From Venturia oleaginea (Eukaryota > Ascomycota > Dothideomycetes > Venturiales > Venturiaceae), in the NCBI GenBank assembly GCA_013176395.1, contig JABMLP010000029.1, positions 186,001 through 250,000 on the forward strand: 64,000 nucleotides of DNA, read 5' to 3'. This document shows, piece after piece, positions 1-64,000 of this stretch. Under the pieces are notes generated by a model that did not search any database, was not told where the DNA came from, and saw nothing but the letters and a program-made list of their open reading frames with translations. A program made the translations under genes and the position numbers. How positions within the stretch are numbered: position 1 is the first letter of the stretch; each line of letters starts with the position of its first letter.

Positions 1-1
1 C

Positions 2-1213
2 GACGATGTGTCGTTGCAGAACGCCACTCCAGCTACTTCAGGGACTCAGTGGCCGAAGATTCGTACCTTCGCTGAAATTGATTCCATGATCAGCGAGAGC
101 TTTCAAATATTTGAGGACCCAGACACTTCATCAGAGCTCACCGATGTGCCTTCTTCGGTGTCTTCCGACACTCGTGTGCTTCGCGAGATTCCTGTCACGA
201 ATCCTAGAGACAATGCGCACTCGGGAACTGCTTCAAGCAATGGAAGTGTCTCGAATCCTTTCTTTGGTCCAGCGCGCCCTAGGTCCAGAGAACATGTACC
301 TGCCAACTCGGCATTGCGTGTGACTGGAGGTTCCACTGGTACTCAGGCGAACTCGTCGATGGCAACTAGTCGAGTCACGGAGACTCAACATCGATCTATC
401 CAAGCTTTGGATGACCTGCCCTCTGCGATCGAGGATACTCAGAGTCAGCCTAGACGCATCGCCTTCGCTCCTGGCAAAGAGAATCATCCTCCAGTCAATG
501 GTGCTCCAATGCCAGGAAAGAGTGCCACCCGTTCGGCACACTTCCAGACGCCAAAGCCCAGAGACAAGCGTGCAACCCACGAGCCCACTCAATCAAGCTC
601 ACCAGACTACCTTAGTTTATCACAAACTCGGCTTTCTCAGAAGATTACAACATATGGACACAACAAGCAGGCCAGTCGTCCATCTTCTGGTCACGGTTCG
701 CAGCCTCCTTCGCACAAAGAACCTTCGTCATCTGCGAAGCGACGCCGTAAAACTAACGCTGTTGAAGACTTGACCTCAAAGAAGCGAGGAAAGACCCGGA
801 AAGAGCCACCGGTGCTGCAATTTGAGATTCCAGAGTCGCAATCGCAATCGCAATCTCAATATGTCGATTCGCAACGCATCGCCGAGAGTTCAGTCCAGCG
901 TATCTCCGAGACACAACTTCAACACTCCAAATCCGACAGCCAGCATTCTCAAGCCCTGCCACGTTCTACGGCCCCTTCAAATACTAGAAATCATCTGCTT
1001 GCTCTGCCCAGCGCCTCGCCCAGACCTGACTCTCAACCACGACCATCTTCATCTGAGCACGTCTCTCAGTCTCGAGCTCGAACTTCTAGTACTACTAGAG
1101 CAGGGTCTGCAGCTATTGCTACAACTGCCAATCGTGGTAAAGGCCGCACTGTTAAGGGACGCAGTTCTGCCTCTCGATACGACCTTCGATTCAGTCAGGA
1201 GCTCGACCGATAA
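2..1213 (+). CDS. 3' part of a Ser/SQ-TQ-rich protein (5' end outside window)
   Basis: The frame is open from base 2 to a TAA at 1211-1213, with no in-frame ATG that looks like a start, so this is the C-terminal ~403 residues of a longer gene. The sequence is low complexity: rich in Ser, Thr, Gln and Pro, with a cluster of SQ/TQ dipeptides including an SQSQSQSQ run near 838-860, a KEN tripeptide near 478-486 followed by HPP, and a basic patch (KRRRK, KKRGKTRK) near 735-800 that could serve nuclear import. SQ/TQ clusters are typical ATM/ATR phosphorylation targets and KEN is an APC/C degron, so a nuclear, cell-cycle or DNA-damage role is a reasonable inference. I recognise no folded domain and cannot name the protein. 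Confidence 0.6.
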   Translation, partial: DDVSLQNATPATSGTQWPKIRTFAEIDSMISESFQIFEDPDTSSELTDVPSSVSSDTRVLREIPVTNPRDNAHSGTASSNGSVSNPFFGPARPRSREHVPANSALRVTGGSTGTQANSSMATSRVTETQHRSIQALDDLPSAIEDTQSQPRRIAFAPGKENHPPVNGAPMPGKSATRSAHFQTPKPRDKRATHEPTQSSSPDYLSLSQTRLSQKITTYGHNKQASRPSSGHGSQPPSHKEPSSSAKRRRKTNAVEDLTSKKRGKTRKEPPVLQFEIPESQSQSQSQYVDSQRIAESSVQRISETQLQHSKSDSQHSQALPRSTAPSNTRNHLLALPSASPRPDSQPRPSSSEHVSQSRARTSSTTRAGSAAIATTANRGKGRTVKGRSSASRYDLRFSQELDR

Positions 1214-1994
1214 GGAACTTTTGCGTCATAGATGAGCTGGTCTGCCTGACCCATTCCTTGCCATCTTTCTATTGGTGCTCACATCACTTATTTTTTCCCA
1301 TTTTATATCCTCGGTGGCTTGAAGTCGTTCATCTCTTCCTTCACATCTACCTCGCTAGCTGTTTAGCTGATCTTCACCAATGTCATGTGGTATCGCGGGT
1401 TATGTTTCTTGCTTGATAGATGAGCAAAGGTAAATGCGATGTACGAAAAACAAAGGTTGAAGGGGAATATGAGGAGGATCTCAAAGCATTGATCATGTTG
1501 TATCATAGTACAAGTATATATTTACAATGTATTGCCATGCGGCAAATCTCCCCAGGACCTTGTATCACAGTTGTATTGATGCCGCGTACGCCTGCGATGT
1601 TTCTTAGTTCCACTTTGTGATGGCATATGACTGAAATCGAATGGATGCTTGAAGGTCATGACTGTGTCGGCTGGAGGTGTAGGATGATCGAGTATGACTG
1701 AGGAGGGGGAGGTATTCGAGGGGATGTTTTTCGTAATCGCGTTTGTCATCTGCTTCCACCACGTTTCTGCTCGAGGAAGAGGACCTGTTTCTTGACTGTG
1801 TTGGGAGGGCATGTTAGCAAGCATTTCCGATTCCGTGTAAAACTCTGTCTGTCCTTGCGCAAGAAGATGCGCGTTTCTCAGCCACCGTGTATTCCTCCTG
1901 TGCCTTTCTCGTGCTCTGGCTCAATGCCTATGCGTGGTTGTATCCTGTGTTATGCCTTCCATCCGCTTCTCTTCGAATACATGATATGAACCCA
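1214..1994. other. Intergenic, convergent 3' ends
   Basis: This stretch lies between the 3' end of the SQ/TQ-rich gene and the 3' end of the bL33m gene on the opposite strand. Only short, uncharacteristic open frames occur. Most of it is probably 3' UTR. Nothing else was recognised. Confidence 0.6.
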
Positions 1995-2451
1995 CTACTC
2001 CTCCTTTTTCAGTTCTTCCACCGCTTCCTCAACCACGCGCCCCCTTCCCTCTTCAAACACATCTTTCCCTCCTACTCTTCCTACTCTTCCTCCCGGGTAT
2101 ACCATCCATAATCTCCTGCATAACCCCCCTACCTTCCAAAAAAACGCAAAGCAAGGAATGAAGTAGAAACGTACCGACGGGATCATACTTCATCATACTC
2201 AACGGTCTACTCGTCCTCGGTCTCGTCATCGTGCGGTAGAAACCCGTCATTGCCATGCTGATTATTCGGACGGAGATTGTGCGGGATTTTGCTGCGGGGT
2301 AGGGTTAGCTTTGAGTAATTGATATAGGTGGGTTTGCGCGGAGTGTTATGAGGGAGTGTTTGGGGTTGGGGTCATGGGGGGAGAGCGATTGAAGATGGAT
2401 GGGAGGGTGATGATGTGGGGAGGGGAGAGGTGGTGAACCTTTTTTGGCCAT
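1995..2451 (-). CDS. mrpl39: Mitochondrial large-subunit ribosomal protein bL33m (54S, Mrpl39)
   Basis: A 68-aa protein on three exons: 2451-2439, 2291-2175 and 2071-1995. Exon 1 encodes only MAKK plus one base. Intron 1 (2438-2292, 147 bp) ends in CTAAC...CCCCGCAG. Exon 2 carries the diagnostic bL33 core: [13 protein letters not shown], then TGFY, then [16 protein letters not shown]. This matches bL33 of mitochondrial ribosomes, where the protein sits in the large subunit near the E site and the rRNA. Intron 2 has a GTACGT donor at 2174. Its acceptor (TAG before 2071) was chosen because it keeps the frame open to the TAG stop and gives the F-E-E end expected after the DPV motif; nearby AGs are possible alternatives. 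The tail is longer and more acidic ([11 protein letters not shown]) than in many relatives. Small exons make the gene easy to miss. Confidence 0.85.
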
Positions 2452-4582
2452 GGTGAGGGGGTTTGAGGCGGCGAGGATTGGATGTGGTGGGACGGTTTAT
2501 CTTGTCTTGAAGTTCGGAGTTGCGGTTTCGAGATCGTCGGGTTGCCAAGGGATTTGGGGCGCGATTTACTTCCGTCGTACCTAGACAGAACGCCATCCAC
2601 AACTTTCTCATTTCTATGTTACAAGGGAAAGTTTTTTGTAGTTATTCAGTCGCTGGCAACTTCTGATGTCAAGAACGTCACAGGAGTGGAGTTATTGCAA
2701 CGCATTACTGACGATATCACGGTTCATAGTAGGAGAAATGGGAAGGCAAACAGCTGGTATTTCAATGGGTATTTTTTCGAGCATCAATTCTCCAGCTGGT
2801 AGGTGCCAGAATGCTCATTGATTAAGCCTTCACCCCGATCGTGATGAGAAAGGAGGGAAAGAGATTGACTGAAGATGACTGGTCAACCCTTTATTCCTAA
2901 ATTGCCAAATTTAGTTGTGTGGCTCCTTTCCTTCCCCTTATTACTATTCTTCTCGTTCTTGTTTTCAGAGCCATTTCTACGACATCGTAGAAAATATTCG
3001 TATATTAACTTCAAACGCAGGTAGAAAACTTCCAAGGTCATACTACTAGCATTTACAAACTTAACTACAACCATACAAGTACAAAGCTTACAAAAATTTT
3101 GACTTCAAACTCTAAACCCATCTCCACAGAACACATTCCAACCACTACACCACTGCACTGCACAAATATACACAAAGAACCATACGCCCGCGCCCTCGCC
3201 CCAAAAGTACTGCAGAAACACACTACAACAAATCGCGATCCAAATCCCCCCCGTCTACATAGCGCCGCTCCGTTCTATGAATCCACAATGCACAATACCC
3301 ACCAATAGCAATAGCCCATCACAGAAGTATAAGAGATCCCATCTCCAACCCCCTCCCCCTTACTCCACACCGCCTACCCAAACCCCAAAACAAGCCACCC
3401 CACCAACCACCAACAAAACAGACCTCACAAACACACCTAAACGAAACCCCACAGATCCACGACATATATAGGCGCGGGATGCGGTATTTCCAAACCGTTT
3501 TACTTTCAGAGTTTAGCGGAACCGGTAAATCAGCCGCAACGTTACAATTGCTAATCCATGTAAACCGTAAAGTAGCGATTCATCTACGGTTGAGCTAAAA
3601 CTCTAAAAGGATTTACGGCTTGAAATGAATCGCGCACCCCGCAGCTACGTGAAACCTCTATCCCATATCTCTTCGCGTATACATAAAATTAATAAATCCC
3701 ACGTGAACCCATTATATAAATAAAGGTCTGGGAAACCTACGAACCAGATCGAGTTTCTTATTGTAAGTGAGTCAGTTAGTTAGTTAGTTGCTGCGACATC
3801 GATATCGACGTCGACGATGGACTCTTAGCTGCGAGACGGGCGGATCAGGGGGGAGGTTATATATATGGAATGGCACTGGTCGGGGTCATGAATGCGATGG
3901 CCGCTATGGCTATACCTTCGGCTTTCGACTAGGTAAAAACATAGGAGACAGTTATTAGTAACAAGGGACGCATGCATCAATCGCAGGCGGGGAAAATCCA
4001 GCAAGGACCCGTAAGTAGTATATTTGATGTTGGAAGAGACTGCAAGATGAATTGGATAATCGCTGGCCAATCGACACAGTTGCGATGGTGCCAGGAGCCA
4101 CAAGTATCTCTCTTTCCTCACTGCTCCCAAGCAATGAATAGATCAACTGCAATGTTCGCAGAAATGGCACTGCGAAGTAAAAGAAGAAGAAAGGGAAAGG
4201 AGCAAACAACAAACAACTCACTCCATAGAAAACTCAAGTCATACAAAATCTCAATTCAATTTGGAGAATACTATACGACCCTTCCACTTCATCTCTACTC
4301 CTACTTCCCAGAACAAAGACACGAGCAAGGACGTATAGATAGTGACAATAGCCATCACACATCTCCCAACTTCCCCAGTTCCCCACGGGGAAAAACGCCT
4401 TTTGTATGCCAGGAAGATTAGACTAGATCATGTAAAGACAAAATAAGAAAAACGAGGAGCCGCTTTTGAATTGTTCGTATCATGCTCTCCAATTTTTTCC
4501 CAGAACGACAAGCAAGTAGAAGCGAAACCAGGTGTAGCAAAACCAAAAGCCCACCCGATACCTCACTCTTTTCAAACTCTGC
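2452..4582. other. Intergenic region with a foldback element
   Basis: The stretch lies upstream of bL33m and downstream of the vigilin gene. It contains an A+C-rich, G-poor strand-asymmetric block at about 3100-3470, immediately followed by the 175-bp foldback element listed separately. The part next to 4582 is probably the vigilin 3' UTR. No further gene is supported. Confidence 0.55.
3471..3645. mobile_element. MITE-like foldback element with TA flanks
   Basis: A 175-bp imperfect palindrome. The left end (3471-) and the reverse complement of the right end (-3645) match over about 60 bp: shared blocks are GCGGG.TGCG, ATTTC, AA.CCGT, AGAGTTT and AACCG. The centre, around 3545-3560, contains CAATTG. 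The element is bounded by TA at 3469-3470 and 3646-3647, the target duplication expected for Tc1/mariner-type insertion. It has no coding capacity. Its ends do not resemble those of the two mariner elements at 30-33 kb, so a different transposase would have moved it. The foldback is visible directly; the MITE label is an inference from structure. Confidence 0.65.
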
Positions 4583-7500
4583 CTAGTATCCACGACGAGG
4601 ACCATTGTTGCCAGCATTCTTGATAACCTCAAGGATAATCTGCTTGGCCTCCTCACAGCCGTCCTTGGAGCCGACAATCTCGACCGCTTCACCTTCACTC
4701 TGGCCTCGTGGGACTTGCACCTTAGTGCCCGTCTTCTTGCGGATGCTGTTGATTTGGCTTCCACCAGGCCCGATGATATGCCTGTATGCCCGTGGGTCAG
4801 GCAAAATCAGGTAACCGCTCCAGGATGGTTCACCCGCCTGGGCAAGAGCCTTCTCAAGCTGTGCCTTGGCCTTGGCGACATTTTCAGGGGCGCCTCGCAA
4901 GATCCATGGAATAGTCTCATCACCATCAGTACCTCCGTAGACAGAGCTGTTATCGACGAGCTCCCAAGAATGGGCGTCAGCGGATGCTGCTGGGTCATCT
5001 GTGATGAGTGGCATGGCTGTTCCGCCATTGGCACGAGCACGTGGGTTGGCAGCAGTTGGCCGAGGTGGAGGTTGTTGGCCCGCGTGATCGACAGTGACCT
5101 TGTGGTCATTGCGTAGACGACGGAAAAATTGACCATTGTCGGCAACATCGTGGTGGAACTTGCGAGGCACGTTGATGGTCTCGCCTTCTTGTTCCTTGAT
5201 CAAACCAGCAATGTGCTCCTTAGCTGCCTCGATATCGGAAGGCTGACCAGTAAGCTTGATCTGGGAGGCAGCTGGTCCGGTAGCGCCTTGTCTGGGGATG
5301 TCGATGGAAATGTTGAATTTGCTTTCCAATTGACGACGGACTTCACCGCCACGTCCGATGAGGATTCGGTGCTTCTCGGTTGGCACCTCCATGCTGTCAG
5401 CAACCTGGCCAGCCTTCTCCTCAACTTGAGCCTGAATTGCAGCCACGATCTTGTCGACCATGGCTTTTGGACCTTGAATGCGAATGTTGTTGTCCGCATC
5501 ACCCTGCTTGGGGAAACGAACGATCTGGGCGATCGCACGGTTGTCGTCCGGTCCGCCGGCGTCTGTTACAAGCTTGCGGACGTTGGTACCACCAGTACCA
5601 ATCAAGGTCTTGTGGTGCTTCTGGTCAACGGCGATGCTCTTTGTGACGGTGTCATCAAAGGTCTTAGCACGCTCCTGGAGAAGCTTCTTAGCGTCCTCGA
5701 CCTGCTTCTTCGTGCCCTTCAGCTTGATCTCAACACGGCCCGAAGCATCAGGGGTGTCTTTAGCATTAGGAATGTCGACCTGAGCTCCAGTAGCAAGACG
5801 AAGGCTCTCCATCTCGCGACCGCCAGCACCAATCAAGGAAGGCACCTGGCTCTGTTGAACAGAGACCGAGGCTGAGTGCGAGTTGTCCATAGTCCACTGC
5901 AGGAGGTTGAGGAGTTCTTCACGAGCTTCATCAGCACCCCTTCTGGGACCCTTGATGATAACCTCGTCTGGTGCCTGATTGCGGAAGTTCTTGACGGAGC
6001 CTTCAGTGGCCTCATCCTCGGTCGGCGCATTGCGTGGGAAGTTGACACGAACGTTGTAGCGGTCCTGGAGACGGTTGACTTGTGCGCCCTTTTGTCCAAT
6101 GAGTTCACGGTGGTACTGTGGCTTGACCTTGATGGTGTGAGTGGTCTCATCTTCAAGCTTCTTTAGGTTGGAGATGATGTGAGCCTTGCAAGCAGCGCAT
6201 TTCTTCTCTGGGCCTTTAAGCTCGCACTTGCCATCCTTGACTTGAATCTCGACATCGAACTCCTCGCGCAGACGGTTGATATTCTCGCCGCGCTTGCCAA
6301 TGAGGAAGTTGGCAAACTTCTGGGGATAATCGAAGGATGTCGTAAATCCACGCTCGGCTTCGTCCTTGATTTCTTGTTGGAGGAATGCAGCAAGTTTTGC
6401 GTTCATGTCATCGACAGCGGACGATGGACCACGAATAGAGAAGCCGTGAGAAGCTGTTGGTCGGCCAGTAGGGAAAGTAGCTTGGATAGGGAACTGGCCT
6501 TGTGGCAAACCGTGCTGCTGACGGTCGATGTAGCGGCGGATCTTTTCATTGAACCTAGGGTGGGCTTCAATCTCGCGTGACTCAATAGCTTGTTGTTGAG
6601 CGAGGATGTTTTGGATGTAGCTCTGAGCTTGCTGAATGGCCTGCTGGTGTGCCTTTACGTCGGCAGCCGAAGGCTGTTGTCTAGGAATCACGTACTCGGT
6701 TGGAGAGCCAGGAGCTTCCACCACAAGCAACAAATCAGGAGTATCACTGTGACCATCAGGGAAGACAATGTGCACTCCGTGCTCGCGTCGGATCTTTGGT
6801 GCTTCGCGCTGTTGCAAATGTTGGTGGAAGAAAGGGTCGACTTGCATGGGCTGGAATCTCGAGGGCGGGTGAGCACCAACGAGGTTCATGATGTCCTGAC
6901 GAGCCTTGGTCGCATTCTTGAAATCTTTTGAGTAGACCTCCCAAGCAGTTGGGCCATCGGTAGCGGTTGGCAAGACGATGCTGGCATCGTGCAATGCTTC
7001 CAAGTCAGCCAATGCCTGCTTGTGCTGGAGGTAACGAGTCATGTTGCGGGCGTGGGGGTGACCACCGCCACGAGCGTTGATATGCGGCTTAGCCACGTCA
7101 ACGTTCATTTGGTGCATCTTCTCAGCCAATTCCATGACCTTGTCGACACCGCCTTCGATCTTGTCTGCCGGACCAACGATGTACAGGTTGTCATCATCGA
7201 CTCCAGGAGGTGGCTTGATGAGAGCACAGCCAGTTTCCTCAAGGAAGTCGTGGAGAGAAAGTCCACGGTCTCCGATGATGAACTGATGGCGGCCACGGTC
7301 CATTGGGGTCTGGTTCAAGGTCAAATCACGACGCATCTTGGCGACAAGGGCCTCGATTTCCGAGCTAGCTTGCTGAGCAGCGACCCGGTCGCCAGAGATC
7401 TGGATTGGAAGTGAGGGTTGGGCTAGGAATTGCACAGGTTGTCCTTGAGCAGCAGGCTGTGGTGGAGCTTGATCTTTCCATGTGTGGTAATGGGGAATCT

Positions 7501-8572
7501 GAATCTTGATGTCGCGGCCTCCCTCCAACGCACCGACACGCTCGTTGCGCGGTCCGGCCAAAAAGGGGTAAAATTCAGCGGGAATATCCTTGAGACGCAT
7601 GTTGTTGACCTGAGAAGTGTGTTTATTGACGATCTCCTCGACCATGTTGCGAGCCATCTGTGCTCCAAGCGCATCTCCTTCGATCACGACATCGACCATG
7701 ACTTCGTCTTCATCATCGTCTTCGACAGGAGTGGGTGAATCCTCCTGCTTGGGAATTTGTACCTTTGCGCCGGATTTCTGACTGATCCCTTGAATGACAG
7801 TACCCTGGCGACCGATGATATAAGGACGCGTGGATGCTGGGATAGGGACCTTGATAGTATGCTGGAAAGAAAGTTAGATTGCGTCTTGTATAACCGTGCA
7901 GCGAGTGCTCACCTTGGTACCGATTTGTTGGACGAGCTCCTTAAGAGCCTGACGAACAGCCTCGACTGGACCAGTGCCCTCGAAGAAGATACGACCGCCT
8001 GGGCCTTCCTTTGTGACGATACTGGCCTTGGATCGTTTGTTGATGTCGCGCAGCACTTCAGCGACAGGCTTCTTCAACTGGCTGCGGGGCATGATATCCT
8101 GTGGAGCCAGCGAGATGCGTTCGACATGGCGGCCGGGCATGGCAAGACCTGGGTTGCTACCGGGGATGGACATGGTGGGAGTTGAGCCGCGGGTGGATGC
8201 ATTGGTGGAACCGTTGGTTGCAGCTCTGGCACCATTTGTCTGCCTAGCCCTGGCCCAGGTGTTTGCAGGAGCAGTTTGGCGAGGAGGACCACCGAGGGCT
8301 GGGAAAGCTTCGTCAGACTTGACGTCGAAGGCGGGACCCTTTGGTTTTGGAGCTGGAGCAGCATCATCGACCTTCTTCTTTCCCTTTGCAACATCAGACA
8401 TGGTAGTGATGTCGGCGGACGAGGCGGGGTGAGTAAGGTCCTCCTCGTCGACGACATCCTCGACCTGGACTTTGTGGGCTTCTTCGGCAGCGTGCTTAGC
8501 CAAGAGCTTCCCAGCGGCAGACGGCGACTCTGCAGTGGCAGTAGTGCCGTTAGTTGGAGTTTCAGTTGCCAT
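4583..8572 (-). CDS. scp160: Vigilin / Scp160-type multi-KH RNA-binding protein
   Basis: Two exons (8572-7913 and 7861-4583, TAG stop) joined across a 51-bp GTGAGC...TTTCCAG intron give 1312 aa, normal for fungal vigilin. The first ~210 residues are low complexity. KH repeats follow: GRQG at residues 237-240 starting in exon 2, then degenerate copies, and further down FLIGKRGE, ELIGQKGA, SLIGAGGR, TLIGTGGT, ILIGRGGE, a degenerate copy (VADNGQFF) and a canonical last repeat with HIIGPGGS. About ten KH units are visible, several lacking a clean GxxG, as is usual in vigilins. The family binds mRNAs and polysomes at the ER and affects translation, mRNA localisation and chromosome segregation. The start at 8572 lies in an A/C-rich context and opens the longest frame. 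The gene looks intact. Confidence 0.93.
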
Positions 8573-9912
8573 TGTACCGGATGTAGAGATGGGTGGTGGT
8601 TAGGAGTTTGATTATGGGAGGATTCGCTTGTTGAAGAGGGTCAGATATAGGAGGTCAAGGCGAGTTTTGGACACCTGTAATAAGCGTTAGTTCTGGGATC
8701 AAAGCGAATTGCACATAACAGCTGTTGGGGATCATTTTTGGGGGTCTTCTTCAGAGCCGGGTGGTGGCATGACCTGGGGCTGGCAGTAGGAAATGTGGGA
8801 GAACGTACGGTGTAGACGTAGACAGGTAGCACAGTTATAGAATTGGTTATGCGTAGGCCATTATAATTCCATAGTCAAATGCGTGCGTGGTTGGAGTGGA
8901 TAAGATATTGGGTACTGTCAAAGCGATTATCAGCTCGCAGTCGTGTGTGGATTGAAATGGGTGGTGATGGAGAAGAAGATTGAAAGTTCCCTGGATTCGT
9001 TTGGCGGCGGCTGATGGCTGTGACCGGGAACTTTTGGCACACTAGTTCTAATACAGTTCTAGCATGGAGGGAGAACGTTCAGGAACGCTCGAGAGACATC
9101 GAACGGTTGTCTCAACTCGACGTTTGGTTACAACCGTCTCGTTCCATCCACGAATTCTTTGTTGAGCGCACGGGAATATGTGATACGATAGATACGGGTT
9201 CGACAATTCGAGTTGATTGCAGCTGCACCGGAATCTCAAGCAAAACCATGAGGAAACAGCCATGCTTACCACCGCCCTTGTATTAATCATATTACTCGAA
9301 ACACTTCCTACCCGGAATACAGACCATTATCATTCTATGCTATCTTGCATACAGTCTCTCAAGAATGGCAGACTTTCTTTAAGCCAAAATCTTCCAGCGA
9401 ACCACTGTCCTACAGCGCTATCTCTACCAGCTTGTCAACGTCGTTCGTGGCCCGCGGAAAACATGCATCCAATAGCCATGGCTACGGTTGGAACGTCCAG
9501 ACTACAACTATGCAAGCTCTGACATCGTAGGATCCAATGAGCGAATTTCATTATATAATCGAACTCTTTCTTTGGCACCGTGCACTTTGGTTGTTATTTG
9601 GCATCTTGTCTACATGGGAAATAGCAGCAGGTGGCCACTTCAGTGACGAGAAGAAAGGCGTGACTTATAATCGATTGTTCTATTCTACAGTACTAGGTAT
9701 CGAGTAGGTAGTCCTTTATCTACCTATCTATCCTGCATCCCCTTCTTTCTAATATACAAGGACATATTATACATATTATCATAATCATCAATCATAATCG
9801 CTAATCATCACGAACCAACTTCTCCCTGCTACCCCATGGAAGCGTTTTACTTCCCCCTAAATCCCTTCTCCATACCAATCATAAATCATATCTCATCCAA
9901 AACCCACCAAAA
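8573..9912. other. Vigilin promoter/5' UTR and intergenic
   Basis: The first few hundred bases upstream of 8572 are likely vigilin promoter and leader. Small open frames at 9014-9530 on both strands overlap each other and show no family features. From about 9830 the plus strand is C-rich because it is antisense to the lipase end. No gene is supported. Confidence 0.5.
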
Positions 9913-11044
9913 TCAAGCTGTCCACTCCCTCCCCACCGTCCTCTTTCCAACCACCCCACCCTCACCATCACCCCCATCCCTCACATCCACACCAACCTCC
10001 CTCAAAACCCTCATACTCCCCCCATTAGCCCCATAGCCCCCTCCAGAAGCCATACACCCCATCGCCCCACTCGGCCCCATATCAACCCCAAAACTAAAAT
10101 GATGATTCTTATTCGGCCCAGTAACCCCATTCCCCGCAGAACACATCTTATCCCTCTCCCCCTCACAATGAATTCGTAGTCGGTTGCGTCCCTTTAGTAT
10201 AAAACTCCGTCCCATAATGCCGCAGTACAGGCGCATTGGGAATGATGGACGACGCGTATAGATTTGGGACGCCGTCGTTGTATTGGTTGCCGCGGCGGAG
10301 GATGCGGCGGGCGGAGAGGAGGGTCTTGCTGTGTGTGGCGAAGGCTTCGTTACCTATGGGAAAGGCGTTGAGAGGTGCGGCGATGATTTCTTTGTTGGGG
10401 AAGAGTTGGGCGAGGACGGGGAAGCCTAGGTAGGTTAGGGAGCCGCCGAGGGAATGTCCCGTCATGCTGATGGCGTAGGTGGGATGTTTCGTCGTGAGGG
10501 TTTTGACTTGGGCGATGATCTCGTTGTGGACTGCGCTCCATGGGTTGTGGATGCCGTGCATTATTTCTATACCTGTGGGCCAGGATGTTCCGTTGAGGCC
10601 TGTGATGGCTACTTTTCGTGTATCGAGGTCGTTGCGGAAGTCTTTTGCTTCGTCGGAGCCGCGAAATACGACTACGATTCTTTTTCGTTGGTCGCTGACG
10701 CCTATGAAGCCCTTTGCTGGTGTTAGATCTGGCATCTCATGTGACAGGAGCTTCAAAACGAACCTGTGTGGCTGTTACACGGTCTGCGATCTGATGTGTA
10801 ATAGCTACATCGTGTGTTCTCCCCGTACAACCTGCGTATGCTGCTGACGATAACATGGCGGCCCATTCCAGTTCGTTCCAATCTGATTGTGATGCTGGTT
10901 GGCGCGTTAATACGGTTCATCAAAAGAATGACGCCAGACAAACATACCAATACGGCGGGACTGGGAATCTCGACTATTCGTCGGCGACTCTTTGGATGAT
11001 TCCGTGCCTGTTGATTGCGAGCACCATGAAGTGAAGCCCAGCAT
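9913..11044 (-). CDS. Class 3 (fungal) lipase, C-terminus shifted out of frame
   Basis: Exons are proposed at 11044-10948, 10894-10781 and from 10716 down. Intron 1 (10947-10895) has a GTATGT donor. Intron 2 (10780-10717) ends CTAACACCAG. The protein has the class 3 lipase order: a WAAMLSSAAYAGC helix, KGFIGV, RIVVVFRGS, the nucleophile elbow GHSLGG, a likely catalytic Asp in NDGVPNLY and a likely catalytic His in RHYGTEFY. These enzymes hydrolyse triacylglycerol or related esters and are usually secreted, but no convincing signal peptide is seen, so the N-terminus is uncertain. The main frame stops at 10163, just before the family's Cys-rich end; that end (CEGERDKMCS, then HHFSFG) continues in the +1 frame from about 10180 to 9913. 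This looks like a one-base frameshift, since no intron fits without removing the CEGE motif. Catalytic residues lie before the break. Confidence 0.72.
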
Positions 11045-12737
11045 ACATGGCAGACTTGCTCTGATGAAGAAAGTGCGCATGATGACAATGATATGAGCGA
11101 GATGTCCTTGGAAGAGAGGTTACAGAATTGGGCGAATGCTGTGAAGTGCGAATGTGCTACGATTCTGTGTACCAGCCCCCATATATCTACCAGCGAGACT
11201 GTCAACCCCACGATGAGCTCATCTCGATCAGCATGAGGTCCGATCAAAACACCAGGCTGAGGAATCGAGATTCGCGAACCATCACATGGGATGTTCAGAT
11301 AACCTTATCGTTTATTTTGAAAACAGTCCGAGCTCGTAAAACGTGTTCAAAGGCCGCCTACTATCGTATCTGGGTTACTATTACTATGTAAACGTTAATT
11401 GGCATCCTTGTCGTGGTTCTTGCGTCGAAACTTCTGGTAGACGTTGTTAAATCTACCTACTACGTACGAACTCCACTGGTGTAGTACTGATACTTGCAGG
11501 AGTAGAATTGAGTATAATGGGGACAAGGATTCTGCCGCCTATGCTGCATTAACGTTTAATGACCCAGATACCGTAGTAATAAGTCAACAAAGCAGTTCCT
11601 GGAACCTGATGAGGCGCTTTGCTCGAAGAGTCATGCAATTGGTTGGATACCACGATTTCGAACGCCGAAGTGGGTGCGTTCAAATGTTATCCTCTGAAAC
11701 GAGGCTACCCGGAAACGCTAGTCAACTCCCAAGTATGACATCGATGGTTTGCGGGCGCTACCATTTAGATGATATTGCGGCTGTTCCCGCTCCAAAAATA
11801 GCCAGCCTGTCGTATCGTGTGAGGACTTGGAGATTTTACGAAGGCTTGACGCGCAGCCCTGGTTGAGCAATAAATATACTAAAACTCGGATGGATTTTCG
11901 AGAACTGCATGATCTCTGGTCTTACCTTCGATCCTCACGAGCGTAGATCACGACATACTTTTCGATCCATGGAAACAACATTCAGCTCATTCTGAACAAG
12001 GTAGAAGATTCGGATACAGAATGAGGTCTGTGAGGCGGCATATACTCTAAAGTTCGGAGTGTCTCCACTCTCCATTGTACTGTGTAAAGTATAGAGACTG
12101 TGGAGCTGTCAACCTGTGAACATGACGTGATATTGTTATCGACAACAGGGGGTGGACAGGAATTCCGAAACCCTATCTCCTGGTCGTTTCGGAGTTGGCC
12201 CGATTTCACGTGAAGACGACTTGACAAGCTCAGACTGTTCCGGAAAACAAAGAGCGAGAGGAATTTGATCAAGAACGGAGGAGATCCCGAATCGGTGGGA
12301 TGCCTTTTCCAGTTTGGAAAGACTATATGGTCCAACCGAGAACTGAGTTATCAGACATGGTGATGAGGTTTCGAAGATTGAGTCCGGACAGAGAAATCAT
12401 TGTTGTACAGGCGTATACGAGCGCAGGTATCCTTGTTGGGAACACCAGTCATTCAAATAGTGATAGACGCCCATTTTCGTGTCCCGAATTCTCTCTTTCG
12501 GCCTCGTTTGTTGCACACGCACAGAGTCTCTTCAATCCCGTGCTTCAATTGCGTGTGCTAAACTAGCAATCGAGTATCGTCGCGAGGGGCACAGATTCGG
12601 TAGCCCTATTGTGCATGTATGAGCTCACCATTAGGCGACACCTTGTAGTACGTGAAGGTTGTGAGGAAATTTCGACCGTTTGGAAATCTCATCTGCCAAA
12701 AATGTTGTCATGCCAGCCCGCCGATTCTTCATCCGCT
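11045..12737. other. Intergenic, nothing recognised
   Basis: Several unrelated open frames occur (for example 11444-11866 on the plus strand) but none has family motifs, introns or composition that supports a gene. The part nearest 11045 should hold the lipase promoter. Confidence 0.5.
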
Positions 12738-14037
12738 TTAGTACTTGCCTCTGACCTCCGGGCTAACAGTCAAAATCGGACCCACCGCCTTATTTGAAGA
12801 ATACGAATTTTTCATCAAGGTTCTCCAACGCTCCTCCGTTGTGACAAACCCGCTAGAAAATTCGTAAAGTTTACCGGTCTCACATGCCAGCTGAAGTGCC
12901 ATTGGATCCGTGGTGTGCACCATCTTTCCATATATCTCTAACAAGACACAAGTTTCCTTGAAGTTACGACAGTTAACAAAGCCATAGTCGGCACTGACCT
13001 GCGGGGTGGGCTCGTGTTCTATTGGATTGTTGATCTCAAGGTATAACTTGAGGCGCCATACCGAAGGGCGCTTTCCGATTAAGAAATCCTCAAGAAACGG
13101 GAGTTCCAATCGTAATTTCTTCAAGCCTTTGGAATCCAGAAGTTGTATGAGTGTGCCTGTTTCGTAAGCTTTCCAGGATTGTGTGAAGGTGGCAGTCCCA
13201 ATTAAATCTCTATCCCTGTTTTCGATCTTGTAGAAGGAGATGCCATCGCTTATAGTCAAAAGAAGCAGGTAGAGTCTTAAAGGCTTACTTTCTTCCCTTT
13301 TCCCTCCACAGGTGACAAATCCGAAGGAATACCAATTGTGATCTATTGGATTTGGTGTGATTCGGGGTATCATCCTTGCCAGCAATCTGTAGCTGGCTTC
13401 CTTGGCTTCCGGTCTGAGATCTCCTCGTATCTTTGCGCGATCCTCAACATACAAGTATGATTTGGCTGTGTTGTGAAGCCTTTTTACCAAGTTTAGATTG
13501 GCCTCTTCTTTGGTCATTGGACGGTCCAGGGCATGAAGATTCTCCAGAAACTAAGGGAAATAGCCGCCGCGAAAGTTTTCTGGGATGCTGTAATAGAACT
13601 GCTTGATCATGTGAACCAAAACTCCACTCTGATGCGCCAGTCATGTAATTCGACCGCTGAGACTTTTTTGGAAAGGTAGATGGCCTGGTAAAATCCGAAA
13701 AGGTAACACTGCTCTTGGCCAAATAGAACATTGTTGAAACCAAAATCTTCAAGCACATCCTCCTCTTTTGGTAGGAGATCTTCCGCGCACGACATGTAGA
13801 GATAATCGACGGACGTGAGTGGACGTGTGAGTACATTATCAAGTGGACTTCGGATCGTTTTTTTTCCTGGCACCAATCATTGCAAAAGAGGCCTCGGCTG
13901 CAAATGGTGCATCTTCTTGTTGTCGTTCTCTCGCATACGTCGCATTCGTCTCGCTCGTTCCGCACGGGAGATGGTATCTCACGACTAGGATCGTCTCTCG
14001 TGCTCTTTGTTTGCCTTTGGGGTTTCAGCAACTTCAA
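12738..14037 (-). pseudogene. Broken MYND-type zinc-finger family gene
   Basis: Three frames together spell one fungal protein family. The N-terminus (from ATG 14037) has a MYND-like finger, CDVC...CTIC...FC..WC. The frame then shifts at an A8 run near 13856-13863; the second frame carries VDYLYMSCAEDLLP, EDFGFNNVLFG and AVELHDWR. It shifts again at 13618-13621, where one T is missing from a T run on the coding strand, into the third frame. There FRGGYFP is followed by TAG (13553-13551) and then FLENLHALDRPM; relatives have Trp at that point (GGYFPWFLEN). The rest is open to 12738 and includes FGFVTC, GLKKLRLELPFLEDFL and DYGFVNCRNFKETC. Two frameshifts plus a Trp-to-amber change make a functional product unlikely. 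The family is common in Leotiomycetes and relatives; its function is unknown to me. Confidence 0.75.
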
Positions 14038-14719
14038 TCGTCAGGAGCGGTATACATCCATAACGTACCTTCTAAATGAACCGGCAACCCTCTTGCGCTC
14101 TGCTTTCACTCTTAACCTGTTGACAACCACTTTTCGTTGCGAGACTTCTTCTTGATGGCCTGCCAGAACGCTGCTTCCACCGATTACCGAGGTCTTCTCG
14201 TGTCGAATTATCTGCAAGCTACAAGCGCACAGTGAAGACTTTTCCTGCTCGAATCACAATATCAGCCTCAGGTTGCAGGTTCTTCGTGTCGTCTCGTCCA
14301 GTCGTGATCTCGTCCCTGATAGCTGCATCCTGCGTGAAACCTGAGACTTCTCAGGCACTGCCATGGCCAAGACACGCGGCCTGACCAGTGGCTATCCTCA
14401 TGAGCGAGAGGAGGTCAGAATCTAGCGATGGAAAGGTGCGATAATGATAGGTAGACGTCTCCAATGGAGTTGATGTTCTCAGCGGCACAGCTAGCAGCGC
14501 GTCGAAGATTACGTCCGCATTGGAGTCCCCGACACCCGTGATGTGATCGACGACGACCACCGAGACTCGACATGCTTCGATCCTTCAATCCTTCAATACA
14601 ATCCAGAGCCTTGGAATCCACCATCCGAAAGGACCAGAAGCCCCCGAAAGAAACAGAAGCCCCAACATGTCCGACCTACCCCTCTGCTAGCCATTGTCCC
14701 CTTGTACACCCGGATCACC
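14038..14719. other. Intergenic / 5' leader of the 670-aa gene
   Basis: A 680-bp region between two divergently oriented genes, presumably holding the promoter of the downstream gene. The frame of that gene is open upstream to 14543 but only a GTG lies there, so this part is treated as leader. No other feature was recognised. Confidence 0.5.
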
Positions 14720-16834
14720 ATGGACACCCCCATGCAGCGAACCACATCTCCCACAGCATTCGGATCTGGATCTGGAGCTGGAGACGGTCGATCTGTGATT
14801 GCAAGCATGTTGTCAAAGTCTTTCTCTGAATTCACCGCAGCCGAACGATTGTTTGATACGAATCCGAAGGAAGCTGCAATGGGCGCAAATGGTGGAGACT
14901 ATACCCAAAACTTCAACACCGGTGGTCCAGCGCGAACTCCCAGAAGCCCTTCCAAAGGGCGATCGCTGTCCGACTCAACACCAAAGCTATCGCCATCGCC
15001 GAAAATAAATGAACGGCTGTCGAAGGACGACCACAATATCGATACATTCCTACGGGAACCAAAGACCCCACGAAGGCCCGACTTCCTCCAAAGAGGCCTT
15101 TCCTTGCAGATGCCCTCTGGAGACTCATCAGGAATCCAGAATCTAGCATCCTTCACCCGCGCACCTCTCTCTCCGCAACTCACCAAGAACAACACATACG
15201 CTTCACCCGCAAAGGTGTTGCCACGTCATTCGCGAGGAATGGACTTTTCAAGAGCGTGCACCAACCTGCATCACTCAACACTTGCCGAGCAAAGCAGCCC
15301 CGACTCGTCACCTACAGTCACCCAGAAAGGCGTCATGATTCCTCATCGCAAAATGTCCATGACCACCATGGCTCTCGATCCTCCACAATTCACGCCCTGG
15401 TCGCAGACGGAGAAGAGCATGGTTTCGAGTTCACTTGGTAGTGTCAACATGTTCGATTCCGAGTGCTCGTCGAATAGTGACGAAGGCGACGATCTCATGG
15501 AGCCTGAAGATAACGAGGACGCTATTCTTACTACACCACAAGCCGCCAAACGCCATAACCTTATCTCTTCCACTCCTTTTAGCGGGTCTGCTGCTTGGTC
15601 TGGCGCAAACTTCCCGGGTGCTAACCCAAGCAGTTTTACCACAAACTTTCATAGACAGCGGTTGCGGCATGGGAGGAGTAGAAAGAGCTCGAGCAGCGCG
15701 AGCGGTCACAGCAGCATGGCTAGTCCTGTGCCGGTATCACCACCCGCGGGCAAGAACGATGGCTATTTCGGGCGCGAAGTCACAATGAGAGGCCCAGTGA
15801 GTCGGAGGGAGAGTTTATCGATGCACACACATGATCTTCACATTTCTTCGGGCAACGATAGCGGAGATGAGGCTGCAAAAGTGCCGCTGTCCACACCAGG
15901 CGTCATACGGAGAGCGGTGACGAGGCGTGGCAATCTTCTGGTTAGTGAGGCCTTGACTAGAACGTTGTATATATACTGACCGCTATCCAGCCAAAAATCC
16001 GAGCGTTCGGCCGTGTGCGTGACGAATTGATGGAGGAGACCATGCCTGTTGACGCAGAAGTCAAACGGGAAGCAGAAGTCATTCGACTAAGTAAGAGAAA
16101 GCGACACCACCGAAACCACACCCTCCTCTCCCACCCTGCAAGCCGTCAACAGCCTCTCCGAAGCCCTCCAAGGGATACCAGAAGATAGTACAATGGGATT
16201 GGACGGTGAGCCGGTGGCAGGTTTCACAGGCAAAGGTCTATTCGGCACATTCGGCAGACAAGATTCAAGAAGTGGTGGAAGCAAAGACTTTTGGAACAGT
16301 TTCGAACACCGGACACCACCTCCGCCAACGTTCTTCCCTCGTGGGTCCTCGTCCACGATCAGTGACGATGCTAGTATGGAATCTCCCACCGCTCCCGCTG
16401 GCTCGTTGTTCCCGTGGGCAGTCCCTACGAGGGAACAAACACCCATCCCAGCCACCGCACAACCACAGGCACAATTCCAACCTCCCGCAGGCGTCCACGG
16501 ACCCATCTCTGCAGCAGACGGTCTTCGCAAGGTTAACAAGCGACGGAGAGATGACGATCTGGACATGCAATCGATCAAGCGTCGTGCTGTCTCGCCTGGG
16601 TTGAGTGTGGGTAATAGTCCCATACTCTCGCAATCCCCTTCGCAGCGATCGGATAACATGTGGGGCCAGCCTAGACATGGACGGAGCGATTCTAATAGTG
16701 GACAAGCGGGTGGCGAACGGTCAAACAGCAATGGCAGTGTGTCGCAGCAGACTCCGTTGTTGGGGCCTAAGAGGATTGGGTTGCAGGGGATTACGGATAT
16801 GCAAGGTATGGCGGAAAAGATGAGTATTGAGTGA
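14720..16834 (+). CDS. Conserved fungal Ser/Pro-rich protein of unknown function (670 aa)
   Basis: Three exons: 14720-15940, 15991-16090 and 16143-16834. Intron 1 (GTTAGT...CTATCCAG) and intron 2 (GTAAGA...TGCAAG, 52 bp) were fixed by frame, and all three exons join cleanly to a TGA. The ATG at 14720 sits in a good context (ATCACCATGG). The N-terminal two thirds are disordered with many SP/TP sites (TPRSPSKGR, TPKLSPSPK, TPRRPDF), suggesting a phosphoprotein. A conserved-looking block crosses the first splice junction: GVIRRAVTRRGNLL, then PKIRAFGRVRDEL and PVDAEVKREAEVIR. The C-terminal exon has SEALQGIPED, GLFGTFGRQ and a bipartite basic motif, KRRRDDD...IKRR, that could be a nuclear signal. 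I recognise it as a widespread ascomycete protein but can give no function. Confidence 0.8.
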
Positions 16835-16845
16835 TGTTATGGAGT

Positions 16846-17880
16846 TGTGATGGCTAGTCCAGGGTCCATGTCGAGAGAAGTAGCAGAGCTAGGAGTTTCT
16901 GTTGAGGACCACAAGGGCATCTTCTCGAGGAGTCATGTCACCCAGCGTTGTATGAATATTGTAGCAAGGCTGTGGATGTATTCCTTCTCTTTCGAACGCA
17001 TGGATATTGGAATTGGATATTGGACATTAGCGTGGCGTTTTAGGTGGGATGGGATGGGATGGGATAGCGGTTGTGTTTGTCCATCTTTTTTCAAAAATAT
17101 GATACCCACGATGATGTATACTCATCAATATATTAATATATCCATCATCCAGCTGTTTTTTGACGATTTCTTGATCATAGGGATCTATACATGGAGATTC
17201 GTCGATATGGTCCTGCATTGGTTTTGTATGGATGGATAGATAGATGAGTGTTGAGTGTTGAGTGTTGAGTGATTCCATCGGGTTGTGATGGCTAGTTCAG
17301 AGCTCGAATCCAGAGAAGGAGCAGAGCTGGGAGTGTCTGTCGGGGAGGAGGACTGTGAGGTATTTCCTTAGAGGAGTCATGTTACCCTGCGTTTGTACGA
17401 AGCATTGTTTGTGAAGGTTTTGGGTGGAAGTATTCCTCCTTCTTCGCGCGAATGGATATTGGATATTGGACATTAGCGTCGCGTTTTGGGATGGGATGGT
17501 GTTTGTCTATCTTTTCTAAAATTATGATACCCACGGTGATATATACTTGTCAATCAATCAATTAATCAATCAATCAATCACTCCACTTTGTTTTCTATGA
17601 TCATTGCAGATTTTGTAAGTAGATGGGATGTTTTTATAGAAATATGAATTCGATTTGACGGTTTATTAATTGGTTTTTTGGAGGGGTAGGGGAGGGACTA
17701 GAGGTCCGTCCTTCTTTGGAGTTGTGTTGTTCTTTGTTTGTTTGTTTATTTGTATGGATTGTTGTTTGGAAAGGGGATAGGTAGATGTATTCTTCCTTTG
17801 AATGCGGGTATTGGGTATTGGATATTAGCGTAGCGTTTGGGGTGGGATAGGATAGGATAGGATAGGGTAGAAGTAATAGA
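16846..17880. repeat. Three decayed direct copies of a ~430-bp segment
   Basis: Copy 1 starts at 16846 and copy 2 at 17283; both begin with GTTGTGATGGCTAGT, continue with a GAGGAGTCATGT segment, then a GGATATTGGACATTAGCGT segment with ATGATACCCACG. A partial third copy at about 17760-17870 keeps the GGATATTAGCGTAGCGTTTGGGGTGGGATAG part. The copies are interrupted by short tandem repeats: (GGGAT)n near 17045, (GAGTGTT)n near 17245 and (AATC)n near 17553-17580. The region lies directly downstream of the 670-aa gene and looks like a locally duplicated, decaying 3' flank. No open frame is conserved between copies. Confidence 0.7.
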
Positions 17881-18461
17881 AAGGAGGAATAAGGATAACC
17901 CGAGATTACCGCAATAGTGTAAAGTAAATAGCGGGGATATGGTAAAGAGGAAAAGAGAGGGTATTCTTATTTCGCGGTTTGCGGGTTGAGGTTGAGGATA
18001 GAGTTGAGTTGAGAGATGGAGGGGTTGAATTAGGTTGATAGATATTGATAGATGGCGTGATATAATTGAGGATGAGGGATTTTGTAGGTTAGTTATATAA
18101 CTATTATATCAGGAATAGGTAGTGGGGCGGCGATTGATCCAATATCTGTGGGTTATATAATTAGGGTAATGTCTATGCGGGATAGATATATAGGTGATAG
18201 GTTCGGGTTGGAAGAGCTGGTTCAATGGGGAGGACGGAAGGTAGATGACTGGAATGGAAAGGACATGGGCTATTTAAAATACGGATTACCATATACACAA
18301 TCAAGTTGATGATAAAAGACCAGATGCGATGGTTAAATATGTATATATCGAATTTCTTGAAACCGCGACTGGGGAGGTCTTGAGCAGGTAACCCACATAC
18401 CTTAGATACTCCGTGGTACATCGTCGTAAATTATGTTTTCCCCTTCTTTTGCGTAGATAGA
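17881..18461. other. AT-rich intergenic stretch
   Basis: An AT- and purine-rich spacer between the repeat block and the 3' end of the 707-aa gene. It probably includes that gene's 3' UTR. No gene or element was recognised. Confidence 0.5.
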
Positions 18462-20656
18462 TCAGACACCACAAATAATCCCCCTGACAAACTCAACATC
18501 TTCCCACGTCGCCTCCCAGATATTCAGCACAACGAACCTCCACTTCCCACCCTCCCTCTTCATCCTACCCACAGCCCTACAAATCTTCTTCTCCCCATTC
18601 AAATCCGCACAAAGAAAGCGTCCACAATCATACTCCCACAATTCACTCCCCTTCCAAGTCTCACACGTAGCATTCAAGAACGGACCTCGTTTCTCATGAA
18701 ACAAGTCCGCCAGAACAAAGTGCTGAGTCACACCATTGGCATTGCGATGGGACGAAACGACTTTGGCGTAGAGTTCTATGAGAATGGTGTCTGAAGATTG
18801 GGTGTTTGAGTTGCGGGCGAATGTGCAGCCGATGTTTAGACATTCGCCAATGCGGAAACAGGTTTTGAGGACTAGGGAGGCACCGACGCCGATTAGGGGG
18901 GAGCGGTCGCGAATTGGCGTTGGGAATGGGGGACGGATGATTGGTGGGTGGAGGATCGCGTTTAGGTAGTCTTCTGTTGCTTCTCCTGCTGTTATGGTGG
19001 GACGTTGTGGCGTAGCCTGTTTTTGTTGAGTTGACTCCGTCTGTGTGACTGACGTGCCATGCGTGTTGTCGATTAGTGATGTCTTTGCGGGGTCCATCCT
19101 ACTCCTGTCATGGATTTTAGCAGTCGAGGATGGTCTTGTAGTAAGTGCCGCGTCGTCAGCCAAGTCCAAGAAAGCGACCTCCTCGTCTTCCAGTATATTC
19201 CACTCGTCATCACTCACAATATCGATGATTTCTGTGTCAATGTTACAGCCAACGGCGGATGGCAAAGGTTGCACGGCTTGAGATGAAAGACTATTTCTTG
19301 GAACTTGATTCGGCGGAATAGTAGTCGCTTCACATGAAAAATCGAGGTCGAGCAGATCATCATCGTCAAGGTCGTCAAACACGTTGTCGAACGTATCATC
19401 TTGAAGGGGAACATTCAGGCCTTCCGCATCAATGGAACTTGGCTCTGTAGACTCGCAGATGGGCGCTAGAGATGATTCTAGCACAGAATCAGGTAATTCT
19501 TGAGCATGTTCGACTGAACTTGGAGGGCTTTCCTCAAAGATGGTGTCCAGAACGTGATGTCCGGTTGTTGGTGGTGGACGAGGTGGAGTCATTGCAGCTT
19601 GTGGCTCAGAGTGCGGCTGAGAGGTGGTCAATCTATTTTCAGAAGACGATTGAGGCGCGCTGCCATAGGTCGAATGTCCATAATGTTGAGAGTTTTTGAA
19701 AGCATCTACAGGTGACAGTAAAGAACGACTTTCGGCTGAAGAGGAAGAGGAAGCAGGCGTGGCAGATGTGACAGTGCTGGAAGTGAATGAGGACCGCGAG
19801 TTGGTCACATGAACAGTGCCAGACTCGGATACAATAGTTGAACAGGTACGAACGGGTTGTTGAGCAGGCGTGATAGCAGTCACTGAAGATGGCGAATTCA
19901 CTTGATGATCAGTATTGGAGTCGGAGTGAGCGACCGCTCCGGCAGCGCTTGAATTTGAAAGTGACGATTCAAATCTCCAGGCATTCAATATTTGTGCAGT
20001 CCGCTCAGAAAGCGCAAAGCTTTCATTTGGCATAGCTTCACGTTGTCCTAAGTCGTGAGGAACGTCATTCTCCCTGCTGCTTTCAGTTGCAGGTGCAGAG
20101 ATGGGTTTCTTCTTGCTCCTGGAAGTGGTCCTAGATGCAGATGCAGTTACGAGGCCATTGTCTGATAGAGATGTTTTCGTCTTCTTTGCAGGCTTTGGTT
20201 GCGGAGCAGACGCAGATCTCTTTTTAGCAGTTTCTTTGACTTGCTTACTGGCCGGTGAGGCGATGACAGGAGCTGCATGCGGCCTCTTCTTGTTGGTGGT
20301 GGCATGCTGTTCAAAGCGCGATATGTCTGCATCGTCATGCCCAATGCCAAGATAGTGCGCGGCGATTGGTTGCTTTGCTGCATGCGAGATATTGACATCG
20401 GCGTCGGCATCTGGAGGACTACCGACTTCACCAGTATTCAGTTGTGAAGTATTTTGATGTTGTTGTCCATTGATGGCAGTAAAGCCAGAATGAATGATTG
20501 TCTGCTCTGGTCTGCTTGAGTGTCAGCACTGGGGAAAGGTCAAAGACAGTCATCGAAGCGCGCAAGCTCAGCGGAACGAAATCACCTTGAATTGGTATCC
20601 TCATCGTCAGCACTTCGCGAGGCAGGGAGACTCCAGCCTTGGTACCTCTCCGTCAT
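18462..20656 (-). CDS. Conserved fungal protein of unknown function (707 aa)
   Basis: Exon 1 (20656-20586) encodes MTERYQGWSLPASRSADDED and joins across a 71-bp intron (GTGATT...ACTCAAG) to exon 2 (20514-18462); the junction keeps phase and the TAA/TAG-free frame runs to the stop. Residues ~80-180 are Lys/Ser-rich (KKRP, KKRSAS, SKKKP), the middle is Ser/Thr-rich, and two acidic stretches follow (DDLDDDDLLDLDF; IVSDDEWNILEDEE). The C-terminal ~170 residues form the only ordered part: RPPFPTPIRDRSP, LKTCFRIGECLN, ILIELYAKVVSS, QHFVLADLFHEK, and a final WKGSELWEYDCGRFL with MKREGGKWRF and IWEATWEDVEFVRGIIC. This C-terminal block is conserved in ascomycete relatives I recognise, but its role is not known to me. 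The basic and acidic segments suggest a nuclear protein. Confidence 0.82.
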
Positions 20657-21912
20657 GTTGGATGGTGTGAGAGGGTAAGGATTGTTCATTCAGGCTCATG
20701 CTATTCCTGGCATTGGCGTAATTGGGTGAAAGCGAGCAGTACTGCTTTTGTTGTACCAATATGAACACGGATACCCATGCCAGTGCCAGTGCCTGCCTAG
20801 CAAAGATGGCGTGTCGGCTTCACGCGCGTCGTCGCTGGCTGTGATGATGATGATGATGGTTGGCGGTATTGGTGAAGGTATTGGTGTTGGTGAAGGAGTA
20901 GGCGTGAAGGAGTCAAGTTGACACCTGAGGAGCCTGAGGTGATGTGTTGTTCCTTTCAGCGCAGTGAGCGCTTCTTATCGGTGCCTCGTGCCTCTCGACT
21001 CTGGTGGGGGAACTGCTCCAGGCTAAATTCTCGACTCTCAACCACCAAGGCAACAAACAGAACAGCTCTTCTCTATTCTACGTGCGAACATCGTCGAGAC
21101 TCTCTCCAAACATCCCGTATCTACCCTCCTAGCCGATCAGCATCTGGTTTGCCAGGTCACTGCCGATACAAAACGGTGGCTTCAGAGCACGGTCTGCAAC
21201 CCGTACTCTTGCCATCCTGCGGCTCCCCATCCTCGTCTGCATCACCACTCGCGACACAACTATTGCCTGCAAATATAACGTACGTTCGCTGTCATTGGTC
21301 GGATCCGCCCTCTCGAGCAGATGCGTGACATGGTTCGCATAGGAGGCACCGTGAGGGATCATACTGTTGCTCTTCCATCAGTGCCATCCCCATCCCCGCC
21401 CTCATGCTTCGAAGCATTTACCATCATCGCATTCGCGGGAGATTGTCAATTTGCAATTTTATCACCCAGCTAACCGTCGTCTAAAAGGGCCACCAGTCGC
21501 CAGACCCTCTCCTAAACAAGATAGTTCGGCACCGAAAGAAACGGACCATTATGTTCGGCGGTCAAGTAAGCCACCAGTTCTCTTTGCTTATAACCCTGAT
21601 GTTGCCTCTGTCTTCCCTTCTTCATTCATATCCATACCCAAAGCCTTGCCTGTTGCTTTCCTTTCCGCTCGTCACAAATGGCTACCTCTGTTGAGCAATG
21701 GCGCAAGTCTATACCAATATTTTCATATACTCCACCAGACCCTCCTTCCTATTTTTCCCATCGTCTTTCGTCAACATCAATCGAGTCTCTCGAATTAACC
21801 CATCTTGCACCTCCGCCTTATGACAAGTCATCTTTCCCAGCCAAGAAGCTTCCTCGTCAAAAACCTCGGCCCATTTCACAAGTCAGCTACGCCGAAGTTG
21901 ATATGAAGATCA
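20657..21912. other. Divergent promoter region
   Basis: About 1.25 kb between the 707-aa gene and the Lsb5-like gene, transcribed away from each other. It includes short GTGATGAT-type and GGTGTTGGTG-type repeats near 20840-20900. Open frames here (20918-21328, 21367-21798) lack family features and are treated as chance or 5' UTR. Confidence 0.5.
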
Positions 21913-23322
21913 ATGGAGCCTGCCCGCATTGTTTGTTTCGGTTGCTGCGCAAATCGCTAAAGGGATGGGTACGAATGTAGAAGAAACCTTATTCGGCCAT
22001 TACCGTCCATGTCGACCGCCTTACCAGCGAACAATATGCTGTCGATGACTACAGTGGGATTCCAGATCTCGTCGAGGTTGTCCGCATCCAAGATACTGGC
22101 CCCACAGAAGCTGCTAGAGCAATTCGGAAGAAGCTGTATGTGCCCGGCTTCTTCTCGTGCCGCAGATGCTTACGATGTGCAGAAAGTATGGCAACATGCA
22201 CCGCCAGTTGCGGTCGCTCACGATCTTGGATGGGCTAATCCAGAATGCTGGATCACGTTTCCAGCGGACATTCGCAGACGAGCCACTTTTGGAGCGCCTG
22301 CGATTGATGCCGAGGGATGAAATGGTGGATCCCGATGTTCGAGCAAAGTGTAATACCTTATACAAGCAGTGGGCCGTCGCGTACAAAAATACCCCAGGAT
22401 TGTCCAGCATCGCAACTTTGTACAAGCAGCTACCAAGGACCAGGAAGCCCCAACCATCGCAGTCGAGAGTCGTTCGAGAGACCGAAGAAGAAGCTGCCCG
22501 AGAGCATAATTCACCTCCATCCTCACCAGTACCACGCGCGCCCTCGCACGCACCGTCAGCTTCCTGGACTCCACAGCGGTCTCTTCAACTGGAAAAAACC
22601 GAGCGTGGATCCTCTTTCTTCAGATCTTCCAAGGACAAAAAGGGCAAACGCAAGCCATTTAATTTGGAGAAGGAAAAGCGTCAAATACTGGAAACCATTG
22701 CTTCCGCGACTGTCGCCTCCACCAATTTGATCAATGCTCTGAAACTCATTAATCGCGAGAATCAACGAGTGTCGGACAACCCGGAATGTAAGAATCGCTT
22801 CGACACGTGCAAAGTCCTACGCCGCCAAATTCTTCGCTACATCCAGCTCGTGGAGAGCGAAAAGTACATCGGAAGCTTGCTGTCGGCCAACGACGAGCTT
22901 GTCAAAGCCTTGATGGCATATGAAGTCATGGATAAAAGTATCGAAGATGACAGCGACAGTGATGATCCGGAGTACGAAGCTGCAATGGCTGCCAGGCGGA
23001 TTTCCAGCCAAGGCGATACACACGAAGCATTCCAGAGCATGAGTCTAAATGAGCCTGTGACCTCGCCACCGAAACCACCCCGTCCGGCCATGCAAATGGG
23101 TATGCCTCCACCAGTTCCGACGACCAGTTTTTCTGGCAAGCAAAGAGTGCCTGAGTCGGAAAGTGAGGAAGAAGATGAGACTGAGGAGGATGAGGATGAT
23201 CCGTTTTCTGATCGGAATGCGTTTAAGACGCCTCATGTTGAGAAGAATGGGATGACTTGGTTTGTGGTGATTATTTTTCTTTGTTTTCACCGTTGACTAA
23301 TAAGACTAGGCGCGACGTATAA
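21913..23322 (+). CDS. lsb5: Lsb5-like VHS/GAT endocytic adaptor
   Basis: Proposed exons: 21913-21930 (MEPARI), 21981-22135, 22183-23259 and 23310-23322, giving 420 aa. Exon 2 encodes KKPYSAITVHVDRLTSEQY and IPDLVEVVRIQDTGPTEAA-like VHS/ENTH sequence; exon 3 continues with KYGNMHRQLRSLTILDGLI and FADEPLLERLRLM. A GAT-like helical region follows (ILETIASATVASTNLINAL...RRQILRYIQLVESEKYIGSLL), then proline motifs (PPKPPRP) and an acidic tail ending MTW-RDV across a 50-bp intron with CTAAT...CTAG. This is the architecture of yeast Lsb5, which binds Las17/Sla1 and ubiquitin and links actin to endocytosis. The three later introns fit exactly; the 18-base first exon is a proposal based on phase and a GTTTGT donor, and the true start could lie elsewhere upstream. 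Confidence 0.85.
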
Positions 23323-25019
23323 ACATATGCGACTTTTGAACCGTGTCGGCCTTTTGCTGATCCGGCGTAGTTTTTGAAGATACCGAGGGGGATTTGGAAA
23401 AGTACTCGTGAGAGACGACGGAGTGATGGGCGAGGAGGGGGATTTCGGAAGAATTCGATCAGAGAAGGGGCATTGTTTAATCGCACGAATCAATGAGTAT
23501 ACTTGACAAAGGATATTAGATGCGCTTCTTGAACGAAGTTAGATTGCATTAGCGGTAATGGGATAGCTATTGTTTCTGTTTCTACCTCTATTCTACTTCT
23601 GTTCTCATTATATTATATTGTAATTCTATTCTGTTGCATTTTCTCCCCTGACGCTTCACTGCCACCACGGCACCTTTCTCTTTGGTTTGGCATCTATTTT
23701 AGTCGAAGAGGTGGAGGAACGCCTGTGACTTTCGATAAAGATGGGAATTGAGTAGAGTAGAATTATTCCTGAAAAGTGTGCTTGTAAAGTCGCATAGGAC
23801 GTTATCGTGGATGCAGTGTTTACGATCGTATGCAAGGTACCAGGCCTGTTAATTGGCATACGAAATGAAACCTCGTCGGCTGATCCGGATGGCCACGGCT
23901 GAGCCGAGAGTTGAGAACGAGTGTGTTTATTTATGAGACCACGGTAAGATGTAGCGGATGGTGGCTTTGCGATGGATTCTCTTCGTGAAGATTGTAAGCT
24001 TGAAGGGGAAGAATTCCTTTTCGCCCGGGGAGAGAGATGAATGGTGGAGAAAACACGCTACGCCCGAAAAGAGCTAGCTGTCGTGCGGCTCATGGCTTCC
24101 CGATCCCTGTCGTTCCTTACTCTCTCTTTCATCGACATTATTAAGCAAGGTGCTCACCTCATCGGACTGGTCGGATACTCATCCAGGACACATCATACGA
24201 CACTGCCCATCGCATAGGTAACCTCGTCCATCCAAAAGAAACATGCCGGCCAAAAATGGCCGAGTTTACACAGACGGAGGTGGACTGGACGGGGCAAACG
24301 GCTTCTGTTCCGAGGGTAAACGTAGCATCATGGCGCCCATGTTCAATTCTTCAAGCTGACGAGAAATCAGGGCTCTGGTGTTGGACCGATTGGATCATCA
24401 TTGATCGTGGATCAGAGTCTTTCATACCAAAACTGGCGATTTTCGTACAGCCATCCATCGCTCAAAATAGATCTACTATCGGACCAACATTTGCTGAACT
24501 GCTTCTACTCTCAAAAATCTAGTTGGCATGGTTAAGTATGCAGCCGACCTGAACGACAGACCCTCCATGTGCTACTTTGTTTCACTCGGTCTCAATGGAC
24601 AGACGAACGGCGATGCACTAGTTCTCCTCACAGCATGCCATTAGTAATTCCCCTACCTTTTTATCACATTCGCTCCGGTATGGAATGAAAGGCTCCCTGA
24701 TTGGTCACGCAAGGGTAAATGCGATGTGCCCATCTAAGCGAAATCAGCCAATAGCACGCTTACACAATGGTCTGAGCAGTTCAGTGCTGCTAAGAAACAT
24801 TATTCAGCGGTCTTGGCGGCACTCAATTGCTGAGACTACTGCACATACTCCAAACTCGATTATTCACTGCTTAGGTTTAGGTCTGGGTCTCAATCTTATT
24901 CAGATTCGTGTTCGGACATGAGCCCGGTCTGCTGGACTAGAACTTCAAAAGATATATAGCTGTTGAACACCGTGGGTATTACCATACAACTAACATCATC
25001 ATTTTGCAACTTTACAATC
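23323..25019. other. Intergenic, nothing recognised
   Basis: A 1.7-kb spacer between the Lsb5-like gene and the aldehyde dehydrogenase. It contains T-rich sequence just after 23322, likely 3' UTR, and no frame with recognisable features. The last few hundred bases should hold the dehydrogenase promoter. Confidence 0.5.
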
Positions 25020-26755
25020 ATGGGAATCCAAAGTTTACCAACAGAAATCGAAGGCAAGCTCTTCATCAATGGAGAGGTGAGTTGGCTGGCCTTGTGTGCA
25101 GGTTTCCAGGCTAACATAACGTAGTTCATAAAATCATCGGATGGGAAGACTTTCGACGTCTTCTCTCCATATGATCGCAAGAAGGTGGCAACAGGTATTT
25201 GGTTTCGCTCCTTGATGGTTGACATGTTGAGGCTGATCCATGACAGTCTACGAGGCAAACGAAGAAGACACCAACAAGGCGGTCGCAGCGGCCAAGGCAG
25301 CTTTCCCGGGATGGGCAGCTTTGGGCCCTACTGAGCGAGGAGCGTACCTCAAGAAGCTCGCTGATCTAACCGCGGCAGCAAATTCAGACTTCGCGGCTCT
25401 TGATTGCTCAGTCATGGGGAGGCCAATCTCTACTTATGCTGATGCAACCCATTCGGCTGGTCAATTTTCCCACTATGCAGAAGCTGCCTGGCCCAAAGGA
25501 GAGAGCAGTTTGAACTCGCCAGGCTTCCTCAATTTGGTTTTGCGTCAGCCTATTGGAGTTGTGGCAGTGATCATTCCATGGAACATGCCACTCCTTATTT
25601 TAGCTCACAAGCTTGGTATGTCCTTCCAGTCGTGATAATGGATTACCTTAGCTGACAGCACTCAGCCCCTGCACTTGCTGCTGGCTGTACCGTAGTTGTC
25701 AAGAGTAGCGAGAAGGCTCCGCTTTCGGTAATAGCAACATCTTGAACCATTTCATTACTCGAGCTAACAGGGTTAAGTCACTCAAACTTGGGCAACTTGT
25801 CAAGGAGGCTGGGTTCCCTCCTGGTGTGGTCAATTTTATTTCTGGATATGGACAACCGTCAGGATCAACACTCTCTGCACATATGGATGTCAGACTCATC
25901 AACTTCACTGGCTCAGCAGCAACAGGAAAGCTTATCACCACGGCGGCGGCGAAATCAAACCTAAAGAGGGTTATCCTTGAACTGGGCGGCAAATCGCCTA
26001 CGATCATTTTCGACGATGCAGACCTCGAGAAAGCAGCTATTGAGACTGCCTTTAGCATGCAATTCCTTTCCGGTCAAGCCTGCGTTGCCAACTCTCGCAT
26101 TTACGTCCAGGAAACCTGCGCTGACAAATTCAAACAGCTGTTCGCCCAAGCATTTACTGCCATCCATCCTGGCGATCCCATGGACCCAGCGACCACGCAT
26201 GGTCCCCAAGCTGATGAGGCGCAATTCAAGAGAGTCCAGGAATACCTGAAGCTTGCCAAGGAGGGCACAGGGAAGATTGAGGCTGGTGGGAACGCGATCA
26301 AACTTGAAGGTGGGAATGGATTCTTCGTCGAGCCTACGATTGTTACGGGACAGGCGGAAGATTCTCGCCCTATGAAGGATGAAATCTTCGGCCCGATCGT
26401 CGCTATCAATGTCTTTAAGACGGAGAAGGAGGCCATTGCCAAAGCCGTCGATTCCGAATTCGGGTTACACTCTGCTGTTTACAGCAAGAACATTGATCGC
26501 GCTTTAAGAGTTGCCAAGTCCATGGAAGCGGGTCAGGGTAAGTGCATCCCCATCATCTATCCGTGCAAAGCGAAGCGTTCTCCCTCGTGTCTAACCAGAG
26601 ATATAGTTGGCATCAATTGTACGAGTCCGAATGGGGCTGCGGATGGAGCCTTTGGCGGTTATAAGCAATCTGGGCAGGGGCGTGAAGGTTTTGGGTACAG
26701 TTTGGAGAATTACCTTGAGCATAAGTTGGTGCTTATTAAGCTGGAAGAGGAGTGA
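25020..26755 (+). CDS. NAD(P)-dependent aldehyde dehydrogenase
   Basis: Six exons (25020-25076, 25125-25194, 25247-25615, 25666-25727, 25778-26537, 26607-26755) give 488 aa, the usual ALDH length. All five introns are 48-69 bp with GT-AG ends, and phases agree. Features in order: VIIPWNMPL (the oxyanion Asn is in the WN), a Rossmann segment with PALAAGCTVVVKSSEKAPLS, KEAGFPPGVVNFISG, the catalytic base Glu in LELGGKSP, the nucleophile Cys in SGQACVANSR, KDEIFGPIV and, at the end, FGGYKQSGQGRE. The enzyme oxidises an aldehyde to its acid; the substrate cannot be told. The last intron is a multiple of three and free of stops, so retention would add about 23 residues. The gene looks intact. Confidence 0.95.
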
Positions 26756-27096
26756 TAGTTCGGCTTTGTGGGTGGTTAGGTTTATTGAGTGGTGAGATGA
26801 TTGGTGCAATTTTCATCCTGTATTCATCTATTTATCCATTTATTCAGTAAACTGTATGTTTTCCGAGGGTAGCGGGCGTGCTTTGTTCTTTTTCACATTG
26901 AGCAGTTTGTGTTAGGTTTCGGGACGCTTTGGAGTCTGCGATAAGCATATCGTTCTGTACAATCCGAGTCTGATGTTTCTACCCAGCTATGTATGTGTTC
27001 ACGATCTCTCTACATCGATTCTCAATAACCCATCATAACCTCGGTCCAATATCAACTCGCATATTTAGATCATGCTAGGTGAAGAACTCTTACAAG

Positions 27097-27178
27097 ACGT
27101 GGGTGGTTTAGTGGTAAAATCCGTGCTTGCCATCGTTGCTATCTACACGGGCCCCGAGTTCGATTCTCGGTCCACGCA
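27097..27178 (+). tRNA. tRNA-Gly(GCC) with an 11-nt anticodon-loop intron
   Basis: Box A (TGGTTTAGTGG) and box B (GTTCGATTC) are intact, the T stem is CCGAG/CTCGG, and the acceptor strand TCCACGC is followed by discriminator A. Anticodon GCC is at 27129-27131, with an intron at about 27133-27143, the canonical position after nucleotide 37. Two weaknesses are visible: an A1.C72 mismatch at the end of the acceptor stem and a C31.A39 mismatch in the anticodon stem. It may be a functional gene with a weakened stem or a decaying copy. It is the best local reference for the second tRNA-Gly, with which it shares the whole D arm. Gly identity is inferred from the D arm and anticodon. Confidence 0.75.
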
Positions 27179-27640
27179 TTGTGACACTTCTTTTATGATA
27201 AAATACCTTTTTTGGGTGGTGGGAAGATGTCGTAGGTGATTGGGAAGAAGAGGTTTGTCCTTGCCCTCAACATATATTATCTGTAGTAATATCATTGTCA
27301 TGGAAGCGGTAATGTGTTAGAGCAGGTTGAAGAGAGATTGGATTCCAAACATTATTTATATTTTCAACGTTTTCGTTTGGCTAGTATATACTTTATCTAT
27401 CTGTAGTAGTGATATTTTATCTACTCTCCATCCTTTTTCTTTTACTTTTTATTTCTATTCTTTCTATCTTGTTCCTCTCGTTCCATTCTCGTCCGCAAAA
27501 TCCTCACTTACCCAATTCGGCAGCACCAAGCAATGAACAATCGATACCAGCCTTACCAACTCAAATTTCTTCACAGTCACAATCTACAACTACTCCACGC
27601 TACTAGATGTACCTCCTCTCAGCCCGCTCTCCCTTCAACC
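27179..27640. other. Spacer between two tRNA-Gly genes
   Basis: T-rich tracts after 27178 could terminate Pol III transcription of the first tRNA. The rest is pyrimidine-rich with short open frames at 27327-27606 that show no protein features. Nothing else was recognised. Confidence 0.5.
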
Positions 27641-27780
27641 GCGCTGGTGGTTTAGTGGTGTCAGTTTATCCATCTGTCCTGTTTGAATACTTGAATACTA
27701 ATATACGTGTAGAAAATCCGTGCTTGCCATACGTGTATCGTGAGTTGCACGGGCCCCGCGTTCGATTCGCGGTCAGCGCA
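27641..27780 (+). tRNA. tRNA-Gly(GCC) with an anticodon-loop intron and a 53-nt D-loop insertion
   Basis: The cloverleaf is very good once two insertions are removed: acceptor stem GCGCTGG/TCAGCGC (six Watson-Crick pairs plus one G.T), discriminator A at 27780, D stem GTTT/AAAT, anticodon stem CGTGC/GCACG, anticodon GCC at 27726-27728, T stem CCGCG/CGCGG. One insertion is the normal anticodon-loop intron (about 27730-27745, 16 nt). The other, 27660-27712, splits the D loop just after box A (27648-27658) and is listed separately. Box B is at 27760-27768 and a T6 terminator follows. Because both promoter boxes and all stems are intact, the gene looks better preserved than its neighbour. Whether it makes a usable tRNA depends on removal of the D-loop insertion. 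Confidence 0.85.
27660..27712 (+). other. Spliceosomal-intron-like insertion inside a tRNA gene
   Basis: The 53-nt segment begins GTCAGT and ends GTGTAG. It holds TACTAAT at 27696-27702, with the presumed branch A 11 nt from the 3' end, the geometry of introns in neighbouring protein genes. Deleting it exactly joins AGTGGT to AAAAT and restores the D-loop sequence of the tRNA-Gly at 27097. It is not a duplication of flanking tRNA sequence. These facts are visible directly; that it is spliced, and by the spliceosome, is inference. Confidence 0.8.
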
Positions 27781-27782
27781 AG

Positions 27783-27788
27783 TTTTTT
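27783..27788 (+). terminator. RNA polymerase III T6 terminator
   Basis: Six T residues start three bases after the discriminator base of the second tRNA-Gly, the expected position and length for Pol III termination. Confidence 0.8.
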
Positions 27789-27971
27789 GCTTGTGTTTGG
27801 TGGAGGGTGGATGGTGTTTTTGGTTGTGTGAGATGAGAGGGAGAGAGGGGGTTTGATGGTTTTGGGCTGGGGATGGAGGATGGAGTTTGAATCGTTGGTA
27901 AGCATTGAAGAACGGATATGCCAGCATAAATATTCCCAAGTAACTCATCAGTCTCCCCATGTACAAGTCAC

Positions 27972-28893
27972 TCAAAGCCTCGCCCTCTCCGCCTTCCTCC
28001 CAATAACAACCCTCTGCTCACTAGCAACATAAACACCCCTCGCATGATCCGCCTGCAATTCCTCAACATGAGCCTCCCTCTCCACATCCCCCTCCAAAAG
28101 ACTCTCCCTCAAATAACTCAACGTATTCGCCCCCCACGAACTCCACATATCCCTCCTCGGAATGCCCAATTGCACAACCTCAATTTCCCTTATCCCCGCT
28201 TCCTCAAAGATGGCCGGAAGATAATTCATCCAACTTTTTTCCCAACTGGGGAATCCTATTTTCTCGTGGAGGGGTTCAAGAAGGAGACAGGATACAGAGG
28301 GACTGGTTTTATTTACCTCGGCGGAGGCACCTCGGATGTTGGTTGGTGTGAAGAGGTCTATCTATTGGAGGTACCCACCCGGTTTCAACAGTGCCATTGC
28401 GTTTACTGAGGAAAGGGCCTGGGTCGTTGTTTTTGACGCAGGCGACTAGGAGACGGATGTTAACGACGTCGAAGGTACCCAGTAAGTATTTTGGTACGTT
28501 GAAGGGCTCGCTTGCTGCGTCGACTATGTGGAGGGACATTCCTGAGGGGAGGGCCTGGGATGTTGGAAACATGTTTGGGCTGATGTCGAAGCCGAAGATT
28601 TGGGAGCCTGCAGGGAGGTGGGGGGGTGTTCTTCCATCAAGAATGTCCTGGGCTGTGTTAGATGGTTGGAGAGGTGGCGCAGGGGATCCTCACGCTTGTC
28701 CGGATGTTATGTCTGCCATTCTGATTGGTCGATTGGGTGAGAAAGAGGCTCGGATTGTGAGGTGGAGGTTCCAACCGAAGTGGTCTTTGTATAGCCAGTG
28801 TTGAACCATCATCCGAATGGCTGCGTGAAGGCCGCGAGTCCCATTGAGGAGGTAAACATCGTTATTGGTTTGGATTGAGGTAACGGTCTCCAT
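27972..28893 (-). pseudogene. Broken LaeA/UMTA-like SAM methyltransferase
   Basis: Exon 1 from ATG 28893 reads NDVYLLNG, MVQHWLYKDHFGWNLH and MADITSGQ (SAM-binding region). An intron with GTGAGG donor (28693) and CTAACACAG acceptor follows, but the splice joins one base out of frame. Exon 2 has LPAGSQIFGFDISPNMF, FDVVNIRLLV and NNDPGPFL, then shifts frame near 28405-28412 into ALLKPGGYLQ. This is followed by TAG (28364-28362) where the family has Trp (YLQW), and the frame then stays open through GFPSWEKSWMNYLPAIFEEAG to the stop at 27972. The family includes fungal regulators and tailoring enzymes of secondary metabolism. At least one frameshift, a probable second at the splice, and an amber at a conserved Trp make this a pseudogene. 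It lies next to the tRNA-Gly pair. Confidence 0.75.
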
Positions 28894-30215
28894 CTTGTCG
28901 GATTGATGCTAACGATTCCACAGGATTGATCGAGTGGTAGACGATGTGTTTTCTGAGGAACTACCAATCACCAAGAACATTCCTTCTCTTTATACATGTT
29001 CCACAAGGACTCACTCTTTGCTCCCTTCGCCTCTCAGCGTGGTCTTCTGCGTCTCCTTCCGGTAATCTCCAGAACCACCGACATTCTGTATGGTCCCGTT
29101 CGATTTTCTGGCCAAAAACTCCCCCATTACCTCAGTATCTCACTCCGACACTAGAGCTTCGATGTAGACTATTCGCTCCTCCATACATGAGATTCGGAAT
29201 CCCGGCGCTTGAATATCGGTCTTTCACACCGCTTACCTAGAACCACGATCAGACAAGTCACAAACTCGCCAGCGTATACCTCAGATGCTCGCCAACAAAG
29301 AATTACTTCTCAACAGCGGTTGGTCCTTTGTTATCGTTGATGGGTCGCAGTCTGCATCCTCTCGTCTTAATTTGTTGAACTGGCTAGTGCCTCGTACTCG
29401 GACAGATCTCGTAATCGTAGTGTACCGGATGGTGAGCGAATCAGATGCTCTGGAAATATCAATTGATCCGAAGCTTCGCATAGATTATCTCAGTCATCCA
29501 GGTCTGATTCGCTCCATGTCATCCCTGTGTACCTTACCAATATACGATTACGAAGCCTATACGAGTACGAGGTACTAGCCAGTTCAACAAATGGCAGGAT
29601 TTCCTTCGGCTGCACGCACCGACCATGACCCCTTTTCGACAAGGCTGCACTGTTGCACAAGAAATACAAAGGCCTTATTCGTTGACGAGAACGGAGAACT
29701 GTCCAACAAAGAACGTGAGCGGGAGCGTGAGCGAAAAGTGAGGTCGCCATTGATCTTTGCCAAGGAGCGGGAAATCCTAGCTGCGTTCCATTACAGGTAA
29801 TCTGTCGAAGTGGTTTCCAGCCCTGTGCGTGTCATTCATCCAACCTCTTCCCATATGTTGATTTAACCACTTGAAGCAGTCAGGTTTTCTTGAGACTCTC
29901 ACTGCATGATTTGCTTCGGAATGCATGCGTCCATCTGTTGTTCCAATACCCGAGGGCCGAATACTGTTACATCTTGTATCCTGGTAGGTAGTTACAATCT
30001 TTATCCTAGTAATACTTATCCTGGCACAATCTTTATCCTGGTATATACCCGGCCATCTTATGCATTCGGATTCCAGCCTTGCGAGTTCTGTGGTCTCAGG
30101 CATTTCACTGTCAAGCAGCCCAGGCTTTTCAACCTTGCCTCGCATCCTCTTTACAGCAAACACATCCTTGCGAATCCTTGCCAAAGTCATGATGCTACTG
30201 TGCCAGACCACTGTA
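28894..30215. other. Intergenic with a small local repeat
   Basis: No gene was recognised. At 29977-30045 a short motif, ATCTTTATCCTGGTA and variants, occurs four or five times. The right end abuts the first mariner element. Confidence 0.5.
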
Positions 30216-31657
30216 CTGTGGTAGCTGGGGAGATAAACGTTAGTTGCCACCCAATATGCAGCAATCCTTGAAGCTTGATATAGCCGTAGATCTCACATTT
30301 TTAGCGTTTCGTACAGTCACATAAGCAGAATTTGATTCGCTCTCTAAATACACTATCCTCACCACTTTATATGCATCCCTCTTGCATTGATGACGTCTTG
30401 GCAGCGCTGAGGCATTGTACAAAGGGTGTCCCATAGAAATTCTGGTGTAATAGCCTTATTCCAGGCCTGCTGCACAATACGCCTTAATCGTGGATAAGAG
30501 AACTGCTTATCGTCGTAATTATCCTCAATCCACTGCTTCATCTTATTTCAAAATGTCTCAATCGGGTTCAAATCTGGAGAATATGGCGGCCAAAAGATAA
30601 GCCAAACCCCAAGTTGTACAAGAGCCTCTTGAGTAATAGAACCGCTATGCCCTGGGACATTATCCTGCATTAAATAGAGGTGTGGATGTTGTTGTAGGAA
30701 GCGGTATACTTTAGGGACAATCCTCTCCGTATAGGACTCCTATTACAAGGTTAGAAAGAGTAGGAATTTACAAGATTCTTAACCTACCATGCCAATTGAA
30801 CCCCAATCCTTTCCCCAGAAGATTCCTGGTCCTTTTATCGCCCCAAAGAAGCAACCCCAGAACATCCACCCTTTCCTCTTGCGTATCTTTTGAAGTATAC
30901 AGTCAGGATGAAACTCCTCTGCAGCTTTTCGAGTAACCCATTGTCTCCTATGCCTTCCACCGGTAACCCAAGTCTCATCAGTCCATAAGATCATACACGA
31001 ATCCTGTATTGTCCAGTGTAGGTGCTCCTTCGCCCATTGTAGCCGTAGCCGTGCATTATTTTCGATAATTGGTGGTTTAGCTCTTGCAATATATCGCTTA
31101 TAACCTCTTCTCTGTAGTGCTGCACGTACAACATCACCAGATACAGGTAATTCAAGGATACTAGCAATGCTTTGATAGGAGAGAAGGCGGTGGCTCTTGG
31201 AATGTACCACAAATAGCTCAATTTCATCAACTTCCTCTTCAGAAAGCAGCCTCTTACCGCCACAATGTCCCTTTTTTTTTTGTGGGGTAGGATGGCCGTG
31301 TTCAATAGCCCATTGAATTTGACGTAGAGTGACTTCTTTGCTTCTCTTCTCCTTAAAAAAGTCCTGGATTTGCTTGTATAAGAAGCCTGCAAGGTGGAGG
31401 GTAATGACTTGGTTTCGCTCGTCTCGTGTAAGCTCCTGATGCCGCATTGTGATTCCAAAAACCTGTGTGTACAGCCAGAAAATGGCTTCAAAGATAGCAG
31501 TGAAGGTGGCTTCAAAGTAGTGACGTGGAGGAGGGTATTGATACACTAAGAATACGCTGATATAAGCATGATGGCAGCTTCGTTTAGATTAATGCATTGC
31601 CACTGCATTGGCCACTACCAGGGTCACAATTAACGTTTATCTCCCCAGCTACCATAG
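30216..31657 (-). mobile_element. Tc1/mariner-type element A
   Basis: A 1442-bp element with inverted ends of about 37 bp that share TGGTAGCTGGGGAGATAAAC and then ACGTTA; the few differences are mainly G/A or C/T changes. It is flanked by TA at 30214-30215 and 31658-31659. The single gene on the minus strand is a DD34D-type transposase carrying one nonsense codon. The structure matches fungal mariner-like elements. It lies 19 bp from element B. Confidence 0.85.
30359..31444 (-). pseudogene. Mariner transposase A with one Trp-to-stop change
   Basis: The reading starts at an ATG at 31444 (MRHQELTRDERNQV), runs through an HTH region, then ILWTDETW (first catalytic Asp) and WMFWGCF. A 48-bp intron follows (30787-30740, GTAGGT...CTAAC...TAG). 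Exon 2 begins ESYTERIVPKVY, then LMQDNVPGH (second Asp) and FWPPYSPDLNPIE (third Asp). Right after NPIETF comes TGA (30550-30548), where relatives, including copy B, have Trp (IWNWMKDW). The frame continues cleanly to MPQRCQDVI and the natural end at 30359. Apart from that stop the gene is complete (about 345 codons), so the element died recently or by a single event. Confidence 0.85.
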
Positions 31658-31773
31658 TACTAAGGTTACATGGCTATTAGTTGTTAGCTCGTGGCCAATG
31701 CATCAATGTACCTGAAACCACCGGTCTGTATATCTCGTGTATATTACATGTATTCAGTAGTCTCTCTCTCTCT

Positions 31774-31872
31774 TACTTGCGCATTCAATCTCTCCTACTT
31801 GTGCATTCACTCTCTCCTACTTGTGCATTCAATCTCTCCTACTTGTGCATTCAATCTTTCTCTTTCGTACAT
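31774..31872 (+). repeat. 22-bp minisatellite in the 5' part of element B
   Basis: GCATTCA recurs at 31781, 31803, 31825 and 31847 with exactly 22-bp spacing. The unit is CTCTCCTACTTGTGCATTCAAT, given here as one short unit split by TACTTG. Flanking CT-rich runs suggest slippage. It lies between the terminal repeat and the transposase start. Confidence 0.8.
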
Positions 31873-31991
31873 TCAATCTCTCTCTCTCTCGTGCGGTTAT
31901 CGCAATGTCTCAATTATCTCAAGAATCTGGTATTTCTACTACCACCACCACCACCACCTCCTCATATCTCTGACGCCAAGAGCTATCTCGA

Positions 31992-33016
31992 GATCTCCGC
32001 CTTGAAATTGTTACTCTTCATGAAGCAGGCTTCAAGCACCAACAGATTCGAGATCATTATCTTAGGAAGGACCCCCCTATCGATATCTCAATCCGCCAGA
32101 CCTCTTACGCTTGTACAACTGGCCGTCCTACACCACAGAAAAGCGGGAAAGTAGGCCCAAAAAGCCACCTTACAGAGGGGCAGATTAACGAGATAATTGC
32201 GTGTATTTGTACGTCAAAAGCTACACGGCTTACCTCCTTCCCAGCCCTCGCAAATGGCCCATTCTCCCACTTCAATATTACCGGAGACATCATCCGAACA
32301 GCAGTCGCAAAAAGGGGCTACCGACGCTATATCGCACGCCAAAAACCTCCTCTCTCGTAAAAGAATAGGGATCTACGTCTTGTCTAGGCTGAAGAACACC
32401 GCAATTGGACTCTCCAGGACTAGCTATACATTCTTTGGAGCGACGAAACCTGGGTGACAGGAGGAAGACATAAAAGGCAGTGGTTTACAAGGACACCGGG
32501 GGAAGAACTCCACCCTGACTGCGTACTTGAGAAGTGTCAGAGACGTATAGGATGGATGTTTTGGGGCTGTTATTCAGGGCTTTCTGGCAAAGGCCCTTGC
32601 CTATTCTGGGAGAAGGAATGGGGCAGTATTAATCAGGAGTCTTACGCAGAGAGAATTATACCCCTAATACACGGCTGGTTACGTATGAACCCTGAGCTGT
32701 CTCTGATGCAAGATATGCTCCTGGGCATGCAGGAAAGGTAGCTCAAACGGAGATTCTCGAGAGACGTATTCGGATGATCTTCTGGCCCCCCTTTTCGCCA
32801 GATCTCAACCCAATTGAGGATATATGGAATTGGATGAAGGACTGGATTGAAGCTATGTACGGAGTTAACAAGGTTTTCTCTTATGATGAGCTAAGAAAGG
32901 TGGTAAAGGGAGCCTGGGAAGCTGTTACACCAGAGAAACTGATAGAACTGCTTAAGACTATGCCGCGGAGATGTCAAGACGTTATATAGGCGAGAGGAGG
33001 CTATACAAAGTGGTAA
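31992..33016 (+). pseudogene. Decayed mariner transposase B
   Basis: The frame from 31992 reads DLRLEIVTLHEAGFKHQQI, later RGYRRYIARQKPP, then TAA (32358-32360) and TAG (32385-32387, replacing the Trp of RLxWAxEH seen in copy A) and TAG (32421-32423). It continues through LWSDETW, WMFWGCYSG and ERIIPLIHGWL. At 32708-32712 a missing A in CAAGATATGC shifts the frame, after which APGHAGK, FWPPFSPDLNPIEDIWNWMKDW and MPRRCQDVI follow, and another TAG precedes the natural end. Catalytic Asp positions can still be seen. It is certainly non-functional. Confidence 0.85.
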
Positions 33017-33141
33017 TATATACAGCCAATCAGATTCTGCTTATAAATGTATTGAAACACCAAAATGGCTGAGATCTTGGTGAAGATACCGATAAATTGA
33101 GACCTCAGATCACTGTATTAGCGTGGAGCTAACAACTAATA

Positions 33142-34767
33142 GGCCGGCAACGTAGTATACCATATGAATTGGAAAGCATACTCAGCGTCGGATTACGGGT
33201 CCTACGGATTACGAGGTTTTTTACCAGCAGAGACTGTCGGTGGACATTACCTTAGAGAGATGATCACGTTTTCGTATACAAAAAACATGGATGCACCTCG
33301 TTCCACGCTAAGTCCATTTTCCAGTTCATATGGTAGGCCCGATCTGTCATTGTGGATAATAAGCGGCTGACTTTCAGACGTTTCCGAAAGATCTCAAATC
33401 TTGCGTAGATAATTCGATAACTCATTCAATTCTGTCTCTTCAGATTTTTTGTTAGCCCTTTGCTAGAGCGAGAAGTTTCAAGGAAGTTTTGAGACTTGGG
33501 TCGAGGTTTCGGCCAAAAGCCAGCCGCTTATTCTCCACACTGATAGCCCGATAGACGTTTGAAATCCCTGAGGCCACAGTAATCGAAGTACGAGACCCAC
33601 AGTTGGAGGACGGCTCAGTCTTGGCCATATGTAATCGCGTATGTCGTGCGATATCGGGAATCATGTAGAGCAAGTCTTGGCTAGACACAATCGTAATGCG
33701 CATGCCGTAAACGAGAAATCGAGGGAGTTATGAGACGTAATTTCTAAGAGTTTCGCACAACTACGTTTGCGAACGAATGCTGGTCTGGAGAGTCTGTAAA
33801 ATATTTGGTGGAGTGGTCGAAAAGCTGCTGGCAGGTGAGATTACTGTATAGGACACACGGTAGTCAGAATTTTTATATTTCAGCATCAGGGATTTTCTAC
33901 TCGCTATTTCATGTATTGACCTGATAATGATTTGAGGCGATCACCTGATCTTCCAGCATTTTCTTGTAAAGTCTGTAAACAAGGACTAATGCTGAAAAGA
34001 GTAGAAAAGAAAAACTCTGTATGGTAACTGGATGGTGAGACCTACTGGCCTCTCGTTGCCTTATGTATTATCGTACTAGAGAGGAGGTGGCAACCTTCGC
34101 ACTTATTTATTGTAAGCAGATCCAACTATATGCTACGGATAAATAGAGGCAGTGCTGATGGCCCCTCTGCGATCAAGGCTGATTCCCAGACGAGCTGAAT
34201 TGCTGTGGAACTGTCATGGTTCACGCTGGCATGATACATTAGCGTAGTGTTATTGAGGACGTTATTAGCATTCCTTATACGCCCATGAAGTATTACAATA
34301 GCTCTTCTCGTCAGCCCCTTCTGTCTTCACTTCTTTTCCAGTTCTTTGTTGATCTTGGCCTCGCTCGTGGTGTATGGCTATGCTCAAGTTGGATTCCTAC
34401 AACACCTCCGTATCTTGATACTCGGTTTGGCGGTCGTGATGCCCATTGCGTGAAAGATGTGATGGATGTTACAATCAGGGAGACATTGATACAACTTGCT
34501 GCTGGCATCGCGGCCTCGCGCCTTCCGATGGGCGATTGACGCACTTGTTTCGGGGTCCCACGGACTGCAGTAGCACATGCTCACCGGTGACTTTGAGTAA
34601 GTAAGATACATTCTTCGTGAAAAGTCCGTACGCGGAAAACTGCGAAGGTGCTGGTGGGCATTCTATTTATAGCAGCATCGCGCTCACCTGGTACTCGTAC
34701 TGCCCCTTTACTCTCCAGCTCAGAAATCCCATCCAACATCTACCAATACACACCTATAACGACAACA
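33142..34767. other. Intergenic, nothing recognised
   Basis: A 1.6-kb AT-leaning spacer between element B and the oxygenase gene. Short frames (33164-33370, 34285-34539) show no family features. The last part presumably contains the oxygenase promoter. Confidence 0.5.
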
Positions 34768-36078
34768 ATGGGATCCCTAGACACTTCCAAGACCAACATT
34801 TCGCTTCCTATCATCTCCTTGACGTCTCCCAACCTAGCGAAGGAACTATACGCGGCGTGTCTTGAGCACGGCTTCTTCTACCTGGCGGATCATGGTATCG
34901 CTCCCTCCCATCTCGAGACCATTTTGGATCTAGCACGTCGTTTTTTCTTGGAATCCTCAGAGGAAGAGAAGATTTCTATTAAGAGAAGACCTGGTGATTC
35001 CGCTCGTGGTTATCAAGTCCTGAGCGAGAACATCACGAAGGGCCTCCGAGACTTTCAAGAAGCTGTTGACTTGTATAAGGAGTTTGACGATACTAGGAAC
35101 AACGCCACTCTATCGGATCAAGATCATGAGTTTCTTCACGGCCCCAACCTATGGCCCGCGCATCCTCCAGAGCTGAAAGCTGTGTACGAGCAATACATAG
35201 AACAATGCAAGGAGGTTGGTGCCGAGGTTGTTCGCGCCATGGGCGAGGCGCTCCAATTAGAAGGCGAAGAAAAGAATACTCTTACGAGCTCCACGGACAA
35301 CAGTTTCTGGGTCATGCGAATGATTGGATACCCACCATTACAGAATGAAGCTGACGAGCAGGGTATAAGCTGCGGAAAACACACTGGTATCAATCCATAT
35401 TCCTGACTGCTCTAGCTGAGTATGGTGCTAACATGTGCCATTTTCCCAGATTACGGTTGCGTTACCCTCCTCCTCGCCGACTCCACGACAGGCGCCCTTC
35501 AAGTCCAGCTCAAAGATGGTTCCTGGATCAACGCCGATCCCGTACCTGGTGCGTTCGTCGTGAACATTGGTGACATGATGGAAAGATGGACAAACGGTGA
35601 ATGGAAATCTACGAAGCACCGGGTAATCCACCGAGGCTCCAACTACCGTATAAGCGTGCCGTTCTTCTTTGAACCAAGCTTCGATGCAAAGATAAAGCCT
35701 CTGCAGAGATGCATCGAGCGAACTGGCGGACAAGCTCTGTTCCAGCCTATTGTGTATGGCGACCATTTGACCACCAAGGTAATAGCCAAATTTCAAAGAT
35801 TACCAGCTGTTATGTGGACTGAATGTCTTAGGCCAAAACTAACTTCTATGGAGGCGTCGAAGAATAATGGTATTCTCATGGTTATGATGGCAGGGAATTT
35901 GGGTAAGAAAGAAGTCTCGTTCTCTTCCAGCACGCGTGAGCTCTCGCCACAGGATAAGTATGATGCGTCTTGTATGCCAAGTAGTCGACTCTTGACCACA
36001 TCGCTCGCTAGCAGTACTTTATATCAATTCCTGCCCAATTCCCGCCCAGTTGCTGATGTGTCTTATGTCTTGACATGA
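34768..36078 (+). CDS. 2-oxoglutarate/Fe(II) dioxygenase, isopenicillin-N-synthase-like
   Basis: Exon 1 (34768-35386) and exon 2 (35450-36078) join across a 63-bp intron (GTATCA...TTTTCCCAG). The N-terminal DIOX_N part has ACLEHGFFYLADHGI and a GYQVL segment. The Fe(II) ligands are HTD, spanning the splice (CGKHT-DYG), and the His of STKHRVIH; the 2-oxoglutarate Arg is in YRISVPFF. The usual C-terminal motif YGDHLTTKV is reached near 35775, where family members normally end within a few residues; here the frame runs on for about 95 residues of unremarkable sequence to 36078, so the stop may have been lost or a last intron at GTAATA (about 35780) may be used. Such enzymes hydroxylate or cyclise small molecules. 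A same-strand MFS exporter follows 1.5 kb downstream. Confidence 0.85.
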
Positions 36079-37541
36079 CTCGCTTTCGCGTCGCATTGCG
36101 GTCAGAAATCGGTCGTAACCTTTACATCGTTGAGTGGTAATTAACCCCCACTGTCCAGCTAAGTTATCCACCTAAACCCGGATCATACCGCTGTACTGGG
36201 AATGTCGTTTATGCATCAACGTGCATTGTTCAAGGTTTTGATTAGATACCAGCGCGCCGGAACAACTCCATTTCCAGCAGTTCTGCCTTCCGAGTCGGTT
36301 AGATTGAATTCCGGCTAGCCGCTTCCCCAGAAATCAGGGTGTCAGGGACTCTTGATCCCTTTTCGGCCCGTAATTTTCGTACACTCTTGCCGTAGGCGCC
36401 TGTCTCATACTCGATCGACAACAAAAACTTGAATATAGTAGAAGCTAGGTATTTTGTAAGTCACACCCCCTCAAAATTCCATACCTTTTATAAGAAGACC
36501 CCTAATATCTCGATAGTATCCCGACAGGGCTTACAGGTCCACAATCCAAAAGTCAGAAAAGGGATCCCCTCTGCCTGGTCTTTCTTCCCGTCTTTCTCCC
36601 TTACAACGACGAAATTTAAAAAAGCAAATCGGCGGAAAAGTCGGATAGCCCTTATTGAGTTACGTGCAGTTTATCCAAGGCTTTGGAAGTAAAAATAGCC
36701 AAGGAGTCGTATCAAGATCATAATTCCCCACCAGCCACCCCGGTTTTCGGCTACGAAAGCTACCTAGAAATTAATTTATCCGACTTGTCCCGCGAAGCCT
36801 ATTCGAAACACGTAGATCTATCAATTCTTATTGCCTCAGCGAGAAAGATGCATTATGTAGACCCTTGGCAAGAATGCGCAAAGAATCTGCGGCATCCTGG
36901 TATGCGGATCCATACGTAAAATGCCGTCCGGTTACGACAGGCTCTTAGGCGGTCTGAAATCTGCAATCAAAAACTCGTGTTGAGAGAAACGCGAAGTGTC
37001 CATTCCTTTTCGCCGCGGCAATACCCCTAGTAAGTAATCTTTCTGCATAGTAATATACCGGGATCGCCTTCGCCATAGGTAGATCATCCTCTGTGCAGAT
37101 ACGATCGGATCTGGACTGGTAAAGCGTAGATTATAACTGCGAGCAGGGTCGCTGACATCTTTTCCAAAACGACAATTCAGTATCCAGTGATCCCACTCTG
37201 GCAACTGGTTCTAGAAGCCACATCAGGTGTACACCGCTCTGGTCACCATCCTGGACAGGATCTCCTGGTTTTAAACAGATTCGCAAGGCTCAAAACTCAA
37301 AAGTTCATCCCACTTCCTTATCTGCTCACGCTGAACAGCGTTCAGATGGCGCAGATCACATTCCGGGAGATGTGCAGCTAAGAACAAATCGATTGCGGAG
37401 GTGTACTTCACACCGTGTCTTCATTTATGTAGTACTACACTCGACCCTGGGCTGCCGGAGCAGTCAACTTGCTTGTCCGTCATTTGAAATACACATCCTT
37501 CTCCACACGCACCATCACGCGTTACGTCGAGTGTTCTCAAC
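36079..37541. other. Intergenic between the oxygenase and the transporter
   Basis: 1.46 kb with short frames on both strands (36429-36919 plus, 36932-37204 minus) that I do not recognise. It should contain the transporter promoter. Nothing else is supported. Confidence 0.5.
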
Positions 37542-39605
37542 ATGTCGCCTCTGACGCCGACTCTGAGCGAGAACAAACCGCGCAGCGAGACGGAGATGCA
37601 ATCCGTTGATACCGAGCGGAAGGAGGCGGTAGCAAATAGCATTCCGTTGACTGGAGATGATTCATCTGAGGAGGGCGGCGAGCAGAGGGGTGGGATGAAT
37701 AGAACGAAGTGGCTTGCTTGTCTTGCGCTTGCGTTGGCTTACTCGACTACTATGCAGCAGCATACTAGTATTGCGTCCATTGTCAAGCACATTGATAATG
37801 ACTTGGGTGAGTCCGAGAACTTTTTATACTGCCCAATACTGACGATACATTGCAGGTCCAACGACGTATTACAATTGGATGTTGTCTGGAAACACCATCG
37901 CCAATGCTATGATCTTACCTCTCTGTGGTGGTCTAAGTGATATCTTCGGACGTAAGTGGTTCTTGGTTGCAGGATGTGCGATATGCCTCGTGGGCGCTGC
38001 GATAGGCTTGGCAGCTCAAAATATTCCGACCATGATCGCTGCCATGATTTTGAAAGGCATTGGATCAGGGCCACAATTGCTTGCGTAAGTAGCTACCTTA
38101 GTTATGTCATCCAACCCTGAGCTGACCGATTCGCAGCACCGCGGCAATCAGCGAGATCGTGCCGAACAAACACAGAGGCACAACACAAGGTCTACTCGAT
38201 TTCGGGACAATGCCGTGGACTGTTTTCGGCGCCATGATCGGCAATTCGATGGTTATGCATTATGCCCTTTCCTACCGCATTAATTGGATTATCGGTATCA
38301 TACTCAATGCTCTGTCCATAGTTATGGTCTGCTTGTACTATCACCCAGTACGTCAGTCCAGCCTAGTCACCAACTCTCAACTAATATTTTTTGACAGCCT
38401 GCCGGAACTCTGCCTCCAGGGGTGTCTAAATTAAAAGCCTTCCGCGAGCTCGACTGGATCGGCATAAGCCTCTACGGCATCGGCATAGTCTTAGTCCTCA
38501 TGGGTATAGGATTCGGCGGCCAAACCTTTCCTTGGCGATCTGCCGGCGTGATCGCTCCCATCTGTATCGGGCTTTTTTCCTTCGTCGCCTTGGGTTTTTG
38601 GGAATGGAAGGGAACCCGTAATCCCTTCTTTGCGCACGAAATGTTCCGTGGACGATCGAGTCGCTTCCCAGTTCTTTTGGCGTGCTGTTTTGTGGGTGGG
38701 ATGAGTTTGTTTGCTGCGAATGCGTTTTGGACACAGCAGGCTCAGGCTATGTTTTTCTCGGATCCGGATAAGATTGGAATCAGCGCTTTGCCTGTTGGAA
38801 TTGGGGCTACCAGTAAGTCCTTTTCTCACCTGTCACCCAGTCCAATTTCGAGATTCTTTTCATACTTACATTTGAAAAGTTGGCGGGCTCATCGGTGGCC
38901 TCGTGCTTGGTAAACATCGTCTCTTTACAATCAGAAACCTACTCCTCTTCGGCTGCACCCTCACCTTGGCATTCGACGTCATGTTCACGCGAGTCACACC
39001 TTCGACCTTGCCCCTCGCCCTCTGCGCCGGCTTCTTCTCCATGGTCGGCATGGGTGTTCTCATGGTCGGCATCATCGTCACTACACAACTTATCTGCCAA
39101 GATTCCCACATCGGGCTCGCGACACTGCTACTGAGCAGTATTAGGAGTCTGGGTGGGAGTGTGTCGATTATTGCTTACACAAGCATCATGCAGAATACTA
39201 TTAAAAAGGAGGTAGGACCAAGAGTTGCGAAGGCTGTTGCGGGAATGGGTGTTCCGCCGGAGACTTTGCCGAAGCTTATTGGGTTGATGATGGCGGAAAA
39301 GGTGAAGGAAGCGGGGACATTACCTGATGTGTCGGAGGCTGCTGTTAAGGCTGCCGACCAGGCGGTGAAGTGGGCTTGGAGTGTGGCGTTCCAGTATGTC
39401 TTGTACCCATGACTGCGGAAATCGGGATTCCACTGACAATGATTTTAGGAACATCTACTACGCTTGCATCGCGTTTACTGCCGTGGCTTTGCTTCTCTCG
39501 TTCTTTGTCCCGGATGTTTCTGATGCCATGACGGATCACGTTGCTGTTACTCTGGCTAATGATAAAAAGGCGAAGAAGGGAGGGCGCTCGGAAAAACAGG
39601 TATAA
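37542..39605 (+). CDS. MFS transporter, Tri12/siderophore-type 14-TM exporter
   Basis: Six exons (37542-37806, 37856-38084, 38137-38347, 38398-38812, 38880-39393, 39449-39605) give 596 aa, and every junction keeps phase. A polar N-terminus (~50 aa) precedes the first membrane helix (WLACLALALAYS). The MFS signature between helices 2 and 3 reads GGLSDIFGRKWF. Further features are NKHRGTTQGLLDFGTMPW, a central ELDWIGISLYGIG loop and many hydrophobic helices, with a long loop before the last one. The overall plan fits the trichothecene/siderophore efflux subfamily (Pfam Tri12-like), which exports toxic metabolites or handles siderophores at the plasma membrane. The tail is basic (KKAKKGGR). The gene is intact and contrasts with the decayed sequence before 34 kb. 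The substrate is unknown; pairing with the upstream oxygenase is suggestive only. Confidence 0.92.
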
Positions 39606-41755
39606 CGACATTCGTGGTTCTTACAAGTGGCAATGATGATTGGGTACACTCATTGGAGAGCATAGAACTAGACGTGGCTGTCATTATCCCGGGAGACAAC
39701 ATCCATGTACCCAGACTCGCAGGGTTAGAGCAAATGGGACCGGAACATGGTGTTAGAGTGCCACTTCCATGACTTGGCAATGGAGTCCTTGATCTTCATG
39801 ACCGCTCCTTACGATCAACTCGTCTCTATCTGGGAAATATCTCTCGTAGGAGGAATGGCCTCACTGTTCAGCAAACGAAAACGTGTAGAAAGAAAACGGG
39901 TGTGGCGTTGACAACAAAAAATCACTGGGGCAGCCTCGTTCCATCACAGTAGGCAAACGCGCAAGACCTCATCAGCCATACAAACATCAAACAGTCCAAA
40001 AGACCAAGAAAAAAGCCAAAGTCAGGTAAATCAGTTTTTCATCAATGGGCAGGAAGTAATAGCTCAGGGGATATCATTGTGTTAAGGATAGAGCTCGGGA
40101 AAACGCATAGAATTTGATATAGAGTAGTCCATTGATCCCTTTCTATCTTCCTTCACTCAAGTCTATTGCTGCGAGTCTACATTCATCGACCTTGTACGGA
40201 CTATCTCAGTACCCCTAGCGCTGAGAAATTATAAGATACTTCTAGCTTCACACATGATTGATCTTTGCTAACTCATCCTCCGTATCGTCGAATATTCAGC
40301 AACGTCAGCATACTATTTGAGGGAGATGTATCAATGGCGATTTCTGAACGAAGGTATTGTAGTATCGAGGCGCAGACACAGAGTTTGTTGACGCACTACA
40401 CGCTTAGATATTAAGGGTTCTTGGAGAAGAGTTTCAGCCTTGTTTGCACCTGTCATCTGCAACGAACTCTCTTTTCATGAACAATTATGGTTGCATCCTC
40501 TTACCTCCATCTCTTCTCACACCTATCTCTACAATCCTAAGCATCGCTGCTCTCACCGTGACAGGACTGTCCCAAAAAAAGCCAATATATTCAAAGTATC
40601 CAATTTCCAACCATAAAAGGCTAAAAGTTACAGGTATCCATATACGCCTGCCTGCCTTGCCTTGCCGTCTCTTACTTCAAGTCCGTGCCTTACGACCAAA
40701 AGCCGCCACGCTATTTCCGGGGCGTTTGAAAACAATAGATCGATACCAGTCCCTCTCACATTTGACTGACGGGCGACGAAACTCGAGATTCTTTCTGGGC
40801 TATGATTTATATATATATACTGGCGATATATTCATCCCCAGCTCGGTAATCGATACCCCAGGTATCAAAACAAATACCACCACGCGCATATCCACGTCCA
40901 CGAGTTTCACCAGAAAGTCTGGAAAGGCATCCAGTTTTTTTTTGCGTATAGAGTATACCCACTCACGCTATACCTGTACCCGGCTGCAAACCTGCCAATA
41001 TGTCTTTTGTTGCCGCTTCGACGTCTCCTTCCGTGGTCTCTCTCTATCACGGCATTGAATTTGTTGTTTGCTCTGTTGACTTTGATCACGACCTCACCAG
41101 TCTCAAATTCATCAGCTTCATCATCATTTCCTTCATTCGGTACTCAGCAACATCAATAGCAACGATATACCAACGACCGGAAAAAATAAAAAATGAAAAA
41201 AGCGACGCAGCAAAAGGCTCGACGATGGTTTTGGCCATGCGCGTTTCTCTCATCACCGTTGCTATTAGGCACTTAATCCTGCTGGCACTGATATCGTATG
41301 AATAAGCTATCGCATGTGTGTTTTGTAAAATGTTTGGGATGCACGTTGATGACCCGAGAAGCAGTAACCATCGCATATCGAGGAAAAATCGTACCCACAA
41401 TCCCTTCCTTTGATCAAATTTTTTCTACTAACCAGATTCTAAGAAAGGCATGTCTATGCTATTGTGTAGTCTAATAATCAAAAAGTTCCATGACCGTTCC
41501 CATCCATCCATGATGCATACAAAATTTCTTCATCATGATTCCATTTACAACGTCGTCAGTTCATCCATATCTTCATTTTTCTTTTCTACCCCGTCATATT
41601 CTTTTTCGCGAGTACAAGACCCGCATCCTAAAAAGGCCCAGAAGGAAACACACAAATGCATGCATTCCTTCCACACAACAATTCCTTTCCTTCCTCCCCC
41701 CCTCCCCCACACAACAACAATTCCTCTTCTTCCTCTTCTCCTCCACACGAGAAAA
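39606..41755. other. Intergenic, nothing recognised
   Basis: 2.1 kb between two convergent 3' ends. Open frames such as 40444-41058 have no family signature or typical composition. A CA- and CT-rich stretch at about 41640-41750 adjoins the helicase end. Nothing is supported beyond the 3' UTRs. Confidence 0.5.
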
Positions 41756-44700
41756 TTAAGCCCACATCTTCTGGAACTTCTCATTGTACTCCACCTGCAG
41801 CATTTTAAACGCCTTCAAAATCTTCTTCATACCAGCACCATTATCGCTTGCCCATGAAGGAACACTCGATTCATCACCAACGGAAGTTGGAAGAGTGGAA
41901 GCGTCATCGTACTCGACAGAAGATTCACCTGAGTGCTCAGACTCGGCATCAGAATCGGTATCAGAGCCTGCGGCTTCCTCTGCTTTGTCGCCGGAACCTT
42001 GCAGATCGATCATATCCATATCCGAGTCTGGAGTGAGTTTCATGAAGTTGGAGAGGGAGGTTACGATTGTGGCGAGGACGAGGGAGAAGTCTGTAGGGAT
42101 AGTTAGCAGGGGTGTTCTCAAAGAGTGGACTTCTCTAATGCGAGATCGGAATCGATGAGTTCCTGGCTTGTGGAACAAACTGCCAAGAATTCCACGATGC
42201 CGATCTCGGATGAGACAGCGAAAAGTGCGTGAGGAGAGTTTGCTGCAAGGCAAATGTTTGTCGACTTCATCAAGGGGGAAGAAAATGTACCATTTAACAA
42301 GAACCAAATTTCGCCACGTCGAATACCATTGCCTTTCTCAAGAGCAGACACATCTGCATGCTTGAAGAAATCGTACAGTTAAGCGTTGAGAGGAGCATCA
42401 GTCTCCTGAGGATGGATCTTGACGTGCGGGATGACAGATTCTTCGAGGAACACACCAGAGCGGACAGTACGGCAAAGGTCACCAATAGACTTGAACTCAT
42501 CTCCGTGACCAGATAGAGCAACAAAGGGTGAGCGAATCTCAGCATTAGGAAGAGACTGAGGAAGGAAAGACGCAAACTTGGCGCCATCGGCCTCGCTCTT
42601 GATTTCCATTGTTGTCAGCGGCAAGGTACGGTCCGACTCCTTGATGTGTTGATCAACAAAAGTCTTGACATAGCTCCGGAAAATGCTCAAGGTCTGGTCG
42701 TTGTGGGAACGGAGAATGACTTCAGCTTCATTTGGCATAGGGGGCAAGAAGACGATCGAAGGGGATCGCTTGACCACGTTCTCGATGAATTCTTCGTCAG
42801 CCTGTCGACAGACTTGTCTGCAGAACAGATGCGACATAGTGAGCATCAATTCGAGAAGAACCGCATGCGGCTTTCGGTAGATCTTTGAGCAAAGCTGGTG
42901 AAAGTAGCCATCCTTTAGCAAGGCGTGGAAGGCGAATCCTGCATCCTCCATGTAGGAAAGATGAGACACTGCACCAGCAAAGTTCAACGGCACACCGTTC
43001 TCGCTCAACAAAGACTGTCGACGTAGGTACTCGATCGAGAAACGAAGATGGTGAAGCACTGTATCCTTAGCCTCTGCCCCACCGAGATACAAGCGAGGCT
43101 GTGACAGGAGAGCATTGATGGCGTTTGTTGCGTACGCTGAGTGTTGAGTCTCGTGCACCAGGGTGAACAGACGAAGGACTAATGAAGTTGTGATAGGGAA
43201 ATGGCCATTCAGATCAGGCAATCTGGAGCTCAGCAGACGGCACACTTTGTTAAAGTTGATCCCTTGGAATACAACGTTTCCGAGTACATCGAATCCACGA
43301 CGTCCAGCTCGACCAGCCGCTTGTCGGAAATTGAGGGCCGTGAGGAAGACCGAATCGCCACTGAAGACGACTGTCTTACAGGGCATGTTGATACCGAGAG
43401 CAAGGGTTCCAGTTGCGACGACGACTCTCATGAAACCTTTGCGGAACAAGATCTCACAAACCTGCCGATATTTGCGGTTCATACCGGAATGATGAACACC
43501 AACTCCGCGGTCAAGAGCGGCGACAAGCCACTCTGGAACTCCTCGCCACCTGAGCACCTTCTGATATTCGATCAGCTCTGATGGAAGCAGCTTCTTGGAA
43601 TCGGCGAAATGGAAGCCCTCCTGCGGTGCATCAGGATTAAAGCTCGAGAAGGAACTGCCACCGGAATCGGCCTTGTCTCGGGCACTGTCGGCCTTCGAGC
43701 CACGTTCTTCCTCGCCATCATCACCTCCATCTTCATCATCGCCACCCTTCTTCTTTTTCTTGCTCTTGGACGCGGTTGGAGCTTTCTTGGCTTTCTCTGC
43801 TGCCTTCTCTCGTGCTTCCGTCCAGACTTGAAATGCGGCGATCTTCTTCTTCCATGTTGCGCTGGACTCTTTCCATGCGTCTTCACATTGTTGAAGTTCG
43901 TTAACAATCTGCTGGGCGAGTTTCTCACAAGCTGAACGGTCGTAGTTGAAGATGATCGCAGGCAGCGCGTCTTGTTGATGGAGTTCGAGCAGTAGGGGCA
44001 AAGTCGTGGAGGACAAACTGTCAGCGTTAACGTATCGAGCAGAAGCGTCGTCATCGGCATCGCTCGACTCCAGCTTGTGTCCCGCAACAGGCTTGCTGAG
44101 AATCTCCAGAACCTCCTCGAACGGTGAATTCGCATCCTTCATCCATTGTTGGAGAACGGCCTTGAGCTTGGCCTCCCATTTCAAAACATCAGCCTTCCTG
44201 GTAACTGCTGGGAGCGCCTTTGCTGGACTCAAAGAAGCGTGTATGACAAATTTCTTTGTCTGCACCTTAGCCATAGCATTGTACAGCAGGAGACAATCAC
44301 GAGCTTCCAGGGTCAAGTCTTCCGGCATACCGCGCGAACGATCCACCAAACTGGCTACTGGATGAACAAAGGCGAAACTGTTCGAGCCATCAAGACCTGG
44401 GATTGGAATCTTCGCTTGATGCTTTAATGGCTTGAAAGCGAACTTCTTTGGTGGCATGTAAACAAACTTGCGCAAATCTGAGTACCTGGTCTTGTGCTGA
44501 ACCATCACCAGTTCGTTGCCAATCGCTTTTTGTGTGTCTGCTAACCAGCTAGCCAGCTCGGTAGGATTTCCAACGGTTGCCGAGAGGGCAATGATTGGGC
44601 AGGGTGCGAGGAGTAGAAGCTGCTCCCAGATGAGACCGTCCTCGGCTTGTCCAATACAGTGGACTTCGTCGAAAATGATGCTCTTTACACGATTTGCCCA

Positions 44701-47691
44701 GGAATCCTTCTTCATCGCGTTCGATGGTGCAAGAAGCATGATCTGCAAGATATGCGGAACTGTGACGAGGATCTGGCAACCAGCTGGGTTGTTGATACGG
44801 TAATCGCGAGTGTGGATTCCCCACACAGATTTTCCAGCATGCTTGTAACTCTTAGTGAATCGAGCTTGTACTTCAGCGGCGATTTGATTGACCAACGCTT
44901 TGGTTGGTGCGACATAGACTAAGACGTCGCCATCCGTTGCCTCCAAAACTTGTTTCATGGCGTAGAAAGAGATGAAAGTCTTACCAGCACTGGTTGGCGC
45001 AACCACCAACATGCTCTTGCGGGCGTCAATGGCATCAAGAACTTTTCGCTGCCATGCATCAGGTTGGAAGGGAACTCGAGCGTCCGGGGCGGCGTCTACA
45101 GATCGATCGAAATATGGACCGCAGTAATTGAGCTGGAAGTCCATTGGAGCTTGAGACAGCGACAGGTCAAGCTTTTCGATCTTGGCTTTTCTCAATGCAC
45201 CAATGGTGAATGGCAGCTTGCGATCATGTGTTGACGTCGGGAATGTGAGAACGGGAAGCTTAAGTGCAGCTAGAACTTCATTCGTGAGTGTGCCTACCGT
45301 CTTGGTCACCTCTTTTGGACCCCTTGACAGTCGAGTGGCAGCATCCCAGATCAGTGCCACGTAACCTTCGCCATTTTCTTTGCCCTGGACGGTCGCTTGC
45401 TGCTTTGGATCCGTCTTCGAGTGGGATGATTTGCGTGTCCTGATCCAAAGCTCAAAAAGCGACCCGATCTTGAAGAGTTCGACCTCAGTTCCCACAATGG
45501 CAGCGACCTTGGGTACCAGTCGTTGGAAATACTGTTCAGTCTTGGCATACTGCTCCTCCGGATCATCCTCCACTTGGAGGACCTCCTTGCAGTGCGTATC
45601 CCAAGCGCTGAAATACTTCGTCTCTTCCTGATCAGATTTGTTCGCTTTGATAGCTGCCGCCGCCTCCAAAGCAGCAGCCTTTCCTCCTTTCTTGTTGGTC
45701 TGGGCGCTCTTCTTTGCCTGACCACCTTTCTTGCTCGCAGCAACTTCTTCCTTTCTGGCCGCGGCCTCTTCTTTCTTGATTGCGGCTTCTGACTTCTTGC
45801 TCTTCGCGTCGGTTTTGCCGGGCAATATCGCGAGCTTACTGGTCCTCCCTGATCCACCAGCAATGATGATCTCGGGATCTAAGCTCTTTCCATTGGCGTT
45901 CGTTAAACTTGCAGCGTAAGCAATCATTTCAGCCATAAATCGTTGATTCCGCTTCAAAGCCCATTTGTTGAGTACCTCGACGTGGCCTTTTATGGCAAGT
46001 GGTCGTCTGGCATTGTGCCAGTGCGTCAGCTCTTGGAAAATTCTGGTCGTGGTGGCTGATTGATGGACAGCCGCATTTGAGTCTGTTGAAAGATGTATCG
46101 GCGCAAGGTGTTTGTCGAATGCAATGTCGTGGAATGGCATAACGAAACCAGCGTTTGGCGAAGGCGTTGTGCGCTTGGCTAACGCTGGTTCCTCCAAGTC
46201 TGCTATCTGGATAGGCAGTAGATCATCATTCCCAGACGCCGCCCTCAGCACAGCGATAAGCGACTCGTACTTCGAGCGTAAGCTGGACGAAGAGCTGTTC
46301 ACAACCAGTTGCTTATCTTTCACCAGGGCTTGCAAGGCGAAGAATAATCTGGCATCAACCAAATCGCCAACATCGCACTCACCAACCTCTGTGTCCATGA
46401 AATCTTGAACATTTGTGTCATTCAGCGCCTGACAAGCAAGTTGCGTGAATTTCTCGATGAGATCGCCCATTTCAGCGCTGGGTGAGGCTGATGAAAGTCT
46501 ACGGCTTGCTAGTGGAATGTAATCCAGCGATGCTGTGTGGAGAAGAAATGTGGAGGCGAGTGTCGCGTCAGTTTTGTTCTGCCTGAGAAGCTGCGCAAGA
46601 GACAGGAGAGTGACGGCGTCACGTTCTGACAACTCGCTGTCGTTCTCGTCCGCGAATTTTGTTATTATCTCAACAACATCATCAAAGAAACCTGACTCGA
46701 GTGGCTCTACTTCGTCAACATCTTTCTTTTTCGAGAAGTCAATCGTCTTTTCAAGGTGTTTCTCTTCCAGCACCATCGTCATGATCTAGATAAGAATTAG
46801 AAAGCAGTTCAAATGGGTCGCACAGCCGGACCGAGGATCCAAGATTTCTCAACGGACAACCCGCAAGAGATTGCAGTATTCAAATTGAGATGGATACCGG
46901 CAAATTCCTGACAACTCTGTTCCCAAAATTGTCAGGAACCAGACGATGTTCATCTTCAGTTAAACGGAAGATATTGAAAAGGTGCCGTCGAAGCATTGAA
47001 AGCGAAATTAAAGAAATTTTTAGAGAGGGCTCGCCGTGTTTGTCTTCCAAATTTTCGCTGCTTAGCGTTCCAGAATACCACATACCTTTGTATCAACAAA
47101 CTCCAAATCGTTCATGAGCGCAACGTTGTAACCTTGCTGCACCAGCCAATGCACCAGGAAGCGAAGATGTGTTTTGGTATTCCGTGCCTGCTTCTCTTCG
47201 TCCTCTCCGCCTTCCTTGTTGACAGCGTGGGCACCATCGTGCAACATGACAAAGTACATGCCAGTTTCCTGGAGATACTTGAGGAATTCTGGGGAGAGAA
47301 CGGATGTGAACCTTTTAATCGTGACCTGATCATTCGTTTCGGGAAGATTTGCTTCGAGATGTCGAATTATGGCGGCACGTGCAAGAAGATACTTCTGGCG
47401 GTGATGAGTAGCATTGGGAGGTATGCATAACGTCTCGTGATCGTCGATGAATCCGATGTGGAAATTACAACCTCTAACAACGAGCTTCTTGAGGAAATTT
47501 TCGACGTTGTAGGTCGCGTGGAGTAGTTGGAAGCCGTGGTCGAAATCAAGATTCAGGTCGGAGAAGGCGTGTAGTAATAGCGAGTCTCCTTCGACAAGGA
47601 AAAGCTCGTTTCCTGCATAGTCTCCAACAAGATCTACACGTCTCGAGTGAACCTTCTCATACCAGGCTTCGAGTTGAGTTGATGAAGCCAT
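41756..47691 (-). CDS. DDX60-like Ski2-family DExH helicase with an in-frame TAA near the C-terminus
   Basis: Exons 47691-47086, 46785-42291 and 42090-41756 join in phase to 1811 codons. Exon 1 has the DDX60 N-terminus: WYEKVHSRRVDLVGDYAGNE, GYNVALMNDLEF. Exon 2 has Walker A APTSAGKT (about residue 800), FDEVH (about 907), SATVGNP and QAAGRAGRRGFD (about 1358), plus Lys-rich inserts. Exon 3 has DFSLVLATIV and an acidic tail. The introns, 300 and 200 bp, are long for this genome. Within a conserved motif (LNA-x-LYDFFKH, where x is Tyr in relatives) there is TAA at 42381-42379; the frame afterwards stays conserved (GNGIRRGEIWFLLN). Translation stopping there gives 1670 aa with all helicase motifs but without the last ~140 residues. 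Animal DDX60 acts in antiviral RNA sensing; the fungal role is unsettled. RNase III-like genes lie next door. Confidence 0.88.
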
Positions 47692-48811
47692 CGTGCTGTG
47701 TGGATGTGTGAGTGAAGCCTGATGGCGGACTTCCAGGCGATGAAAATTGATTGGATTTAGACAAACATTAGTGACCGGTAAGCAAGGAAGCGTTAGTGCG
47801 AAAATTTCGTGTGCTGGCAACTTATTGCCGTTGCACGCCTTTAACGTGGCGGCGCGGTGAGATTTTGGATCTATATGGCGGGGAAGTATATTGGTATGAA
47901 TCCTCTTGGATTCTCAATGAGATGAGGCAAAACTGGATGTCCGGCGGCCTCAGGTTTTTTGACAATGTTGGGATTTTGGACTATGTTTGTAATCAGGTGT
48001 GTCTGTTTGGAAGGATTCGATTTTCGGTTGGATTGCACTGGCATCGCGGTCGCGGAGCTACAACCACGGCACGTGATCTTCTGGCCGCCCAAAACCCCGT
48101 TATACTCAGTAGCTTAAAAACGCCTTTTTCATTTTTACCAAACTTATTGTATCTATCGATTGCAGGACGCCTTCATTTGGGGGGAAGATATGGTCACGTG
48201 AACTTATCCTAGAAATGAATTGGAAATGCATCACTGATGGCGATTGGGACATCTGGCAATGCAGATGACATATTGTACCAGGGAATTCAGGACGTTGTGT
48301 GAAGCAACCCTCGTTACTACCTAACACCGTCTCCAACTCAAGCAAACAAGTTCTAATGAGCGACTATAGGTCAGGGAACTTCTCCTTTCTCTTCCTCTTT
48401 CCCACCATGGTGCTCCAGCGTCAGACGCGAGCAATGGAAGCCTGCCTAGTATCAGAACTCACCCTTCCGAGTTAAGTAATCAACACAACCTTTCTCATAT
48501 CAACACGACCTCACCGGATGTCTTAGGCATGAGGGCATCCCGGATCAATCTCATCAAGGCTCCCGAGTTCCTCCTCGGTAAGGCAACACTTCATCCAGAA
48601 ATGGACACTCAGCATCGCAATGCTCGTGTCCTTCTCCAGACTTAAGAAATGGTGCCTCATGACCGAGGAGGTGCTCGGGGTCCTCGGTGAGATCGCTCCG
48701 GGATTCCCCCATGTCCATTACCTCGCAGTCTATTCGCATTAGTAAGTCTAGCAGCTGTCCGGAAAGTCTACTTTCGTTAGAATAATAAAGAAGATACGTT
48801 ACCATGAAGCC
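47692..48811. other. Helicase promoter and duplicated flank
   Basis: The right part (about 48350-48600) resembles 51670-51900 (ATGAG.GAC, AGGTC.GG.AA, then GGCTCCCGAG), showing that the RNase III-like copies 1 and 3 were duplicated together with their 3' flanks. A minus-strand frame at 48554-48805 continues past the end of copy 1 but has no recognisable features. No further gene is supported. Confidence 0.5.
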
Positions 48812-49307
48812 TCAATGGAGACCCAAAGCGGTCATCACAATGATGGCTGCGGGTGGTCCGCCATCAATTTCAGCAGCGCCGATAAGGGCTTCAACGGTAT
48901 CTTGGTACACCCGTGGCGAGAGCTGCCCAGGTTGGGAAGGGTTGCCATTGATGCATTTTTCGAATTGGTGGAGTTTTCCCACGAGAGCTAGGTTTGCGTT
49001 CTCCTCAATCGGTTTGAGTCTCTCGCTCATCTCACCTGCTAAGTGATTAGATCGGGTGCTTACAAGCCTTCTACTATTCCTGACCTCGAGTAAGGCCATC
49101 GAAATAGCTCTGTTTATTCACGATAGTCTTTATGTGGTTATCGCCGAGGACGGCGAGACGTTTATTGCCATCAGGAATGGCACGGGATCCGGATTGGGTA
49201 ACGCCGCTTCCAGCAGCCTGGAGAGCCTCCCATAGGATGTCGCGGTCCTTAAACTTGTAGTTGCAAACGGCCTCAGCATGAGCCATCTGGGCAGCTTTTT
49301 GGTTCAT
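48812..49307 (-). CDS. RNase III-like domain protein, copy 1 (148 aa)
   Basis: Two exons (49307-49085 and 49035-48812) with a 49-bp intron (GTCAGG...CTAAT...TTAGCAG). The N-terminal helix reads YKFKDRDILWEALQAAGSG, then GNKRLAVLGD takes the place of the RNase III signature ERLEFLGD, and VYQDTVEALIGAAEIDGG corresponds to the second acidic motif (…DxVEALIGAxxxDGG). The catalytic Glu/Asp set is partly changed: RLAVLGD lacks the first Glu of ERLE but keeps the Asp, and EALIGA is kept. No dsRNA-binding domain is present. Small RNase III-like proteins of this kind are frequent in Pezizomycotina with unknown function; some could be inactive dsRNA binders. The start at 49307 (MNQKAAQMAHAEAV) fits copy 2. 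A minisatellite lies in the promoter. Confidence 0.78.
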
Positions 49308-49426
49308 TCTGTGTTTGAGATTTTTGTTGGTTTCGATGAAGTAGATTGATACAAATAAATTGCAAAAGATGCGCAGGTTTGATAAGGGAAATGGGCAGCA
49401 GTGTAGAGACATGCGATTAAAGAAGA

Positions 49427-49945
49427 GCTTTGACCGGAAGTCAATTGATGTGATGTGTCTGCCTGCCTGCCTGCTGCCAGGTTAGGTGGTGTCAGTAAGA
49501 GACCGGTGATTGGTGAAAGGAGGGGTATTGTACTGCTTACCATGTTATGTGATCTACAGAGATGCATATGAAAGAGCTTGACCGGAAGTCAATTGATGTG
49601 ATATGTCTGCCTGCCTGCCTGCTGCCAGGTTAGGTGGTGTCAGTAAGAGACCGGTGATTGGTGAAAGGAGGGGTATTGTACTGCTTACCATGTTATGTGA
49701 TCTACAGAGATGCATATGAAAGAGCTTGACCGGAAGTCAATTGATGTGATATGTCTGCCTGCCTGCCTGCTGCCAGGTTAGGTGGTGTCAGTAAGAGACC
49801 GGTGATTGGTGAAAGGAGGGGTACTGTACTGCTTACCATGTTATGTGATCTACAGAGATGCATATGAAAGAGCTTGACCGCAAGTCTATTGATCTGATGT
49901 GTCTGCCTGCCTGCCTGCTGCCAGGTTAGGTGGTGTCAGTAAGAT
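49427..49945. repeat. 148-bp minisatellite, about 3.5 units
   Basis: The motif TTGACCGGAAGTCAATTGAT recurs with ACCGG at 49433, 49581, 49729 and 49877, an exact 148-bp period; the fourth unit is partial and slightly diverged. Each unit contains (TGCC)n and CCGGTGATTGGTGAAAGGAG. It fills most of the space between two divergent RNase III-like genes (copies 1 and 2). Confidence 0.9.
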
Positions 49946-50162
49946 GCGGACTGCAACCATCCATGCGCAATCCTGGCGCCTAAAGTGAAATGGAGCACAA
50001 AATCGAGTTGCATCATCCTCCTTTCCCCTTTTTCCCCATCGCCAGCATTATCCTGCATTCATCAAATCCCAGCCCGGTATTTTGCGAATCGACACCTTGC
50101 CATCACTCCCCTCAACCTTGCTACGAAACCAGCCGACATCTTAATCACGAACCAAGGCCAAC

Positions 50163-50701
50163 ATGACGGATCAGAGCGCTGAGATTACCAGAGCAGAAGA
50201 AGTGCTTGGGTACATCTTCCAGAACAAGAACCTGATCTGGGACGCCATTCAGGCACCTGGCCGTCTGAACGAGCGACTGGCGCTTGTCGGCGACGCCGCA
50301 CTGCGCCTCCATTTCCACCAGGAGAGCTATGGTCGTGGTCTTAGTAAAGGTAAGGCTTAACTCTCAATTTTAATGTATTGACCCTCCAGCTGACAAGGAC
50401 AATTCCCAGGTCAGTCAACCAGGCTTCATGACGACATTGCGAATAATTCACACCTTGCCGAAGTGGGGAATGACATGGACTTCACCTCATTCATCCGCAA
50501 GAACATCTCTCACGCTGGTGGAATTTCCGTCAAAGCCATGGCGGCCACTGTCGAGGCCGTCATTGGTGCGGCTTTCCTTGATGGTGGACTTGATGCTGTC
50601 TAGACAGTTATTGTCGCCCTTGGTCTCAGTGAGAAAACAGTCATGGTAAATACACATCGTCCATAAACTCAATGTCTGAATTAACTAACGTCGAATAGTG
50701 A
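50163..50701 (+). pseudogene. RNase III-like domain protein, copy 2 (amber near the end)
   Basis: Exon 1 (50163-50349) reads EEVLGYIFQNKNLIWDAI and NERLALVGDAALRL; the NERLALVGD segment is closer to the active RNase III signature than in copy 1. The intron (50350-50409, GTAAGG...TTCCCAG) joins to exon 2, with HLAEVGNDMDF, then MAATVEAVIGAAFLDGGLDAV. TAG follows at 50601-50603. The frame then continues TVIVALGLSEKTVM, a GTAAAT donor at 50646, a CTAAC...TAG acceptor and an immediate TGA at 50699, which looks like the original end. So the amber removes only the last ~14 residues and the 126-aa product may still fold. TAG could have come from CAG by C-to-T. Truncated gene or pseudogene is open. 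Confidence 0.7.
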
Positions 50702-50731
50702 TACATTCCATGCATGTGTCTATGACGAACA

Positions 50732-50992
50732 TCAATTCGCAAGCCTCTCAATAACGAAATCAGCGTCCATCTCGGGGTATTCCCCACCGAGGCATCTTCT
50801 GAACGGGAGAGACAGAGTTGCAAGTACGGCGGGACTGTATTGTTTTTCTTCCAGGCCACAGTATTTGCACTCTTCTCTTTCCTTTAGGATATGCCTTGTG
50901 GGGACGACCTCGAGATGCATTGTGATATCGATGTTGAGAGGCTTGCTGAGCAAGATTCTTGCAAAAGACGTATAGAATGTATCGCCTACTCA
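50732..50992 (-). other. Possible gene remnant with a CxxC motif
   Basis: A minus-strand frame reads ITMHLEVVPTRHILKEREEC, then KYCGLEEKQYSP and VLATLSLPFRRCLGGEY, with composition more protein-like than the surrounding frames. It has no convincing start or splice sites and I do not recognise a family. It may be a fragment of a lost gene or chance. Confidence 0.25.
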
Positions 50993-51780
50993 ATGCTAGA
51001 GGTGGAACAGGGGGAACTTCTTGAGTATGGAGGAATTATCTGACCTGTAGTCATTCATTAGCTCTGCTCTTGCTCGGGTTCTTTGCTTTGGACAAACTCT
51101 TCTTCGCTCCTTGAACATAATGATGATTAGTTTGTAGCGCTTCTTATTTGAAATCTACCATTCACGCTACCCCTCCTTTCACTAATCACCGGCACCCCAA
51201 CCTATAGTGATCTCATCATCCATCGCCTATCTGTCGCCTTGTTGATTGAATATTTTAGCAACATACTTTTGAAAACCTCAACTCGCTACCCAATCAGGGT
51301 TATCTCGCAAATTAAGCGTTTACCTTTAGATAGAGGTTGGAGGATGTATTAAGCACATGACTGCTTCATAAGAGAAATTCATCGATACTAACTAGTTACA
51401 TCGGAAAACGCGTCCGTGTCTTCATCAACGATTATATGTTTTTGCTCACGCTCTGATCACAGCGAAGGTACTCCTTTTCCACAGGATTGTCTTATTATCG
51501 CGACTATTTCGGGAGACGGTATCGATCGTGCATTTCTAGGGATTAAGAGAGGGTTGCACCCTCGGTGAATATCTTCTCTGGTCGAAGGTGTGTGAACTCA
51601 AACGCTGAGATAAAGGCAGTTCAATCTTCGGCATGTTATCCTTGATGTTTGATGCGCAGGTTGAATGAATTCTTCAATGAGTGACTTCAGGTCCGGTAAT
51701 TCCCCTCCTTTCCTCCTCAACCGCATGCTGCCTCCTCTCTGCTCCTCAACCACTGTCAAGCTCAAGCGCCGAGGCGCCAG
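50993..51780. other. Intergenic with duplicated flank
   Basis: Mostly AT-leaning sequence without recognisable genes. From about 51670 it is similar to the 3' flank of RNase III-like copy 1. Confidence 0.45.
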
Positions 51781-52215
51781 CTATCCGAGACCTACGTCTA
51801 GAATTAGACCCCACTCTCCCCTATTGAAATTCAACATCACTTTCCCTTCTGATGTGCCGCCACCGGACGCCCTACTCGGAGAGGCTCCCGAGATCAACTC
51901 CGAAAGAAGCTTCAAGGATGTGTCCAGAGGCGAATGCAAACGCAGACTATGAGGCGTTGTCAAGAAATCGACAGTCGCAACGCAGTCTGCAATATCTTCG
52001 CAACGGGACTGGTCCAAAGACCTTCCTGCGGAGCCATTGCCGGGAGCCAGTTCGACTATTACACTTGGTGAAGACACATTAGCAAATTTTGTGGCAGCGC
52101 GCAGGACGCCGGAGCCAGGGGCTTGAAGAGCTTCCCAGATGATGTTGGCATATTTGAAGGTGTAGTCTATGGCTGCTTCAGCTCGAGCAATTTTGGCGTT
52201 TGCATGTGAATCCAT
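51781..52215 (-). pseudogene. RNase III-like copy 3, truncated remnant
   Basis: The first ~45 residues from ATG 52215 (HANAKIARAEAAIDYTFKY, then NIIWEALQAPGSGVLRAATK) clearly match the N-termini of copies 1 and 2. After that the family motifs RLALVGD and VEALIGA are missing and the frame runs through unrelated sequence that corresponds to the 3' flank of copy 1. An internal deletion of the catalytic half explains this. Orientation is as in copy 1. Confidence 0.7.
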
Positions 52216-53009
52216 GTTGCTGGATAGGGTCAGTGAATTTGAAGTCGACTAGTGTAAAGATGAGATTTTCAGATGGTTGTCGGAAGAGACGCATTGAGGT
52301 GCTAGCCTATTCCATCAAAGAAAGGGGGCCGGTGAGGCTATCAATACCCTAAAGTGGAGAAAAAATGGCGGGTTGATAGAATAGGTCCTCGGTCCGATTT
52401 TCTCGACAATCTCGACAACAACAACAACCCGAGTTCAACAACTGACTACACGTACAATCTTTCGTTCTGGACGACAAAAGAAAAGATTGATGCTTCAAAA
52501 ATAGTCCCTATGAACTGTAAACCACTCGGGATCGATCTAGGAGAGGACCCGCAGGTCTTCCCGAAAAAGAATATCCTTCAATTTCTAAAGCGGCCTGCAG
52601 TACCACAAACCTCATATGCATCCCTACCGTATAAACTGGTGTAAGTGAACGCTTTTCCAGGGATTAATATACTACGCCGAATAAGGCCGTATGGGCAGCT
52701 TAATCAGCCGATTAACAACCTCATTCCATCGTCGCAAAAACGGCATCGAAGATCCCGGCTACTTTCGTAAACGATAGCGCCCATATAGTACGACCGGTTG
52801 TGGAGGAGGAGGAGGTGGAGGAGCGAGTAGGATTGGGTTTTAGATTGAAGGTCTACACTTTTTCACCCCTCCTTTCTTCTTCGTTTCATGCATATAAACT
52901 CTCTCTCTCTCTCACTCTCTCTAACCTGTCATCCAAGATATTTGCGGTCTCTACGCCCTCAACCTCACTTCTACTCCACACTTATTCATCCCGAACCATC
53001 GCTACCAAA
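52216..53009. other. Intergenic; promoter of the secreted-peptide gene
   Basis: An open frame at 52354-52644 has no family features. A pyrimidine-rich (CT)n leader and a TATAAA box (52893-52898) precede the secreted-peptide gene. Nothing else was recognised. Confidence 0.5.
52893..52898 (+). promoter_or_regulatory. TATA box of the secreted-peptide gene
   Basis: TATAAA lies 112 bp upstream of the ATG at 53010 and is followed by a CT-rich tract typical of strongly transcribed fungal promoters. Confidence 0.5.
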
Positions 53010-53302
53010 ATGCAATTCATAACCCTAACGATCTTTACCCTCCTCTCCCTCGCCATCGCCGCCCCAACCGAAGACCTGGCAAAGCGTCAACAACCACCAC
53101 CACTTTGTAAAAAAGAAGATGATTGCACGCGTTACTGTATGCCGGCAAAACCTTTCTGCAACGCTCGTTATGGGTACGCTACCTATATTCCCTATTCCGT
53201 CTACTCTACCCGTGTCCTCCATAGTTCTCTGAAGAGTAAATTACTGACGATCCGGTCTGGTTTAGTAATGGGAGATGTTCTTGTGGACCCCCAAGTAGAT
53301 AA
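53010..53302 (+). CDS. Small secreted Cys-rich peptide with a CS-alpha-beta (defensin/short-toxin-like) cysteine pattern
   Basis: Two exons (53010-53173 and 53266-53302, 92-bp intron ending GGTTTAG) encode a 66-aa precursor. It has a hydrophobic signal peptide (about 17 residues, ending AIA/A), a short propeptide ending in a Kex2-type LAKR at residues 23-26, and a mature part of about 40 residues with exactly six cysteines spaced C-x5-C-x3-C-x6-C-x8-C-x-C. The C-x3-C plus C-x-C arrangement is the signature of the cysteine-stabilised alpha-beta fold of fungal, plant and insect defensins and short scorpion channel toxins; the G-x-C-x-C at the end also fits. The role could be antimicrobial, an effector or toxin-like; the sequence does not decide. 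The gene is intact, and the splice site falls between cysteines 4 and 5. Confidence 0.72.
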
Positions 53303-53627
53303 AGAGAAGAGGTGAGGAGGTGTGGAAGGGAAGGAGGTATAGGGGGAGGGTATCAAATCAGACTTTGATCTTGTGGCGAGACTGGCTGGCCATGGCGATG
53401 ATATGGCTATGCAGTTTGGAATTGGACATATGGCTATGAGAACGCGGGCTGTGGAAAATTGATCCGAGGTGGGTTTGATATGCAAAAGTTGTCAGGCTGA
53501 GAATTGGACTGTATATATTTACATGGATCCAATTCGATAACAACTCAAAATTCTTCCTTTAATTTACCACTACCACTCCCACTCCCACTTCCGTAATTTC
53601 ATCGTCCCTTCACATCTTCTTTGCCCA
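53303..53627. other. Spacer between secreted-protein genes
   Basis: This holds the 3' UTR of the peptide gene and of the convergent secreted-protein gene. Nothing else was recognised. Confidence 0.5.
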
Positions 53628-53933
53628 TTACTCGTCGTGTGTACAGGTCCAGGTGGAGGGGATTATGATATCGTTCTTGCCAGAGGCAGAAAGAGTGGGA
53701 CGGTATGTTTTCTTGGCAGGTGCGGGAGAACTGTTTGGAAGGACGATATAGCAAGCATCTCCAACTGATGACCAGACACCATTGTTCGATTTGCAGGTTT
53801 TAACCTCCCAAGCTTTAAAGGACACCTGATATGCGGGGTCTATATAACCCCGTTCTCCAACGCATCGAAATTGTCCTGCATAAGCTGGGAGGATAAGGAG
53901 TGCAAGAGTGGTGAGAGATGGTAGCTGCACTAT
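53628..53933 (-). pseudogene. Small secreted Cys-containing protein with lost start codon
   Basis: The frame reads VQLPSLTTLALLILPAYAG, a good signal peptide, then QFRCVGERGYIDPAYQ, VKTCKSNNGVWSSVGDACY and a C-terminal STWTCTHDE. The expected start position, just before VQLPS, holds ATA (53933-53931) instead of ATG. No other in-frame ATG is found between the upstream stop and the signal peptide, unless a start lies in an upstream exon ending at the GTAAGT near 53989; I find none there. An A- and C-rich leader typical of secreted-protein genes precedes it. The simplest reading is a recent ATG-to-ATA loss. The mature protein of about 80 residues has four cysteines and no family I recognise. Confidence 0.55.
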
Positions 53934-53957
53934 ATCCAACTGTATTACGGAAATCAA

Positions 53958-55461
53958 GATCGTAGGGTCGGAAACTTACTTCTTGTTGTTTTGAGGGAGA
54001 TGGTTTGTGGTAGAAGAGTCTTGAGGTTGAAGATAAGGTCTTTGAATTGCGTTTCGGTTTTGGTTGAAATGGAGGGCTTTAGTTTGAAATCAGGTACGGC
54101 AAGCTGTCTATAGTATTGTTACGCAGAGGCTATGACTCAAAGTAATCTAGCTGGATTTGGCTAATCCGTACAGTAGAGTTCAAGTGGTCCGGGGCGACAA
54201 TATCGTATCAAACAAGTGAAGCGAAGCTCGCAAGATATAAGAGTCGTGAATTGTGCTAAGTAACAAAAAGCAATAGCGAAGTAACTAGAGAGTGAAGATA
54301 CGAGACACTGAGGGAGCAGAGTCTCGTCCATTATATAGAGATCCATCTCCTAAGAAATCCTGCGCTCGTGGCGCTCGCTTTGCCAAGGCTCGAGCGTTCA
54401 CATGATCCTTCCGATCCCGTGTAACAACTTACTAATCACAAAGGAAACGCGCCATACATGTCACTAAACGTTCCACGTGACAGTATCCGTAACAAGTATA
54501 TCCGGCCAAAGTTTCCAACTGCACATGCACGGCTATAATACACCGTAGATTCCGTACAGGGTTGTACGAGTGGTACGGAACCTACGGTCCGTGAATTCCG
54601 AGTACGTAAAGTCGCACCACCTGTAGGGATGCGAAGGGTCAATGAAAGGATCGTGGACAAAGATCGTAGAGGTGGGTACGGATATTAATAGTAGATTTCT
54701 AATCGCTTTCTGTAATAGTTTCAGGCTAAAAGAATATTAATTGTTAGGTATCTTGTAGTACTCGCGTCGAATATTCTAGCAAGTGCTCCTTAATTTATAC
54801 ACGGCGAGGATACTGTGGTACTACAACAAGTTTTATAAAAGTTCGAGAAGCTAGAAGTCTCCACGGCAGGCACAAACTATACTGACTATAGCATTCTCTG
54901 TACAAGCTGTCTCTTAACCTAGGTATCTATCTTGCATCGAGCTGCTAAAATCGTATCTTATATTCGTCTGGTTGTGATTGAATTTTTCCGAACCAAGATG
55001 TTATTTATATGACCCAGTTCCTCGTTCGAGAAATAAACCTATTCCGATTGTAGTTGGGTGGTTTTTCTGGTTTGGGTAACTCGAATTATTGAGAGAGCTG
55101 TGATCGGGGTTTCGCTTGAAAATGGTCGACCGCTCTGTATACGAGAAGATGGAGGGCGAGAACGGCGTCGCGAACGTGAGGATTTGGGCCGGTCTGTCAT
55201 CAGGAGGTGTGTGGAGTACTTGGCGACGGTTTTTCCGCTCACCAAATTTCCACTAGCAGGAGTTCGTGGTTATTTCGGCTTAATCTTCTGGGTCTCTCGT
55301 CTCCGTGGGTACCTTGTGCAAAAAAGCGAGTTTCCGCTCTCGATAATCTATTGACAAGGCACCGTTCTTACGAGATTGATATGATTGGAGAGATCGCCCA
55401 CTTTCGGAGGCAACCAGCAAAGGCTCTTTTCTCCACCTCTTGAGTTCCGGTTCCCCCTTCT
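53958..55461. other. AT-rich intergenic, nothing recognised
   Basis: 1.5 kb with only short unrelated frames. The composition becomes AT-rich between 54650 and 55050. No gene or element was identified. Confidence 0.5.
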
Positions 55462-56422
55462 ACCTTCTACTGGATAAGTCCGCCCCCACATCTACCTGCC
55501 ACAGCGATTTGAGACGCGATTGATGGAATGCAACAAAAGGCATGTGATCAGGACAATGATGGGCTCCTCCAGGGTTCCTAATGTTGTTGGTGATGGTGAT
55601 GATCCGCCTACACTTCGATAGTCTGGTGAGATGTTCTCTGATTTCGAATTGAAGGGTCCCGATTGCCTTGGAGCGAGCGCGAGCCATTCTCCGAAGAGAA
55701 TATGGCCGACTTGTTTCTGCATTGAGGAACATCAAATCGTTGGAGCTGAATATCAATCTTGGTTACGAGCAGGAAATCGACCAATATTTATCGAATTACA
55801 TGTTTATAAACGCGAGTCTCATACATCTATTGACAGCGACTGGGGTCTTGGAGCACCTCGTCATCAAATTGAGACTGGAGGGCCCTATGGACGTGGAGCT
55901 TGGTTATCATTTCAAACTCATAAAGGAAATTCTGAAGCCCTTACAAACATTGCGTAGCCTGGACTCCGCTCGCATTGTTCCGTGCCGTCAGTAGAACTTT
56001 GACGAGAGCTGTTGCATAGCGCTAACATGTTTCAGGTTTCCACGATCAAAACGACGACACTGCATTCGTCGTTAAGAACGAAGATGAATCCATTTTCTTT
56101 CGCGGCAACCAAGCTCTATACGCCAGTTTACTCAAGCATCTTGGAGCTGTCGAAAAGGTCATGCGCAGCAATAGGGATCCGGCAGAAAAGCCACCGATGA
56201 TAGATTTGTTCTTGCAGTACATGTGGGAACATAATTTTGTGTGTGGTCGGTCCTCCTAACAGGGCGACGATAATTGGTCGTGAGCCTGAAGATGATCTCG
56301 CTCATGGGGCTTGGAAAGCGTGCGAGCGTGGCGACTTGGGGGCTTTTAAGAAAATTGTACAACAAAGAGATCTTCGCCGAGAGATGGTGAAGGAGGAGTA
56401 TGAATCGAGCGAGTTAGAATAG
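55462..56422 (+). pseudogene. Broken gene of an unidentified fungal family (left of Copia)
   Basis: Several frames together resemble one protein: PHIYLPQRFETRLMECNKRH (55487-), a stop at 55619-55621, then LERARAILRREYGRLVSAL, LNINLGYEQEID, ASLIHLLTATGVLEHLVIK and LKPLQTLRSLDSA, a 51-bp intron (GTCAGT 55989...CATGTTTCAG), then FVVKNEDESIFFRGNQALYA and LFLQYMWEHNF. A GTGTGTG run shifts the frame before DDLAHGAWKACERGDLGAFK and the final stop at 56422. Blocks such as VLEHLVIKL and PLQTLRSLDSA resemble VLKQISIKI and PFEQFHNLESA in the remnant at 62641-63119, so both belong to one family. The type is reminiscent of F-box/2EXR-like fungal proteins, but that is a weak impression. Confidence 0.45.
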
Positions 56423-56567
56423 AGAAAAGAGCACGCCGGAATATAGCCAGAGATGAGCGTGGATCAAGGGTACTGCAGAATGTCGCATCATTCAGGACGA
56501 ACTTTGAAACGGGGAGATTCTAAGGGAGCCTAATCTTCGGAATCATCAAAGATGCGAACGTGATTCA

Positions 56568-56735
56568 TGTTGGAAGGAGTATCCTCATGCTATTGCCTCC
56601 ACCTGCGCCAGCGTGGCTACTCTCTGTCACTGGAGTTTGTTTACTGCCCAATTGGGCTTAGTGTATTACTATATAGCTGAGATCCTCCGGATCTCACCCT
56701 CAATACACTTGTTACTCAACTTTCATACTTCAACA
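56568..56735 (+). repeat. 5' LTR of the Copia element
   Basis: 168 bp, starting TGTTGGAAGG and ending ACTTCAACA. No difference from the right LTR was seen by eye. It contains TATATAG, a possible promoter element. Confidence 0.92.
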
Positions 56736-56747
56736 GGTTATGAGCCC
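56736..56747 (+). other. Primer binding site, initiator tRNA-Met internal type
   Basis: GGTTATGAGCCC immediately follows the left LTR. It is complementary to the anticodon region of initiator tRNA-Met (GGGCTCATAACC), the half-tRNA primer used by Copia-type elements. Confidence 0.75.
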
Positions 56748-56933
56748 GGCATCACGCCGCGCGCTCCTCCGATATACAGCACCTTACTGAGCATCACTGC
56801 TTCAAATTTGTTGTTCATCATCGCTGCTGTTGTTGCTGCCGACGCTCCGCTACCCGGCGTACAGCACACCGTACCAGCACAGCACGGCACCCACCTTTAC
56901 CTCTGAAGCAGACTTCAGACCACCTCTGTCATC

Positions 56934-59900
56934 ATGTCATCTTCCTTCAGCTTCAAGCTTGACCCCAACTCGCTGCCCAAGCTTTCTGCCCGCGGCGATA
57001 ACTACACAGAATGGCGCTCCGCGTAGACTGTCGCACTCAGGTACGCTGGCCTCTGGCCGATCGTGTCTGGCAAGAAGACAAAGCCCGCCGCCGTCGCTGG
57101 GACTGGCGCAGAAGCTCGCGAGGAGCTCATCGACAAGTGGGACGCCGACGACAACAAGGCCATGGTCATGCTGCTCTCGTCGGTACACAACGACCTCACG
57201 ATGTCCATCGCGTCGTGCGACACGTCACCCGAGGCCTGGAAACACCTCGGCAGCCGATTCGACCGCGATACCGGCAACGCGTCCATCACCCTCTTCCGGT
57301 CGCTCACAAACCTTCGCTACGCGGATGGAGACGACCTCAGACTACACCTGGACGAGTTCCATCAGCGATGGACTCGCATGGCAAAGCGATGCGCTGGCTC
57401 TTCACAGAGCGTCGCAAAAGCCATGAAGGCAATGTTTGAATCGGATGAGGTCAAGGGCTTATTCTTCCTGGCTACCCTACCAGATACTATGGACCACGTC
57501 ATCGACAACCTCAGCTCTCGTGACGTTACCAAGTTTGTCGACATCGAACCCAAGATCCTCGACATCTCCGACAAGCACTCCCTCGACGCTGACTCCTCTA
57601 CCGCGTACGCTGCGAAACAATCCGCCGCGCGCGGCGCCAAACAGAACCAAGGTGGCGCACGCGGAACGCGTCCGGCTACTAATACTACCGAATGCTCCTG
57701 GTGCCGCAAGCACAACATGACGTTCATTGGGCACGCCTACACGAACTGTAACGAGCTCAAGAAACACAAGGAGCAACAGCAGCGCAAAGGCAACGGCGCG
57801 CCAAAGGAGACGAAGAATGGCGCAAAACGTCAAAAGGCGAACAACGCGAACGCCGCTGAATCATCAGACGATGAGGACGACGAGGACAGCGCAACTGAGG
57901 TGGTGAGCTTCATAGCACATTACCGCGCCACCAACGCCACTGCCGGCGCAACCATTGACCTGACTGGATCACCACCGCAGTCGACGCGGACCACGATGAT
58001 CAACGTAAACGGCAAGCAATCACGCGAAACTATAAGTGCTCACGCCGCAATACGTCGGCCCTCAGCAATCGATCCTCCCACAGTATGGCTTCTTGACACT
58101 GGTGCCTCGCGGCACATGACTGGCTGCGCCGATGATTTCGTGTCCTTGTCACCCAAGCAAGGAACGATCACGGTGGCCGGCGGTATCAAGTTACCCATCA
58201 ATGGTGTTGGACTCGTTCGATTACGCTGCAGAATGCCTGACAGATCCACCAAGATCGTCGAACTGACCAACGTCCTCTACAGTAGCGAGCTCTATGGTAC
58301 ACGGCTCTTCTCCTGGAGTTATGTCCGTCACCATCACAACCTCGAATTGCACGGCAAAGCAAACGACATCTTCCTCACGCGCAACGGCGCCACGGTACTG
58401 TGGGCACGGCACGCGGACGGCGTTGTACAAATCCAAACTAAAACGAAACCCACAGCGCACGTTGCCTCGACCGAATCACACGCGCCAACTAACCGAGACC
58501 TGACGCGCAAATCGTCACTACACAAAACCGAGACCGCACCTGCTGCAACCGTCAGCGCACCATCTTGGCCAACACTGGCGCAGAAGACTGCATGCTTCTC
58601 ATCGTATACGGAGTTTCATCACTCAGTCGGTCATCTTCACGTCCCAAACCCTGCAAGGATATACAATGATGGGCACCTGGTACCGGCGAAACCTCATGAC
58701 TTCCACTGCGACATGTGCTCCCTCAGCAAGTCCAAGCGACAGCGGCCTGCGCCATCCCCACCAGTACTGGCGCGCACCATCAAGCCGCTCGAAGTCATAC
58801 ACTCAGACTTGTCAGGGAAGTTTCCTCGCCCAAGCCTTGGAGGCGCACGTTACTTCATATCCTTCATCTGCCAAGCAACTCGCTACTCCTGGATCAAGCT
58901 TCTTAAGCTGAAGTCTGATGGCCCCCAGGCGATCCGCGAATTCATCGCCTTCGCAAATACTCAACACAACGCTCAGATGAGTACTGCGAACATCCACATA
59001 CACAGCTCTACGGTAAAACGCTTCAAGTCTGACAACGGCGGCGAATACCGCGCCGCTGCCCAGGACCTTCGGCGCATGGGCATACAACATGACATGGTCC
59101 CACCTTACCATCATGAGCTCAATGGCGTCGCAGAACGGTGGAATCAGTCCATCATTCAGATCGCTCGATCAATGATCCCTACTGACAGTCAGCTGTTCCT
59201 TTGGGGTGAGGCTGTGCAGACAGCCAATTTCCTCAAGAACATATCCCCTCACGCTGCTGACAAACTGGGTCGTACGCCGCATGAATTACTCATTGGCGCG
59301 AAACCATCCATCAAGCATCTGCACCCATTCGGCTCCAAAATCTTCGCTCACATACCTGTAGAAGCTCGCAAGCCTGGCTCCAAGCTCTTGCATAGAGCGG
59401 AGGAAGGCATCTTCGTTGGGTATGGGCGCAACACCAAAACTGCGAGGGTCTACATCCCATCGCGTCATGTCATCATGGAAACTCGCAACCTGCGCTTTGA
59501 GCCTTTCTCAAGGTCTCAGACTGCGCCGTATTTCCAACCTGTGGCGGAGAATGAGATACCAGCTGCTGAACCAGTCTCTACATCTCCAAGACGGCCTCAA
59601 AACAAAGATCGTCGGCCGTCGGGGGACACTTTTGCCACACCTCCTACATCACCAACGTGGTCCACGACGACAGCGTACACCCCATCCCGGCTTGAAGCTG
59701 GGGTACCTTTGGACCACTCGTACGATCAGCCTGCGCCAACGCCTGTGCAGCCCAGCGCAGAAAATGGACAACACACGCGCTCCGCTCCACCCACCTCTGC
59801 ACCCGGCGCTGGAGCAAGAGGAACTCGAAGGGAGACGCGACCGTCACAGGACCTGTCTGATCCAGTCGAGCTCCGACGCTCCAAACGAGTTGCTAAGCCT

Positions 59901-61583
59901 TCACGCAAAGCCGCAGACAACGCTGAAGCGTCATTGGCTTTGGAAGACATGCTTGCGCCAGATGATGAGAACATGGCGCACGCTGTGGCTTGCGTCACCA
60001 AGGCAGACATCGACCACGAGATACCTCGCACGTTCAATGAAGCTGTCAACGCCACTAACTCCCCTTTGTGGGTTACACCGATCAACAAAGAAATCCAAGC
60101 ACATCGTGACAATGGCACATGGGTGATGGAACACAATCCTCCGCCAAACCTCAAGCTCGTTGGCACACGCTGGGTCTTTGACATCAAGCGCGACGAGCAT
60201 GGAAAGGTCGTCAAGCGCAAAGCCCGCCTGGTGGCACAAGGCTTCTCACAACGTCCTGGGGTGGATTTTGACGACACATATTCCCCAGTGGTGCGCTACG
60301 ACAGTCTGCGTCTCATCATCGCTATCGCTTCGTGGCGACAATGGATCATGCACCAAGTGGACTTTGACGCCGCCTACCTCAATGGACGACTGCAACACGC
60401 CATATACGCCAAAGTCCCGCCAGGAGTACCCTCTCACGGCGCAACAGTGATCCGTATTGTTCGCGCTTTGTATGGGCTCAAGCAATCAGGCCGCGAATGG
60501 TATGCTCTACTGTCTCAATGGCTTGTTGGTCAGGGCTTCACACAGGCCAGCTTTGATCCATGCGTCTTCATCTCAGATGATCTCATTCTTGGAATCTACG
60601 TAGATGACGTCCTGATGGCCGGCACGCCCAAGGCAATCAGCGCCATGCTCGATGCCACCCGCGCAAGGTTCAAATTCAGAGACATGGGTCGACCACGTCT
60701 GCTCCTCGGTCTTGAAATTGACCATCACGCGGACCACGTCAAGCTGCACCAACGTACTTACATCGCAGCGATATTGCGGCGCTACGGCATGGATGATTGT
60801 AATGGGCGCCACACACCGCTTGACCCTAACTCGTTCCCACCAAGGTCAACCGACTCAGTGGACCTTGATCGCCAGAAACTGTATCAATCCATCATCGGCT
60901 CGATCAACTTCCTTGCCATCGTCAGTCGCCCAGACCTGTCCTACACGGTCAGCATGCTGGGTTCATACAACTCCAACCCATCAGACCTGCATCTGAAGAT
61001 GGCTTACCAGACTCTACGTTACATTCAAGCCACCCGAGCTGTTGAACTTGACGTACGATCTCCTGCGCCGTCTGATCGCTCTGCAGCGCGGACCGCGTCC
61101 ATTCCTACGCTCGTCATGTTCTCAGATGCGTCTTTCGGGTCTGACCCAGACAACTCCAAGTCCTTCTCTGGTTACCTCATGAAGGTCGGTGGATCGACAG
61201 TCTCATGGTCTTCAAAGCGTCAGTCATGCGTGGCAAGGAGCACTTGTGAAGCCGAGTACATGGCATCATCCCACGCCGCCAGCCACCTCGTGTGGTCGCG
61301 CCAGGCCATCAAGGAGCTTATGGGTCACGCCAAGTACCCCAACTGTTGGCTCATGGTTGACAACGAGCCCGCCCTGTCGCTCATCAAGGACCACAGGATC
61401 AGCAATCGTTCTAAACATATCAACGTTCACTACCACTTCGTCCGGGAGCGATTCGTCCTGGGTGACTACGCCATCGAGCATGTCTGCTCCGCTGACAACC
61501 TCGCCGACATTGGTACTAAATCACTACCACGACCCCTCCTGGATAACCTCCGAGGCCGTATTTGTGCAACTACTGCGCCATGA
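56934..61583 (+). pseudogene. Copia gag-pol polyprotein with an amber at codon 31
   Basis: One frame of 1549 codons from ATG 56934. Gag begins SFSFKLDPNSLPKLSARGDN, then YTEWRSA followed by TAG (57024-57026), where Copia Gags have Trp (W-x-x-A-W). The next in-frame ATG is 57162, so the N-terminus would be lost. A variant zinc knuckle (CSWC...H.Y.NC) follows. Protease: LLDTGASRHM (about residue 388). Integrase: HHSVGHLH with CDMC, then the catalytic HSD, SDNGGEY and NGVAERWNQ. Reverse transcriptase: RWVFDIKRDEHG, KARLVAQGF, HQVDFDAAYLNG and YVDDVLMAG (about 1222). RNase H: FSDASFGSD, CEAEYMA, HINVHYHFVRE. Everything but the amber is intact, so one point change may have disabled an otherwise complete copy, which could still be mobilised in trans. 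Confidence 0.9.
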
Positions 61584-61632
61584 ATGGGGGGACTGGCACT
61601 GATGGGAGGAACATCGTTCGGATTCGGGGGAC

Positions 61633-61800
61633 TGTTGGAAGGAGTATCCTCATGCTATTGCCTCCACCTGCGCCAGCGTGGCTACTCTCTGTCACTGGAG
61701 TTTGTTTACTGCCCAATTGGGCTTAGTGTATTACTATATAGCTGAGATCCTCCGGATCTCACCCTCAATACACTTGTTACTCAACTTTCATACTTCAACA
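61633..61800 (+). repeat. 3' LTR of the Copia element
   Basis: 168 bp, apparently identical to the left LTR. A G-rich tract (ATTCGGGGGACTG) directly precedes it and the target duplication ATTCA directly follows. Confidence 0.92.
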
Positions 61801-62640
61801 ATTCACACGATAGGATGGCGGCGTTACAGCTGATTCGTCGATTTATGCTTTCACGTCCAGTTGAAAGCCACAGAATTTATGACAAATTAATGTTCGCAAT
61901 CACTAGCAATCCATGAATTCAAGCCGAAAGTTGGCTTTGAATATTCAAGTCGCTTTCGCCAAGAGCAGTGGAAGTGAAGATGGACGGAAGGAAAGGATGC
62001 AATACTGTGGCATGTCCAAAGTCAAATGGCAGCGGGTGGTATCAGCTTCCCTAGCGTCCCAAAAAATTGACTACCAGTTATTTCCCTTTGCTTTAATATA
62101 AGATGTTAAAAATAGTCTTCAAGACAAAGTGATGAGCTTAACCACGGTACTTGAAAGCAACACACGTTGACTCATGATTAATGGTCTAGATACTTGCCCG
62201 CCTTTCTTCTTCACTCAAACCACGATCTATTACAAACTATACGAAGTAGTCTTACGATCACGAACTTTCCCAAGTTCATCGACAGCTACGATGTAGCCAC
62301 AGACCACCAAAGCGCATCCACGCGATGGCAAGAGGGAGAAATCTGCTTCAGATTTAGAGGTACACCCCGCCGTAAAGACTTTTGAAATTTCTGTTCTCTA
62401 CTCGAAAAATTCGCCAGACTTGCGAGCCTGATGCCTCGATGGACCGAAAAGCCACGCCAGCATGTATCACGAAGACTTTGCGGATGTTCCCACTGATCGA
62501 AATGTTTCGCTAGACCCACAATGCCCACCCCTCGCCATCACTACCACCCCAAGCATCTCTTCTTGGACTTCCGTTTGAACTTCGACTTCAGATTCTCGAA
62601 TGACTCCTGCCTCACAAAGCCATCAAATGCATACCAATCG
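61801..62640. other. Degenerate sequence right of Copia
   Basis: Short frames only. The right part (from about 62400) may be the 5' end of the broken gene that follows. No further feature was recognised. Confidence 0.4.
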
Positions 62641-63119
62641 AATACTCTTTCAATTCGAATCCTTCGAATTTCCATACCAGCATCGAAAGAGTTAACCACC
62701 AACTGTACGCCGAATCCATGCCTATCATGTACAAAGACAAAACCTTCACGGCAGATCTTTGCAGAGGAGTTCTGCGCATATGTGGGAAACAATTCGGGGA
62801 CCCTTGTTGGAATGCTAGGCTGGAATACTTACCGGAACGGTCCGAAGGATCGAATCACTCAATCTCGTGATTCACTCTCCTATCGGGCTTGATCCCAGAG
62901 TATGAAAGGGGCATGAGTATGAGTCTAGCAAACGCCCTCGCCCAAAGCGGAGTTTTGAAGCAGATCAGCATCAAAATAGAATTCTTAAATAGGGCCCCGC
63001 GCAGTTCATGGAGACATTCTGGTGTAAGGAATGAGGCTGGTCTGCGAGCGACTCTGGAACCCTTTGAACAATTTCATAACTTGGAATCGGCCCGAAGGTC
63101 TGCCCAATGGCCGGTTTGA
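62641..63119 (+). pseudogene. Broken gene of the same family as 55462-56422
   Basis: One frame from about 62690 reads VNHQLYAESMPIMYKDKTFT, then DLCRGVLRICGKQFGDPCWN and LPERSEGSNHSIS, then TGA (62866-62868), and continues FTLLSGLIPEYERGMSMSLA, SGVLKQISIKIEFL and LEPFEQFHNLESARR to a stop at 63119. The QLYAESMPIMYKDKTF block is typical of fungal proteins that have an F-box-like N-terminus. The in-frame stop and the missing N-terminus indicate a pseudogene. Similarity of its second half to the remnant left of Copia is visible in the aligned short blocks. Confidence 0.45.
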
Positions 63120-63120
63120 T

Positions 63121-63779
63121 ATCTCCTATCCATGTGAGCAGCACTGACAAATAGCAGGAGCACACGCAGATGGTGACGACGACTGGGACCGTTCAACCAG
63201 CGATAGCTATGGGGCAGAGAAAACTCGTCGCTGGGTTATGCGGCAGATCCCCAAGGAGCCTTATTAATCACCTCAGCGAACTGGGTGAACGCATGTGCAG
63301 CAGCTTGGGATCGACTAAAGAACCATTCAAGATTGATAGGTACCTGAAGATCATCCGTCAATACGGGTCTATGCCCGTCGTATTCGATGGTAGAAATGGC
63401 AAAGGCCCTTATAGAGATGGCCCTCACAGAAATGGCCCTCGTAGAGATGGCTCTCGCAGAGATCCCTCTAACACAGATTACATCACAAGAGCCTTGAGGG
63501 CCTACCGATCAAGGATTTGAAGGCCGATGGGTATGTGTTAGAAACAATGATCAAATGTGGAAAGAGTTTGTGCTGAACGGATCGAAGGTAATGGGCGATT
63601 TGCGTGCAGAGTGGGAAGAAGAGGTGCAAAAGGAAGGGAAGGGGACATGGGTAGGAGGCTTGAAATTAAGTTTTGCAATGACTTCAATTCTTTGTGGACG
63701 GTATACAAGGTATAGAACTCTCCACAACCACGATGCAGCCCTCGAGACGATTCAGAGTTCGTGGTGATCTGGTCGATAC
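63121..63779. other. Degenerate region with a short tandem repeat
   Basis: At about 63395-63460 the sequence repeats AGA-ATGGCCCT and variants at 15-bp spacing, four or five times. A frame through it gives a repeating RDGP/RNGP motif. It may be the decayed 3' part of the preceding gene; no product can be assigned. The last part is probably the first intron or 3' region of the HET remnant. Confidence 0.4.
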
Positions 63780-64000
63780 CTGAGAGTAGATTTCTTTCAT
63801 CAAAGCTACCTGATGATTCCGCTCGCCCGTATTATCTTGGTTGATGCATAGAGCATCGATCCGCAGGAGACCTGTAGCTCCATTATGCCGTATCTGCTTG
63901 AGGAATAGCCACAAATTGTATCCCACAACTGCGGGAGTGTTGTCGATGGCGTAAAGGCGAAGTCGTTGATTCAAGCCTCATCCACTGAAGGCGTTCGTGG
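63780..64000 (-). pseudogene. HET (heterokaryon incompatibility) domain, partial, probably broken
   Basis: The minus-strand frame contains VVGYNLWLFLKQIRH, LLRIDALCINQDN and ERNHQVALMKEIYSQ, the core of the fungal HET domain, ending at a GTATCG donor (63779). HET proteins trigger cell death on non-self recognition. Upstream in the same frame a TGA (63980-63978) sits directly before GLNQRLRLY, where HET domains usually have the Trp of (S/Y)xWG. If aligned correctly this is a Trp-to-stop change; only ~25 bases of window lie beyond, so this stays tentative. The rest of the gene is split between the left side (not recognised) and outside the window. Confidence 0.6.

Follow-up and report, generated by a model that had tools for sequence, protein, structure and literature searches.

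Introduction

Introns of nuclear tRNA genes, as usually described, occupy a single position and are removed by a protein endonuclease. For the introns of U6 snRNA genes, the usual proposal of origin is reverse splicing. Nuclear 18S rRNA is a Pol I transcript.

The spliceosomal introns of fungal U6 snRNA genes are known from the work of Tani and Ohshima (1989) and Canzler et al. (2016), both cited in PMC5832005. The excerpt of this 2017 paper names U3 and U6 as the only small structured RNAs so far known to be often interrupted by introns and describes normal spliceosomal introns in fungal U3 snoRNA genes. Introns of the mRNA type are also reported from fungal nuclear 18S rDNA (Rogers et al. 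1993, cited in an excerpt of PMC11782384). In Cyanidioschyzon merolae the disrupted tRNAs are tied to bulge-helix-bulge motifs (excerpts of PMC9602550 and PMC3978253), and the noncanonical intron search of tRNAscan-SE 2.0 is described, in the excerpt of PMC8450103, for archaeal tRNAs. No spliceosomal intron in a tRNA gene was named in the open-access PubMed Central titles and abstract openings listed, a collection outside which most subscription papers and bioRxiv preprints lie; the first-pass annotation likewise gave no mRNA-type intron known in a fungal tRNA.

Results and Discussion

The window is a stretch of 64,000 nucleotides of Venturia oleaginea DNA (G000:C22:186001-250000) from a genome of 46.08 Mb in 61 contigs. 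A Copia-type retrotransposon open reading frame is found at 57027-61583 of the window. The tRNA-Gly(GCC) gene considered here and its neighbour have the following features (window coordinates; L002 is a second interrupted gene, described below).

27641..27780, plus strand: tRNA-Gly(GCC) gene with two introns; exon 1 27641-27659, exon 2 27713-27729, exon 3 27746-27780 (sequence, ARAGORN, stem pairing)
27648..27658, plus strand: box A (TGGTTTAGTGG), starting at G000:C22:213648 and ending one base before the D-loop intron (sequence)
27660..27712, plus strand: spliceosome-type intron, 53 nt, in the D loop between nucleotides 20 and 21 (unique register, GT..AG, CTAAT branch site)
27660..27665, plus strand: 5' splice site GTCAGT (sequence; GTCAGTT identical in L002)
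27696..27702, plus strand: branch site TACTAAT, branch A at 27701, 11 nt from the 3' end
27730..27745, plus strand: canonical anticodon intron, 16 nt, after nucleotide 37 (ARAGORN)
27760..27768, plus strand: box B (GTTCGATTC) (sequence)
27783..27788, plus strand: Pol III terminator T6 (sequence)
27097..27178, plus strand: neighbouring tRNA-Gly(GCC) gene without D-loop intron, the comparison copy (ARAGORN, Rfam; stem mismatches)

The D-loop insert runs from GTCAGT through TACTAAT to GTGTAG and reads as first annotated, with its donor, its branch site and its length of 53 nt. The register is unique, and no shift yields the same mature tRNA. Removal of the insert restores the D loop of the neighbouring gene at 27097-27178, as had been claimed, and equally that of two further tRNA-Gly genes, L033 and L036. 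The description of an otherwise intact host (acceptor stem, boxes A and B, anticodon intron, T6) is borne out by the sequence and by ARAGORN. The acceptor stem GCGCTGG/TCAGCGC and the T stem CCGCG/CGCGG are fully paired with one G-U, and the gene has what a working tRNA gene is expected to have: a cloverleaf after splicing, box A, box B and a T run. With the 53 nt left out, ARAGORN reports tRNA-Gly(gcc) with a 16-nt anticodon intron; for the unspliced gene, with long introns allowed, it reports tRNA-Asp. Default ARAGORN and Rfam runs on the window report only the 27097 gene and miss 27641-27780, which suggests that fungal tRNA counts may be incomplete.

The second interrupted tRNA-Gly(GCC) gene, L002 (C60:1432872), carries a different 53-nt insert, GTCAGTT...TAG, at the identical site 20/21. 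The pattern that found it described exons only, namely the two halves of the D loop with 30-60 nt between them, and its reversed-pattern control gave 0 matches. The exons of L002 are identical to those of L033. Four genes carry the flanking exon letters of the window gene free of any insert: L033 and L036 appear sound, and 27097-27178 and L034 have stem mismatches. Because the neighbour at 27097-27178 shows A1.C72 and a mismatch at 31-39, L033 and L036 serve better as references. These two mismatched genes without the D-loop insert are perhaps pseudogenes. That four insert-free genes share the flanking letters, and that L002 has at this site a dissimilar insert of like form, goes beyond chance. 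The window gene and L002 differ by three double changes, which keep pairing at 4-69, 5-68 and 52-62.

An introner-like origin had also been put forward. The 53-nt sequence occurs nowhere else in the genome at up to three mismatches, and this claim is not supported for the window copy: being single-copy, the insert is no recent introner. An introner family of many near-identical genome copies was therefore rejected for it.

It is useful to compare the insert with introns of a protein gene nearby. Upstream of the insert lies an aldehyde dehydrogenase gene (25709-26755, Pfam Aldedh), whose best named relatives are from Venturia effusa (76% identity) and V. inaequalis (74%); by this one protein the host probably belongs to the Venturiales or stands close to them. 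Its introns were placed by hand from a protein alignment to P0001-P0003.

25077..25124, plus strand: GTGAGT..GCTAAC..TAG, 48 nt
25195..25246, plus strand: GTATTT..GCTGAT..CAG, 52 nt
25616..25665, plus strand: GTATGT..GCTGAC..CAG, 50 nt
25728..25770, plus strand: GTAATA..GCTAAC..AG, 43 nt, the 3' end less sure
26538..26606, plus strand: GTAAGT..TCTAAC..TAG, 69 nt

The donor and branch style of these five introns is the same as that of the tRNA inserts, and their lengths of 43-69 nt agree with the statement that the window insert resembles the introns of neighbouring protein genes in size.

That nuclear tRNA genes hold a class of spliceosome-type introns is confirmed at the level of sequence, and the class is wider than first noted. 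At least 14 GT-AG inserts, a lower bound, were found in 13 tRNA genes on 12 contigs, in seven isoacceptors: Gly-GCC (two genes), Arg-TCT (two), Arg-CCG, Ser-AGA (three), Ser-GCT (three), Gly-CCC and Leu-TAG. They are located at 18/19 (one), 20/21 (two), 29/30 (one), 52/53 (seven), 53/54 (two) and 57/58 (one). Insert lengths of 51-69 nt, with one of 89 nt, are comparable with those of the five aldehyde dehydrogenase introns. Besides the two Gly-GCC genes the set comprises:

L053, C6:460996-461118: Arg-TCT, T-stem insert (Rfam)
L054, G000:C20:557227, plus strand: Ser-AGA, T-stem insert (Rfam)
L059: Ser-AGA, T-stem insert (Rfam)
L056: Ser-GCT, T-stem insert (Rfam)
L060: Gly-CCC, T-stem insert (Rfam)
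L061: Arg-CCG, 69-nt insert GTAGGA..GCTGAC..TAG at 18/19 in the D loop (Rfam match, re-read)
L063, G000:C5:1338680-1338944, minus strand: Ser-GCT-like, 60-nt insert GTATGC..TCTGAT..TAG at 57/58 in the T loop (Rfam, re-read)
L092, G000:C20:147039, plus strand: Arg-TCT, interrupted (search with Arg-TCT exons)
L107: Leu-TAG, T-stem insert (pattern in which CTAAY and AG precede box B)
L103, G000:C15:899953, minus strand: Ser-GCT, inserts in the T stem and in the anticodon stem at 29/30 (same pattern)
L110: Ser-AGA with weak stems, T-stem insert (same pattern)

L103 thus contains two spliceosome-type introns within one tRNA gene. The insert of L054 has CAGGT on both flanks, which is the consensus of the splice sites or else a short repeat of the target site.

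The Rfam tRNA model gave at least 62 matches, with 63 of 1697 candidates scored and the window's own genes absent from the list. Fifteen of the 62 are on contig C38, taken as the mitochondrion, and the other 47 were read. Five of these 47 nuclear matches (L053, L054, L059, L056 and L060) are over-long, the T stem being split by a GT-AG insert. L061 and L063 had been set aside as degenerate copies, a reading that was dropped: leaving out the insert yields tRNA-Ser(GCT) from L063, and L061, falsely called Glu, becomes tRNA-Arg(CCG) once the 69 nt are removed. The expected tRNA was likewise obtained from the first seven genes tested and from L092. L057 and L058 are degenerate-looking and insert-free. 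The locus L062 (G000:C45:1546990-1547285) shows a tRNA-Arg(TCG)-like 5' part, anticodon arm and start of the T stem, and a matching acceptor strand was not found nearby. The remaining nuclear matches are ordinary by ARAGORN's calls, with or without anticodon introns.

Pattern searches were read against reversed-pattern controls. A generic D-loop pattern gave 9 matches (control 12), of which the two Gly genes alone are tRNA-like on reading. CTAAY before AG-GTTC gave 20 (control 22), and seven of these are tRNA genes whose T stem holds an insert (L100, L102, L103, L105, L106, L107 and L110); the rest are an ordinary tRNA-Gln (L097), a match on the probable mitochondrial contig (L111) and eleven that are not tRNA-like. 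Since the raw count is not above the control, it is the tRNA context alone that sets the seven genes apart. No acceptable T-stem intron was found with CTGAY before AG-GTTC (17 matches, control 18), and none of the matches to CTAAY before AG-TTC (6, control 13) is a tRNA on reading. L121 (G000:C13:552011, minus strand), a match to CTGAY before AG-GTTC, is tRNA-like but has a long insert by its anticodon and a single mismatch in the T stem; it was judged unsafe and not counted. Among viral contigs 25 loci matched, all of them phage-type tRNAs or chance hits when read, and another pattern gave 0; a pattern search of further genome contigs gave 0 matches.

The recurrence of the inserts bears on the reading that they are an artefact of assembly or annotation. 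One assembly only was available, which would allow it. However, such inserts are seen in 13 tRNA genes, spread over 12 contigs, where a GT-AG cut restores the tRNA, and also in two U6 genes. With 12 tRNA genes besides that of the window showing GT-AG among the tRNA-restoring cuts, an artefact is hardly credible.

The U6 genes are the second group of interrupted RNAs here. Nine U6 matches were found in the genome, seven of them over the cut-off. Two of the seven contain GT-AG introns:

L142, G000:C12:1178071-1178280 (1-210): U6, intron GTAAGT..CACTAACCATTGTAACAG after CAGAGAA
L143, G000:C36:59821-60036 (1-216): U6, intron GTAAGT..TTCTAACTTCATTCACAG after AGCATG

These introns differ from each other, and both are within the conserved U6 core. 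The others over the cut-off are four of approximately full length (one of which, L145, was read) and a short one (L144). The earlier mention of spliceosomal introns in fungal U6 is thus matched both by the literature cited in the PMC5832005 excerpt and by the present genome. A single process, for example reverse splicing into Pol III RNAs, could be behind the U6 and the tRNA introns.

The splice-signal statistics were made on ten inserts found without a splice-signal pattern, that is, by Rfam, by exon patterns or in the window itself: W (the window gene), L002, L053, L092, L054, L059, L056, L060, L061 and L063. The reading of these inserts was guided by an expectation of GT-AG, especially for L061 and L063. 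L103, L107 and L110 were found by a pattern requiring CTAAY and AG, so they lend no support to those signals. An admissible GT-AG register exists in all ten inserts; treated as independent, the ten have a nominal chance of about 7e-21 of doing so, and one gene from each of five families a chance of about 1e-10. From 1 to 6 registers are admissible per insert: W and L002 have a unique one and the others 2 to 6, one of them being GT-AG. CTRAY occurs in nine of ten, placing the branch A 6-25 nt before the end, against 1.82 expected from dinucleotide shuffles (P 5e-7); for the first eight inserts alone the count is seven against 1.28. TACTAAY is present in 3/10 (0.09 expected), and G at +5 in 9/10. 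L002 has neither CTRAY nor YTRAY within reach of its 3' end.

In an ARAGORN scan of all cuts of 30-100 nt in ten genes, the GT-AG cut scored best or tied in six (W, L002, L053, L092, L059 and L107). It was outscored by 2 cuts in L056, 43 in L060, 70 in L054 and 76 in L110. In W and L002 it ties with 29 and 27 other cuts, respectively, and the edge there is settled by the paralogs only; in L054, identity with the intronless gene L015 leaves six possible registers for the edge, and one of these is GT-AG. By the marks of a U2-type intron, the inserts have GT..AG with a U1-like donor, a branch site at 6-25 nt (absent in L002) and host-like length.

The possibility should be considered that these are ectopic introns cut by tRNA endonuclease at a bulge-helix-bulge, as in C. 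merolae. The first-pass annotation had pointed to ectopic tRNA introns in a red alga, and the excerpt of PMC9602550 indeed places C. merolae introns in both the D arm and the T arm, there at 53/54. The Guillardia theta nucleomorph is reported to have ectopic introns that lack a defined motif (excerpt of PMC3978253), which also favours this possibility. The motif, taken as a 4-bp central helix between two 3-nt bulges, was sought in nine inserts (W, L002, L053, L054, L056, L059, L060, L061 and L063). The first seven inserts form 1, 1, 0, 1, 0, 1 and 3 of the four central pairs, the 3 belonging to L060, and L061 and L063 form 1 each. The central helix is therefore absent in eight of nine, with 0-1 pairs, against 3, 4, 4 and 4 in the anticodon introns of four tRNA-Gly genes; one Gln anticodon intron of uncertain edges forms 2. 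In the window gene itself the D-loop insert has 1/4 pairs and the anticodon intron 4/4, which answers the check proposed in the annotation. The sites (18/19, 20/21, 29/30, 52/53, 53/54 and 57/58) also do not follow the position 37/38 rule, and cutting by endonuclease would leave GT-AG, G at +5 and the branch sites unexplained. This explanation is very unlikely.

The splice signals, the lack of a bulge-helix-bulge and the 14 such inserts in the genome support the original reading of an mRNA-type intron. The window insert is very probably a U2-type spliceosomal intron in a Pol III-transcribed nuclear tRNA gene, one of at least 14. Against this stand L002 without CTRAY or YTRAY and L060 with 3/4 bulge-helix-bulge pairs. 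The inserts of L061 and L063 speak for the spliceosomal reading, the broken box B of L063 slightly against it. That the tRNA inserts are spliced out by the spliceosome we infer with high confidence.

The location of the inserts relative to the internal promoter is a regular feature. The boxes are readable in 13 of 14 cases (by reading), the insert adjoining box A, falling between the two boxes or ending immediately ahead of box B; the exception is L063, where it is inside box B. The 20/21 inserts begin one base past box A, and in L061 the first intron G completes box A. The inserts at 52/53 and 53/54 end directly before box B, and the AG of the intron gives the opening G of this box. Such promoter-sparing placement is the pattern that selection on insertion sites would be expected to give.

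The condition of the interrupted genes is important for a further alternative, in which they are dead copies: intron-like DNA would sit in spare, silent tRNA genes, and no tRNA would be spliced. Four of the seven isoacceptors (Gly-GCC, Ser-AGA, Ser-GCT and Leu-TAG) also have intronless copies, and their interrupted genes could thus be dispensable. Damage is seen in three genes: the stems of L110 are weak, position 33 of L092 is A (U33A), and L063 has a T-stem mismatch in addition to the insert breaking box B. L063 is perhaps silent and L092 possibly decaying. However, the stems are kept on both sides of the introns, with pair-keeping changes. Where the insert is at 52/53 or 53/54 (nine genes), the split T stem pairs at 44 of 45 positions, and the stem sequences differ. 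L107 and its intronless sister L146 have different T stems, both paired. L054 without its insert equals the intronless Ser-AGA gene L015 across the whole tRNA, and the anticodon arm of L103 without its insert is identical to that of L020. The sister introns of L053 and L092 share 6/6 donor and 3/3 end letters, while their interiors are no better than shuffles (245 of 300 as good); the contrast is weaker for the W and L002 pair, where 12 of 300 shuffles were as good.

The case of tRNA-Arg(TCT) speaks against dispensability. Among the interrupted isoacceptors without a known intronless sister, a search for copies at up to three mismatches was made for this one, and both nuclear genes found (L053 and L092) are interrupted; Arg-CCT and Thr-TGT, with two genes each, account for the four remaining matches. 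A more distant third gene, or one lost in an assembly gap, is conceivable. The probable mitochondrial contig C38 carries its own Arg-TCT gene. AGA codons occur four times in each of three long reading frames of the window, one of which runs through an intron. In view of A33 in L092, the sound source of this tRNA may be the C6 gene alone. The dead-copy explanation is unlikely.

These features allow us to propose how the window gene with a spliceosomal D-loop intron would be expressed. Pol III would read it from the intact internal boxes to the T run. The spliceosome would recognise GTCAGT, TACTAAT and TAG, and the 53 nt would leave as a lariat. The D-loop halves would be joined and the cloverleaf would be able to form, and the tRNA splicing endonuclease and ligase would excise the 16-nt anticodon intron, as its bulge-helix-bulge suggests. 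The gains might tentatively be pictured as having come, probably one by one, when excised introns reverse-spliced into Pol III transcripts and then returned to the genome.

With mRNA-type introns in many tRNA genes, the mRNA splicing machine probably helps to make tRNAs. Going further, we consider the following likely as a joint reading of the genome sequence. The spliceosome would be a regular enzyme of tRNA maturation, and four precursors (the window gene, L002, L060 and L107) would need both it and the tRNA endonuclease. Nuclear decoding of AGA by tRNA-Arg(UCU) would rest wholly on spliceosomal splicing. Gains would be continuing, mostly at sites that spare boxes A and B. If the inserts are spliced, the spliceosome works routinely on short, uncapped Pol III RNAs besides U6. 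The interrupted tRNA genes and their empty sisters would also form a natural catalogue of intron gains, which bears on the origin of introns.

Comparison with known systems

The ectopic tRNA introns of C. merolae, as described in the PMC9602550 excerpt, resemble the present inserts in lying outside 37/38 of nuclear tRNAs, beside an anticodon intron, with the D arm and 53/54 among their sites. They differ in their tie to bulge-helix-bulge motifs: in the present genome eight of nine tested inserts lack the helix, and splice and branch sites are present. The introns of fungal 18S rDNA (excerpt of PMC11782384) are likewise of spliceosomal type in a non-coding structural RNA, but their host is rRNA, neither a Pol III RNA nor a tRNA. 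The fungal U3 introns (excerpt of PMC5832005) are spliceosomal and interrupt a small structured RNA, although U3 is not a tRNA. The fungal U6 introns are similar as mRNA-type introns in a fungal Pol III transcript, and two of them occur in the present genome. However, the introns of tRNA, the host here, are normally left to another enzyme; most sites adjoin the internal Pol III boxes, and seven isoacceptors are involved.
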